Shown here: piece after piece, positions 1 to 64,000 of the stretch | How the letters are laid out: each line of letters starts with the position of its first letter | Position numbering within the stretch: the first letter of the stretch is position 1 | NCBI GenBank assembly: GCA_911728435.2 | Contig: OU452207.1 | Coordinates: 12,814,182-12,878,181 of the forward strand | Direction: 5' to 3' | DNA length: 64,000 nt | Source: Apoderus coryli | Lineage: Eukaryota > Arthropoda > Insecta > Coleoptera > Attelabidae | Program-made: the position numbers and the translations under genes | Notes under the pieces: generated by a model | The model's input: the letters and a program-made list of their open reading frames with translations, nothing else | Database searches by the model: none | What the model was told of the DNA's origin: nothing

Positions 1-1036
1 ATAAATTTTATAAGAAAATTTTTGGAACACCAATGGGCTCACCAATTAGTCCAATTTTGGCAACTATTGTTTTGGACCATTTGTTGGATAATGTGATTCC
101 TGCCCGCCCATTTCAGTTGCCCTTTATTTTTAAGTATGTTGATGATTTGATATGTGCAATACCGGTTCACAGTCAGCAAATTGTATTAGATGCATTTAAC
201 TCTTTTCACCAACGTATACAATTCACCATCGAAAATGAGAATAACCAAAGTGTTCCTTTTTTAGATACTGGAGTTATCAGAACTAACGAAAACGAAATAA
301 TGTTGGACTGGTATACTAAGCCAACAAATTCGGGACGATTTCTAAATTATTTCTCAAACCATCCACAAAACCAAAAATACAACACAATTATCCCAATGAA
401 AAATCGAGTGGTACATATATGTCATGAAAGTTTTTTAGAGGATAATATTAAAAAAATTTTTCATATTTTTCTCAACAACGGTTATCCTGCACATATTTTA
501 AAAAAGTTAATCTACAATTCCAATGTTTTTGATGGCCCCACAAAGAATTAAACCTGCAGTTAACTTACAAAAAACTCCCTTTTATTGGTACTTTAACACC
601 ATCAATAATATCATTATTTAAGGACTTTCGACATCTAAAAATTGCAAAATATAGCTTCATTAATAATGCAATGCTTTTTTCAAAAATAAAAGATAAAACC
701 CCTTTCTTACAAAATAACAACGTTATTTATAAGATCCCTTGTTTGGGTTGTCCAGGCTGTTATATTGGACGAACCTCACAATGGCTTGAACGCCGCATTA
801 TACAGCATAAGAGTGACTGCCGCATAAGCAAAAATTCTTGTGCAGTAGTGGATCATCATATAAAAACCGGTCACATCTTTGATTTCAGGAATGTAAAAAT
901 TTTGGATCAAGCAGATAACTATAAAAATAGACTGTTTCTCGAAATGTGTCATATTTATAGAGAAACTAATAGCATTAATTACAAATCCGATATTCAGTTG
1001 AGCAACAAATATTGTAACATTTTAAAGTCCATTTAA
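1..1036 (+). pseudogene. Penelope-like element (PLE-C), reverse transcriptase plus GIY-YIG endonuclease, broken
   Basis: The window opens inside the reverse-transcriptase palm of a Penelope-like retroelement. The frame is open from base 3 (FYKKIFGTPMGSPISP) and reaches the catalytic FKYVDD box near base 130-150, then the thumb-side block SVPFLDTGVIR. It stops at 551. Coding similarity resumes near 600 in another frame and continues from 671 to 1036 with the GIY-YIG endonuclease (VIYKIPC, then CYIGRTSQ, then RRIIQHKSDCR). The closest relative in the window is PLE-A (42.8-44.4 kb), which reads through the same place, so the 551-671 gap is a frameshift with loss of sequence. The 5' part lies outside the window. 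The 3' UTR runs to about 1440 and carries a hammerhead-like motif. Confidence 0.9.
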
Positions 1037-1364
1037 TTTAATTGTTTTGTTGATACATCCTGTATCTTTAAACCTTTTCATAATGCCCCTTTTTGTAATT
1101 TTCTGCATATACTAGTGTTAAAGTAAAATAATAAATTAAAAAAAACCGTATATTCTAGTCGATACCCAAAACTATTCATTTTATATTTTAACTATAAATA
1201 TTTTAGAACTTGACTGACTGAAATTGTTAATGTGTTTGGATTGTTTTACGTTTTTAAATACTCTAATCTGTAAGCGTTTATTTTATTTCTTATGTGTTTT
1301 TGCAGTTTCATCATCGTTCTATTTGTGTAATTGTATTAAGGCTAATTTGTAATTTTTGTAGTTT

Positions 1365-1404
1365 ACTCCTGGTGATGACGGAAATAAACGTCGAAATATT
1401 GAGT
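1365..1404 (+). ncRNA. degenerate hammerhead ribozyme motif of PLE-C
   Basis: The order of parts matches a type I hammerhead: stem I ACTC (1365-1368) and GAGT (1401-1404); core CTGGTGA (1369-1375) instead of CTGATGA; stem II GACG (1377-1380) with CGTC (1389-1392); then GAAA (1393-1396) and a very short stem III. The core has one substitution (A to G), which should abolish or strongly reduce cleavage. Its place just after a PLE coding end is where PLE hammerheads are known to lie. Confidence 0.6.
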
Positions 1405-1439
1405 CAATAAAGAAAGAAGAGTTACTTATTAATTAATCA

Positions 1440-2008
1440 CAGACCGAACACCTGATACTCCCGTTTCCAGTTATATATATAGATATATATACTTTTGAAC
1501 TGAGGTCATCTTTTGGATCCAGGGGTCATGAAATGAAGTACTGCATACAAATTTTTCGAAATTTCGGTTGTGTCGATCTCCTGAATAGTTAGATTTTTTT
1601 TTATTTTAAATCTACTAAAACAAATTTTTCTGGAACGAGGAAAATCTAATATGAAGGATAAAAACTAAAAAACATGGCAACTTTCTCTATAGGAACTATC
1701 TTAATTATTGTAGTCCGCTTTAAAAATATAAATGCACTTTTTGTGGCTTACGCCAAATTCCTATCAAGGATGATAAATGAAAACAGAAATATATTTAACG
1801 AACAAATTTTACACACACTTATGGAACACAAAAGTTACAAAACTGCCTAGTCCTATAATAACACATTATATTCTTGACACAATTCTGTATAATGTGTAAG
1901 GTGTAAGGGAATCGTAAAAAGAATGCGTATCAGATGTAAGATGTGTTTTAACTTGCTGCAAATGTAACCATTTGGAATATTTTATTTTCAGTCTTGGAAC
2001 AATCTTTC
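1440..2008. other. no gene recognised
   Basis: AT-rich sequence between the end of PLE-C and a tandem duplication. I found no coding similarity on either strand. Confidence 0.5.
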
Positions 2009-2510
2009 GAATGAAAGTGTTTTTATATTTACTTGTTTTGGCCTCTGTGGTAATTCTTGGTAATCAGCATCAAAATTAATCTTATAAAATATTTTTCCAT
2101 CTGGTGTATATTTTAGGGCAACAGCCATCAGAAAATAAAATAATCGGTTTTTTAGTCACCAGACAATTATCTTTTAAATGTTTTGTGATGCATGTGGCAA
2201 AAACTGATGCACTTAAGTCGCCTTCAGATTCATTCCAATGACAATTTACGCAATTATGGAATGAAAGTGTTTTTATATTTACTTGTTTTGGCCTCTGTGG
2301 TAATTCTTGGTAATCAGCATCAAAATTAATCTTATAAAATATTTTTCCATCTGGTGTATATTTTAGGGCAACAGCCATCAGAAAATAAAATAATCGGTTT
2401 TTTAGCCACCAGACAATTATCTTTTAAATGTTTTGTGATGCATGTGGCAAAAACTGATGCACTTAAGTCGCCTTCAGATTCATTCCAATGACAATTTACG
2501 CAATTATGGG
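2009..2510. repeat. recent direct tandem duplication, period 250 bp
   Basis: Two adjacent copies start at about 2011 and 2261. They appear near-identical; I noticed one difference, TTTAGTCACC versus TTTAGCCACC. The duplicated block lies inside the minus-strand transposase relic, so part of that coding region is present twice. Confidence 0.85.
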
Positions 2511-3060
2511 ACTCTAAACTGTAAACGGTAAAATTATGAATTTGAATTTTTGTTTTATAATAAAAAGGGCTCAGATTTAGAAATGGGCATAACTTTACTG
2601 ATTGTGTGTCCATGGTAAAAGCGTAAACCCGCTTCTCTACAGCCGCTTCGTTATTTTTATTTTTTTCTGATCTTGCCCTATGTTTTTTTCAGGAAAAGTG
2701 CATTGTAATCATCTTCAGATATTTGTTTGATCTTGTAAGCATCGCACTCGTCTTTTCTTGGGCGAAAAATAAAGCATACAAACATATTTTTTCATCCCAT
2801 GATAGATTCTAAAATTTAGAAAAAATTGTCTCTGAGTCATATACAAAACAGTGTTCCCAGTTGCAAATTATTTTGTTTCAAAATGGGCGCTGACTATTAT
2901 GACTTTTCCATCTGTAGTTGTGGTATATCCCAAATAATTCATACCGTTCATTCTTTGATTTTATCACTCTCTGTTTTCCAATTTGTTGGTTGTGCTCGTT
3001 TCGAACTAATTAGATGCCCTGTGGCTTCTGTATGGTTTTCTTGGACTTCATTTTGTTGAC
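2082..3060 (-). pseudogene. degenerate DDD transposase relic, Sola-like (DUF7869-type), subfamily II
   Basis: Read on the minus strand, the relic starts with a basic N-terminal stretch (SKRAQPTNW region, about 2990) comparable to the PSRWRKQN region of the intact transposase at 57-59 kb. It continues with FTMDTQSVKLCPF, the block HNFTVYSLESHNCVNCHWNE, and PIILFSDGC. The last two align with YNLGVHDCVSGKATMFMWTE and VVFTDNCGGQ of the intact copy and hold the second catalytic aspartate. Stops, frameshifts and a 250-bp internal duplication break it, and the third catalytic region is missing. It is more distant from the intact protein than the relic at 5.7-7.2 kb. The family name is from memory; the alignment between window copies is what I see directly. 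Confidence 0.6.
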
Positions 3061-3745
3061 GGTCATTAATTATTCGTCAACTGTTTCATCCTCACAGTTT
3101 ATATCGGAACTGATTATATAGTCAGAATCATCAATATCAGATGGTCCCGAAGATTCCGTTTGTTCAGTAGAGGTATTTCTGAAATGTTCTGGTGATAGAC
3201 ATTCTCTAACACTACTTAAATGTTCTTCATTTGAAGCATATGTGTTAGCAAATCTATATCGGAAGGTTCTGGAACAATCTTAGGTGGTAATACAAATCTT
3301 TCGCTAAAGAAATTATCAGCATTGAAATAGGATTCATGCTAATATCATCCAAATAGACGCATTGTGGGTTTGATATCAGTTTGGAATCAAAATTTAAACC
3401 AAAATTTAATATTTCTTCAATGTCAATTTATTTTTTTTTAATTTATTTGATATACATTGGCATGTCAAGATTCAATTACACTTTACGAGTTAAACCAAAT
3501 TCAAGATCTAAAAGGATATGTGCGTAGGCATGTGCGAGTAAGCCGCAGATTCTCGGTTGCTCTTTATTTGCTTTAATTTATTGGTTTTTTTCAGTAATTA
3601 TTTTCTGATTTTCAATAATATTGATTGTGGAAGTGTTGTGATTGTGTGGTGTTAGTGTGAAACTTTTGTTTGCACGGGAAATTACGTAAATTATAAATTT
3701 CGTTTATTGCTGCATATCTTCCACAAGGCAGCATAAGTTGGAGGC
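3061..3745. other. no clear gene; possible edge of the preceding relic and 5' UTR of a LINE
   Basis: The minus strand between about 3060 and 3420 gives only short broken peptides that may be more of the Sola-like relic. From 3500 to 3745 the sequence precedes a LINE ORF1 start and could be its 5' UTR. Nothing else was recognised. Confidence 0.35.
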
Positions 3746-4222
3746 ATGGCGACTAAAGTCAAAACGCTTCGTAGTAATTCTACTAATGCAGACGATCCTT
3801 CTGGTAGTGATGCAAATGAAAAGCTTATTACGCAGGTTTGTGCTAGTTTCATGAACCAGATACAAGTTGCTATGGATCAACGCTTTGCTGTTTTTGAGCA
3901 GAAATTCGAAAGGGTTGAAGTAAAATTAAATCAAATATCGCACAGTTTGACAGATCTACGAACCAGTGTGGATTCCAATAAAAAAGCTGTCGTTATGCTT
4001 CAAAGTAAATGTGATGGGCTGGAACAGTACATTAAGCGTAACTCCCTTCGTATTCACGGCATACAAGAGGCTAGTGGTGCAGTTGTTCGTGATGTTATTT
4101 GTAAGATTATCTGTCAGAATTTAAGGGTATCCTGTACCATTGAAGATATCGATACTGCGTTTCGTGTGGAGAAATTTGACCTAAACAAAGGTTCACCTCC
4201 ATTCCCAAAGATATGGGTCTAA
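3746..4222 (+). pseudogene. non-LTR retrotransposon ORF1 (coiled-coil nucleic-acid chaperone type), truncated
   Basis: A 158-aa frame starts with MATKVKTLRSN. Residues about 30-95 form a heptad-rich coiled coil (MDQRFAVFEQKFERVEVKLNQ and following) and lead into LEQYIKRNSLRIHGIQE. This linker precedes the RNA-binding domain of ORF1-type proteins in several insect LINEs. The frame ends early at 4222. Similarity seems to continue out of frame to about 4470 (GRGRFEYFTTEDRSIVV and a short cysteine-containing stretch), so the ORF has been broken by a frameshift. No ORF2 follows within the next kilobase. Assignment as LINE ORF1 is by architecture; the exact clade is open. Confidence 0.6.
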
Positions 4223-4717
4223 AAGGTACTGGAACGATTCGAGAAAACCGAGTTGGTAAAGATGTCCGTTAAAGGCTTCTAATCAGTTAAAAAAAAAACA
4301 GGTAGAGGTAGATTTGAATATTTTACAACTGAAGATCGTAGTATTGTGGTAAATAAATAATGTAGTCACTATTGCGTCAAATGCAACAAATGTTTTTCCG
4401 ACTGTTACAGTTAAAAGATCAAAAAGAAAAAAAGAACGTTCTAATACCACAGCCCAAAATTATTCAAAAATATAATCAAAATATTTAGGTTTAGGATATG
4501 TTGCTACAGACAAAGCTCTGAGCCCAATACTAATTGTATTATTTAATGATTTTCATAATTTTCAATAGGTTACGTAATTGTGCTATAATTTAAGTAATAA
4601 AAACGTTTCATATTAATATTGTTGTGTTTTATTAATTTGGATTGTTACGTTGTAATCCAAAAATACACGTAGCTGATGCTAAAGACACATAAGAACAATT
4701 AAAATTTAAGGAATAAG
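4223..4717. other. LINE ORF1 remains, then AT-rich sequence
   Basis: The first 250 bases carry out-of-frame remains of the ORF1 above. The rest holds no recognised feature. Confidence 0.35.
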
Positions 4718-4721
4718 ATTT

Positions 4722-4794
4722 AAGAATTCTAACCAATCAGAATGAAGTCCGGCATTTGTTTATATGCCTTCATTCTGATTGGTTAGAAATCTTA
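4722..4794. repeat. short inverted repeat (hairpin)
   Basis: Arms of about 22 bp pair almost perfectly: ATTCTAACCAATCAGAATGA near 4726 with its reverse complement ending near 4790, separated by about 20 bases. It is foldback or MITE-like and non-coding. Confidence 0.75.
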
Positions 4795-4857
4795 CATTTT
4801 ATTTTTTCTTGTGTCTCTACCATTAAATTTATCATCGAAATGAGGTCTACAAGAGAA

Positions 4858-5138
4858 GATGACAAAAACAGTTATATTTTAATTCTCTAGAAGTGAAAAT
4901 AGGCTTCTGTACATTCAACAAGAATCTAGATAGATTTTAATTTTGTTATGTATTGAGGACACACAATGCGTAGTTTTTAACTTAAATACCTACGTGTAAC
5001 GTTGAGATATAGGTAACAATTTTTCAAAATTCCGGTCGTCCGAAATACATAACAAAAATGAAATCTATCTAGGTTCTTGTTTAATGTACAGAAGCCTATT
5101 TTCACTTCTAGAGAGTAAAAATATAACTTTTTTTTATA
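4858..5138. repeat. foldback/MITE-like inverted repeat, about 280 bp
   Basis: The left arm (4860-4965) contains AGTGAAAATAGGCTTCTGTA and TTTTGTTATGTATT. The right arm (5038-5136) is its imperfect reverse complement. The arms are about 100 bp with a short loop of about 70 bp. I see no coding potential. Confidence 0.75.
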
Positions 5139-5432
5139 TAAAATAAATAAATATAATGTGAAATCATTATTATCTCATACGCCACTGGTATTAATATTTC
5201 CATGTAGCACCTTGTCAAAATCAAAATACATCTTGTACAAAACAAAAGTTCAGGGTCTACAGACTAGTTTATTGATTGCTTTCTCCAGATTGTTGTTGGT
5301 CTTGAAAATTTTGTATGGTTAACGGCTTTGTAGCCATTTTTTATACAGGGTGTATTTAAAAAGTTATGAGCATTATTCCATACATATTAGCCGACTTCTA
5401 TACCTCTAACTTTCATTCTATTGAATTTTGGG
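5139..5432. other. no gene recognised
   Basis: AT-rich sequence containing one copy of the ATACAGGGTGT motif that recurs in repeat family RF2. Confidence 0.4.
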
Positions 5433-5740
5433 TCTCGTAAAGGTTTAACACCTGACGAATTAGAAAAAACTTTAGAAGAAGTCGTCACAGAATTAAGCGA
5501 AGCAAGAGATAATGATTTGAGAGAAAATTTTAATGAAAATGTTAATTTTGAGTTTGACTACCGTCACTAGTGGTAGCCAAATAGACACAGGAGAGACAGT
5601 AACCCAAGACATATATAGCAGCGATTCTGAACAGTCCGCAGAAGAAATCGACGAAGTCTCAGGCGATGACGAACAAAGCCAATTTGAATATTATTACCGT
5701 TTTTTCGTAGGACGCGATAATGAAACACTTTCGATAAGCA
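5433..5740 (+). pseudogene. probable piggyBac-like transposase N-terminus, truncated
   Basis: The plus strand reads RKGLTPDELEKTLEEVV, breaks around the TAG at 5570, then reads an acidic stretch (SSDSEQSAEEIDEVSGDDE) ending in YYRFFVGRDNET. An N-terminal helix starting with GLT..EL, an acidic linker and a phrase like Y.GRD..T is how many insect piggyBac transposases begin. The DDD domain does not follow; at about 5740 the sequence switches to a minus-strand Sola-like relic, so this is a truncated fragment. The assignment rests on composition and a short motif. Confidence 0.4.
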
Positions 5741-7180
5741 AACGCAAAGCTGACCCGACCTCTTGAGCTCCTCTTCCTGCTTCATTTTCGATCCATAAAT
5801 ATGAGAATCCTTTATTTGTTTTGCCACTCTGTACTCCACAATTATAGACACAAACTTGTGTCTTATAATAAATTATCTTTGTAGGTATTCTAGGCATAGG
5901 AAGAGTTTTTTCTAAATCAAACGTCAGAGTTTCTGTGGTTGATTCCTCTTTGGTAGTAGAAATATCCTGCTGCATTTTTAATCTCGCAAGTTTTGCTTGC
6001 TGCTAATGAAGGTATCATTCTATTTTGACATTTTTAATGTCATCTTCACAGTTTTATAATTTTGTTTGAAATTCATCACATTTATTGCAAGTATCTTTTT
6101 TAGGCTGCTTTATTTTCAAATTGATTTTGATAAGAATATTTTACGATACATTGACAGAGATACGATGCTACCTTTTGGATATTTCTCATTAACATATTCT
6201 TTATATAATTTATACATTAAATCAACTGTTACGCCTACAGGCAAGAATTCTTGTTTGTTGGTGGTTTCCCTACAGTAGTGAGACTTATACCTTGGAAATT
6301 TATTAAAATGCCCCACAACAATATCTTCTATTGGATCGGGTGTCTTGTTACGCCCTCCAGAAAAAATGCCTTGTTTATCAGTAATAGACAGATCTCTAAT
6401 TTTGTTAAGAACGTGTTGACGCGTGTACTTGATATCTGGAGTGTTTTTATGAATATGGGCTTACAAACACTAAACTTTTTTATGGAGTACATTCTAGTAT
6501 GTAAGTTAAGTTTTTTGCGTACTTTCTTTTCACAGAGTGCTCTTTCGCGTGTGCTGCTATAAATGTAGTTTGTGCATTCGAATTGCTCAAGTTCCAATAC
6601 TCATCAAAAAATGTTTTGCTGTTACCAAATTTTTTTCTTCTGTCCTGATTTTCAAATTTTCTCTTCCGTCCATTTTTGGCCTACCGGAACTGTGTATTCC
6701 AGATTCATTTGCATCTTCCTCATTCTGAATTTCTAAAATGTTTTCATTGTCTTTGTTTGTATTCTTACTTACGCGATTGCTTCTTACGTCACCATTACTT
6801 TCCAAATTTTTATTTTCTTGAATAATCTGGTGTCCACAGATATCAAATTCTAATGTTAATATCATGGTATTTTCATTGTCTCAACAAGATGTATTATTTT
6901 CTGCATTGTTACTTGGTTGATTGTTTAATTCAAATGCATTATTGAGATTTATATATTCGTCGTCATCATTACATTCTAGACAGAAAAGTATATTTTCTTT
7001 CGCAATGTTCACTTCATTTCCATCATTCAGTAAAATTAAACTTGTCTTCGCACTAGGTTAGTTCGATATCTTGGATAATATCATTATCTACATTAATTTC
7101 TTCTTGTACTTCCCCACTGATAGTTAGTTACATTTTCTTGGCTGTCATCATTTCCTTGATCTCCGCGATTCTATAAAATA
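5741..7180 (-). pseudogene. degenerate Sola-like (DUF7869-type) transposase relic, subfamily I
   Basis: On the minus strand, in order from 7180 downward: an acidic N-terminal region; SGRPKMDGRENLK; CKPIFIKTLQISSTRV; HFNKFPRYKSHYCRE (matches HINAFPKYVSHYSRK of the intact copy); LYKEYVNEKYPKGSIVSLSM; DTCNKCDEF (matches DTCHTCDSL); LTFDLEKTLPMPR (matches ITFDLQQTLPTPS, with the first catalytic Asp); VCVYNCGVQSGKTNKGFSYL and AGRGAQEVGSAL. It ends before the second catalytic Asp. Several stops and frameshifts are present. Co-linearity over most of the protein makes homology with the 57-59 kb transposase firm. Confidence 0.75.
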
Positions 7181-7239
7181 CATACAGACACACACAGAGA
7201 TGGACTTCCATCTGGAAATGATCTTAATCGTCTCCGGGA

Positions 7240-7628
7240 CACCACTTTGACAGCTTAATTAAACCTATTTATACCCGACACACGCCCAGATACTTAATTA
7301 AACACAAACTTCATTTCCCCAAGTTTATTTTATTTTTGCTAAAATTTGGTTGTTGAAAAAAATCCATATTATTTATGTGTCATTCCATTCTATTCATTCA
7401 AATTCTGGCAACAATCAGGAAAAGATGAGAAATTCGCGGATGCACATTATTCGAACATTTTCACCATAAACATATTCTACCACAGTTTCCCCAACAAATC
7501 CACACATTACGCAATATATTTACACATGGAACATGATTAGATACTTGATTTTGCAAGAAATTTAATTTACTCAACTACCACAATAATATAACAAATATTA
7601 AAACATTATTATATCTAAAAAAAGAGTT
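7240..7628 (+). repeat. interspersed repeat family RF1, copy C
   Basis: Shares the stretch from GACACACGCCCAGATA through CCATATTATTTATGTGTCAT to a common end near ACAAATATTAAAACATTATT with copy B (23.94-24.70 kb, opposite strand), and the first half with copy A (18.18-18.80 kb). It is non-coding; a 64-codon open stretch inside it is not conserved between copies. Confidence 0.75.
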
Positions 7629-7639
7629 TTTCATTTTTG

Positions 7640-8095
7640 ACAAAGAAAACCAGAATTGTTCTATAGAATCCGTCGTTAATTTGTTTTTCTCCTCTAATAA
7701 TATTGGAAGGATTCGCCATTCTTCTATAACTCCTTCAATATATGTATCCGTAGACTGATCAATTTTTTTACACAATAATTTAAAATCGATCGAAATATCG
7801 CTCCGGTTTTAGGAAATCTAAGTGTTTAAAAAATATACGATTATATATATAATATGTCTTTTTCATTAATAGGGAGGCGCTTCTGTATTTCTTCCAATGC
7901 TGTTATGTAGAAATTTAGACAGTCTATTCTTATTTGTTTAATCGCATTTTTATCAGGAATTTTTGCCAGTATATTATTACACTCATGTCCTAAATATATA
8001 TCTTCAAGTTCTACATAATTATTAGGTGACCGTACATTTACATTTGTACTTAGATATTGAGGCTTAATAAAATTTTGACCAAACCTAAGAAACAT
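7640..8095 (-). pseudogene. hAT-type transposase C-terminal fragment
   Basis: The minus strand reads FIKPQYLSTNVNVRSPNNYV, VELEDIYLGHECNNILAK and RIDCLNFYITALEEIQKRLP in one frame. After an indel near 7810 it reads LLCKKIDQSTDTYIEGVIEEW and RILPILLEEKNKLTTDSIEQ followed by FWFSLSKMKN. This is the style of the helical insertion and pre-dimerisation region of BED/hAT proteins common in insects (the N.RSP.NYV and EEWR.LP..FW phrases). The zinc finger, the first catalytic Asp and the terminal dimerisation motif are absent, so it is a fragment. Confidence 0.5.
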
Positions 8096-11000
8096 TTTTT
8101 TAAAAAAACGTTAAATATGCTTTAGTGCACAAATTTTCTAATTCCTTTAAGATAGTTTCAGCAGATTTTAACTTGTTGTCTAGTGTCCAGTGTGCTGTCA
8201 AACATCAAGCTCCATGGCGGAAATCAACTCTTGTCTTGTCCAAATGTTTGTTCACTTCTTGCAAAGGTTCCCTGTTGTAATCAGTTCCTAGGCGATATAT
8301 TCAACATCAAGTATTCCTAAAACATTAAAAAATATGAACAGCAAAACTATTCATTACATAACAAACATCATTTAAGATATTTGTCGAAAAACAATATCAA
8401 TATGTCGATATTGATCTATCCCACAATAATATTCACGGAAATATTATTGGAAAATCATAACAATGATTTTCTAAAATTAAAACCCTATACTGATGAAGAA
8501 ATGAAAGTACGCAATGTACAAAGGAATTCAAAGCAATCGGTATTACTTTGACAAGGACGAAAAATATGCCAATGGTCTAAATCCTTTTTAGGCCTGAGTA
8601 TCTTACTCAAAGATATAACAAGTCATTAATTTTGAAACTAAATTAATAGCGCATTGTGAAACCTTTACGGAAAAAATTAGATAATTAATATCGAGACATT
8701 AAGTTCCACAATGCTTTGGAAGAAAGGGACGATAATAAATTAACTAACTCGTAGTTAATAACGCAGCACTGAAACGCTAGGAGGTTCGCAACTCCGTTCA
8801 GGATTTTACACGTCCAACTCCTAGTTCAGTCTGTTATGGGATTTTAAATGCTTAATGTTTCAAATTTAATTAAACATTAAAGTGTTTAGTTTGTGAAAAG
8901 AAATGATCAGCAGGTCCAGACCATTTCCAAACTAAACAGGAGGCTCAACCACTACTGTATTCGTACACATCTGTAACTCAATGGAGTACAGCTAGTTTGG
9001 TTGTCCCCAGTTACACCGAAACCGTTAGTTTTAAATTTTGATTCTCCTCGCTAATCAAAAATCTATACAATAAATAACATTGCAGTCTAGGTTTAATTTA
9101 AAATAGGGTTTGCAATTTTATTGGCATTAATAATGCCTATCTCTACTCGCTAATCAGCTTAAGTAGGTAATTATATGATAATGTATTTATTCAATACACT
9201 ATCATTCGTCAAGCCCGGGAATAATAATAAAAAAATATACAGTTATGTAGAATAACAAGATAAACGACACAAGTTGTCAAGCGTTATAAAATCTAGCAAT
9301 AATATATCCGACAAAGAATGTTTGTGTGAAATGATTTGCAAAATGATTAATTAATTACTGTACATATGAGAATATATGACAATAATGTACAAGGTACGAT
9401 AAAGGTAATATACTTATAAAGAAAGATAATTATATTACATCACTTTACTAAGCAATGTAAGCGGTACAAGAATATTTACACAAAATAATTCTTACACAAT
9501 GTCTCCAGACAATTGCATAAGCGATACGATATTAGAATTAATACATTAACTCACTATGATAATGTATTAATTACGGTAAGATAACGATAATTATTACACT
9601 ACGTATAACAACAGTAGTGTACATAAGATACGGTACGGTAATAATTACATTACGCAATCACAGTAATGTAAAACGATACGGTAAAATAAACGATAATGGT
9701 TTCATGTACGTCGATACGACACTATTACAGTCAAGGTACTGAATAAAAGTTAGCTATGAAGCCATTAACACACCAGTCACCTCGTAGTGTTACTTTCGGA
9801 CGTCATAAACCAGTGCACTATGCACCCTGTATATTTCAGCATACAGTATATAGTCGGTCACTAAACCACCCTGTATATGCTTACAATATACTAGTTATAT
9901 TCAATAAGAAATATAATAAATCTATATACAAATTCGAGAATTATATAATACAATTATATCTACGATATTATTATACGATGTTTGTTTATAAACAAACCAA
10001 ATCTACAATAGAAACAAGAAAAATCATTTCACACACACAATCAAGATAAACACTATTGTGTTCGCTAGATCCTACACAGCACGATATCTTTCTAATTAAC
10101 ATAAATTAATTAAAAAGAAAGCTCAAGAAGCAGCCACAGGTTTCAACTCACGTTTACACCTGCAGTAACCTCTAGTAAACTTTCGTGCACTAAAGGGGGG
10201 CCAAAAAGGTAGCCACGATACGAATAACTCGCTATCGTGGTGACGATAATTAAGCCTCGTAAATCGGATGATTTAACAAAACCGAAAAGGGATCAATCTC
10301 CGAAAAGAGTGACGGGGTTGTTGCTGAGATTTTATGTAATATTAACTAACAATATTACACAATCATGACCTATCTTGGTCCGAGAAAATATACGATAATT
10401 AGAAATCAAATTGGATGCATCTGCACAACGCAGAATGGATCAAACCATAATAAAAGTATGATATTAAATAATTATTAAGTCGAAAATGTTCAACATGTTT
10501 GCAAATACAAAATTAGATAAAGAAGAATTTTATGGAATGAGTCCTAAAATAGACACAACCTTGACAGTTCAACGTTGGTCAGATACAACCACTTGCTGAA
10601 GTTTTTAAAATCAATATCAGTGAAAACGACATAAAAAAATTTGTGATATGTTCATGGTTCAATGGCTGATGACCTTGGTAAATAATTTAAATCGATTCTG
10701 TATACCATGTATGAGAGTTGACTTCAGGAAATTAAATCATTTAACAGCAATTACAAAGAAATGTTAAATGCAATACATATCCATGTTAATTGTCCATTTT
10801 ACTACATATCTTAAATGAAAGACGCCATCATGATGTTTTTGTTGTTACTGATGTTTCAAATCCTCATCCTCTGCTAGGTATTCGTTAATACATTTCTCAA
10901 AAATTACCCATGGTGTTACAACATCACTCCGGATAGTATTACGTATTAATTTTCATTTCAATTAAACATTCTACTAACAATTAAAAAAACATTGTTTTTA

Positions 11001-11180
11001 CGCTCTTGATCTCAGCAACGAAATTCCAAGAGACCACGCTATTCTATTCCACGCGCATAAATACTTTCGCGATATCACGCTTCGTGAACTCTCGCTACAC
11101 CTCGCTACCTATTGATTTATACAGTGTAGTGCAGTGGTACAGGTAACATAAATTGTCGATATAATATATTGTAAACTCAA
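8096..11180. other. 3-kb stretch without recognisable genes
   Basis: Very AT-rich. Between 9360 and 9740 there is a loose repetition of GATACGGTAA, ACGATAAT and ATTACATTACG words, like decayed tandem repeats. Two CACCCTGTATA words lie at 9823 and 9869. A 97-codon open stretch at 9756-10049 has simple composition and no family signal. Faint coding-like text at 10500-10920 could not be assigned. Confidence 0.4.
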
Positions 11181-11304
11181 CTTATTTTATTTAAAATAAG
11201 TGTAGCGAAAATTTGTGAGAATTTTCGTTACAGTAGCTACTTTGCTTTCTACTTCTGCAGGGAATACAAGTATAGGCTGACCATAGCTTACTTTTGAGGT
11301 TTCG

Positions 11305-11576
11305 TTAAGGTATACAATTTTCGATGTTCTCGTCACTAGCGATATTCGCATTTTGTAGGAAGGTTTTAATAGCAAATTGAAGTTGTGTAATTAACCTTTC
11401 CTTATCATTACTTAGTTCATGCCGATACGGATTAGGGATGACAATTTTTGGCTGACGTTTAGGTATCTCTGGTTCTGTTGGAGTTACTGGTGGAGAAGAG
11501 GCTTTCCGTTTTTTGGGATTAGTAGTCTGTCGTTGGGGTAACTGGGGTTTTGGTTTTCTAAATAGATATTGGGAAT
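11305..11576 (-). pseudogene. Jockey-type LINE ORF1, C-terminal part (split by pogo-A)
   Basis: The minus strand from 11576 reads SQYLFRKPKPQLPQRQTTNP, then a basic KKRKASSPP stretch, then QPKIVIPNPYRHELSNDKER and a helical end, stopping at 11305-11307. It is the continuation of the zinc-knuckle protein encoded at 15.6-16.5 kb. With the pogo-A insert and one copy of TA removed, the codons read N-T-P-N-S-Q-Y across the joint without a break. No ORF2 follows downstream, so the LINE is also truncated here. Confidence 0.85.
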
Positions 11577-11587
11577 TAAGGTAGATG

Positions 11588-12580
11588 TCCTAGTTATCGG
11601 ACACGTCCTACTTATCGGCCACTTTCCCAGATATTTCTAAACAATAAGAATTTAACAAACCATACAAAAAGTACAATTAGTTTACCGAAATATTGCACAT
11701 TACGGCAACATTCCGGATGCCACCTGCACCATCTATACCTACACTATTGCCCTCAGTTCTCTTGTGATCAGTCGAGTGTCAGCAGCTGTGTAGTGAATCA
11801 GAACCTGCATTCTAAAAGTAAGTAAGAATTCCTTCACTTTTAAATGTGTTTAATAATATTTTGTTCTCAAGTACTTGCATGCATGTTTTGTTTTGTAATA
11901 TATTTAGGTTAAGTACATCGTAATACCCACTTTCAAAATTTAAGTAGCAGACTGTTTACGTACAGACTGAAAATGAGATAAAGAGTACTATTCGCTGCAG
12001 GATTATCTCCAAGACCAGCTGCTTTGATGTTTTGTAGAAGCCAGTTCGATCTGTGTTTTATTTTTATTGTGATTACTAATTGTTATTATTTTTTTTTGTC
12101 GCAGATTGTTTGATGTAATGTATTTTTGATTGACATTGTTTTTATATATACTGATATTTTTGTATAGTTTTGATTTCTTTGCAAAATTTCCTGTAACATT
12201 ATTGTTTTTTTGGAAATAAATGCTTATTCTATTCTATTCTAATAAGCTGAAATATTGGGTTTTTATGAAGGACTTAATTTATATTCTAGGTGGCCGAAAA
12301 CTAGGACACTGGAAAATAAGCATTTGGTAGTTATCGGCCAGGTGGCCGAAGATAGAGACTGACTAAAATTTTTCAATAAAAACGTATATGTATTATTAAG
12401 TAAATTATTTGAATATAAATTCGCCTACTAACCCTAAAGAGTATGAACTGTACCCTATCCAGTTATCGGTCTACCATTTTGCTTCAAATAAGCCGTCAAC
12501 ATATTTTTAAAAAAACAAGGACGATAATAGGGATATGTAGTGACCGATAAAAAACTCAGTCATCGGCTGGACTGGATACA
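11588..12580. promoter_or_regulatory. subterminal repeats of pogo-A, left side
   Basis: Variants of TTATCGG[AC]C recur on both strands: GTTATCGGACAC and CTTATCGGCCAC (11590-11622), GGTGGCCGAAAACTAGGACA (about 12290), GTTATCGGCCAGGTGGCCGA (about 12335), AGTTATCGGTC (about 12465), TGACCGATAA and TCATCGGC (12540-12565). The right end repeats the pattern at 15310-15400 and 15565-15580. Likely transposase binding sites, by analogy with other DNA transposons; the role is inferred. Confidence 0.55.
12060..12240 (+). repeat. LINE 3'-end fragment with TATTC-type tail
   Basis: A T-rich 3' UTR-like sequence ends in GGAAATAAATGCTTATTCTA followed by two more TTCTA units. Polyadenylation-like AATAAA plus a short repeat tail is typical of non-LTR element 3' ends. 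It lies within the 5' part of pogo-A, so it is a nested insertion. Confidence 0.5.
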
Positions 12581-12631
12581 TCAGATGGATAATTAAGTAC
12601 TCATTTTTATTTTCAGCTTTTGAAAATCAGT

Positions 12632-15039
12632 ATGGCAAAAAGGCTTCTATACACGGAAGATGATATGAAACGAGCATATATAGCAATAGAGGCTGTTAAT
12701 AGCGGAGTGTCCATCCGAACAGCCAGTAAGACATTTAAGGTCCCAAAATCAACATTGACGGATAAAATAGCTGGAAAAACACCTATAGCGAGAAAGATGG
12801 GGCCTAGCACAATTTTAAGCGCCGAAGAAGAAGGTCACTTAGTGTCCTGGATTTTAAACTCCGCAAAAACTGGTTTTCCAATAACCAAGACACAACTGGC
12901 TGATAGCGTTCAGCTACTGATGCGTGAACTTAAACGAGAAAATCCTTTCCCCAAGGATCGACCAGGCCGACATTGGTATGAGAACTTTTTAAAGCGGCAT
13001 CCTAAAATAACTAGAAGAGTACCACAAAATCTTTCTGGTTTAAGAGCTAATGTTAGCGAAATGAAAATTCGCCAATGGTTTGAAGAAGTTGCGGCTTATT
13101 TGAAGGATCATAATCTGGATATCGAGGAGCCGAGTAGAATATGTAATTGTGACGAGACGTCGATGTCTTTGTGTCCAAAAGGCGAAAAGGTACTTAGAGA
13201 AAAGGGTGAAAAAACTGTATATAGGGTTTTTAATAATGACGAGAAGGAATCTTTGACTACATTATTCATGTGCAATGCAGCTGGCCAGTTACTATCGGCG
13301 CTTATAATGTATTATTATAGAAGGGTTCCAAAAACCATAGTTGACAAAGCACCTAAATCTTGGAGAGTAGGAAAATCTGACAGCGGTTGGATGACTGGGC
13401 AATCATTTTTTGAGTACATTGCAAACCTGTTTTTTCCTTGGATTAAGGCAAATAACATAGAGATGCCAATACTTTTATTCGCAGATGGTCATCGATCACA
13501 TCTCACGATGCAATTAAGCAACTTTTGTTCAAGGAACAAAATTATTTTGATTAGTTTATACCCAAACTCTACGCATATACTCCAGCCCTAGGATGTGGCA
13601 GTATTTCATCCCCTTAAAATGGAATGGAAAAAGACAGTGGCGCAGTGGCGAATGAAAAACAATGGTTCCAAGCTGTCAAGGGAATTATTCGCACCCGTTT
13701 TAGATCAAGTACTTAATCAGCTTAAAGATCGTTTTCCAATCATAATACAAAACGGTTTTAAGACTTGTGGACTTGCTCCGTTCAATCCTAACGATATTAA
13801 ATTTGAAATATTTTTCAAAACTCCTATTGTTCAAAACAGTAAACCAGAAAAAAATGACGAAACTCCTCCAGAATTATTTTTGGTTTTCTTCGAAAAGCAT
13901 AACAAAGATAAAATGGCAGCATTCAAATCTTCAGAGGCCACATGGAAAGGAGATGTCGAGGATACAAATCTATTCTACTTTTGGCAACATTTAATTAAAT
14001 CGCATACAAATAATTCTGATTATGAGGATACAGATATACAGTTCAGATCAGATCAAGAAAAAAACCAAGAGACTGAGCCAAACAATGTTATACAACTGAC
14101 AGTAGAGCTAGACAGGGAAGTAGAAATAGATTTATTGAGCGAGATGACTAAAACCAAAGAAGTTCTGGGTTTGACAGATGAAAATTCCTCACTTTTAAAG
14201 CTTTTAGACGAGAATGATATAAATATGACCGCTGAGGATTTGAATTTAGACGTATTTTCAAACACATCCTTGTTAGAAAACACCTCTTCTCCAATTCCAA
14301 ACTCCAACCCATGTATTGAAACATCCAACCACGAAGCACAGCCATCAGACGAGAATACAAGTTCAATACAGGAAAATCAAGAAAAGGATGTTGCGCGTAC
14401 ATTGCAAAAGACTGACAAAACTTTAGCTAACAAAAATAGCTACATATCGGCTGCAGAAAAATCACCAGAAATAATGATAAAACATAACTTACCGAATGTT
14501 CCAACTCCATTTAAAACGGTATTATTTTGGAAAACGCCACCTGAAGAGAAAAAAAAAAGTTAACGAAGAAACCTAAAGAAAAAATACCAGCCGTTGTTGT
14601 GTGAGAAGATTGGCAAGAATACGAAAGGAAAAAATTGGAAAAAAAAGAAAAATGCTTGGAAGATAAACAGAAAAGAAAAAAAGTGCGACTGGAGAAAGAA
14701 CAACAAAGAATGATACTAAAAGAGCAGAATGCATTGGAAAAAAGAAAAAAAGGGAAAACAACTAAAACTAATGCAAAAATCTCATCCGACAGTGATACCG
14801 AAACTGAGAAAATGGCTATTTCAACTGAATTTGAGATATGTATAGGAGATTACGTTATAGTAAAGTACAATGAGGCTCATTTCCCAGGGTGCGTTACCAA
14901 TATACTCAACGACAAAAACATCAAGGAGTATACATCGAGCGGTCAGAACTGGAAATGGCCCACCAAAGAAGATGTTCTTAACTACCAACGAGAAGATGAT
15001 CACATCTTCTCGTTGGTAGTTAAGAACATTTTAAAATAG
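12632..15039 (+). pseudogene. pogo/Tigger (Jerky-like) transposase, DDE_1, three disabling changes
   Basis: A CENP-B/Pipsqueak-type helix-turn-helix at the N-terminus (AYIAIEAVNSGVSIRTASKT, then FKVPKSTLTDKI) is followed by a second DNA-binding segment (WILNSAKTGFPITK, RHWYENFLKRHP) and the DDE_1 core. First Asp in CNCDETSMS (residue about 174), second in LFADGHRSH (about 285), third in the DVAVFHPLK block (codon 321). Codon 320 just before the third Asp is TAG (13589-13591). An acidic tail follows, then a frameshift in the A-run near 14553-14563 and a TGA near 14611. The basic, lysine-rich C-terminus resumes in the new frame and reads to 15039. I take ATG 12632 as start; a CAG splice-acceptor-like site lies just upstream. 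It resembles the broken pogo-B gene at 51-56 kb in architecture and C-terminal phrases. Confidence 0.9.
14972..15029. repeat. perfect 27-bp-arm palindrome at the 3' end of the pogo-A gene
   Basis: 14972-14998 (starts ATGTTCTTAACTACC) is exactly repeated in reverse complement at 15003-15029, with only ATCA between. The palindrome encodes the last codons of the gene, so the present C-terminus is translated partly from an inverted copy of its own preceding codons. Confidence 0.95.
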
Positions 15040-15591
15040 AAAAACCTAAAATTATAAATAAAAGAGGTTTTTATACAGTACCCGAATTAAACGAATTGTA
15101 GCTAATTTTGAGTTTATATTATTAAAATTATAAGTACCTATATTTAGTTAAGTACTAAATATTAGTTTCCTAGGACATTATTTCTATCTTTATTTTAGTT
15201 TGACCATAACGAATCAGGTTTGGTTTTAATATATGTATTTACTCCTCATAGGTATAATACAAGTTTTTCCATTTTAAAATATTCAATCATTATGGGATGG
15301 TTTTGTTTAATTACCGCCTATGGCCCATAACTAGGACAGATTTAGGCCGATAATCCGCACATTGCACTTTTAGGGTGTCCGATGATTGCTACTTATGGTA
15401 TTTACTTCATATTTTATTATTTTTATAAAAACTATCAAAATTCTTTCTACATGTAATTAATTTAACTCACAGGTAATTAAAGTAGGAATCCATAAATACA
15501 ATTTATGTCATAATATATGTTTAAATGGAATTTTTACAATTCTCCCAAGTTGAACTTTCCCTTAAGTGTCCGATAATTGGTACTGTTACCT
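15040..15591. other. 3' non-coding part of pogo-A
   Basis: Contains the right-hand subterminal repeats (GGCCCATAACTAGGACAG, AGGCCGATAATCC and GTGTCCGATGATTG at 15310-15390) and the right inverted end. Otherwise AT-rich. Confidence 0.6.
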
Positions 15592-15593
15592 TA

Positions 15594-16489
15594 GGTGTAT
15601 TTGAATTAGAAGGTAGGTTTGGAAAATTAGTTAAATTATTCAATAAGTCATATTTATTATTATTTGTAACTTTTGCATAGGAGGGATTATTTGATAGGGT
15701 TTCGGCTTCTTTACAGGATATGTTATTCGTTGCCATAATAATTTTGACGTTTTATATAGTGAGGGCATTCCCTTGAGGTTGTTGCGTGCCCGTTAGGCTT
15801 ACAGTTATTACAATACTTTTCTTTGTTGCAAGTAAGATTTTCATCATGTTCTTCTCCACAATTCTGGCATCTATATTTGCCCCTACACTGAATTTTAGTA
15901 TGTCCATATCTCAAGCAGTTGAGACACTGGACGACTGGATAAATATATGGTTCTACAATAAAATTACACATATTGATTTTTACTGTTTGAGGGAGACTAT
16001 TAGCCAAAAAAGTTACTACTATTAGTTGCCTATCAATGTATTACACTTTGTTTTCCAAAATTTGTTTTTGCTCTTCATGCGCCTGACGTCAACTACTTTA
16101 TTTGGTGATATTATATTATATATACCTGTTTTATAATCCCCTTTTTGTGAGTGAAAGTTCTGGGTATGTACGAAACTAGATTATGCTTTGTGATACATTC
16201 ATGGTTAGCCACAAGATTTGCTGTGTTATAAGTTTTACAAACTACTTTTACTCGGTTTTTCCCTATAGCTTTAATGTCCGATATCTCATTTCTAAATGCT
16301 GCTACTTCTTGAAGATAATGACCTACTCTAATAGGAAATAATCTACCAACATTCTTTTCTTTATGCTCTAGGTAAACAAAATAAGGCCCTACATCATGTA
16401 TTATATTTATTATTAAAATCGTATGTTATTATAGACGTTTCAGTACTTACGTTGGGCGGCCCCATAGGGCCGCTCTCGTTGTTATCCAT
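15594..16489 (-). pseudogene. Jockey-type LINE ORF1 (zinc-knuckle gag-like), N-terminal part
   Basis: The likely ATG is at 16489-16487 (MDNNESGPMGPPNVSTETS). After a 1-nt frameshift near 16395 the frame reads GPYFVYLEHKEKNVGRLFPI and KNRVKVVCKTYNTANLVANH. A second disruption near 16040 is followed by an open stretch with zinc knuckles: CLNCLRYGHTKIQC, CQNCGEEHDENLTC and a third Cys/His cluster around CNNCKPNGHATTSREC. A low-complexity NNP-rich tail runs to SNSNTP, where pogo-A interrupts. Gag-like ORF1 proteins of the Jockey group have this order. The protein would bind element RNA. Two frameshifts plus the insertion make it non-functional. Confidence 0.85.
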
Positions 16490-16671
16490 TATTGTATTTG
16501 TGTACTAGATCTTGATGTACAATTTATACAGAGTTTTTAATTTAAATACACACAAACTATAAAATTATATCATTATAGGAATTTAACAAATATTATCACT
16601 ACCGAAAAAACGCAACGAATAGGCACACTACATAGGTACCTCCAAATACTATGAGCTACCACTCAGTGTAA

Positions 16672-17726
16672 TTAAAAGTTACGTTTGGTAGAGTTGTAAT
16701 AATTTATTATTTCAGGTTTATTTTTTGCTCCACTGGTATTAATATCGTTGTGCATAGTTGATAGTAAAGTGACGGATTTTCCTTTTTTCGGAACATGTGA
16801 CTTTGCCATCCTCACTAAATCCAAACATTGATGACATTTCTTCTCTTGTTTTGTCAACTTTCATTTGTAGAGGAATATAAGGTTTTTTTTGAGGGTGCCC
16901 ACTATTGCTGAATTCCAAGAAAGCAATAATCGCGCAATCGGTAGAGACGTAACAAAATTATCCAGGTTCGCCTTGATTTTTTCTCTCCCAGTTACCGGTT
17001 TTCCGGTATATATTTGACCTGTAATTGGATATGACGATGCTTCATCGTATATCTACCAGAGTTTGATTCCATACTTTGCTGGTTTTGATGGTACGTACTG
17101 TGTGAACCTAGTGCGTCCTCTATAATATGGGAATAACGAAACAATCCGATTGGCACATACTGCTTGGCAGATTTTCATTTAGAAGAAGCCATATGTCGGT
17201 AATGGTAGCAGCTTTATCGGCCAACAACCTCTCGCCTCTAGTTTTATTGCTGTCAGACCGAATAAATCGTGATATTGCGCAAACCCTGGGTACTGATAAA
17301 GTAGCTCTATACAGTGGATACGCATCACTTGTCTAGCTCGCAAACGTGCTCACAATTTGAATGACGGACTCCTGCAGTAACGAGGATACGCAGATATCCA
17401 TCAAACTCTTCTGTGGTAACATTTTGCCATTGTTTTGGCGGTTGATGAGGGTATTCCCTATTCCATTTATTATATACCTTATTCGCTTTTCTGTTTGTTT
17501 CTCTGATAATAATTTCACACATTTTGAACAAATCACGGTGAGACAAATTGTTGCATATTTTTTTTTGGACCAGCTCGCTCACGAAATATTGTTTGTCGAG
17601 GAGTTTGTACAGAGTTTAGTATTGCGTCTTCCATACTGCCCATCATCTGTACCCAGTAACACCTCCGTGTTTGGGTTGTTATTATCCTCTAGTTCATCAG
17701 CGGGTTGTAGCGACTTTTCATTCCAC
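16672..17726 (-). pseudogene. piggyBac-like transposase, degenerate
   Basis: From 17726 downward the minus strand reads an N-terminal acidic/Asn-rich part, then NLSHRDLFKMCEIIIRETNR, then WQNVTTEEFDGYLRILVTAG and VRHSNCEHVCEL, then out of frame RFIRSDSNKTRGERLLADKA with DIWLLLNENL. Later come remnants like KTGNWERKNQGEPG and a C-terminal peptide with paired CxxC (KKCHQCLDLV). The order matches the DDE_Tnp_1_7 domain of piggyBac transposases (T..E...YL.IL...G.RHSN). Multiple stops and frameshifts are present. Confidence 0.75.
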
Positions 17727-18179
17727 TAAAAATTAATAGCGAGTCATGCAAATGTTATGTCCTCAAGAGGAAATAAAGTTCTTCAACACTGTTGCACTCC
17801 GATACCGTTCGAGATTGTCGAGAATGGGGCTCACGTGATGGCCGCCAGCTACCGTGGAGAAGGGCGGGGTCATTCGTTAATAAAATACGGGCGCACCATA
17901 ATTTTTAGTTTTAGATCATTGGCGCATATAACCTATCACAAACCATGAAATTACCTCAGAGACTTTCCAATCCCATCCACTGAGCAACGGTGATTCACTA
18001 TGCTCTTTTATTTATAAACAACCTCAAAGTCAGACGATACCAAAATAAAACACTTCTATTAAAATAAATTATTTAATAGTGATCTGCCGCAACATCTTTC
18101 TTTTTAAAAAAAATAAATGCAAAATTTTATAAGCAAATTATTATGCCTTAACTTGAAAATAATTAGATTTATAATCAGC
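17727..18179. other. no gene recognised
   Basis: The first 200 bases are more GC-rich than the surroundings and may be the 5' untranslated end of the piggyBac relic. The rest is AT-rich with no signal. Confidence 0.35.
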
Positions 18180-18800
18180 TAAGTATGTGTTCAAATATCA
18201 ACTAATATAAACTGTGTAAGCCCTTACTCACTCTAATCTTGAACGAAAACGAGTAAAAGTTCATACGTATCTCCTCCGAAGAAAAACAATTGTAAAATAT
18301 GTCATGTGTTTTAACATACAGTTAAATATTGAGAATAGGCATTAGGTTACCTTTGGTGAGGCTCCTTTGAAGGGAAACATTTTTAAAATAGTTTTCAAAT
18401 CGTCACATTTTTCATTAAAGTAAAGTCAGTAGAAAAGAAAATAGATTTGTGTGTTATTCTTATGGAATCTACTCGATTAAACAACATACCAACTTACAAT
18501 GCTTTGCTGCCAGAATGTCATTCAAATTATCTCTATCCTACACCTCGTACTTATTATTCGCGCAATAGCTTAATTAAACTGAAACCTATTTAGATACGAC
18601 ACACCCCCAGATGGATAATTAAATATATTCTTAATTTCCCCAAGTTTATTTTATTTTTGCTAAAATAATTTCTTTGTCGAAAAAAATCCATATTATTTAT
18701 ATGTCATTCCATTCAATTCTTTCAAAATGTGACAACAACCTACAAAAATTGCGAAAATCGCGGTTGCCACACTTTATTCAATATATCATTATTGGCGTAA
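18180..18800 (+). repeat. interspersed repeat family RF1, copy A
   Basis: Inverted relative to copy B (24.12-24.70 kb), with roughly 90 percent similarity by eye from AACTGTGTAAGCC to GCGGTTGCCACACTTTA. It includes the shared stretch GGAATCTACTCGATTAAACA and the CCCCAAGTTTATTTTATTTT block also present in copy C. Non-coding. Confidence 0.8.
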
Positions 18801-20279
18801 AATACCAAAATCAATCAAGCCCAATTCAATTTACATACCCAACACAAGTTAATTAACCACAAACTTAAATTAGCCAATCTTTATTTTCAATTTTCTTTCA
18901 TGAAAACTTTAGTTTCAAATCCACTTTTAAGAAAATATTCTCCTCTATAAATATATATTACATATTTTATATACTAAGAAAAAATAAATCTGACAACCAA
19001 GGAACTAAATAGCTAATATTTGCTGTATGACAATTATGACAAGTGTCATTTCGAAATAAAATATAAATTCTTTTAATTTGTTTGAAAATAGAAAAAACAT
19101 AATAAAATTCATTCTAATATTGGTTATTGTACACGGTAATTATATTCTATTAATACCTAATGTTTATTTCTAGCCAAAATTCGATTTTTGATGTACCTAT
19201 AATAGGTTAAACATTTACACGTACGTAAACAAACACTAAAAAAGGCTATACAAGCTTTCTTACGTAAGTACTTTAAAATACAATACTTTTTATGTTTATT
19301 TAAAGGTATTTCAGCTAGATTTGTTTATGTTCCTAGATACGTACCTACATATTATACCACATACTACTTATGTATCTCTTAATCTCCACATTGGTAAACA
19401 AAAACTACTTACCATAAAGCACAGAATAATACATTCCTTATTCTGTGGAAAGAAACTTTTATTTAGAGAAAGTATTTTTATCATAGAAGCAGCATAATAT
19501 AAAATATTTTATACAATTAGGTACCTACACGAAATAGATACATGGGTACAACTAATAATGTTTCCAAAAGAAAATTATTATGAAGAATAACCCAAAATAG
19601 CAGAAATTGTTTTGAAAACAAGCACATAATGTACTGGATGGTATTAACGTTGTATTCCAAGTATTCAGTCAATGAGAGAAAACCATTTATAATTTTGCAT
19701 TTATATATTTTTTTATAAGTAGTAGTAGTAGTGTTTATTTCACCCAATATTAATGTATACAATAATAATAATAAGTAATAATAAGTCGTAACATAAAAGT
19801 TATTACAGTTTGTTGTTTTTCAAATAAAACGCTATTCAGTTGAATTGATATGGTACGTTCAACTGTCGCTCAGTTGAACCTAACTGAAATTTACGTTGAA
19901 GGATACTACCTAGATCAGCTGGGCATCTATTCTTGAAAACCAGGGAGTAGAACAATTGTGAGGCGAGGCAAAGTCTATTAAATTAGCACAGCTTTGCCTC
20001 ACTTCTATGTTCACTTGAACTGATGTCATAGGGGTAATTGCCACTCATTTTCAACATAACTTTTTCAGTTAATTGTCAACGAAGAAAAATGCTAATGCCT
20101 ATAGACTTTGATAGATAACAAAAGTCAATGTTACCAACATAAAAAAAATAAAAACGTGAACTAGAGGTGTAAGGTAATAAAACTGTCGATAGTGTTTTTG
20201 ATTCTTTAAATAATCAGCTGTAGCAAAAACGTTAAGTCATCGTAAATATTAAATATACTGTGGTTAAGTGTGGAATAAA
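18801..20279. other. no gene; AT-rich, one possible LINE 3' tail
   Basis: Near 19720-19745 the minus strand ends in GGTGAAATAAACACTACTAC with extra CTA units, which looks like a LINE 3' terminus. No coding similarity was seen elsewhere. Confidence 0.4.
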
Positions 20280-21165
20280 TTAAAAAACCCATATACAGGG
20301 TCATACAGAAAAATATATTAGTTTTACAACGCTTAAATTTTTTAGAGCGAAACAAAAAGTTAGAAAACTTTTGATTTTTTGTAGTATGTTTGAATGGTTT
20401 CATACATTTTTTTATACAGGGTGAAATCATTTTTAGGAAAAATTATTTATTATTATGACAGAGAAAATTCAAATTTTACTGTCAAATTTACTATATGAGA
20501 TCAGTTTATAAACAAATATTATAAACATAAAATAATAACTAGAATTACAGGGTGTCCCAAATTTTTTGCCTTAGTGTTAAGAGCACGTTTTTTTAGCAAT
20601 TCTTTAGAGTGAAACGTACAAATATTAAGAACTTTTACATTTCCAGAATAACCGCCTACAATTTAGATAAAGGGTTACTCAAAAATGTTTATATTTATTT
20701 TCAAGATTTTCAGGCAAGGTACGACGTAATAGACAGAAAAACTTTTTAATTTTTTAGAATGTTTTCATGAAATTATTGCACAGGATGGCTCAAAAATGTT
20801 TCACAAGAATTTTTTTATATATTTTTCACAGTATTTTTAGTTAGAATGGGGTCATACATTTTTATACAGGGTGTATGTGTATTGTTTCCATTTATTTGAT
20901 CAGGTTTTTAAACCATATTTTCAGCGACAGGTTACTTTTTTTTATTAATTTATTTAACTTTGGAGTTTTCTTAGTTTGTTAGAGCGGTGTCATAAAATTT
21001 ATTTATATACAGGGTGTCTCAAATGTAATTCTGTTTATGTGATTAGGTTTTCAACCCATATTTTCAGTTCTTTTTTATAACCCTCGATAACTTTTGTAAT
21101 AGATAAGACTACCACAAAACGACTGGGAAATCCCAAAGGGATTTCTTGTATAATATAAGAAATGA
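20280..21165 (+). repeat. repeat family RF2, copy 1 (ACAGGGTG modules plus 3' hairpin tail)
   Basis: Contains several ATACAGGGTG modules (20295, 20415, 20550, 20865, 21010) separated by T-rich spacers with TCAAAAATGT words. It ends with TAACCCTCGATAACTTTTGT, CTACCACAAAACGACTGG and the hairpin GAAATCCCAAAGGGATTTC followed by TTGTATA. This copy lacks the tRNA-like block present in the other long copies. Confidence 0.7.
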
Positions 21166-22220
21166 TTAATTATATCTTCAATAAAAATAATTACAACTAC
21201 ACCTAATTACACTGCATCAGCCTACGTCATTATTACGCAAAGTAATGAAAACCGCTCACAATGAACGTAGCTTCAGCGATACAATCACGCATAAATTCGG
21301 CCGTCGTCATACACTAGGCGTGCGCACGCAAAGGTCACGTAAAACAGCACGCGCCGATTAAACTAAGAAAAATTTCATAACAAATAAATGCAGGTTAAAT
21401 TACCAATACTATGATTTGAAAACGGTACATTACTAGCTGAAAGCTTCTGAATAATAAACACTTGATATAATCAGTAAAAAGTTGAGACATATTCTATGAA
21501 GGCTGAAGGCCATTACTTCATTCATTACTTACGAATTGCATTAAATAAAAAAAATCGAATGATGATCGAATTAATAGGAAAAATTAACTTACAGTTCGGC
21601 AGCTCACTTATCTAATGATAAAAAACTTATCTACCACTGTCTACACAACTTCATGTCCACTACCAATCTTGGGAAAGGACAGATTTGACAGTCGTATCAG
21701 ATCCCATGTCGGTTCGATACAGGCCAAGGATGATGCATTACTACTGCCTTAATTGTTGTTATTCCAACCAGGAGGGAGTATTGCCAGGAGGTGAAATACC
21801 AGGCGGAAAAATGATCAAGTACATACTCATTAGCACTACTAACCAGCACCAGAAATGTCAAGCACCAGAATCATCCAGCTAACAAAATTACTAAGCACCA
21901 GGAAAGTGCCCAGTTCCAACAAAATAATACCCAACACTAAAACCCTAAAAGTAAAGTACTTTAGTAACAAGCACGTCATTACTATATTTTACAACATACC
22001 TCGAAAAGAGGGCTTCTACAATATATATCTTGATGGAGTATTTTCACAGTCGTGTTCTGAGTGCTTTTTGTGTAAGGCTAACTCGTTTTATAATTTTCTG
22101 GTCTTGAAGTATAACTTTATCCTACTTGTTCTCGTCCCATCGTTTATGATTGTCACTGACGTACATCGCGAGCATAATCTTTAAAGTAGGGTTCACCCGT
22201 TCCGTCCGATTAGCTCGTGA
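21166..22220. other. no clear gene; lies between two opposed RF2 copies
   Basis: A GC-richer patch at 21220-21360 is unexplained. At 21765 there is CCAGGAGGGAGTATTGCC, similar to the purine tract plus LTR start of Ty3/gypsy elements, but no matching LTR pair was found. The rest is featureless. Confidence 0.35.
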
Positions 22221-22227
22221 ATGGTAA

Positions 22228-22700
22228 TTAACGGAAGCGACATTTGTACGACTTGACAAACCTGACAAATGCACTGCTAGTGAACTGAGGACCGTTGTCA
22301 CACAGAATTACGCGAGGAACACCAATTAGAAGAAAAATTTGGGTTTCTCTCAGTCTGATAAGTGTATTAGCCATGGCATTGCGTAAAGGAAACACCATCC
22401 AAAATTTCGGTAGACAATCTGTCACTACTAAAATAAAATTGTTACCATGGGTAGACCGTGGCAGTGCCCCTATCAGCTCTATCAATTACCTCCCATGGCC
22501 ACTTGGGTACCTGATTGGATACCATCTTATCAGCTACTAATTTATTACAAAGTTTATACTTTATACAAAGTGAGCAACGCTTGACAAAGCTTGCCACATT
22601 CGCCAACATCTTCGGCCAGTAACACCTCTCATACAAACGAGCATAGGTTTTATATACGCTAAAATGGCCAGAAGTAGCAAGTTCATGTGGCAGTCTAATT
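22228..22700 (-). pseudogene. Ty3/gypsy integrase fragment (zinc-binding and core domains)
   Basis: The minus strand reads HELATSGHFSVYKTYARLYE, then RCYWPKMLANVASFVKRCSL and CIKYKLC: the HHCC zinc-binding domain. After a frameshift near 22480 it reads PRSTHGNNFILVVTDCLPKF and VPRVILCDNGPQFTSSAFVR, the catalytic core with two Asp-containing blocks (VVTD and CDNGPQF). The core is cut before the catalytic Glu and no flanking pol domains were found. Confidence 0.85.
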
Positions 22701-22711
22701 ATTATTTATTT

Positions 22712-23600
22712 ATAATATACAAGAAATCCCTTTGGGATTTCCCAGTCGTTTTGTGGTAGTCTTATCTATGATAAAAGTAATTGAGGGTTATAAAAAAAAA
22801 AATCGTATTTTTTTTTTATTTTTTTTATTAATTTTTTTGTTAATTTTTTTTTTGTATTTTTTTTTTATTATTATTTCTATTAATTTTGTATTAATTTTTT
22901 TGAATTTGCATTAAACCAATAAAAAAAAAGTATTGCCACAGCTGGGATTCGAACCCCTAACCTTTCCAATGCATAGCGAACGCCCTACCAATGACGCCAC
23001 AGAATAATAATAATAATAATATGGGTTCCAACTACCTAACTGATGAAATTTTAAATGGGAACCATACACATACACCCTGTATAAAAATTTTATGATCCCA
23101 TTCTAACTGAAAATACTGTGAAACTTAAAAAAATATATAAAAATCTTCAAACTAAATTTTTTTTAAAACATTTTTGAGCCATCCTTTGCAATAATTTCAT
23201 GAACCATTCTAAAAACCTAAACAAAACATTTTTAAGTTACCCCGTAGATAACCTTTAGAAGTTTATAGTTTCACTTCAAAGAAATTTTGAATTGAAATCT
23301 AAAAAAATCAAAACAACAAATATTACTTTTTTGTCCTTAAAAAAATAAACAAGTACATTTTGACTCACTCCGTATTTAAATTTAAAGTGTATGCTAAAAA
23401 TTTCTAAAGATTTAAAAGTTTTTCAATTGCAATCTGAAAAAAAAGTTAAATGTGCACAATCAATAATACATTCAAAAATGAACTGGGATCACTTTGTGTA
23501 TAACTACACCACCTAAAAAAACACCCCTGTATATACTGAAACTCATCAAAAAAATCAAATTTTTTACTTTAGACAAAATTAAAGAGCATCGAAAAGTGTC
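22712..23600 (-). repeat. repeat family RF2, copy 2, with tRNA-like block
   Basis: Minus strand. From the 5' side (about 23600): modules resembling ACGGAGTGAGTCAAAATG, ACGGGGTAACTTAAAAATG and ATACAGGGTGTATGTG, then (ATT)n, a tRNA-like block at 22930-23010 with a consensus B box (GGTTCGAATCC) and an A-box-like TGGCGTCATTGGTAGG, a long T-rich segment (22795-22925), and the hairpin tail GAAATCCCAAAGGGATTTC. This is the order of the 29.3-30.3 kb copy. The tRNA-like head followed by body and tail suggests a SINE-like unit; there is no intact tRNA gene. Confidence 0.75.
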
Positions 23601-23939
23601 TTATTCCATAGAAGAGGTTATGCAACCGTAAATACCATAATGATGTGTTTGAGGTTGCATAAGTATAACATATTAAAACTAATCAGTTAAAGGTCATTGA
23701 TTGGTTGTAATTATTGAAATTGTAGCCCGTCTGTATATATTCCAAGATGTTAATATCTCTCCCACCTCAATGATATCTCTGCACATATAACGGGATCATT
23801 GAACTTTTTTGTATTATTATTGAAATTGTAACCTTTCTGGTGGGAATCAATTTTCTAATGACAAAAAATGTGTCAACTTATGCACACTACTCTGCCAGAT
23901 TTAGTTCATGTGAATAGTAGTAAAATAAAAATAAGTATA

Positions 23940-24700
23940 AATTAGTAGTTTTTTTACATAAAATAATGTTTTAATATTTGTTATATTATTGTGGGAGTTG
24001 CGTAAATTCAATTTGTTGGATATTCAAGTATCTAATCATATTCCATGTGTAAATATATTGTGTAATGTGTGGATTTGTTGACGAAACTATGATGGAAATG
24101 TTTATGATGAAAGTGTTCAAATAAAGTGTGGCAACCGCGATTTTCGCAATTTTTCTAGGTTGTTGTCACATTTTGAAAGAATTGAATGGAATGACATATA
24201 AATAATATGGATTTTTTTCCACAACGAAATTATTTTAGCAAAGGTAAAATAAAATAAACTTGGGGAAATTAAGATTATATTTAACTAACCATCTGCAGGT
24301 GTGTCGGGTCTCAATAGGTTTCAGTTTAATTAAGCTATTGCGCGAATAATAAGTACGAGGTGTAGGATAGAGATAATTTGAAAGACATTCTGGCAGCAAA
24401 GCATTGTAAGTTGGTATGTTGTTTAATCGAGTAGATTCCATAAGAATAGCATACAAATCTGTTTTCTTTTCTACTGACTTTACTTTAATGAAAAATGTGA
24501 CAATTTGGGAACTATTTTAAAAATGTTTCCCTTCAAAGGAGCCTCAGCAAAAGTACCCTATTCCCGATTCTCAATATTTAACTGTATGTTAAAACAGATG
24601 GCATATTTTACACTTGTTTTGATTGTCAGAAATCCGTGCCCAACTTTATCCTGTTTTCGTTCAATATTAGAGTGAATAAAGGCTTACACAGTTTATATTT
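23940..24700 (-). repeat. interspersed repeat family RF1, copy B
   Basis: The longest copy. It shares its left part (23.94-24.2 kb) with copy C and its right part (24.12-24.70 kb) with copy A. A 73-codon open stretch on this strand contains several in-frame differences relative to copy A and is not judged coding. Confidence 0.8.
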
Positions 24701-24730
24701 CTTGATATTTATTTTTTATTAACAATACTT

Positions 24731-25614
24731 ATAAGTTTCTTGAAGTAATTGTAGACCCGAAATTGACATGGAAAGATCAGATCGATTGCCTTGCCAAAAA
24801 ATTGTCCAGTGTGGTTTATCTCTTGCGAAAACTATCGACTACATGTTCACAAGAAGTCTTGCGTTGCGCATATATGGGATTCTTTCAGGGCCTGATTAGT
24901 TATAGCGTTCTGTTTTGGGGCAAGACACCGCAATGGCAAATTATCTTTAAAATTCAAAAGGCGGCTGTACGCGTAATGGTTAAAGCTGGATATAGAGAGC
25001 CATGCAAACCCTTCTTTAAAAAATTAAATATTCTAACAGTTCCTGCTCTGTATATTTGGCAGTGCATTTTTTATATTAGGGAAAATCTCAATACTTTAAT
25101 AAGTCATGAGGATCTACACTGTTATGAAACGCGGCATAAGAAAAACCGGTGTCTGCCCCGGCACAGATTAGCTTTGACAGATCGACAGTTTTAGGTTATG
25201 GCCGTTAGGTTCTATAATCACCTTCCTCGTCAGATAAAAGATATTGCGAACAACAATAAATTTAAAGTTGAAGTGAAAAAACAACTTCTTGAGATTGTCC
25301 CATATGACTATGCTGACTATCTCACCTACAAATTTTGAGTGAATTTTGTACACTCTAATGCTTTGTTAATCTTAATTTATATTATAGTCTGTTGATTGTT
25401 GTAATATTTGAATTGTGCCCCTTTAGACTATTTATTGAAGTTTTTAGTGATTTTTATGTACTCTGTTTTACTGTTTTGTATTTGTACTATTTACACACGT
25501 ATTTGTTGTTTAAGTATTTTGTTTGTTTATATTGTATTTTTATTTATGTACATACTGAATGTGACGATGCCAATAACTATTGTTATATAGGCAAATAAAG
25601 CATTATTATTATTA
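24731..25614 (+). pseudogene. 5'-truncated LINE: reverse transcriptase C-terminus and 3' UTR
   Basis: Coding text starts abruptly with FLEVIVDPKLTWKDQID and continues with LAKKLSSVVYLLRKLSTTC, EVLRCAYMGFFQGLISYSVL and FWG. These are the thumb and C-terminal region of insect non-LTR reverse transcriptases (the LTWK.HI and L..AY.....I.Y....WG phrases). A TAG at 25192 interrupts the frame, which then continues to 25338 (VRFYNHLPRQIKDIANNNKF). The 3' UTR ends in GCAAATAAAGC plus (ATT)n at 25585-25614. Abrupt 5' truncation and a simple repeat tail are the usual LINE insertion form. Confidence 0.85.
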
Positions 25615-25621
25615 TCTCTGT

Positions 25622-26036
25622 ACGTCGCTCTTTTGGAATCACCTCCTTCCAATTATCGATGTCTTGTGTCCTACCAGGGTAACCGTCAGCCCCACGTACT
25701 TCTAAAACTTCCCTTCCGCGAAACGCCAATTGCCCATTTTAGTGGGGTTATCGCGGATACTATCGATCATCCTTTTGTACCACTGGTCCTTCACCCCAGA
25801 AGCAGAATCCAACACCGGGACGGGCCTCGAAAGCATGTCGGGAACGACATGATCCTTACCCTTCCGATTGACAACAGTGAAATTAAACTGTTGAAGTTGG
25901 ACTGCCCATCGGGCCAGGCGTCCGGTAGGAGGCTTAAGATTCTGTAGCCATACGAGGCTATAATGATCAGTGAGTACGGTAAAACGTACTTCCTCGATAT
26001 AGAGTCGAAGTTTTAGAACCGCTTCACAAATCGACG
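25622..26036 (-). pseudogene. Ty3/gypsy RNase H C-terminus and linker, fragment
   Basis: The minus strand is open from 26036 and reads EAVLKLRLYIEEVRFTVLTD, HYSLVWLQNLKPPTGRLARW, VQLQQFNFTVVNRKGKDHVV and PDMLSRPV. This is the classical end of gypsy RNase H (FTV.TDH..L.WL, RW...LQ.F). A stop near 25709 is followed, in another frame, by ADGYPGRTQDIDNWKEVIPK, the start of the integrase-side linker. The flanks are unrelated, so this is an isolated fragment. Confidence 0.85.
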
Positions 26037-26043
26037 GTACAAA

Positions 26044-26469
26044 ATGCCATTATTAAATAGGCCACGTTTCAACAGCGAAAATTATTTATTAACTGTAAAT
26101 GGGGATTTTCAAAATTTTACCCGTTTGCCTTACGCAAAATTTTTAGAACTACATGAAAAGGTAAATAAAGTTTCAGGTTATTGAGTACTTACCTATAAAT
26201 CAGGAAAATACAAAATATATAGGTATTTACGTTTTCAGGTTGCACCTATGATTGCTAAGTGGGATACTCACATGAGAAGTTGTATAAGTACCAAACTTCG
26301 CCTTGCTGTTACGTTACGCTATTTAGCAAGTGGAAATTCATATAAATCTTTGGAATTTCTCAGCAGGATATCAAAAATTACAATTGGAAATATTGTGCCC
26401 GAAGTGTGTAATGCTATTGTCACTGTTTTAAAGGATAAATACTTAAAAGTAAGCTTGACATTTTTATGA
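26044..26469 (+). pseudogene. PIF/Harbinger (HARBI1-like) transposase, two N-terminal exons only
   Basis: Exon 1 (26044-26159) reads PLLNRPRFNSENYLLTVNGD and FTRLPYAKFLELHEK and ends at AAAAG/GTAAAT. An intron with TTTTCAG at 26232-26238 leads into exon 2, which reads VAPMIAKWDTHMRSCISTKL, RLAVTLRYLASGNSYKSLEF and ISKITIGNIVPEVCNAI and ends at TTAAAA/GTAAGC near 26448. The phrase L..TLRYLA.G.SYKSL and IV.EVC.AI are the N-terminal hallmark of animal Harbinger transposases (HTH region before DDE_Tnp_4). The catalytic exons are missing, so the gene is truncated. Confidence 0.8.
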
Positions 26470-26512
26470 TATATTTTATTATAAAAACATTATTATTATT
26501 ATATATTACATT

Positions 26513-26880
26513 TCAATAATATCCATGCAATATTCTTTGAAGTGCAATGTCATTCGCTTCTTCACATCCATGCAGGGTTTGATCTAACTGCGTCTCAACT
26601 TCTGATGTATACAAATTACAAGCGTAATCACTGGGATAATCATTCGCGCTATCACTATAATAATCAGTGCGTGATGTCGAAGTGTGGTGGGGCGTAGATG
26701 GTAATGATTTGTTTTCATTTTTATTGCGATATATTGTCCAATAGCCTTTCATTAACAAGCTGGCTTATATCCATTTGCCGCTGCAGCGCATCTTCCATCG
26801 GAATGGTTCTCAACTGGGAAGCTAGGAGAGTTCCAAAGTTATCAAACAAATCCGGATCCTTGTGACAGAATCTTTTTCAG
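26513..26880 (-). pseudogene. BESS-motif fragment, probable MADF/Myb-like partner of Harbinger
   Basis: The minus strand at 26705-26860 reads DPDLFDNFGTLLASQLRTIP then MEDALQRQMDISQLVNERLL. The F...LA.QLR..P...AL..Q..I..L...RL pattern is the BESS motif seen at the end of MADF proteins, including the second protein of Harbinger transposons. A downstream frame with Ser/Tyr-rich composition runs to 26513. It is tail-to-tail with the Harbinger exons above. No MADF domain was found upstream, so only the end survives. Confidence 0.5.
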
Positions 26881-26925
26881 GGATGGTGTTCGGGCGATTG
26901 ATGTTTTACCGAGCAAAACTTCTTT

Positions 26926-27003
26926 ATTAATAATAATAATAAGCTTTATTGCTCAACAGAATCTATCCATTTACAGAGCAATACATTAATTTATAATAAC
27001 GAG
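26926..27003 (-). repeat. LINE 3'-terminal fragment
   Basis: On the minus strand it ends in GAGCAATAAAGCTTATTATT with further ATT units, a polyadenylation-like signal and simple tail like that of the LINE at 25.6 kb. Confidence 0.55.
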
Positions 27004-27004
27004 T

Positions 27005-27965
27005 GATCTTCGCGTCTTTGTCTAAAATTGGCAAAAAAAGGCCGAATTTAGCGCCACTAAATCAAATGTTCGGCCGTTAGGCCGAACAGGAGCGCTACCC
27101 ATATTGAAAACTTCTTTTTTAAACTTTTACATCTACTATTTTCCAAACGTCAATGACTTTTGCATTGCATTGCATAATGCATTTTTCTAATTAATTTACA
27201 TCTACAAAAACGAAATTAAAGAGTGAGAAGGAGGTGAATAACTTTTTCTACGAGGGAAATAAAGAAAACAACAGAACAAAACTGCAAAAAATGCTACTAC
27301 TAAATCAATAAATTTACCTTTTTGCAACATCCACTATATATAATATACTAGGCACTGTTCTAAACACGGGAGTGCACTTTTACGGTATGGTACGGCCCTT
27401 TATTAGATTTTTAATTGTAAACTAAAAATGTTGGAAAATCTTCGAGACGTTGTACATCCATCCATCTGACATAGATTATTGAAAAATCTGACGGCTTTCA
27501 CTTTAGGTTAACAACACTTTTTCAGTAAAATTACTTCAAATACACAATGGCATCTTATAAATTTACTACAACTATTTTTAATAACCATTTTATAACAATA
27601 CAATTTATAACATGTTGATAGGAATTGATCTTAAACATGAAAATAATGCCAAAAACTGTTAGGCTATTAGAAACTATTTGACACAAGCAATTTGTCTGTC
27701 GGTTAGAAAAAACAATCTTACCAAAACCAAATTATGACGTGAAACTAGAGGTGCAACTATATTGGAATTTGTCGATTTATTTTGAAAGCCATTTTCATGA
27801 CTATATTCTTAGAAAAGCATATGGAACAAGCAATTTCGTATACTTTTAGTAACAATCCTATCAAAAAATAACATAAATTGCATTGAACAAGTATTAATCT
27901 TTAAATCTCATTTCACAACAACGAGGAGTCGCAATTTTCACTCACCTATTTTAAACGCACGTTCC
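27005..27965 (+). repeat. interspersed repeat family RF3, copy 1
   Basis: Shares with copies at 30345-31165 and 63585-64000 the words CATCCATCCATCTGAC, CAGTAAAATTACTTCAAATA, ATGTTGATAGGAATTGATCT, ACACAAGCAATTTGTCTGTC and TTATGACGTGAAACTAGAGG. Non-coding, with no inverted ends seen. Confidence 0.7.
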
Positions 27966-28739
27966 TTTTACACAACAAAAAAAGTGTGAGGTTAGAGTCG
28001 AACAATGTGTGCCCCAAAATATTTTACAGCTGATCTGAGTTGTAACCTATGTATAGGATGACGTCACAAATGAATCTAAAATACTTACATATAGTTTTAA
28101 TCTTTTGGTACCGAATCAGTTCTTTCATTACTGTTTTTGTTACAAAAATTCTAAGTAGTAGGTATATTAAAAACTTTCAATGAAACTAAATAAATATAGA
28201 TATGTGATTTTTTACCTATATTAAACAAGTAGCCATATACCTATAATAGGTATCCATATAAATAGAAGTAACGAATAAAGAACTACCTATAGTAAAATTA
28301 AACTGCTACTTATTTATCTTATACCTAGAAAATCACGTACCTATAACTACGCTTACTTGCTCAATGTTTTTATTTCAAAATACACAATAATTAAAATTCC
28401 TGAAACTACAAATACAAACAATACACTTTACAGTTTTGTGTTAGGTGCATAGGTAATTTAACTATATTAATAAACTAAATTTGGGGTACGGGCGACTTTA
28501 TCACACACATTTTAAAAATATTGGTATATTAATAGGTATAACCTACACACACTGAAAATATTATAATAAACCGAACGAAATTTCATAATTTCTAAACACC
28601 AAATTATGATTTTGTTTATGTCGCCTGAGCAGAGCTCCGTTGTTGGTCACTTTATAGTCCACAAAATTTTAAACAAACGGCTGTATGTCCACATTTTGAA
28701 CGCCTCTATTTTGTTGATAGTGTCAGTTTGGGTTAGGTA
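27966..28739. other. no gene recognised
   Basis: AT-rich, with many short CCTATA / TAGGTA words between 28150 and 28560 but no regular period. Confidence 0.4.
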
Positions 28740-28990
28740 TTAACAATTTCTCACTAAAATTACTTCAGATACACAATTTTATAACAATACAATTTAACAA
28801 CATGTTGATAGGAATTGATCTTAAACATGAAAATAATGCCGAAAACTGTTAGGCTATTAATGTATACAAAGAAAACCAAATTATGACGTGAAGTAGAAGT
28901 GTCAACCAAACAAAAATAAGTGACACCAACGTTAGAAAAAAATTCTGCCAAATTATGACAAACCAACGAACCATGATAGACAGATAGTCC
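28740..28990 (+). repeat. repeat family RF3, copy 2 (partial)
   Basis: Carries CACTAAAATTACTTCAGATA, CATGTTGATAGGAATTGATC and AATTATGACGTGAAGT in the same order as the longer copies, with internal deletions. Confidence 0.7.
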
Positions 28991-29269
28991 TAAAATTAAC
29001 GTCCACCGCTATTAACGTTAACGTTAATTTAACATCAACGATTTTCAAATAGACAGATGTGGTAGGTTTATAAAATAACGTCACCTATGACGATAATCAT
29101 ATTATAGGCAGCCATTTTTAGGCTAACAGATTTAAAATACCTATCTAATATATTTATAGTAGGTATTTAGTATAAAATTTTTTTAGGTTATTGAATTTGA
29201 CAAGTGGATTTATTATTTAAATTAAGTATTTATCAGATTATAACAAAATTAAAAACATTAATTAGCCAA
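28991..29269. other. no feature recognised
   Basis: AT-rich spacer between an RF3 and an RF2 copy. Confidence 0.4.
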
Positions 29270-30340
29270 CATTTTACAAATTTTCCAGATTGTAATCAAA
29301 TAAATTTTAAATGTTTAGAAATTCTTAGCATACACTTAAATTTATATACGGGGTGAGTCAAAAATGTATTTGTTTATTTTTTAAGGACAGAAAAGGAATA
29401 TTTTCAGTACTTTTTTGATTTTTTAGATTTCAATTCAAGATTTTTTAGAGGTCAAACTATAAGCTCGTAGAGGTTATATACGAGGTAACTCAAAAATGTT
29501 TCTATTTATTTCTCAAGACTTTTAGACACGGCAGGACCTAATAAATAGAAACAATTTTAATTTTTTTAGTTTGTTAGAATGGTCTCATACATTTTTAGCA
29601 TAAGGACTTTAAATTTATATACGCGGTGAGTCAAAAATTTATTTATTTATTTTGTTAAGGGCAAAAAAGTAATATTTTCAGTAATTTTTTGATTTCAATT
29701 CAAGATTTCTTTGAAAGTTAAACTATAAGCTCCTAGAATGATAGGTAGGTGATCTACGGGGTAACTCAAAAATGTTTTTATTTAGTTTCAATATTTTTAA
29801 GTATGGTAGATCCTAATATATAGAAACATTACCAGATTAGTTAGTTTTTTAGATTGGTTATGAAATTATTGCACAAGGTGGTTAAACATTTGATCTACGG
29901 GGTAACTCAAAAATGCTTCTACTTATTTTGAATATTTTTTGGTACGGTAGATAGAAATTTTTTTATTTTTTTTAGTTTTTTAGATTGGTTATCAAATTTT
30001 TTCACAGGGTCGTTAAACATGTGATCTACAGGGTAACTCAAAAATGTTTTTGTATTTCTAGGTAGAATAGGTTCATAAAATTTTTATAAGGGGTGTATGT
30101 GTCCCATTTAAAATTTCACCAGTTAGGTAGTTGGAACCTATATTATTAACATTAAAATAAAATATTTCTTATCAGGTTTCTGTGGCGTCATTGGTAGGAC
30201 GTTCGCTTCGCATGCGAAGGGTTAAAATTTTCCTATTGAATTTTTTTTTTATTTTTTTTATAACCCTCAATGACTTTTTTCATAAATAAAACTACCACAC
30301 AACGACTGGGAAATCCCCCAGGGATTTCTTGTTAATAATA
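29270..30340 (+). repeat. repeat family RF2, copy 3 (most complete)
   Basis: At least six modules of the form TA[TC]ACGGGGTGAGTCAAAAAT or CTACGGGGTAACTCAAAAAT (29345, 29480, 29620, 29755, 29895, 30030). Then GTGTATGTGTCCCATTTAAA, the tRNA-like block TCTGTGGCGTCATTGGTAGG at 30178 with a decayed B box, a poly(T) tract, TAACCCTCAATGACTTTT, and the hairpin tail ending near 30333, followed by (TAA)n. The tail form indicates retroposition of the 3' part. Confidence 0.75.
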
Positions 30341-30344
30341 ATAA

Positions 30345-31165
30345 ATTCTGACTGCTGTCTTTGTCGTCGAAAACCTGCAAAAAATGACCGCTATCTATGT
30401 GACTTAACTTAAAGCTGCACAGCCGCAGGTCGGTCTATATGGAAAATTTGTTTTTTGCTGCATCCCAACGGGTACTTTTCAAGGGGATTTAATGCAGCCA
30501 CACTATTTTAATTAATTAATTTAATTACATCTACACAGTTAATTTAAGTGTACGACGAAGAGGGAGATATCAACTATAGGTTATTGAAAAATATATGATT
30601 TCATCCACCCATCTGACGGCTCTCATGACACTGTCACTTTAGATTATTATCACTTTTTCAGTAATATTACTTCAAATACACAATGACAACTTCTAAATTT
30701 ACTACAACTATATCGAATAACCATTTATAACACTACAATATACAACATGTTGATAGAAATTGATCTTAAACATAAAAATAATGCCGAAAACTTTTAGACT
30801 ATTAATGTAAACAAAGAAAATAATAATAAACTATTTGACACAAGCAATTTGTCTGTCGTTAGAAAAAAACATCTTACCAAAAGCAAATTATGACGTGAAA
30901 CTAGAGGTGTCAACTATATTGGAATTTGTCGACTTTTTTTTAAAACCATTTTCATGACTATATTCTTAGAAAAACATATGGGAGAAGCAATTTCGTATAT
31001 TTTTAGTCACAATCGTAGCAAAGAATAAGGTACACATTCGTAAATTCTATTGAAAAAGTATTAATCTTTAAAAATATGACTCACTTCACACATACTACGT
31101 TCCTTTTATAAATATCACTATTCCAAATGTCATATAAACTGTGACAGCTACCGCACAATTATGTG
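30345..31165 (+). repeat. repeat family RF3, copy 3
   Basis: Begins AAATTCTGACTGCTGTCTTT, as in the copy at 63585, and runs colinear with copies 1 and 4. Contains AGAGGGAGATATCAACTAT and GAATTTGTCGACTTTT. Confidence 0.75.
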
Positions 31166-31204
31166 TTGACATGCCGCAACGACTTAACTAACTATTATTT
31201 GTAG

Positions 31205-31312
31205 GAAAAACTTACTTTTTTTTGCAACCCTCAATGACTTTTTTCATAGATAGAACTACCACAAAACGACTGGGAAATCCCAAAGGGATATCTTGTAATA
31301 TAAATAAAGAAT
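31205..31312 (+). repeat. RF2 3'-end fragment
   Basis: Only the last 100 bases of RF2: CAACCCTCAATGACTTTTTT, CTACCACAAAACGACTGGG, a one-base variant of the hairpin tail, then TTGTAATATAAA. Confidence 0.75.
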
Positions 31313-31569
31313 TACACATAAGATACTTTCAAATAATGACATATATGTCAAACAAATTCCACAATTTGTCCTTCTGTCAAAACTTAAATGTAAACACTTT
31401 AAAAAATTTCAATAAGAGATTCAATAAGTTATTGTAACAGTTATATAGATTTTAAATATATCTGACCCATTTCTAGAGATACGAATATTTATTAATTAAG
31501 AATTGCTTGTTACATAAAGCAACAAGACTTTAAGTTATGTTGGAAATTTATTTCACACTACCATGCTTC

Positions 31570-31611
31570 CACCAGACGGCCGTTTCGTCGATCCACGACT
31601 CATCAGTGGTG
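31570..31611 (-). ncRNA. type I hammerhead ribozyme, array unit 1
   Basis: Minus-strand order: stem I CACCA, core CTGATGA, stem II GTCG-TGGAT-CGAC, GAAA, short palindromic stem III ACGGCCGT ending in GTC, then stem I partner TGGTG. All conserved core bases are present. The predicted cut follows GTC, between 31575 and 31574. A stem III this short is typical of minimal hammerheads that work best as dimers. Confidence 0.92.
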
Positions 31612-31906
31612 ATCGGAAGGCAGTGTGACCTAAATTTCCAACATTTACAAAGAGCTTATACTAGCACGAGAATTGATTGATAGAGAGATGTTTATGGCGA
31701 CACCTAGCGTGAACAGGCAATATGCCGGGTGAAACACAGTTCACTAACGATGGCCGGACAAGAAGTAACAACTCCATTATATCCTATTGCCAACACTAGA
31801 TGCGCCCGAATCGCCTAGCAGGGAGGCTTTATTTAAGAATTGCTTGTTACATAAAGCAACAAGACTGTAAGTTATGTTGGAAATTTATTTCACACTACCA
31901 TGCTTC

Positions 31907-31948
31907 CACCAGACGGCCGTTTCGTCGATCCACGACTCATCAGTGGTG
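31907..31948 (-). ncRNA. type I hammerhead ribozyme, array unit 2
   Basis: Same core and stems as unit 1, exactly 337 bases away. The cut sites of units 1 and 2 would release a 337-nt monomer from a minus-strand transcript. Confidence 0.92.
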
Positions 31949-32243
31949 ATCGGCAGGCAGTGTGACCTAAATTTCCAACATTTACAAAGAGCTTATACTA
32001 GCACGAGAATTGATTGAGAGAGAGATGTTTATGGCGACACCTAGCGTGAACAGGCAATATGCCGGGTGAAACACAGTTCACTAACGATGGCCGGACAAGA
32101 AGTAACAACTCCATTATATCCTATTGCCAACACTAGATGCGCCCGAATCGCCTAGCAGGGAGGCTTTATTTAAGAATTGCTTGTTACATAAAGCAACAAG
32201 ACTGTAAGTTATGTTGGAAATTTATTTCACACTACCATGCTTC

Positions 32244-32285
32244 CACCAGACGGCCGTTTCGTCGATCCACGACTCATCAGTGGTG
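32244..32285 (-). ncRNA. type I hammerhead ribozyme, array unit 3
   Basis: Identical core and stems to unit 2. It is the first intact ribozyme met by a minus-strand transcript entering from the truncated fourth unit. Confidence 0.92.
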
Positions 32286-32616
32286 ATCGGCAGGCAGTGT
32301 GACCTAAATTTCCAACATTTACAAAGAGCTTATACTAGCACGAGAATTGATTGAGAGAGAGATGTTTATGGCGACACCTAGCGTGAACAGGCAATATGCC
32401 GGGTGACACACAGTTCACTAACGATGGCCGGACAAGAAGTAACAACTCCATTATATCCTATTGCCAACACTAGATGCGCCCGAATCCCCTAGCAGGGAGG
32501 CTTTATTTAAGAATTGCTTGTTACATAAAGCAACAAGACTTTAAGTTATGTTGGAAATTCATTTCACACTACCATGCTTCCACCAGACGGCCGTTTCGTC
32601 GATCCACGACTCATCA

Positions 32617-33522
32617 TCATCCAACCCAACCCAACGTATACTCTATCACAATTTGAGCGTTCCTTTCTTGGATACAAAACTCATCAGAAATGAACACAAC
32701 TCAATCGTTTTAGATTGGTACATTAAACCCACAAATTCAGGCAGATATATTAGCAGAGTGATAGCTGCTCATAGTGAAAAAATGAAAATTAACATAATTC
32801 TAGCGTTAAAAACACGCATTGAAAAAATATGTCATCCATCGTTTTGGGAAAAAAACAAACACCATTTATATAATGTACTAGTCGAGAACTCTTATCCGAA
32901 AAAGTTATTAAGGAAACTAATATTCAATACAAGTCAAACACAACAACCACAACCACATAGGAATACAAACAATACAAGGGTAGAACAAGAAGATACTAAA
33001 CTTTACTTTTCTTTCCCAGCTATTAATAAGATAACACAAAAAATAGCGAGAGTTTTCAAAGACATTCCAACCATAAACATCGCACAAAAATTCAAAAAAA
33101 CTGTAGGCAACCTATACACAAGACTGAAAGACGAAACACCAACACTAAAAAAGTCGAACGTAGTATACAAAATACCTTGCTCAAATTGTGATAGAGTATA
33201 CGTTGGACAGACAGCACGAGTTCTTAAAGACCGACTTACAGCACACAGGAGCGACTGCAGATTAGAAAAACGCTCTTGTGCTTTAGCAGAACACCATATA
33301 GATACAGGACATTTACCAAACTACAGCCTTGTAAAAACATTACACTCGGAAAAGAATCTAACTAAGAGACTATTTCTGGAAATGATAGAAACGAACATGG
33401 ACAACAAAGTACTCAACAAACGGAAGGACGTGGACGATGCCAGCATAATTTACTCTCATTTACTAACATACAGCAATAAAGTCAACAGTAATACACATAA
33501 TTCAACATCGTCATCGGATTAA
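32617..33522 (+). pseudogene. 5'-truncated Penelope-like element (PLE-D): thumb region and GIY-YIG endonuclease
   Basis: After the junction at 32616 the frame reads LSVPFLDTKLIRNEHNSIVL and DWYIKPTNSGRYI, which lies just downstream of the YVDD box in PLE reverse transcriptases. It continues through an Asn/Gln-rich linker to the GIY-YIG endonuclease (VVYKIPCSNCDRVYVGQTAR, LTAHRSDCR, CALAEHHIDTGH) and stops at 33522. The open frame actually starts at 32548 inside the 337-bp repeat, but those 23 codons are not PLE. The catalytic palm is missing. No frameshift is seen in what remains, so the insertion is fairly young. Confidence 0.9.
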
Positions 33523-34266
33523 TCATATATTTTTAACGACTGAACAATAACACCCCATATACCCATTGCATGTCTCTTTTCGATTTTAACGATACATCCT
33601 CAAATACCGAGACAAGGTGACAGGTTGTTCTCGTCACGAAAAACTTAATCTGCAATAGAATTATTCCATCTTCATGTCACAACATCAACAACATCATCGT
33701 AAAAAAGCTCTACTTTGATTTCCTCTAAGTGACAGTTGGAGTTTAAAAAAGTATTGTCTTCACTTTAAAATTGTACAAAGAGAAACTATTATTTCAATTG
33801 TTCTAAAGCAACATAACAAAATTATAGAATGAGCTATTAAAACTTAAAACGTGCTAGATACCTACCTTTTCTACTTGTCAATCTGTATGTCCCTTTTTAC
33901 AACAATCTGTTTTACCTATTTAATACAAAAAAGAAATGAACATTCCCATTCAGAATAGATTCAGGATAGTTTGATGCCTGGTAACTTTATTTATTTGTTA
34001 TGTGTGTGTAAATTTTATATATTTGTTTTTAATTAAATTTTAAATGTTTAAACCAATAACATCACAGAATGTCACTAGCAGTTATTAAGAAAAATAGTGT
34101 TTTAATTGGAAGCTATCACCTTATTGTCATGTACAGTAGTTATATGATAGACTAACTCAACTCGCAGCTACAGGGTAAGTCCAAAAAAATTGTACGCTAT
34201 AGTTTAGTGATTTTGTTTAACTTCAGTAATTGTATGTAAGATAATTGTTTTGTTTTTTCTCCATTA
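33523..34266 (+). other. 3' UTR of PLE-D
   Basis: Non-coding, AT-rich, between the stop codon and the hammerhead-like motif. This is the expected position of a PLE 3' untranslated region. Confidence 0.6.
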
Positions 34267-34309
34267 TAGCCCTGAGGAAGGAAATAAAGATATTCCGAAA
34301 GCTTGGCTA
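34267..34309 (+). ncRNA. degenerate hammerhead motif of PLE-D
   Basis: Stem I TAGCC (34267-34271) and GGCTA (34305-34309). Core CTGAGGA (34272-34278) with one change from CTGATGA. Stem II GGAA (34280-34283) with TTCC (34293-34296). GAAA at 34297-34300 and a short stem III. Arrangement and position match the other PLE hammerheads; the core change probably inactivates it. Confidence 0.7.
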
Positions 34310-34422
34310 GTGAATAAGAGTTTTTCTTAATGATACCTAAGACCTAACACCCCAAGATTTTTCAACATTGTTTTATAACTAGAAGGTCAAGATTACGAAA
34401 ACTTATTTATATATATATATAA

Positions 34423-34605
34423 ACAAACAAAGATATTCAACTAAGTTGACAGAGTATAGTATATCACCGATATACAAAGAAAAATTAAATAAACTAACTT
34501 GTAAGAATCAAAAAAAAAAAAATTGATTCGTACAAGTTAGTTTATTTCATTTTTCTTTATATATCGGTGATATACTATACTCTTAGTTGAATATCTTTGT
34601 TTGTT
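34423..34605. repeat. foldback of SINE 3' sequence around a poly(A) centre
   Basis: The left arm AACAAACAAAGATATTCAAC to TAACTTGTAAGAATC and the right arm GATTCGTACAAGTTAGTTTA to CTTTGTTTGTTT are reverse complements over about 80 bases, with A-rich sequence at the centre (34510-34522). The right-arm sequence occurs again at 34840-34875 behind the tRNA-like head, so the arms are SINE body sequence. Confidence 0.8.
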
Positions 34606-34613
34606 TATTTATA

Positions 34614-34905
34614 TTTATTTGCGATGAGCAAAAGAGAAATAACATTGCATTATGGCAGTGTGTAGTCTATGTTGCCTTTGAATTAAAAGGTCGAGGCGTA
34701 GCACAGCACATAGGAAGCAAGGCATGTACGAATTAAAGAAGTTTCATTCATGTGCCACGATAGTTTAATTGGTTAAAACACCTGACCGGCAATTGGGAGA
34801 TGTTGGTTCAATTCCAGCTTGTGTCACGAGATTTTTTTGATTCGTACAAGTTAGTTTATTTCATTTTTCTTTGTATATATATATATATATATATATATAC
34901 TCTAT
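34614..34905 (+). repeat. SINE with tRNA-like head, ending in (TA)n
   Basis: A tRNA-like cloverleaf lies at 34752-34828: acceptor arms GTGCCAC / GTGTCAC (6 of 7 pairs), D arm GTTT..AAAC, anticodon arm CCTGA..TTGGG, T arm with a B box GGTTCAATTCC. It is followed by TTTTTTTGATTCGTACAAGT and (TA)n at 34878-34902. Upstream sequence (TTGAATTAAAAGGTCGAGGC) resembles that before the second SINE at 45.35 kb. Two extra bases in the acceptor junction and context argue against a functional tRNA gene. Confidence 0.65.
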
Positions 34906-34994
34906 GAATTATCTCGACCGTACTTCAATAATTTGAGAATTATATTGGGTAAATCGGTCTGTCATGAAATAATGAATACTCATTTATCCTTATA

Positions 34995-35035
34995 CCTCTA
35001 TATTTCGCCAAAACATTCGTGGCTTCATCAGGAGG
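34995..35035 (-). ncRNA. hammerhead ribozyme of PLE-A, left arm copy
   Basis: Exact inverted copy of the motif at 44725-44765: CCTC, CTGATGA, stem II with GCC/GGC, GAAA, GAGG. Confidence 0.8.
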
Positions 35036-35357
35036 AAAAGCTACAATATATGTTTAAATAAATTACTATGTCTAAATAATTATGAATCTTTAAAATCACT
35101 TACATCAGAGTTATTTAACTATCTTTTTTAAAATACATTTAGTCGTCCTACTTGTTTAAAAACATTGAAACATTAAAACAAAAATCTTTTTCCGTTTATA
35201 CGCTTAAACACACAGAAAGTAAATCACATTTATGATAGTATATGCATATCTTCTTCCAACTATTTAGTGGACAGAAATTGAAAAAATGCATCGACAATTA
35301 CAAAAACAGTTAGAATTATTCGATGGTATACCAGGTGTATAAAACTATTTACAAATA

Positions 35358-36944
35358 TTAATTCAGGAGATTGGAATATATCACACTCAATTGGTTAATG
35401 TCAGATCGGGAATTAATTGTATTATTCGTTTTATTTATATGAACCATCTCCAGAAAAGACCGCTTTGTTAAATTCCTTTCTATATCCAAAATTATTGGTT
35501 CAGCAAAATTGAACGTGTGATCGAGATTCAAACTATGATTAGCGAGGGCACATGATGCTTTGCCTATTCGAATATCACTCTTGTGTTGTACAATACGATG
35601 TTTCAAGCTTTGCGAAGACTGACCAACATAACACCCCTCACAATCAGAACACGAAATCTTATACACTATATTTCTATTTTGTAATGTGGAATTTTTATCT
35701 TTTAGTTTGCTAAATAACGTACGCATGGTTATAGAGTTGTATTTTGCGATCTGTATGTTATTAAATTTATCAAAACGTTGAATAATGTTGTTGGTTAAAC
35801 CCTCAATATACGGTAACTTGTAAAACTTTCTAGGGTTTGAAACGTGATCCTCGGTAGGGCCATCATAAAAATTCGAATTAAAAATAAGCTTACGTAAGAT
35901 ACCACGAGGATATCCATTGTTTATGAAAATATTAAACAGCTTCTCCAAATTTTGGTTAATAAACCTTTCATGAGAAATGGTTGTAATTCTATTCCTCATA
36001 GCTAAAACTGTATTAAATTTTTGATTCATAGGGTGATTAGAGTAAAAATTTATATATCGACCAGATGATGTAGGTTTGTTATACCAATTTAGTATCACCT
36101 TATTATTATCGGATCTTATCACCAAAGTATCCAAAAAGGGGACACTATTGCTATTTTCCAGTTCCATCGTAAATTGTAAATGAGGATTAACTGAATTAAA
36201 AGTATCCAATGTTAGATCAGTTTTATCAGCTGGTACCGAGGTTATAATGTCGTCTACGTATTTAAACATGAATGGAATTCTAAAAGGTAGCAAGTCCAAA
36301 ATTTGTTGTAATAAGGTATCCATAACAATCTGAGCCCAAATGGGACTTATTGGAGAGCCCATTGGCGTCCCGAAAATCTGTTTGTAAAATTCCTCATTAA
36401 AAGTAAAATAACAGTTGTCATTAACAAACTTTGACAGTGTTAAAAAGTTTTGTTTTGATATAGTAGTATGTGTCGATATCTCACTCCATCGAGACTCCAA
36501 TACTTCCAAAATTAAACAAAAAGGAATGTTGGTGAAAAGGGATACTACATCTAAGGAAATTAACACGTAATTATCCGGGAGTTGGTAATTTTCCATTGTA
36601 TTAGTGAATGTAAATGTGTCCGATATATTGGAAGGCGTCGCATCTGATAAAGCTGTTGTTAAGATCTTTGACAGAAAAGAAGATAGATTATATGTAATAC
36701 TGTCAATACAGCTTACGATTGGCCGTAGGGGCACATTTGGTTTGTGAATTTTAGGCATACAATAAAGCCTAGCAGGAGTTGAGTTATAAGTGGTTAGATA
36801 TTTTGCGGTTTCAGAACTGATTTGATTATTAGATTTTAGTGATTTTATTATATTATTTAGTTTTTGTTGTAATGTACACGTAGGGTCTTTTGGTAATTTT
36901 TTGTATGTCTTAGGGTCACTTAAAAGTGATATATATAGTGATAT
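35358..36944 (-). CDS. PLE-A reverse transcriptase/GIY-YIG protein, 5'-truncated, left arm copy
   Basis: Same protein as at 42816-44402 (described there), in inverse orientation. The open frame begins inside the element with no start at its true N-terminus; an internal ATG at 36758 would give 466 aa. Probably not a functional gene because the N-terminal domain is missing, although palm and endonuclease are intact. Confidence 0.85.
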   Translation of the reverse strand: MSLYISLLSDPKTYKKLPKDPTCTLQQKLNNIIKSLKSNNQISSETAKYLTTYNSTPARLYCMPKIHKPNVPLRPIVSCIDSITYNLSSFLSKILTTALSDATPSNISDTFTFTNTMENYQLPDNYVLISLDVVSLFTNIPFCLILEVLESRWSEISTHTTISKQNFLTLSKFVNDNCYFTFNEEFYKQIFGTPMGSPISPIWAQIVMDTLLQQILDLLPFRIPFMFKYVDDIITSVPADKTDLTLDTFNSVNPHLQFTMELENSNSVPFLDTLVIRSDNNKVILNWYNKPTSSGRYINFYSNHPMNQKFNTVLAMRNRITTISHERFINQNLEKLFNIFINNGYPRGILRKLIFNSNFYDGPTEDHVSNPRKFYKLPYIEGLTNNIIQRFDKFNNIQIAKYNSITMRTLFSKLKDKNSTLQNRNIVYKISCSDCEGCYVGQSSQSLKHRIVQHKSDIRIGKASCALANHSLNLDHTFNFAEPIILDIERNLTKRSFLEMVHINKTNNTINSRSDINQLSVIYSNLLN

Positions 36945-37042
36945 AAATAACTATCAAACGGATCTGTTTGATAGTTATTTATATAGATTGGAATTATCAT
37001 ATAATAAACAATTTAAAACAACAAAACAAACACATATAAATA

Positions 37043-37743
37043 ATTGTAGTAGGAAATAAAAGTCTGACTCCACAAAATCAATTTAATACGTTACACTCAA
37101 TGTGTTGCATCCAAACATGTTTCGAAGCTCACTAGCTTCATCATCAGTGGTAAATTTCGAGAGAAAATTGTATTTGCAAATATTACATATGACTAGGTTG
37201 AGAGTAATGTGTTGAAGTCTGAAAAAGGACCTTTTTTGTTATAATGTAGTTACGTTGTTGTAATTAAATAACTCACCATTTTGAGGAAAAAATTTTTGTT
37301 AATGTTATTAAAATAAAATCATGTTAACATATGTTATATCTGGTTTTTCTTTTTTGTGATCATTGCAGAATAGAATTTTTTAACAAAGTTGTGGTCTGTC
37401 TTTCTACGCAGTACCTGATAGACAAAATGGTTGATATTTCGATTGTTAATAATAATAATATTCAAAATTGGTGGTATGTATGTTGATCCCTCTAGTGGGT
37501 GGAGGTATAATTAAATAAATAACTATATGAATTTGTTGTTTTGAGCGCTGTCTTATTTTGCAGACTTCAACATTAACAATATGTATATGTTATCTAGAAA
37601 ACTACAATCTATACAGGAAGCACAAGTTTATATTTGTTATTACAGTTATCTTTTGTGGTATAGTAAACGATTAGTTCTACAAATTTATTCATAGATGTCT
37701 TTGACAATGGTTATACATTCAATAAACAAACACAATGCCGATA
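37043..37743 (-). repeat. PLE-B pseudo-LTR, inverted copy
   Basis: Inverted copy of 42017-42717. It shares with that copy the base (GGATGCAAC) that differs in the 5' pLTR (GGATGTAAC at 39168), showing that this arm derives from the 3' pLTR side. Confidence 0.9.
37105..37153 (-). ncRNA. hammerhead ribozyme in the inverted pLTR
   Basis: CTGATGA (37147-37141), stem II GAAGCT/AGCTTC and GAAA, as in the two plus-strand pLTRs. Confidence 0.88.
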
Positions 37744-37928
37744 TGCAACCAATCAAGCATCTCTAAGTTATATTTAAATGTTGATACACGTGACCGTAAT
37801 AGCATCATCATGTTATAATCTATTATGAGAGGATGTTACATGTAATTATACGTTCTTGTTTATTGTTTTATTATAAATTATGTTTATGTGTTAATGTTAC
37901 AGATGGAGGTTCGACTGAGATGCATAAG

Positions 37929-38530
37929 TTATTTATCTGTGATAGAAAGAGACTTGAAGAATTTAGTAGATGTAAAGTCAGTCTGTTCATTAAGGCAAAT
38001 GATTGAAGGTGTGTTATTTTTAATAGTTATCTCCATAATTTCAAGGGTGTTTAACAACGTGCCTTTGTTACATATGTGTAAAAGTGTAACATCTCTTGTG
38101 GGATCGAAGTTATGATTAAAATTTATAATGTGGTTTGCGAAGGATGATTTGCTATTTATGTTGGTATGGTTCTGTGATTTTGCTTTAGTGATGATTTTGT
38201 GATGTTCGTCAATTCTAGTTTTGAGTGCTCTACCTGACTGACCAACATACTCAGCCGCACAATTAGGGTCTCCACATTTAAGAGAATACACTCCGGATTT
38301 TGAGGACCAGTGAGATTTGTCTTTGCTATTGTTAAGAGAGAGATTGATAGTGTTGCTTGTACGAAAGCATATGTTTATGTTATACTGGTCGTAAATCTTT
38401 TTTAGTTGTATACAAAATGGGTGTATATATGTAATTGGGTAGAATTTAGGTAATGTTCTAGTAGTGGTGTCCATTAGATTTTTATGTATAAATTTATTTA
38501 TGTTTTTGTAGTAAATTCTATTAATTGTTG
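37929..38530 (-). pseudogene. PLE-B protein, C-terminal 200 residues (inverted fragment)
   Basis: Residues TTINRIYYKNINKF to the stop, identical to the end of the PLE-B protein at 41230-41831, including the GIY-YIG core (GVYSLKCGDPNC, EYVGQSGRALKTRIDEH). It has no reverse transcriptase; the fragment begins at the inner border of the inverted duplication, where it meets the PLE-B 5' pLTR. Confidence 0.95.
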
Positions 38531-38531
38531 T

Positions 38532-39232
38532 TATCGGCATTGTGTTTGTTTATTGAATGTATAACCATTGTCAAAGACATCTATGAATAAATTTGTAGAA
38601 CTAATCGTTTACTATACCACAAAAGATAACTGTAATAACAAATATAAACTTGTGCTTCCTGTATAGATTGTAGTTTTCTAGATAACATATACATATTGTT
38701 AATGTTGAAGTCTGCAAAATAAGACAGCGCTCAAAACAACAAATTCATATAGTTATTTATTTAATTATACCTCCACCCACTAGAGGGATCAACATACATA
38801 CCACCAATTTTGAATATTATTATTATTAACAATCGAAATATCAACCATTTTGTCTATCAGGTACTGCGTAGAAAGACAGACCACAACTTTGTTAAAAAAT
38901 TCTATTCTGCAATGATCACAAAAAAGAAAAACCAGATATAACATATGTTAACATGATTTTATTTTAATAACATTAACAAAAATTTTTTCCTCAAAATGGT
39001 GAGTTATTTAATTACAACAACGTAACTACATTATAACAAAAAAGGTCCTTTTTCAGACTTCAACACATTACTCTCAACCTAGTCATATGTAATATTTGCA
39101 AATACAATTTTCTCTCGAAATTTACCACTGATGATGAAGCTAGTGAGCTTCGAAACATGTTTGGATGTAACACATTGAGTGTAACGTATTAAATTGATTT
39201 TGTGGAGTCAGACTTTTATTTCCTACTACAAT
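38532..39232 (+). repeat. PLE-B 5' pseudo-LTR
   Basis: Starts TATCGGCATTGTGTTTG and ends TTTCCTACTACAAT; homology with the 3' copy stops on both sides at these points. The hammerhead lies in its last quarter, about 80 bases before the ORF. In PLEs the pLTR provides promoter and ribozyme. Confidence 0.9.
39122..39170 (+). ncRNA. hammerhead ribozyme, PLE-B 5' pLTR
   Basis: CTGATGA (39128-39134), stem II GAAGCT-AGTG-AGCTTC (39136-39151), GAAA (39152-39155), a very short stem III around ACATGT, and stem I CCA/TGG with outer TTA/TAA pairs. All core positions are conserved. Confidence 0.88.
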
Positions 39233-39251
39233 ACATTCACTCCACTTCAGA

Positions 39252-41831
39252 ATGGACTACTTCTTTAAAATAAATAATGCTAGTCAAGCTACTTTAGTCC
39301 GAGAATACGAGAAATTGTCAATCCAAAGAAAATATGTGAAACTAGACATCTACTTCAACTGCAAATGTAAAAATAACGGGCTAACACCTAAATATATACA
39401 AATTAGAACCAAGAACAGCTCTCCATCCGCCCAAAAAGCAATTGAGACAGCCAAACGAACATGGTTGAGAGAAGAAATAAAACAACTACACAGAAAACAG
39501 AGTATGATCGATATGAAACTTCATTACGTTACAATGGCACTAGTTAAGGAACTACATCAGCTTGAATGGGACGCACTACAAATGAAAATCCGTGATATTG
39601 TACATCAAAAAGGTACCGTTAAAGAAAATAGATTACAATACAAATTTGAATCTCTTAAAACTAGAACTTATACTAATCAACCCACTAATTATAGATATTT
39701 AGTTTATGACAACAATGATTTACAGGACAATGTATCATTCGACGACAATAATATACCATTTGATAACCAAAATTTTAATGAACAATTCCCTCATAATATC
39801 GTACACAATAACTTTCAATTCCATACTCGAACACTTAACCTTTCCAACACTACATTCTCTAACCAAGAATTGAATCTTCTCGATAAAGGTCTAAAATATA
39901 ATATACACAATAATTTAAACAATAAAAGTCTTAAAATCATAGCCGCAGAATGCGAAACTATCCTAGAAATAACAAATCCCCCTGAAAAAGAAATTATACA
40001 CGCTAATGTTTCTAAACTTTTGAATGACACATATAAGAATCACACAAACACTAATAACTTAAAGTCACAAGAAACAAAAATTATTAAAAATATCAAAACT
40101 AAATTATCCGAGAATAATTTAATCCTGAGTAAAAGCGATAAAAGCAACTGTACGGTCATCTGTGATAAAGACACATATATCACTAAAGTTAATGATTTTC
40201 TTAATACACCAGACTTCTCTATATTACAGACAAACCCACTCAATAATTATCAAACAAAACTTAGAAAAACAATAGAGGCGGCGAAGGATACATTGTCCGA
40301 ATTACATACTAACAAATATAAACTAATTAATATGAACCCACAGATACCTATGTTAAGAGCACAAATTAAAACTCACAAATTAAATATGCCGGTTCGACCT
40401 ATAGTTTGCTACTCTACTTCCCCAGCAGCTAAACTGTCTAAATGGCTAAATTATGTAATCAAGAAACACACAGAGTTCAGGCCACCATATTCAATAAATA
40501 ACTCGATTGAATTGTGCCATAAACTGAAAGATATACACTGCCCGAACAACGCGTTCCTAGTTTCGTTTGACGTTAAAAACCTTTTTCCAAGTGTCCCACT
40601 TAACGAAAGCATAACTTTAGTCCAAGAACTTCTTTCCACACATTCTTCTCTTAGTAATGATTGCGTCCAAGACATCATTAACCTACTGAATGTTGCGGTA
40701 GACCAAAATTTCTTCCAGTTTAACAATATAATATATAAACAGAACGATGGTCTTGCAATGGGAGCTTCCACTTCGTCACTATTAGCAGAGGTATTCATGA
40801 CTAACCTAGAACAAAAAATATTAAGTCATCCCACTTACGGAAACCACTTCATTACATATTTTCGATATGTTGATGACATTCTAGCAGTCTTCCAAGGCTC
40901 CAATGAAGACTTAAATAATACTCTCGCATTCATGAATACCATACATAACCGTATACAGTTCACCGTAGAGATAGAGAACAATCATAGCCTACCTTTTCTG
41001 GACGTAAGAATCCATCGAAACTCTAACCATTTGTCATACTCGATATACCACAAGAGCACAAGTACAGATGTCACTATACCATTCACTTCGAACCACCCAT
41101 ATTCTCATAAATTTGCTGCTTTCAATTCATTCTTCTATAGATTGTTCAATATACCAATGTCGCCTCAACACTTTAATGAAGAACTCTCCATTATATACCA
41201 TCTGGCAAAAACCAATGGATATCCAATTGCAACAATTAATAGAATTTACTACAAAAACATAAATAAATTTATACATAAAAATCTAATGGACACCACTACT
41301 AGAACATTACCTAAATTCTACCCAATTACATATATACACCCATTTTGTATACAACTAAAAAAGATTTACGACCAGTATAACATAAACATATGCTTTCGTA
41401 CAAGCAACACTATCAATCTCTCTCTTAACAATAGCAAAGACAAATCTCACTGGTCCTCAAAATCCGGAGTGTATTCTCTTAAATGTGGAGACCCTAATTG
41501 TGCGGCTGAGTATGTTGGTCAGTCAGGTAGAGCACTCAAAACTAGAATTGACGAACATCACAAAATCATCACTAAAGCAAAATCACAGAACCATACCAAC
41601 ATAAATAGCAAATCATCCTTCGCAAACCACATTATAAATTTTAATCATAACTTCGATCCCACAAGAGATGTTACACTTTTACACATATGTAACAAAGGCA
41701 CGTTGTTAAACACCCTTGAAATTATGGAGATAACTATTAAAAATAACACACCTTCAATCATTTGCCTTAATGAACAGACTGACTTTACATCTACTAAATT
41801 CTTCAAGTCTCTTTCTATCACAGATAAATAA
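39252..41831 (+). CDS. Penelope-like element PLE-B polyprotein: reverse transcriptase plus GIY-YIG endonuclease, 859 aa
   Basis: An intact ORF just downstream of the pLTR. The N-terminal third (residues 1-130) is a basic, helical region (LVREYEKLSIQRKYVKLDIY). A conserved PLE block follows around residues 285-310 (LSKSDKSNCTVICDKDTYIT). RT palm: KTHKLNMPVRPIVC near 377, FDVKNLFPSVP near 440 (first catalytic Asp), GLAMGASTSSLLAEVF near 499, FRYVDDILAVF near 536 (catalytic Asp pair), LPFLDVRIHRN near 580. The C-terminal GIY-YIG endonuclease is near 738-775 (GVYSLKC, EYVGQSGRALKTRIDEH). Length and order fit complete PLE proteins. It would nick target DNA and copy its RNA in the nucleus. The palm sequences differ clearly from PLE-A, -C and -D, so this is a separate lineage. 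No internal stop or frameshift. Potentially active. Confidence 0.96.
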   Translation: MDYFFKINNASQATLVREYEKLSIQRKYVKLDIYFNCKCKNNGLTPKYIQIRTKNSSPSAQKAIETAKRTWLREEIKQLHRKQSMIDMKLHYVTMALVKELHQLEWDALQMKIRDIVHQKGTVKENRLQYKFESLKTRTYTNQPTNYRYLVYDNNDLQDNVSFDDNNIPFDNQNFNEQFPHNIVHNNFQFHTRTLNLSNTTFSNQELNLLDKGLKYNIHNNLNNKSLKIIAAECETILEITNPPEKEIIHANVSKLLNDTYKNHTNTNNLKSQETKIIKNIKTKLSENNLILSKSDKSNCTVICDKDTYITKVNDFLNTPDFSILQTNPLNNYQTKLRKTIEAAKDTLSELHTNKYKLINMNPQIPMLRAQIKTHKLNMPVRPIVCYSTSPAAKLSKWLNYVIKKHTEFRPPYSINNSIELCHKLKDIHCPNNAFLVSFDVKNLFPSVPLNESITLVQELLSTHSSLSNDCVQDIINLLNVAVDQNFFQFNNIIYKQNDGLAMGASTSSLLAEVFMTNLEQKILSHPTYGNHFITYFRYVDDILAVFQGSNEDLNNTLAFMNTIHNRIQFTVEIENNHSLPFLDVRIHRNSNHLSYSIYHKSTSTDVTIPFTSNHPYSHKFAAFNSFFYRLFNIPMSPQHFNEELSIIYHLAKTNGYPIATINRIYYKNINKFIHKNLMDTTTRTLPKFYPITYIHPFCIQLKKIYDQYNINICFRTSNTINLSLNNSKDKSHWSSKSGVYSLKCGDPNCAAEYVGQSGRALKTRIDEHHKIITKAKSQNHTNINSKSSFANHIINFNHNFDPTRDVTLLHICNKGTLLNTLEIMEITIKNNTPSIICLNEQTDFTSTKFFKSLSITDK

Positions 41832-42016
41832 CTTATGCATCTCAGTCGAACCTCCATCTGTAACATTAACACATAAACATAATTTATAATAAAACAATAA
41901 ACAAGAACGTATAATTACATGTAACATCCTCTCATAATAGATTATAACATGATGATGCTATTACGGTCACGTGTATCAACATTTAAATATAACTTAGAGA
42001 TGCTTGATTGGTTGCA

Positions 42017-42717
42017 TATCGGCATTGTGTTTGTTTATTGAATGTATAACCATTGTCAAAGACATCTATGAATAAATTTGTAGAACTAATCGTTTACTAT
42101 ACCACAAAAGATAACTGTAATAACAAATATAAACTTGTGCTTCCTGTATAGATTGTAGTTTTCTAGATAACATATACATATTGTTAATGTTGAAGTCTGC
42201 AAAATAAGACAGCGCTCAAAACAACAAATTCATATAGTTATTTATTTAATTATACCTCCACCCACTAGAGGGATCAACATACATACCACCAATTTTGAAT
42301 ATTATTATTATTAACAATCGAAATATCAACCATTTTGTCTATCAGGTACTGCGTAGAAAGACAGACCACAACTTTGTTAAAAAATTCTATTCTGCAATGA
42401 TCACAAAAAAGAAAAACCAGATATAACATATGTTAACATGATTTTATTTTAATAACATTAACAAAAATTTTTTCCTCAAAATGGTGAGTTATTTAATTAC
42501 AACAACGTAACTACATTATAACAAAAAAGGTCCTTTTTCAGACTTCAACACATTACTCTCAACCTAGTCATATGTAATATTTGCAAATACAATTTTCTCT
42601 CGAAATTTACCACTGATGATGAAGCTAGTGAGCTTCGAAACATGTTTGGATGCAACACATTGAGTGTAACGTATTAAATTGATTTTGTGGAGTCAGACTT
42701 TTATTTCCTACTACAAT
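42017..42717 (+). repeat. PLE-B 3' pseudo-LTR
   Basis: Direct repeat of 38532-39232. It ends at 42717, where PLE-A sequence starts without spacer. Confidence 0.9.
42607..42655 (+). ncRNA. hammerhead ribozyme, PLE-B 3' pLTR
   Basis: CTGATGA at 42613-42619. Same stems as the 5' copy. Cleavage at both pLTR ribozymes would release an RNA of one ORF plus one pLTR (3485 nt). Confidence 0.88.
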
Positions 42718-42775
42718 TATTTATATGTGTTTGTTTTGTTGTTTTAAATTGTTTATTATATGATAATTCCAATCT

Positions 42776-42819
42776 ATATAAATAACTATCAAACAGATCC
42801 GTTTGATAGTTATTTATAT
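42776..42819. repeat. near-perfect palindrome at the PLE-A 5' junction
   Basis: AATAACTATCAAAC (42781) pairs with GTTTGATAGTTATT (42801), with AGATCC at the centre. It lies just upstream of the first PLE-A codons; an inverted copy is at 36941-36984. Confidence 0.85.
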
Positions 42820-44402
42820 CACTATATATATCACTTTTAAGTGACCCTAAGACATACAAAAAATTACCAAAAGACCCTACGTGTACATTACAACAAAAAC
42901 TAAATAATATAATAAAATCACTAAAATCTAATAATCAAATCAGTTCTGAAACCGCAAAATATCTAACCACTTATAACTCAACTCCTGCTAGGCTTTATTG
43001 TATGCCTAAAATTCACAAACCAAATGTGCCCCTACGGCCAATCGTAAGCTGTATTGACAGTATTACATATAATCTATCTTCTTTTCTGTCAAAGATCTTA
43101 ACAACAGCTTTATCAGATGCGACGCCTTCCAATATATCGGACACATTTACATTCACTAATACAATGGAAAATTACCAACTCCCGGATAATTACGTGTTAA
43201 TTTCCTTAGATGTAGTATCCCTTTTCACCAACATTCCTTTTTGTTTAATTTTGGAAGTATTGGAGTCTCGATGGAGTGAGATATCGACACATACTACTAT
43301 ATCAAAACAAAACTTTTTAACACTGTCAAAGTTTGTTAATGACAACTGTTATTTTACTTTTAATGAGGAATTTTACAAACAGATTTTCGGGACGCCAATG
43401 GGCTCTCCAATAAGTCCCATTTGGGCTCAGATTGTTATGGATACCTTATTACAACAAATTTTGGACTTGCTACCTTTTAGAATTCCATTCATGTTTAAAT
43501 ACGTAGACGACATTATAACCTCGGTACCAGCTGATAAAACTGATCTAACATTGGATACTTTTAATTCAGTTAATCCTCATTTACAATTTACGATGGAACT
43601 GGAAAATAGCAATAGTGTCCCCTTTTTGGATACTTTGGTGATAAGATCCGATAATAATAAGGTGATACTAAATTGGTATAACAAACCTACATCATCTGGT
43701 CGATATATAAATTTTTACTCTAATCACCCTATGAATCAAAAATTTAATACAGTTTTAGCTATGAGGAATAGAATTACAACCATTTCTCATGAAAGGTTTA
43801 TTAACCAAAATTTGGAGAAGCTGTTTAATATTTTCATAAACAATGGATATCCTCGTGGTATCTTACGTAAGCTTATTTTTAATTCGAATTTTTATGATGG
43901 CCCTACCGAGGATCACGTTTCAAACCCTAGAAAGTTTTACAAGTTACCGTATATTGAGGGTTTAACCAACAACATTATTCAACGTTTTGATAAATTTAAT
44001 AACATACAGATCGCAAAATACAACTCTATAACCATGCGTACGTTATTTAGCAAACTAAAAGATAAAAATTCCACATTACAAAATAGAAATATAGTGTATA
44101 AGATTTCGTGTTCTGATTGTGAGGGGTGTTATGTTGGTCAGTCTTCGCAAAGCTTGAAACATCGTATTGTACAACACAAGAGTGATATTCGAATAGGCAA
44201 AGCATCATGTGCCCTCGCTAATCATAGTTTGAATCTCGATCACACGTTCAATTTTGCTGAACCAATAATTTTGGATATAGAAAGGAATTTAACAAAGCGG
44301 TCTTTTCTGGAGATGGTTCATATAAATAAAACGAATAATACAATTAATTCCCGATCTGACATTAACCAATTGAGTGTGATATATTCCAATCTCCTGAATT
44401 AA
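42816..44402 (+). CDS. PLE-A reverse transcriptase/GIY-YIG protein, 5'-truncated, right arm copy
   Basis: Open for 528 codons but without a native N-terminus: it enters at LLSDPKTYKKLPKDPT, a conserved block about 60 residues ahead of the first palm motif. An internal ATG at 43002 (MPKIHKPNVPLRPIVS) would give 466 aa. Palm: LISLDVVSLFTNIP, GTPMGSPISPIWAQIVMDTL, FKYVDDIITSVP (catalytic Asp pair near codon 229). Thumb side: SVPFLDTLVIR, NWYNKPTSSGRYI. GIY-YIG: IVYKISCSDCEGCYVGQSSQ then LKHRIVQHKSDIR (near codons 426-455). Closest to PLE-C at the window start. No stop or frameshift, and identical to the left-arm copy. Loss of the N-terminus suggests a dead insertion that is young. Confidence 0.9.
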   Translation: MSLYISLLSDPKTYKKLPKDPTCTLQQKLNNIIKSLKSNNQISSETAKYLTTYNSTPARLYCMPKIHKPNVPLRPIVSCIDSITYNLSSFLSKILTTALSDATPSNISDTFTFTNTMENYQLPDNYVLISLDVVSLFTNIPFCLILEVLESRWSEISTHTTISKQNFLTLSKFVNDNCYFTFNEEFYKQIFGTPMGSPISPIWAQIVMDTLLQQILDLLPFRIPFMFKYVDDIITSVPADKTDLTLDTFNSVNPHLQFTMELENSNSVPFLDTLVIRSDNNKVILNWYNKPTSSGRYINFYSNHPMNQKFNTVLAMRNRITTISHERFINQNLEKLFNIFINNGYPRGILRKLIFNSNFYDGPTEDHVSNPRKFYKLPYIEGLTNNIIQRFDKFNNIQIAKYNSITMRTLFSKLKDKNSTLQNRNIVYKISCSDCEGCYVGQSSQSLKHRIVQHKSDIRIGKASCALANHSLNLDHTFNFAEPIILDIERNLTKRSFLEMVHINKTNNTINSRSDINQLSVIYSNLLN

Positions 44403-44724
44403 TATTTGTAAATAGTTTTATACACCTGGTATACCATCGAATAATTCTAACTGTTTTTGTAATTGTCGATGCATTTTTTCAATTTCTGTCCACTAAATAG
44501 TTGGAAGAAGATATGCATATACTATCATAAATGTGATTTACTTTCTGTGTGTTTAAGCGTATAAACGGAAAAAGATTTTTGTTTTAATGTTTCAATGTTT
44601 TTAAACAAGTAGGACGACTAAATGTATTTTAAAAAAGATAGTTAAATAACTCTGATGTAAGTGATTTTAAAGATTCATAATTATTTAGACATAGTAATTT
44701 ATTTAAACATATATTGTAGCTTTT
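44403..44724 (+). other. 3' UTR of PLE-A
   Basis: Non-coding sequence between the stop codon and the PLE-A hammerhead; inverted copy at 35036-35357. Confidence 0.7.
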
Positions 44725-44765
44725 CCTCCTGATGAAGCCACGAATGTTTTGGCGAAATATAGAGG
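44725..44765 (+). ncRNA. hammerhead ribozyme of PLE-A, right arm copy
   Basis: Stem I CCTC (44725-44728) and GAGG (44762-44765); core CTGATGA (44729-44735); stem II GCC (44737-44739) and GGC (44751-44753) with an 11-base loop; GAAA (44754-44757); a short AT stem III. All core bases are conserved. Confidence 0.85.
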
Positions 44766-44826
44766 TATAAGGATAAATGAGTATTCATTATTTCATGACA
44801 GACCGATTTACCCAATATAATTTCTC

Positions 44827-44832
<6 letters not shown>

Positions 44833-44871
<39 letters not shown>
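44833..44871. repeat. (TA)n microsatellite at the outer end of the inverted duplication
   Basis: About 18 TA units between the PLE-A 3' end and the SINE foldback. A shorter (TA)n at 34878-34902 lies near the opposite outer border. Confidence 0.95.
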
Positions 44872-44872
<1 letters not shown>

Positions 44873-45270
44873 CTAAGGGAAAATATTCACTTAAAGTGAC
44901 TCAACTAGTAGTTGAATAAATTGTATATATATTATATAGAAAAGCCAAATGAAGAAAACGAACGTTTGTAAGTTGGAAAAAACATTCGCTTCAGGTGGGA
45001 ATCGAACCCACGTCTCGTTTGTGAGTTGGAGGGGACATTGGTATAATAGTATCGCGTTTATGCACTACTATCACCAGTGCTTCGGTAGCTCAATGGTGTA
45101 GAGCAAATGCCCGGAAAGCGTGAGACGTGGGTTCGATTCCCACCTGAAGCGAATGTTTTTTCCAACTTACAAACGTTCGTTTTCTTCATTTGGCTTTTCT
45201 ATATGATATATATAGAATTTATTCAACTACTAGTTGATGAGTCACTTTAAGTGAATATTTTCCCTTAGCT
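44871..45270. repeat. head-to-head SINE foldback with tRNA-like sequence in both arms
   Basis: The left arm 44871-45018 and right arm 45121-45270 are reverse complements: outer AAGCTAAGGGAAAATATTCA, then TCAACTAGTAGTTGAAT, AAGCCAAATGAAGAAAACGA, and the T-arm GGGAATCGAACCCACGTCTC. The right arm belongs to a full tRNA-like head (45079-45150); the left carries only its T-arm side. Looks like a SINE joined to an inverted truncated copy of itself. Confidence 0.85.
45079..45150 (+). repeat. tRNA-like SINE head, copy 1 (full 72-nt cloverleaf)
   Basis: Acceptor GCTTCGG / CTGAAGC (7 pairs, one G-T), D arm GCTC/GAGC, anticodon-arm remnant with loop CCGGAAA, T arm GTGGG/CCCAC with B box GGTTCGATTCC. 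Position 33 is C instead of the invariant T, and an identical copy lies 368 bases away within repeated flanks, so I read it as a SINE promoter head. Confidence 0.7.
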
Positions 45271-45545
45271 TATTTAATACGATGTGCAGGACATGCAATA
45301 GAAGAAACAATGCGACGTGGTCTGTGTCTTTGATGCCTTCGAACTGAAGGTCGAGACAATAGCAGAACCACAAAACAGCATAGCGTTTGTGAGTTGGAGG
45401 GGACATTGGTATAATAGTATCGCGTTTATGCACTACTATCACCAGTGCTTCGGTAGCTCAATGGTGTAGAGCAAATGCCCGGAAAGCGTGAGACGTGGGT
45501 TCGATTCCCACCTGAAGCGAATATATATAATTCTTAAGATTAAGA
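45271..45545 (+). repeat. second SINE copy including tRNA-like head (45447-45518)
   Basis: Body text CTTCGAACTGAAGGTCGAGA (about 45340) is followed by the same 135-base block found at 45018-45152 (GTTTGTGAGTTGGAGGGGAC to CCACCTGAAGCGAAT), including the full cloverleaf. A (TA)n at 45551-45580 follows. Confidence 0.7.
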
Positions 45546-45549
45546 TGCA

Positions 45550-45586
<37 letters not shown>

Positions 45587-45644
45587 AATAAATAAATAAA
45601 TAGCAAGAAAACTAAATAATTTTTTTTTAACAAAACTCATCATT

Positions 45645-45821
45645 TTCACATTGCGATGAAAAATTTTCATCCTCGTCTTCACTATTGTCACTGTCCTCAA
45701 AATCACTCTGACCGTTTTGAGATTTTAACAAACCCACTGCCTCTGTAGGAAGATGTCTCAATTTCTTCTTTTGCAGCTTTCGCTTGCTCATTATTACAGG
45801 ATCCGAACTAAGTAAAAACAT
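45645..45821 (-). other. short acidic open stretch, unassigned
   Basis: Reads MSKRKLQKKKLRHLP then an Asp/Glu/Ser-rich stretch (FEDSDNSEDEDENFSS). It has the look of the N-terminus of a DNA transposase, but no catalytic domain follows and no family can be named. Confidence 0.2.
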
Positions 45822-45839
45822 ATTAAATACATCCTCGTT

Positions 45840-48120
45840 AGTTTTTTCACGACTACATTTCGTCGAGAAATGCTCTCGATATTTTTTAAAATCTGCTACG
45901 GTTAAAATTAATAGAAGAATATTTATATGATTTTTGTTTTTATCATTAAAATTAATATTTAAGAAAACACAAAAAAAAGAGATCGGGTAACGTTTTCAAA
46001 CCTTGTGACAGCTTTAGCTTAAACCACAGCAAAGCTCGACTAGGTCAGCCTTCAGGGGGGGTGCGCCACTAACTTTGCGGTAAAGTTAGAAACCTACGAT
46101 GTTTTGTATGTCACAAAGCTTGAATCCACCATACGATCATTCACCATAATTAAATTCAAAAGATATATTATATATTTATACGAAATTATTTTTCAACACA
46201 CAATACAAAAAAAATTTGGAAATATTTATATTAATAAATATCGTTACGAAACACAAAGGAATGAATGAATCTTATCACTGTATTCCTATTCTAAAAATTA
46301 TAAAAGAAATATTCACTACAATAAACAATGTTTGGATCTCCCAAATACTCATATACGAAATTATTAAGTATATTTTAACAAAAATACATATCAGTCAATC
46401 AACAATACTAATATTCAATACCAAGTTCTAAAGAAAATATATTACCAATAAAGAGAAAATTTTAATCGATATCTATACACTTATTGTTTATATTTATTTT
46501 AATAATAAAATAAAATAAGACACCCTATACGTGATCACGAATAGTTCCCAACACTACTATGTAAAATAGTTTTATCATACATTTTTAAATATCACACAAT
46601 TACGCAAGATAATAACAAAATATATTATAAACCCTTGATATATGTATGTTTTTTTGTTACTTAGAATAAAGAAATATTTACTACTTAATAATCGAAAGAA
46701 TAACCAAATGGTACTATTTAACACAGAAAACAATTATATGAACATACAGAAGGAGAATTAATTTATTTCAGTGCAACTCTGCTATATACGAAATATGAGA
46801 AATTCACTTTGCATTTGCATTTAAGTTACTAGGAAAAAAAATTAATAAAATGACGTATTCAACAAATAAATTTAACAATAAAAACCTGGTCTCGTTCTGA
46901 TGATCAACCATCCATTTCTACACAAACATTCGACCAGAACAATGAAATTTTTTTTGTCACCATACAACAGCAGTCATAAATCGATGATTGCCAAAAATTG
47001 GAGTCAAAATCGTTCAAACCAATCTATTACTTGATTGTAATGGACAAACGGAATAATATCCGAATTCAGGAAGAAGAACGAAGAAGAAGAAAAAGCCCTA
47101 AAAATATAAAATCAAGTCCTAAGTACGGGTACGAGGTTTAATAAAAAGGAAGCACAAAAAAAAATTAAAGGAAAGTGTAGTTCCCTCACCTTGATGTTGT
47201 GTGGCTTAATTGTAATACAGCGATACCATTTACATGGCCAACCAGAAATCGGTTACAAAGTTGAGTCTGCATAAGAATTGGAAAAAAAGGTATAATTAAA
47301 TTTTGGTCGATGAAGGAAAAAACTGTAGAAGCAAAAATAGTCAAGGACACTCACCCAACAAGAAATGAAGTGGTTAAATAAAATCCAGACAAAGCTGATT
47401 GTTTGATCGCACAATGCACACAATATATCACTTCCAAACCATCCAGAAATCAAACAATAATTCCGGACAATAACTCTCACAAATCCCACACAAAAATGGC
47501 CTCCAATCAAGCTTAGAGAAATTAGAGAACTATCCACTTTAACCACTAGTATACTCCTGCCGCACTCGACTTACAAATGAAGAATAATGACAATGCAAAA
47601 TTTCACAAAACGCAATGTCAACTTAAGAGTTTCGACCAATCAAAATTTCACATGATAGCACGCCAACGATTGTTAAGAGAACTAACACAAATATATTTTA
47701 TTATGAATAATTAAGGAAAAAACGATAATTATATACTAAGAACACAATATGCTATAGAAAAACAAATATGAATAATTATTTCATAATTCAAATAATTCTC
47801 CAAACAACAATTATGAATTCTAAATCAAAGAAAGAATGCCCTCTTTCATTTAAATCTGGGAAGTTAACATAGCGCACAGGAAAAATCAATAAATATGTAC
47901 TTCTACTACTGTAGGTACCCTTATCAACAAATTTTGTTTATTCATAAATTTAAATATTTTATGCCTATTTAACAATAGATGGAGCCAGATGTATTATTAC
48001 CTTTTTAATTAGAACAATTTAAAATTCGAATCACGTAATCATTTGTGTTATGGTGCAGGTAAGTATAAACCCGATGGTTACGAGAGCACATACAGGGATA
48101 GTCAGAAATTATGTACCTAC
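45840..48120. other. 2.3 kb without recognisable genes
   Basis: AT-rich. Open stretches of 70-100 codons on both strands show only Ile/Lys/Asn-rich or low-complexity composition. No inverted ends or tandem units were found. The part nearest 48126 is probably 3' flank of the Transib gene. Confidence 0.4.
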
Positions 48121-48125
48121 AAAAA

Positions 48126-50053
48126 TCAATTAAACATATTATTTAATTCAAATATACTTGGAACAGTGAATGTTTCCATAGCAACAAATAATTTCCCTTT
48201 TTTTCTGAAAATAGAAATATATACAAATTTTAAACGTAACAAATCTTTGTTGCGTGCTTCTTGCGCTTCCTCGGTTAATTGGCCTATAGGCAATAGAGCT
48301 GAAGAAATTATTTCTGGTCCATGAATAAAATATTTGTGCAATATGGGAGGCATGTTGTACCAAGGGTAGAGTTTCACAAAATATCTGGCGGTGTTGTGGG
48401 TAAATTCTCTAAATTTGTCAACGTCAATTTCATGTCCACTCGAAACTACAATCATAATGATGCGCATTTTTTTAATTAATTCGACATCTATTTTGGTTAT
48501 TTCATATGAAAGTTCTGCGTTCTCAAAGAATCGTCTGGCTGTGATGCCATCATTTAAGTTACCAAATCCAGGCTTTGGTTTATCAACGATTAACCCACAC
48601 CGTTCTCTAAACTTTTTTTGAATGCGCGCTTTGTTTTCTGCAACAACCTCTTTATATTTTCCTCGAGCTTGCCACTTCTGTAGAGGCAATTTGTAAGATA
48701 GATGCAGAAGGCACTCAAACATACGTATCCATCCATGTAAAACGGATAATCCAAATTCCAAATGTTCAGTTTGTATACTTTGTGCAATCATCTGCTCTAT
48801 ATGATTAAATTCTTTTGAAGTTGCCCAACATATATAGCACTTTTGTGTGGATGTCGTGGAACTAAGCGCATTGCATAGTTTGCCGTCAACCATAGCAAAG
48901 ATTAGATTATGCTTTATATCAAAAGCTTTTCCTTGAATGACTGCAGTACTTTTTCGTAAATTTATTATTTGGTTGTGCATTTTGCTTTTTTCGAGTATTG
49001 AAATTTCAGTAGATTCTTTTACGAAATCAATTTTTATTGGTCTGCAATACCTTGTAGAAGCTGGGCGAGGGTTTTGCCATACTATTTTTTCCCCACAGGC
49101 AAGACGCAATGTGACAACACATGTGATAAAAATAGCCGAATCACTCGCCGCAGGACCATGAAATACTTGTTTGTAGGAACTATGACCCGAACTGCCATCG
49201 ACGCCCCATTTAGAAAACAAGCACAGGCTTTCCAATTCTTCTTTCTTAAGTAATCCAATCACAGGTACCAGTGTTGAGATTAAACGACCCACAGTGTGAT
49301 CAAGCAAAGCTTGCAAAGTAAGTTCGGCACAGGTGGGCGTTACTTTTATGCAATCTCGATTGGGGTAGCAATCTTTTTTTGCGGCTTGAACTATTTTGTA
49401 CGAAGGAAATTTCTCTGGTGCACTCTTCCTCACAATATTATATTGATGCCTTGATAACTGTGCATCCACCAAAACTGCTAGAGCGTCTTCACCTGACATT
49501 AGGTTTTTCTCAAGTGACGTCATATATGCTTTTCTATATTTGCTAGCACGTTCCGGACTTGCGTTTGTTATTTCCTGTAATACTTTTGAGGCCTGTCCCT
49601 GTAATACTTTTGAGGCCTGTCCTGTTGCTCTTAATCCCATTTGGGTAGCATAACTCAAGATTGTCACAGGAGTCGACTCCATTGTTTTTAAACGCTTTGT
49701 CCGCTCCGAACTCGATTCAAAAGCCATTGTTGGCCGGCCACGTTTCTTCTCTGGTGTCTTAGTTTCCTCCATCTTTTTAAATGAAATAGAGGCATCTAGC
49801 CATTCAGCATTATTTATAAGGAACCTTTCTTCCATTCTAAATGCTTTTATCCAACGCGCTTTGTACTGAGATTTAAAATGTGAATCATTTTTATCCAAGG
49901 CCTTCAATAACGTCTTATCACATTTTGTTCGTTTTTTAAGCTCTTCTTTTAAAAAACTAAATTGGTCATCCATTTCACTCTTTTGAGAACTTCTCATAAT
50001 ATTAACAAGTTCTCTGCTTGTTATAAACATAGTATTGGCACGTGTTCCTGAAC
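48126..50053 (-). CDS. Transib (RAG1-related) transposase, open 634-aa exon
   Basis: Minus strand. ATG at 50030 opens MFITSRELVNIMRSSQ; the frame is also open upstream to a TTTTGTTTCAG acceptor at 50054, so a further 5' exon probably supplies the N-terminus. Core blocks: KWGVDGSSGHSSYKQVF (first catalytic Asp, residue 278); IVWQNPRPASTRYCRPIKID and FVKESTEI; AMVDGKLCNALSSTTSTQKC (second Asp, residue 382) with CYICWATS as start of the zinc-binding insert; LHGWIRMFECLLHLSYKLPL; DKPKPGFGNLNDGITARRFF; YPWYNMPPILHKYFIHG (zinc-binding histidines); LTEEAQEARNKDLLRLK (catalytic Glu, residues 587-591). This is the Transib order also kept in RAG1. A short internal repeat (QASKVLQ twice) lies near residues 138-153. 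The end looks slightly shortened relative to relatives, which continue beyond the RNK motif. No frameshift. Family by recognition of motifs. Confidence 0.88.
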
Positions 50054-50995
50054 TGAAACAAAAATATATAATTTAATGTGTAATATAGGTATACCGGGTC
50101 CCTCCTAGTATCATGTTTTCAGACGGAAGCCATTCAAAAGGCTACAATCCTACTGACAAGTGGCTGGGTTTATTTAAGAAACACAACAGTTTAAAAGCTA
50201 AATAGAAATGAAACGAAGTGAATCAAATAAAACTTAATTACTGTTTATTATAAAAATGTACAAATTATAAATAATTAAAAATGCAAATCAATCAATGACT
50301 TATTAAAAAATAATACAAGATACAAAAGAGGAATTTACATACACTATACGCAATAAAATTTTGTTGGTACTTACATTAAAAATTTTAACATTTCGCACAC
50401 ACTCAAATGGATCGTCTTCAGAGGAGTATAAGTTATGTAATGCGCGCGATCAAAAACTCTTATTTCTTTACTCTTCGATGCACGGTCGAGAATCCGTTTT
50501 CCTAACGTCTAACTCTTACTTAAGAAAAACATCCCGAACTTCGCGCGTATCAGGACGTCCGTTTCCTTCGACTGTCATGTCCGAACTCTCCTCCTTTTTT
50601 TTTGTTTGTGTCAATTTTTCATTTAATTCTTTTCCCCCTTTCATTAATTTGTTTTATATTTTTCTACTTTTTTATTGGTCTACGCTATTTACTTTTTTCC
50701 TACCTAATTACCGATGCTGCTCCTATTTTGCTTCGACCGCAAAAACAAAGTCCAAGCACCTCGAGTGAAAATAGCGACTGTCAGTAAATTTTGTAAAATG
50801 TAAATTATGTATTCCAAAAGGAAGTTTTGTCTAAAATTACTCTCGTTGGAATTAAAAAAACGTAAGGTGATGTAACAGGAAGTATCGTCTCTTATGGAAA
50901 AATGAATGTATATCTTTATTAATAAGTAAATTAATTTATAAAATATTTAATAAATCTTGATACTGTGACAATATAATTTTTCATTATTTTAGAAT
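50054..50995. other. upstream region of the Transib gene and 5' flank of pogo-B
   Basis: The minus strand shows a possible 5' exon ending at a GTAAGT donor (50366-50371) preceded by DDPFECVRNVKIFN, which could join the Transib exon; the frame cannot be confirmed. 50580-50760 is T-rich on the plus strand. No terminal inverted repeats of the Transib element were identified with confidence. Confidence 0.3.
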
Positions 50996-51629
50996 ATGGT
51001 GCCTACAACAAATAAAAACGAAGAACAGCAAAATAAAACAAATGAAAAATATTCAGACACAGCACTAAAACTTGCTATTCAAGAAATTCAAAATGGAATG
51101 TCCGCATATCGAGCGTCGCAAATCTATGGTATACAAAATGTACTCTTAAGGATAAAAAGAACCAAAAGTACTTGAATGAAAAAAGTGAAAAGCCGAGAGT
51201 CCTTATGCAAGAGGAAGAAAAAATTGTCGTTCAATGGATTCACTTTCTAGGAGCTACTGATTTTCCTATCATTAAAGAACAACTGTTGAAAACCGTAGGT
51301 ACTGGAGTACAAACCGACCTAATACATTCAAAGATGGAATACCTGGAAAGCACTGGTATAATAGTTTCCTTAGAAGAAACCCGGAGATTACGTACCGGGT
51401 GTCACAAAATCTCACAGCAAGTTGTGCATAGGTGACAGAAGAAATGATGCGCAGCTGGTTTGAAAATGTTACAGCGTATTTTAATGAAACCAACCTGACG
51501 CATGTTTTAGAAGATGGAAGCAGGATTTTTAATTGTGACGAAACTGCATTCTTTTTGTCACCAACCGAAAAATATGTTTTTGTGAAGAGGGGATCCAAAA
51601 CAGTTCACAACCCGTGTGTGAATGATGAC
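50996..51629 (+). pseudogene. pogo/Tigger transposase (pogo-B), N-terminal part
   Basis: ATG 50996, preceded by a TTATTTTAG acceptor-like site. Reads YSDTALKLAIQEIQNGMSAY, RASQIYGI (HTH) and then breaks near 51130-51175. Continues with EEEKIVVQWIHFLGATDFPI, a frameshift near 51300-51430, then MMRSWFENVTAYFNETNLTH and IFNCDETAFFLSPTEKYVFV with the first catalytic Asp (NCDETAF). It ends at VNDD (51629), where a LINE is inserted. Same architecture as pogo-A, only distantly similar. Confidence 0.85.
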
Positions 51630-54001
51630 ACTAACGATGGTTGTTCTTGTGTTGTGCATGACACGCCTAGAGTCACTGATCAGTACATAGTTACTTTTAA
51701 TATTGAATCTAAGGTACAAATGGGTATTGATAGAAGGATCGTTACACGTGGAAGCATTGACTATGCGAAATTAAATGATAGGTTATCTGCTGTGAATTGG
51801 CAATATGGTCATTATAGCATGGATGCTAAGTTTAATCATTTTTATAATACTATTCTACACTTTTTGGACGAGGTGGCTCCTAATAAAGAGATAATTATCC
51901 GAAGTAGATATAGGGAATGGTGGAACAGCAGAATTAAGCAGGTAATTGCGGAAAGGGATAGTAGTTACAAAAAATATAAAGGGGATCCCCACAATGAAAA
52001 CAAAGAAATTTATAGGGCTAAAAGAAATGAGGTGGTTAAAATAATAAGGGAAAAGAAAAGAAAATATTTTGAGGTAAAAATAGATGGTTGTAAGAGCGAT
52101 CCAAAAAAAAATGTGGAAAACTCTAAAACCGTTATTGGCTAGCACAAATAGGTTAAATCGAATTGAAAAAATTTACATTAATGAAAATGAAATAAACGAT
52201 CCTTACAAAGATGTGATAATTTAAATATTTTTTATGTGCAAAGTATTGAAGACATTTTGTCTGAAATTGATACTAGTAACGGTATGTCTTACACAAATTT
52301 TATGCAAACTCCTGTGTTAACAATGGATAATTTTAGACACATAGATCTAAGCGACTTAAAAAAGGTACTATTTGGTTTGCCCAATAAAGGTAGTATTGAC
52401 GAATTTACTGCTCAATTTTTAAAAAATATTCTGCTATCGATAAACCATTACTAAATTTAATAAACTTCTCTCTGGAAACTGGTAGGATTCCGTCTGCTTT
52501 GAAAGTTTCTGTTGTCACTCCGGTACCTAAAGTTCATCGGGTCGTAGACGCTAGTGATCTGAGGCCAATAAATATGTTATCAACTATCGAAAAAATAATT
52601 GAGAGAATAGTACATAATCAACTGTTGGAGTTTGTGAATACAAATGGATGTGCTTTACGTAAATCAGTCAGTGTTTCGGAAGGGTCATGGTTGTTAAACG
52701 GCTGTCCAGAATATATTGTTCGGCTGGAAGAGTGACTCTGATGGTAGTCGGATAATAGGTGCTGTATTCTTGGATATCAAGCGAGCTTTCGAGACTATTG
52801 ATAGGGGAAAATGGGAATTTCAGGAATTGCTTTAGCTTGGCTTGCCGACTATCTAGAGAATAGAAAACAAAGGACAAAAATTAATGGATTTGTTTCACCG
52901 GAGATAGAGAATGTTCATGGCGTACCACAGGGTAGTTCTTTGGGACCGCTCTTGTTTCTACTCTATATTAATGATGTTGTGCATGCTGTTGATCACAGCA
53001 AAATTCATCTATTTGCTGATGATACTATTATCTATTTTTCGAGTAATAGCCTTTCCGAAGTGGTAAATACCTTGAATATGGATCTGTGTCGCGTTGTTTC
53101 TTGGTGTAACGGTAATTTAATTAAATTAAATAATAATAAGACAAAATGTATGATTTTCGACAGTAAACACATCCACGCTGAATATTCTAATTTAAACACA
53201 AAAATGATGATGAACGGTGAAGTCGTGGAGAGAGTGGAAAGTATGAAGTATTTGGGTATTATCATCGATAGTAATCTGACTTTTAAAGACCATGTATTGT
53301 TTGTTATTTCAAGAGTCTCGAAATCTGTACACTTCTTAGTTAGAATAGCCACTTCATTGACGAGATATTCAAGATGGAGGGCTTACAATACTCTTGTATT
53401 GCCCAATTATACATTTTCTGCCTCCATTTTGTACAATCCAAATAAGAACGAGATAGATCGGCTTCAGAAATTGCAGAATACTCATAACTCTATTCCTGAC
53501 TATTTCGTCAATGAAGTGGCTATTCTAACGATTCTTGGTGTAGGTCGAAGAACTCCCATCCAATATATGTTGCGGTCTCTGGATTAGTTTTCGGTGTCTG
53601 AGTATTTACAATTTAGGACTCTTACACTGATCCATAAAATAAAACTCCGTTTCACGTTTGTGAACTCGGATGTTCATGACTACAACACAAGAACAAGAAA
53701 TGATTTCAGAGTTACAACAAAAAATGCTCTCAAAGAACATTATTTCATACAGGCCTTGTAAGGTATAATGAATTGGACGTATCTGTGAAGGACTGCACTA
53801 CCATTGCGGCCTTTAAAAGAATATTGACTTTATCTCTAAAGGGGGATCAGTAGACTGTTTGTGTTTGTAATTATTTTATGTTCTGTTTTGTAATTGTGTT
53901 TTAATTTTTTATTGTTTACAAATGTAGTGATATATTTTAGTTTTTGTATGTATTTATACATTAATGTAAATAGTATATATGTTAAATATTATTAATTAAA
54001 C
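51630..54001 (+). pseudogene. 5'-truncated LINE (endonuclease end and reverse transcriptase) inserted in pogo-B
   Basis: The first codons are the end of an AP-endonuclease domain (VVHDTPRVTDQYIVTFNI) in frame with pogo-B by chance, followed by a linker with YREWWNSRIKQVIAERDSSY. RT blocks: VVTPVPKVHRVVDASDLRPI (52510), HGVPQGSSLGPLLFLLYIND (52915), IHLFADDTIIYF (catalytic FADD, 53010), MKYLGIIIDSNLTFKDHV (53245). Frameshifts near 52140-52235, 52450 and 52740-52810 disable it. The 3' UTR runs to 54001. The C-terminal region resembles the LINE fragment at 24.7 kb in kind but not closely. Confidence 0.88.
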
Positions 54002-56058
54002 AAAGAATGCCTTACTGTTTTAGCTAGCGTTGGTGCAGATAGAAAAATTGCACCACCTATGGTACTTTTTCCATATCCTGATTGCCAAAAAACAAAGTTG
54101 AAACTGTATCGAGAAAATGGGGACTTGGAATTTCTGAAAGCGACTGGATGACCACAGAAACGATTTATGAATAAATCACAAATTGTTTCCATAAATGGTT
54201 AAATCAAAATAATCTCTTAGCAAGGTTTGCAAAGAAAATGGAATTATTTTGGTGGCTTTAGTTCCTATTTCCGCCAACGTCATGCAGCCGTTACATGGGA
54301 GTGTGTATCGCCCAGTAAAAGCAGAGTGGCGGAAAGTCGTACATAATTTCAGAATAAAAAACAATCACACAAAGAGTAAAAGAATTCCAGTACTAAAGTT
54401 TTGAAAAAACCCTAAAACCAGAAACTATTAAGAACTCGTTTGCTTGTACAGGACTTTTTCCTTTTAATGTAGATAATGTTAGAATTTAAATCCAAAAAAA
54501 AAAAGAAAGTCACAGTTCAAAAAATTTCTGATTTATCAGAACGCGGTACTCGGGAATTTAGCAAAGAGTTTGGAAGTAAGCTATCTCCTGATACTTTCAA
54601 CCAGTTTAAGGATAATCCAGGAAAAAGTTGGCTTGGAGATCCGTTTTATGAACGACTGTTCAACTTTTGGACAACGCATTCAGGTACCATGCAGCCTTTA
54701 GAATTGATGAGCGATGAGCAGGTGAGTGAAAATACTAGCGATATGGAAATCGAAGAAATCGAACCGAACAACAACAACTACAGCTTGGAGAGCGATCGTC
54801 CCATGACTGACAATGAAAATAATGAAATGATTCTGGGTGATTCAACATTAATAAATAAGTTGCAATAAAAATACCAACGTCACCTCTACAAACTGTTTAT
54901 TATCTAAAAGTTTATTGCAACTAATCTTGCACTCCACAGTTACATATGGATTATTTCTTCAATTAATAAATAATTTGGATGACAGCGAGATCGCTATATT
55001 TAATATCGGCGATAATGGTTTTTTAGAGTTGGATAGTAACTTTCTTGATGAAAATGGAACACGTGCAAACCTAACACAGAAAGTTGAGACTGTGAGAGTG
55101 GAAAATCCTCAGACTAGCAATCTCTCTGAGACTGATACATTTTTGAATGAACTCAATAACAGCAACGACAAAGAAATCTCTGTTCCCAGTAATATTCATT
55201 TTGCACCACCTCAAATAGCCAACACATTAACAGATGATACTTTCTCAATGCATTCAAAAGCGTCCAGTTCAAGCACTTGTCACTCATCAGAACAAATTAA
55301 TCTCCAAGACAATACTAGCTTAGAATCTCCCGCATTAAAGAATCAGAGTGTGAAAGAACTGTTCTATAAGACACCACCTAAATTTCCCACCCCATTTGAT
55401 GACTCTTTTTATTTCCCTAAAAAAACCAATCAACCTGTTGTTGCTATATCAGATGAATTTATGGAGCACAGAAGCAGAAAAAGAAACAAAACAAGTGAAA
55501 TGGAAAGAGAAACTTGCAAAACAAAAGAAGGCAAATGCGAACAAAGAAAAGTTTGTGGGAAATGAAAATAACATTCAAGAAAATTGTATTTTAACTGAAG
55601 AAGAAAATAAATAAAATACAGTGATAAGACAAAACAAGGTGAAATTATATAAGAAAGCAAACACGGCGGACAAATGTGACCAAATTAGAGAGAATGAAAA
55701 TGCAAACAATGATGTAGCAGATGAACATCCAAAAATTGATGAAAGGGAACTAAACAGATCCCTGAACGATGGAAAAGAAGAAAGTTTTGTTGAAGATAGT
55801 CAAGCCAAAGTATATGAAACTAAAAATAAACCTTTCCAGAAAAATCATTTTACGTCTGACGAAAAATATAGAATTAAAGCCATGGGGAAAGTAGGAATGC
55901 ACTGGAGATGGCCTGATCGCGATGACATTCTTTGGTACGAGTTTGAGGACATTATCTCAGTCGTTGCTACTCCTCAGGCCGTGAATAAAAGAGGTCACTT
56001 TTTAGTTCCCGAAATCGGTCATTGGAGTAAACGTAAAATTAGGACATTAACAACATAA
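54002..56058 (+). pseudogene. pogo/Tigger transposase (pogo-B), C-terminal part
   Basis: Resumes with KECLTVLASVGADRKIAPPM and VLFPYPDC, so the joint VNDD/KECL is continuous once the LINE is removed. Then, in shifting frames: WGLGISESDWMTTETIYE, NGIILVALVPISANVMQPL (region of the third acidic residue), VKAEWRKVVHNFRIKNNH, SFACTGLFPFNVDNV. An acidic tail covers 54476-55565, including YKTPPKFPTPFDDSF, which mirrors the TPFKTVLFWKTPP tail of pogo-A. The end at 55900-56058 (HWRWPDRDDILWYEFEDIIS) mirrors the end of pogo-A. At least five frame changes or stops. Confidence 0.85.
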
Positions 56059-56302
56059 AAACAGGCAAATTAAAAGTAGGAAATTTTTTTAAGATTTGTT
56101 ACTGTAGTAAACTTTACTAAGATATTTTCAGAAATGTGGCATGTGTTGTACCTTAAAAGACGTATTCGGTTTACTAAAATACCAAATTCCTATAAATCTT
56201 TGGATTTTAATTTGCTTGTTATAAAGCTGATCTGCATAGTATTTAATAGTATTGCATCTCATTCAGTTACCTTGTTTTAATTAATAGTTTAGTTATAGGT
56301 AG
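56059..56302. other. no feature recognised
   Basis: AT-rich gap between the end of pogo-B and a minus-strand LINE. Confidence 0.4.
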
Positions 56303-56753
56303 TTAATTTAATATTACACGTTGAGTCCGATTGGATAGATAAAATTGAATAAACTGCACAGCACCAACAGAAAAGCGATAAAACTTCAATTTGGCAGACA
56401 ACAAAGTATGACTTATAGTATCAAAAGCCTTCGAGAAATCTAAAGTTGCAAGATACGTCAGTAGTTTATCATCAATTCCTCTAACAATGTCATCCGTCAG
56501 TTGGTAAAGAGCCGTGGAAGTACTGAATCCTGAGCGAAACCCAGCTTGACAATCCGGAAGAATTTTGTGAAAATCCACATACCGAACAATCTGCCGATAA
56601 ACTGCTCTTTCCAAAATCTTTGACAACACTGGAAGTATTCTTATAGGTCGTAAGTCTGAAAAGGCGTCTGGCGTCGTAACCTTCGACAATGGATTAACAA
56701 CTGCCTCCTTCCACGCATCAGGAAAATAATTCGTTTCTAAACAGGAGTTTATT
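56303..56753 (-). pseudogene. LINE reverse transcriptase, C-terminal side of the Sola-like insertion
   Basis: The minus strand reads HIINSCLETNYFPDAWKEAV, VNPLSKVTTPDAFSDLRPIR, ILPVLSKILERAVYRQIV, QAGFRSGFSTSTALYQL and TLDFSKAFDTISHTLLSAKL, which are RT palm blocks 1-4. The fragment ends near SNRTQRV before the catalytic FADD box, so the element is truncated at this side. It continues directly from the fragment at 59913-60290. Confidence 0.9.
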
Positions 56754-56757
56754 ATAT

Positions 56758-59700
56758 GAAGCGTTCGGGGGAACAAGGTACACAAGCCACATTTTTTAAA
56801 AAATTGAGATTAGTATAAGAAATTCTTTCTTAACAAAGTCACAAGCCATAGTAAAAAAAGTTCTACAAAAATCGCAGAGATGGTGCCACAGTCCCCATAA
56901 ATTCTTGTTGCCTAAATCGAATATCAAGCACATTTTTAACCAAGAAAGTCATAAGCCATAAGAGAGGCAAGATGGCCGCACAGCAACAGCTGTCCGTAAA
57001 ACGAAAAGTGTTTGAAAACGGCATTTCCAGCGACGATTCTAGAAGTGATTTCGACTCGGATGATAGTGTAAAGGACAAGGATTATTGTCCAGTAGCTGAT
57101 ACCTCTGGTTCTTCATCCGAAGACGATGTATCGGTAAGTCATTAAAAATGAGGCTTGTGACCTTTTTGCCCTTTTTTTTTTGTGGCATGTGTACTTTTAC
57201 TACTGGATATTGCAAATTATATTTTTTTGTGTTTAACCCAGCCCAGACTGAATTTTTGACTGAATAGTAAGGTTTAATAATTCGAATAGAACCTGATTGT
57301 ACATAAAGTTAAATTTAAATCCGGGTTGCATGTACTAAAAATCCATTTCACACTTTATGTGGCTTGTGCCGTTTTTGACTGGACAAAATAAGCCAGTTAC
57401 TTTATGTGGAATATTATGTTTTTTAGTCTAAATAAATAATATTTTTTCAGTCTGAGTCACGAAATGATGAAGTTAATGTGTCTAGGGGTGCTCTAGAAAC
57501 ACCTGACAAGGCCACCCCATCACGGTGGAGAAAACAAAATCTTCAATGTAGGAAGAAAAACAAAGCAAAAATTAAGCGAAATCTGGGGCACAGTTATATA
57601 AGTGTTAGAGGGAAGAATGTAGGTGATAGGAAGATTGGTCCTCCCTGCAAATGCCAAAAAAAGTGTAGAGAGAAGGTGGCTGGAAATGAAGAGGGTATTT
57701 TTAATTCCTTTTGGAATGTGGGTAGCTATAAAGAACAAAACACATATCTTTTTGGTTCAATCAAAGCTGTACCAAAAAAACGTTCTTATAAGAAAAAAAC
57801 AAAAAGGCAAGAATCGTCGAGAAAAATAAATTTTGAGTATTTTACTAAGGTGAATGGGTTAGACATACAACTCTGCAAACAAGAGTTTTTATCGATACAC
57901 GGGCTACAAAATTCTTCAAAACGGGTGCGACTTATTTGCAAACAGATTGCAGATGGAAGAAGTGTTCCAAAAACTGACGAACGTGGAAAGCATCAGACTA
58001 GACCCAACAGGATACCATTAGAACTAGTACAATCGGTTCATGATCACATCAATGCGTTTCCAAAATATGTTAGCCACTACAGTAGGAAAAAGAATCCCAA
58101 TAGAGTGTACTTAGATCACAACGTTTCTGTTTCTGCACTCTACAAAGATTTTTATCTTGACTGGTGTAAAGAAAAAAAACTTACTCCGGTCAAAGAAGAT
58201 ATGTACAGAAGGGTATTTTGTAATGAATATAATATCGGTTTCAAACTTCCGAAAAGTGACACCTGTCATACATGTGATTCTCTAAATATTTTGATTCAGA
58301 CACAAGAAAAGGATAAAAACGATGAAGAAGTAAGAAGATTAAAAACAGAACTAGAGCTTCATCATAGACGGGCAGATGGTATGCAGAAGAGTTTAAAACA
58401 GGAAGTAGAATCAGCCAAAGCTAATGGAGACAAAATTGTGATTACTTTTGACTTACAACAAACTCTGCCTACCCCGAGCTTAACTGTTGGTCCTGCTTTC
58501 TATTTGCGTAAGGCTTGGACCTATAATCTTGGTGTCCACGACTGCGTTAGTGGAAAAGCAACAATGTTTATGTGGACAGAAACCATCGCTAAGCGAGGTA
58601 GTGAAGAAATTGCTAGTATTTTACTTAAATACCTTTTCTCCAAGGATCCAACAGGTGAAAAGAATCTTGTGGTGTTTACAGACAATTGCGGTGGGCAAAA
58701 TAAAAATTGGCATATAATGTCACTATGGTTGCAGCTCGTGCGAGAAAATAAATTTAGGTCCATTGAGCATAGGTTTCTTATATCCGGTCATACTTATCTA
58801 CCCTGTGACAGGGATTTTGCTCTTATAGAAAAGCATAAGAAATATCTAGGACAAATTTTTTGTCCTGAAGACTGGTATAAAGCTGTGCAGAAGAGCAAAC
58901 GGGTTAATCCGTTCGATGTTGTTATTATGAAACAGAGTGACTTTTTTTCTTTAGAGAGCATTCCTATAGCGAAAAAAAAATTAACTGACGATAAACAACC
59001 GTTGCAGTTTAACAAAGCACTATGTTTGCGCTTCGAGTCCCAAAATCCTAATATGATATTAGTCAAACATGAGTTAAACGGTAATTTTAAACAAGTGAAT
59101 GTTGGAAAACGGGGAAACAAGCTGTGCCTACAATCCAATGAAATTTTAAGAAATTTGAAAAGAAAATATGACAAGCCTGTAGAGATTAACAGCAAAAAGG
59201 TAAAGGATTTAGAAAACCTTATGCAATACATACCACCTGCTAACCAAAACTTTTACTTAGACATTTTTAAAACTGCTGGGATGTCAGTTACCAAATATGC
59301 AAGTACCGAACCGGATGATGTCGAGTATGTTGATGGCGATACTCGTATAGATTTAGACTTTGATGAAGACTAAATGTTTTCAATTTTTTTAGTCAGAAAT
59401 TTGAACTTATTTTTGTTATTTTTTTTAGTTTATTATGTTACACATTTAGGTACCTTAGTATAAAACCAACTAGAGGTTTATTTTGATTAAAATACCTAAT
59501 TTAAATCTACTAACGCCGACAAGAATAAGACTTTAAGTTTTTTTGTTTAGTTTCTTTCATTAAATTTAAAAAGATTTGTACGTGTTCTTAATAATAACTT
59601 TTAGTTCTTAAGATCGACAAAGTGTAGCGAAATGTATTTATAAGGCAAAAATAAGTGTAATATTTTTAGAGGCATAAAAGTCACAAGCCACACTTTTTTT

Positions 59701-59908
59701 ACTATTTTCTAAATATATATTTTTTCAAAATCAAATTTGGCATTCTTTCAATACAGGATGATAAATATTCCGATTATCTATAAGTGTGGTAAAAGATTGT
59801 TACTTTAAAAACGCATTCCTGATTTCAGGATTTAATTGAAACTTTAAAACCTCTTTTTCTCAATTAAAGGTAAATGTGGCTTATGTACCTTGTTCCCCCG
59901 AGCGCTTC
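56758..59908 (+). mobile_element. complete Sola-like DNA transposon, 3151 bp, 4-bp ATAT target duplication
   Basis: Terminal inverted repeats start GAAGCGTTCGGGGGAACAAG (left, 56758) and GAAGCGCTCGGGGGAACAAG (right, reverse complement from 59908). They stay similar through GTACA[CT]AAGCCACATTT and AATTGAGA, about 50 bases. ATAT flanks both ends (56754-56757 and 59909-59912). Removing the element and one ATAT restores the reading frame of the host LINE (ITHIINSCLETN), which fixes the borders. A 4-bp duplication is what is reported for Sola elements; the superfamily name is inferred from this and from the DDD transposase. Confidence 0.9.
56972..59373 (+). CDS. Sola-like (DUF7869-type) DDD transposase, two exons, 694 aa
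   Basis: Exon 1 56972-57133 (MAAQQQLSVKRKVFENGISS, then acidic, ends DDVS) stops at TCG/GTAAGT. The intron 57134-57450 ends in ATTTTTTCAG. Exon 2 57451-59373 stays in frame to a TAA. Basic region with cysteines (CKCQKKCREKV, about residue 115); region with HINAFPKYVSHYSRKKNPNR; zinc-like DTCHTCDSL; heptad-like helix (EEVRRLKTELELHHRRADGM); RNase H-like core with three acidic sites: ITFDLQQTLP (D388), VVFTDNCGGQNKN (D465), GHTYLPCDRDFALIEKHKK (D507/D509). The C-terminus is acidic. No stop or frameshift. It would excise and insert the flanking element at 4-bp targets. Relics of the same family lie at 2.1-3.1 and 5.7-7.2 kb. The DDD assignment is my reading of conserved acids between these copies. 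Confidence 0.88.
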
Positions 59909-59912
59909 ATAT

Positions 59913-60290
59913 GTGTTATAAATATATTTATGTAAGGACTAGCATATATTAACATGTGTAATGTTATCTCATCAGACCCATACGCATTATATTTAAGAGA
60001 ATGGAGGATATCAGCCACCTCATCCACAGACAGTAGGTTAAAATGGAACATATCTTCAGCAACATTAGGAAAAATATTGCCTTGATAGTAATTAATTAGG
60101 TCCCTATGCGGCTCGTCAGTAACATAAACTGATGAAAACTAATTGTTAATTTGCTCAACATCACAAAGATGTTGAGGGAGAACAAAATCCTTACTTTTTT
60201 TCAAAAATGATAATTTCTTCCAAAGATTCTTGGAATCCTTTTCTCGAAATAAATGTTCATAATATGCTAAGTAACAAATGAAATTTGTCG
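59913..60290 (-). pseudogene. LINE ORF2 linker region, N-terminal side of the Sola-like insertion
   Basis: The minus strand from about 60290 reads YEHLFREKDSKNLWKKLSFL, KKSKDFVLPQHLCDVEQINN, a stop, then FSSVYVTDEPHRDL, LLSVDEVADILHSLKYNAYG and SDEITLHMLIYASPYINIFI, reaching the ATAT at 59912. This is the region between endonuclease and RT palm of insect LINEs (W..L......K, then the .V...L.S.K...A.G.D. block). Confidence 0.85.
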
Positions 60291-60585
60291 CATGCAAAAT
60301 ATGTCAATTTTGACATTTCAAGTTTAGATTTATCCCAACCTGGTGTTCTCAAAGTCTATCAGCACGAATAGACCGGAATAACGTTCACTTTAAGCCGTAG
60401 TTAGGTTCTAGCATTTTTGATTTGGCCGGAATTAGGAAAAATGGTTGGCTACCACAAATTATTTTTTTGATGGATAAAAAATCCTTTTTTGACATTGTTC
60501 TCGTTGAATTTCGCAAAAAAATATCTTATTATAAGGTGTTTAATTTGAATGTCGCAGAAATAGACCGTAATGTGGTGCTTTTACC
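60291..60585. other. no feature recognised
   Basis: AT-rich gap between LINE and gypsy fragments; may hold decayed LINE sequence. Confidence 0.35.
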
Positions 60586-61765
60586 TTAATTTAACTTACA
60601 CAGTAAAAACGTAAATAATGGTCCCCAAATTGACCTTGCTCCGGCACTGGATAACAGACACCTATCATTAAAACAGAGGCAAGTATTTTTTGATTTTTTA
60701 AATAAAAATATGAGTATCTTTTCGGAAAACCCTGACTTAGTGCAAGATTATATTCATGTCATAAAACTTATTGATAATAAACCATTTTTCGTTAAACCAT
60801 ACCCAGTCCCCATTTGACACAGGTCACATGTAGAAAAGGCGCTGACGGAGCTGGAAACTTGGGATATCATTGAAAGGGCTGCCACCCCTTACATTTCTCC
60901 GGTGATATCAATAATTAAAAAAGACCAGAGCGTAAGGATATGCTTAGATACCCGACACCTAAATCAAATAATACATAAGGAACACAAAATGCCACCTCCC
61001 ATTGAGGAAACTTTACTGTCAATACCAAAAGGAAGCCACATGTCCAGTGTAGAAATAACTATGAGTTATTATAATATACCTTTATCTCAAGAGTCGAAAA
61101 AGTACACGGGGTTTATGGTAAATGGAAAATCAAAAAACGAGTTGCGTTCGGGCTAACTACGAGCGGCTCGAAATTTATAAGATGCTTAAGGGTGTTCGGA
61201 TCGAATTTGCGTGAATTCTTGGTGGTGTATGTAGACGATATACTAATAATATCAAAAAGTTTCGCTGAGCATCTGCATCATCTTCAAGAAGTTTTCAATA
61301 GAATATCATCTGCAGGTTTCAAAATTAAAATAAGAAAGTGCTGTTTTTTTCGGACAGAGATACATTTTTGGGGTTACCTATTATCGTCTGATGCTTCCCG
61401 AGTTCGGGTAATCGTCGATTACGACACCCCTACTAACCTTAAAGAGTTGCAGCGATTTTTGGGACTTTGTAATTATGATCGTGAATTCTGTGAAAACTTT
61501 GCGGCATTATATACATATTAAAAAGGAAAACAAAATGGAGATGGGGGCAAACGGAAGCGCATGCGTTTATAGACGTGAAAAAATGTTTGCAAGAAGCGAC
61601 CCTCTTGTATCATATATATGTATATATTCAACTTACCATTCTATGTGAAGACGGACGCCTCTGACAAGGCTATAGGTGCCCAACTTTTTCAAATAATTGA
61701 GGGCAGTTGCTTGGGCCAGTCGTCAATTACTCCCACGCGAAACACGCTACTGAAGTAACAAGAAG
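60586..61765 (+). pseudogene. Ty3/gypsy pol fragment: reverse transcriptase into RNase H
   Basis: Plus strand: DNRHLSLKQRQVFFDFLNKN, then VKPYPVPI, a TGA, HRSHVEKALTELETWDIIER, TPYISPVISIIKKDQSVRIC, LDTRHLNQIIHKEHKMPPPI, then a gap near 61130-61190 and FLVVYVDDILIISKSFAEHL (YVDD), FRTEIHFWGYLLSS, LKELQRFLGLCNYDREF. RNase H start near 61640 (FYVKTDASDKAIGAQLFQ). The block order is that of gypsy RT. Several stops, and part of the palm between SVEITMSYYNI and YVDD is lost. Confidence 0.88.
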
Positions 61766-62099
61766 GGAATTTTAAGTTTAGTGTTCGTTTTGAACCGTTG
61801 GCGCGTATATCTTAGGGGTAGAATTTTTTTTTCTACGACTGTCAATAAAAGCTTTTCTATGCGTTCAATGCTTTCGGAACCTAGATAATTGTTTCACCTA
61901 CATATACAGTGATAGTTTTTTAACGCGGAACATAGCAACATGCATTAATAATAAAACACCCTACTAATTTTGATCTACTCTTATTGATTTGGTTGTCACT
62001 TTTGACAACAATATAAATTTGCAAGTTTTTTAAAATGGAACATAGACAGTTAATATTGCTGTCATAACAAAATTGTTAACAACTCATCAATTCTGACAG

Positions 62100-62520
62100 T
62101 AAGTGACAACTCTGTCTCAAAAATGATTGTTTACGGCTTGTGCCAGAAATTTAATAATAGGCATAACAAACACAGTGGGTTTTCATAACATTCTCCCACC
62201 TGAGAAACTGAACTATCTGAAGTTTCTCACGAACAAGAAAATGCAAAAATGGTAATAGGTTTCAAAAGACATATTAAATCTAACAAAGTCTTATCCCAAT
62301 CCTTAAATCTACCCGGTAATTTAATAACTCTACCAGAACGAGTAGTTTTAGATTCGGTTACTCTGCTTTCGCGAAACGTATTAACTTTTCCCGGAACACT
62401 CGAATCACTGTAGTCACACTCTTCATCCACAGTAGCAGATTTCGCAGCACCGCATACGTCATATCCTGACTGACCTACCGTTGATGTTCCTTGCATCTCG
62501 AGCGGAAAAAACACGTTGGA
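62100..62520 (-). pseudogene. LTR retrotransposon pol C-terminal tail nested in the mariner element
   Basis: The minus strand 62514-62227 reads TESKTTRSGRVIKLPGRFKD and W before a short end. TRSGR.....P.R is the usual last motif of gypsy-group pol proteins. Below it (62170-62220) is CATAACATTCTCCCACCTGA, which would be the adjacent LTR-side sequence. It replaces the 5' part of the mariner transposase gene. Confidence 0.55.
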
Positions 62521-62604
62521 TAGGCCTCAGCAACTGACCCTTCGGCGTTCGTACACGTACCAAGCGAACACATCCGTCTTTGCCTGGGAGTAATTTGCTT
62601 CACA

Positions 62605-63236
62605 TTATTTGAAAACATTAACCATAATCCTGAAATACTGCAAAAAATTCTTTTTACGGACGAATCCCCGTTTACACTTCACGGAGAAGTTCGCAGACAA
62701 AATTAGCCTTATTGGAGCCGCCAAAGCTACATCTTCACCATAGTTCAAGAACGCAGAGACCACAATCAGAAAATGTCTGGGTCGGTATAATCGGACCAAA
62801 TATTTTGGGCATGTTTTTCATTGATGGAACTTTAACAGGTGTAAGTTACCTTCAATTGCTTCAGGAGAAAATACTGCCGGCATTACAAGCAATAAATGTG
62901 AATAATGTGATTTATAAACACGACGGCGCGCCAGCCAATTACTCAAGGGAAGTTCGAAATTTTTTACATCAAAATTTTCCAAATCAGTGGATTGGCCAAT
63001 TAACTGGCCACCACGATCTCCTGATTTATCTCCTAATGATTTTTTTTTACTGGGGACATATAAAATCTAAAGTTTTTAACGGAGATGTAAAGTGTATAGA
63101 AGAACTTCAACAGCGAATTATTCAGGGGTCCTCGGAAATTAGTGAAGAGCAGTTACAGCACGTTGTAAATACCTTTTATAATGGTTTAATTTATTGTGTG
63201 CAAGTTAATGGAGGAATTTTTGAAAATTTGTTATAA
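62605..63236 (+). pseudogene. mariner/Tc1-type transposase, C-terminal two thirds, frameshifted
   Basis: In order: ENINHNPEILQKILFTDESP then FTLHGEVRRQN (first catalytic Asp in FTDES), a frameshift near 62700, VWVGIIGPNILGMFFIDGTL, TGVSYLQLLQEKILPALQAI, VIYKHDGAPANYSREVRNFL (second Asp in HDGAPA), HQNFPNQWIG. The expected PPRSPDLSPLD block survives only out of frame at about 63005-63045 (SPDLSPND), followed by FFYWGHIKSKVF. The HTH N-terminus is missing. Non-functional. Confidence 0.88.
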
Positions 63237-63584
63237 AGTATACGTTTATTAATATTTGCTTTTTATTTTTTTTATAATATAGGTGTTGTTTTTAAAATTT
63301 TCTTTTTTTTTTAATTTAATTTATTTTGTGCAAAAAAAAGAAATATTTCAGTAATTAACATAAAATCAACTGAAATGATATGCATGCCAAATTTCAAATT
63401 AGCCAAAAAGTTAATCTCAGTTATAATAGCAATGGAAAACTGTCTGTTCCATTTTAAAAAACTTGCAAATTTATATTGCTGTCAAAGGTGACAAACAAAT
63501 CAACAATATATCAAAATTAGTAGGGTGTTTTATTATTAATGCATGTTCCTATGTTCCGCGTTAAAAAACTATTAATAATTATAA

Positions 63585-64000
63585 ATTCTGATAGCGCTGT
63601 CTTGGTCGTCGAAAAGCTGCAAAATTGGCAAAAGTTCGGGTAAGCGATCTGCGAATCCGCTGCCAGGATGGATACACATACAATACAAATGGAAAATATA
63701 TTTTTTTCTCACGGGAACTAGGCACTTTTCAACTGTGATTTAATGCGGTTTTTCATTATTTAATCAATTAATTTAATTATATCTACACAGTTCATTTAAG
63801 TGTGTGACGCAGAGGGAGATATCAACTATTCTTCTTGAGCTATTCACAAACATTTGATCACATCCATCCATCTGACGGCTTTCATGGCACTGTCACTTTA
63901 GATTATTAAGGTTATTATCACTTTTTCACTAAAATTACTTTAAATACACAATGACAACTTCTAAATTTACTACAACTATATCGAATAACCTTTTTATAAC
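63585..64000 (+). repeat. repeat family RF3, copy 4 (cut by the window end)
   Basis: Begins AAATTCTGATAGCGCTGTCT and follows copy 3 to the last base. It starts 14 bases after the mariner TA duplication. Confidence 0.75.

Follow-up and report, generated by a model that had tools for sequence, protein, structure and literature searches.

Most mapped insertions of the retrozyme described here consist of two inverted tandem arms, and the outer ends of these arms fall into two fixed classes, which we call S1 and S2, almost always with one of each per two-armed insertion. Retrozymes themselves are known, and what is new is the anatomy of their insertions. The array that we found in the window (the whole stretch of 64,000 nucleotides analysed) is probably one arm of such a non-autonomous insertion, produced when a Penelope-type machinery used the two 3′ ends of a staggered break to copy a circular RNA.

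Results

The hammerhead array of the window

The array, referred to as RZ-A, lies on the minus strand at 31492..32616, as delimited by TRF and unit mapping. TRF gives a period of 337, 3.3 copies and 98% matches over this interval, in agreement with the tandem 337-bp repeat proposed in the original prediction. It comprises three full units (31576-31912, 31913-32249 and 32250-32586) with partial units at both ends. The three complete type I hammerheads announced for the minus strand were recovered as full-length matches to RF00163 at 31569..31612, 31906..31949 and 32243..32286, with 32.3 bits each (E-value 8.5e-6 in a 1.35-kb scan and 4e-4 in the 64-kb scan). A default Rfam scan of the array reports no hammerhead because this score lies under the gathering score of 34; the matches appear only under an E-value setting. 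A fourth copy (32586..32616, minus strand) is cut short at the inner (5′) border of the array, without the 5′ part of stem I, and matches model positions 8-39 of 45 with 18.5 bits. The points originally given for cleavage, 31575, 31912 and 32249, each mark the C of a GTC, and predicted cleavage would occur 3′ of that C. At its outer end the arm consists of unit positions 1-84 (31492..31575, minus strand), an S1-class end abutting host DNA. The window copy has this one arm only, the second arm being missing, and no target-site duplication was found at it.

The unit is predicted to fold into a rod of -107.5 kcal/mol (z -4.55, with 0/100 shuffles equally stable), in line with the rod-like extension of stem I noted originally, and a high capacity for self-pairing also characterizes metazoan retrozymes. 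With a GC content of 0.436 and a longest ATG-stop frame on the repeated unit of 49 aa, it resembles these elements in being non-coding, apparently free of LTRs and below 50% GC, and it differs from autonomous Penelope elements, which code for a reverse transcriptase (RT) and a GIY-YIG endonuclease. The type I hammerhead, although its score is under the Rfam gathering value, is carried in tandem units within the typical range of ~170-400 bp. Together with duplications of more than 4 bp and many small dispersed arrays in the genome, these sequence-level features support the retrozyme-like reading of the array.

Two retrozyme families with a common fold

Across the 428-Mb genome an exact hammerhead core pattern has 2252 occurrences, of which 1108 are forward and 1144 reverse, versus 0 for a reversed-pattern control. 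The genome search with the window unit, suggested in the original prediction, gave 218 matches from the best 40 of 1228 candidates, and the RZ-A arrays are small and dispersed over many contigs. A genome search with RF00163, in which 73 of 52198 candidates were scored, returned 4 matches, 2 of them above cut-off, and the window copies were not among them. The RZ-A unit, 337 nt in the window, measures 335-341 nt among 87 full units, and with a mean of 4.36 differences between loci the family appears young.

The cores represent at least two retrozyme families with a common predicted fold. The second family, RZ-B, has a unit of 333 nt and a hammerhead equal to that of RZ-A at 41/41 positions, while outside it one unit of each family, when compared, are 65% identical around S1, 77% identical around S2 and 49% identical over the remaining sequence. 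The hammerhead is thus the most conserved part between them. RNAalifold, applied to 6 RZ-A and 4 RZ-B units, predicts a common rod in which S1 is preceded by a hairpin and S2 by a stem. Double changes that preserve pairing were found in 6/52 pairs, and this covariation is modest because only a small number of closely similar RZ-B units entered the comparison. Four further loci (L048, L049, L050 and L078) hold diverged retrozyme copies in which a hammerhead of ~41 nt is found nearly unchanged on different bodies. A search of viral contigs for the hammerhead 32-mer gave no exact match, and the TTAGG pattern was encountered in one place only, which is too little to be informative.

Two arms, two end classes and a duplication

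We mapped 51 arrays: 38 loci nearest to the unit (clusters from the best 40 of the 1228 candidates), the window copy, and 12 minus/plus pairs (5 RZ-A, 7 RZ-B) chosen because they were opposed. Two arms are present in 41/51 arrays, or in 29/39 without the 12 chosen pairs, and in 41/41 two-armed loci the minus array is on the left and the plus array on the right, with the 5′ ends inward. The same order prevails among the first 100 core places listed, where 14 neighbours lie on opposite strands within 1.5 kb, all minus then plus.

Outer ends are located ~83 nt (S1) and ~237 nt (S2) after the cleavage site in RZ-A, and at 76 and 231 in RZ-B. In 37 two-armed loci each outer end could be assigned to a class, and 36 of these have one S1 and one S2 end (binomial p 2.8e-10); in the remaining 4 one end is unclassified. 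These 36/37 loci match what is seen in Penelope mobilisation, where each strand has its own fixed internal start site. The sole S1/S1 locus, L017, has host flanks that are mutually inverted and may represent a secondary palindrome or an assembly fold-back. One-armed loci follow the same classes, with 9/10 ending at S1 (6) or S2 (3).

An exact direct border repeat of at least 8 bp flanks 35/36 S1/S2 loci (median 12), whereas swapped flanks, used as a control, yield such a repeat in 3.6% of 701 pairs (median 5). The exception is L068 with 5 bp. Five of the 41 loci (L017, L018, L069, L073 and L078) were left out of the duplication count, and L068 is also out of the arm-length set. Insertion sites are AT-rich (70% in the 200-bp flanks and 83% in the 10 bp adjoining the left end), and most RZ-A duplications are not (TA)n. 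Duplications longer than 4 bp at small dispersed arrays are likewise a feature of metazoan retrozymes. Two RZ-A insertions of opposite orientation (L021 and L023) occupy the same position within a repeated sequence (TTTTAGGTTAT), a coincidence that may reflect a target preference.

In the predicted circular fold, S1 and S2 of both families face each other across one open multiloop. Ranked among all windows for being least paired, S2 falls into the lowest 0.6% in both families and S1 into the lowest 5.6% and 10.2%. The two sites are ~154 nt apart in the RZ-A sequence and would meet only in the folded rod.

The template: circle or multimer

The mean number of differences per unit is 0.36 between the arms of one locus (55 pairs) and 0.69 within one arm (58), compared with the 4.36 between loci (3628). 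Of the 19 loci that hold at least two full units, 12 are matched by another locus as closely as by their own units; the family is so uniform that the common origin of both arms depends on few variants. Four loci (L010, L030, L038 and L040) each have a private variant that is present in both arms, in every unit covered, and L016 has two private variants in its right arm. Non-majority variants in 40 loci comprise 49 that are fixed in all covered units and 86 that are not, 68 of the latter occurring in one unit only; part of the 86 is due to a misaligned L024 fragment and to a second element in L021.

In the 29 RZ-A loci, 45/58 arms are longer than one unit, the longest having 5.7 units, and the lengths of paired arms are uncorrelated (rho 0.09). 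The arms overlap at their inner ends by 1-5 bp in 15/29 loci and by zero or a negative value in 12/29, and the other two loci have overlaps of 30 and 38. Round the unit, the positions of the 58 inner ends are compatible with a uniform distribution (KS p 0.25), and 4 of them lie within 5 nt of the cleavage site where 1.7 would be expected. Since the arms run over several laps and the inner ends are spread, the template would have to run on through the hammerhead joint, as would a circle or an uncut multimer.

The locus L032 (1638-3948) deserves a separate mention. Its RZ-A array has two plain units followed by two with a 353-nt insert (352/353 identical between copies), and unit positions 276-294 are present on both sides of the insert. 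A single circle alone would not give such a mixed array, which calls for either a template switch or a template that was itself mixed, and the insert suggests that additional sequence can travel with a retrozyme.

That the same two-strand copying used an uncut linear multimeric transcript as its template appears unlikely. This template would account equally well for multi-unit arms and for inner ends that do not peak at the cleavage site, and the mixture of plain and insert-bearing units in L032 is in its favour; hammerhead mutations in PAc moreover left insertion in vitro unaffected (PMC11167929). However, an old multimeric source would tend to transmit unit-to-unit differences, whereas the variants are mostly either fixed (49) or confined to a single unit (68/86), and private ones fill both arms in 4 loci. 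Circles are also reported for other animal retrozymes in the accessible text of PMC7229834. We consider the circular RNA to be the more probable template.

Penelope elements and their relation to the retrozyme

The inner border of the window array is followed by a filler and a short inverted piece of the Penelope-like element PLE-A (32617..32655), recognised by a 20-nt exact reverse-complement match to PLE-A at 33181; other PLE-A copies align from 32656. A 5′-truncated PLE-A then extends over 32656..34421 on the plus strand, with DNA copies of 97-98%, and terminates at an S2-class end against (TA)n. It occupies the place expected for the second arm of the RZ-A insertion, but may belong to a different insertion. 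Elsewhere PLE-A copies have open frames of 830 aa, and their outer ends are at query position 1761 or 1797-1826. Among the matches listed, 7/9 PLE-A minus/plus pairs have one of each end class as judged by eye, while the pairs at C7:2180214 and C18:6690728 have the same class twice; C7:23259170, which ends at 1441, was left out of this count. The C20 copy of PLE-A combines S1 with a tail piece. One of each end class is also present in the Penelope family F56 and, by eye, in the PLE-B pair of the window. The comparison of both arms left out F55 and F59, whose stretches are too short, and F60 has one clear end.

The Penelope families A, B, F56, F60 and probably F55 end in (TA)n, so that, among families with visible ends, RZ-A mostly does not share the target preference of the resident Penelope elements. 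No driver of RZ-A could be named among these families and, given the (TA)n mismatch, the driver may be another family, or the choice of target may depend on more than the enzyme. PLE-A was rejected as the driver on this target mismatch. We also considered a single-event chimera of RZ-A and PLE-A at the window, as suggested by the inverted PLE-A piece at the border, and regard it as doubtful: PLE-A ends sit in (TA)n, the flank on the left is no such tract, and no common duplication was found.

At the sequence level the unit appears unrelated to the nearby pLTRs, as originally stated, since blastn of the Penelope stretches of the window gave no match in 54 loci that include the retrozyme arrays. 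The insertion anatomy nevertheless links the retrozyme to Penelope elements. No chimeric arms turned up elsewhere when the Penelope pieces of the window were compared with the 54 loci by blastn and tblastn; the Penelope protein matches were confined to flanking DNA, in L011 and L046, and L072 contains a match to a tRNA element. A hammerhead of PLE-A itself was searched for in L052, L053, L054, L057 and L058, with no RF00163 match up to E 5. The motif CTGAGGA...CGAAA near 34272-34300 is, by eye, what we take to resemble a minimal Penelope hammerhead.

The window also contains an inverted Penelope pair at 35358-36950 (minus) and 42810-44402 (plus) with identical frames of 530 aa and, by eye, an extra tail of ~33 nt at the left end. 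Between its two members lie a Penelope frame of 877 aa and, at 37929-38549, part of that frame again in inverted orientation. Among 120 listed protein relatives of PLE-B, the organism is named for 8, and all 8 belong to genera that we take to be beetles. This is in keeping with the proposal that the retrozyme is an insect member, and a beetle is the likely host, kinship between mobile elements being weak evidence of it.

Two further tandem elements of the window carry a tRNA. The first (34409-34878, and also L053:3300-4768 and L052:872-1612) is a ~325 bp element with a tRNA-Ala (GGC) instead of a hammerhead match; it has inverted arms, and the outer ends of the window copy are at unit positions ~186 and ~125, in (TA)n. 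It is possibly a tRNA-bearing Penelope satellite. The second, at 44870-45545, has tRNA-Ser GGA at 45078 and 45446, i.e. 368 bp apart, an inverted left part and a position between TA tracts. By eye, it has a short stretch in common with the tRNA-Ala element.

Other routes to an inverted array

A LINE-type machinery with twin priming is an improbable substitute for the Penelope enzyme. In the case of L1, twin priming gives inverted truncated copies flanked by duplications, according to the consulted part of PMC2837659, LINEs are named beside PLEs as candidates (PMC7229834, accessible text), and the preference of the Penelope families here for (TA)n points in the same direction. On the other hand, a pair of fixed internal start sites, each serving one strand, typifies Penelope both here and in vitro, and the printed ends have no poly(A) or simple-repeat tail.

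Self-priming or fold-back of the cDNA has very little probability as the source of the inverted arms. It was proposed for the inverted repeats of Penelope in Adineta vaga, where the available text describes head-to-head pLTRs with an optional tail on one of them and duplications of 8-10 bp (PMC3846280), and the S1/S1 locus L017 with its palindromic host flanks would suit it. Equal ends would be expected, however, while they differ in 36/37 loci, and the arm lengths do not correlate (rho 0.09). The retrozyme anatomy fits the chemistry of PAc and argues against self-priming as a general route. An origin as a satellite array, or as a DNA transposon or MITE with inverted repeats in which the hammerhead is incidental, is equally remote: tandem units, inverted arms and duplications fit superficially, but the arrays are small and scattered over many contigs, the termini differ (S1 versus S2), the inner breakpoints vary and the hammerhead is what RZ-A and RZ-B have best conserved (41/41 positions).

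Discussion

We infer the following scheme for the circle, the enzyme, its dimeric state and the order of steps. By analogy with other animal retrozymes, tandem copies would be transcribed and then cut by their hammerheads, and a host ligase would close the 337-nt monomer into a circle. A Penelope-type RT/GIY-YIG endonuclease, probably as a dimer, would bind the open multiloop of the rod where S1 faces S2, and the same enzyme would cut AT-rich DNA with a stagger of ~12 bp. Each 3′ overhang could then prime reverse transcription at a site of its own, S1 for one overhang and S2 for the other, with several laps being possible. Joining of the two cDNAs head to head, at variable points and with little or no homology, would leave inverted tandem arrays between duplications.

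More tentatively, and with somewhat less than an even chance of being correct in all its parts, the retrozyme circle may be a two-ended integration substrate: a single Penelope-type dimer would sit in the middle of the rod at S1/S2, its two subunits would share one break and one circle, each extending a different strand, and the two reverse transcriptions would yield the inverted tandem arrays. The tRNA-bearing tandem elements of the window might use the same anatomy, in which case retrozymes would be one branch of a wider group of Penelope satellites.

We found no earlier description of two-armed retrozyme insertions or of paired start sites in a literature search that was thin on subscription papers and excluded supplements. 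Circular templates and PLE or LINE helpers are proposed in the retrozyme papers, as far as their accessible text goes (PMC7229834, PMC7761336), and the S1/S2 rule makes the circular RNA template and the partnership with Penelope testable. According to the part of a 2020 review available to us, retrozyme repeats have no conserved motif from which to deduce the autonomous partner (PMC7761336); the S1/S2 rule is a signature of the kind that could point to it. Two-sided copying also provides a simple reason for inverted tandem arrays, and a scan for opposed hammerhead arrays with two fixed end classes can be applied to any genome.

Among known systems, the pDo500 satellite of Dolichopoda resembles RZ-A in being an insect tandem repeat whose units each hold a conserved hammerhead, but the consulted text describes it as satellite DNA and mentions no insertions, arms or duplications (PMC2837043). 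Plant LTR retrozymes are likewise non-autonomous, carry a hammerhead and propagate through circular RNAs (PMC4918200, accessible part); they differ from RZ-A by their LTRs, type III hammerheads and 4-bp duplications, as summarized in the available text of PMC7229834. The closest counterparts are the metazoan non-LTR retrozymes of Cervera and de la Pena (2020), for which the same text gives a type I hammerhead carried by tandem units of 170-400 bp, low GC, a rod-like RNA, no LTRs, duplications of more than 4 bp, many copies and co-occurrence with Penelope, all of which apply to RZ-A. Their circular RNA and cleavage have been demonstrated, whereas those of RZ-A are predicted, and the accessible text holds no description of two inverted arms with fixed end classes, one of each (PMC7229834).

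With Penelope elements the retrozyme has in common the extension of both strands, two internal starts, AT-rich targets, hammerheads, an optional tail on one side and head-to-head copies, with duplications of 8-10 bp in the Penelope case (PMC11167929; PMC3846280, consulted text). Unlike RZ-A, they are autonomous, protein-coding and equipped with minimal hammerheads, and their start sites are adjacent in sequence while S1 and S2 are ~154 nt apart. The PAc protein of Anolis cuts and extends both strands from two adjacent internal start sites, and a dimer is predicted for it (PMC11167929). PAc starts 111-118 nt into the ORF and the hammerhead cut lies 26 nt in, which places the starts ~85-92 nt downstream of the cut, compared with ~83 nt for S1 of RZ-A.
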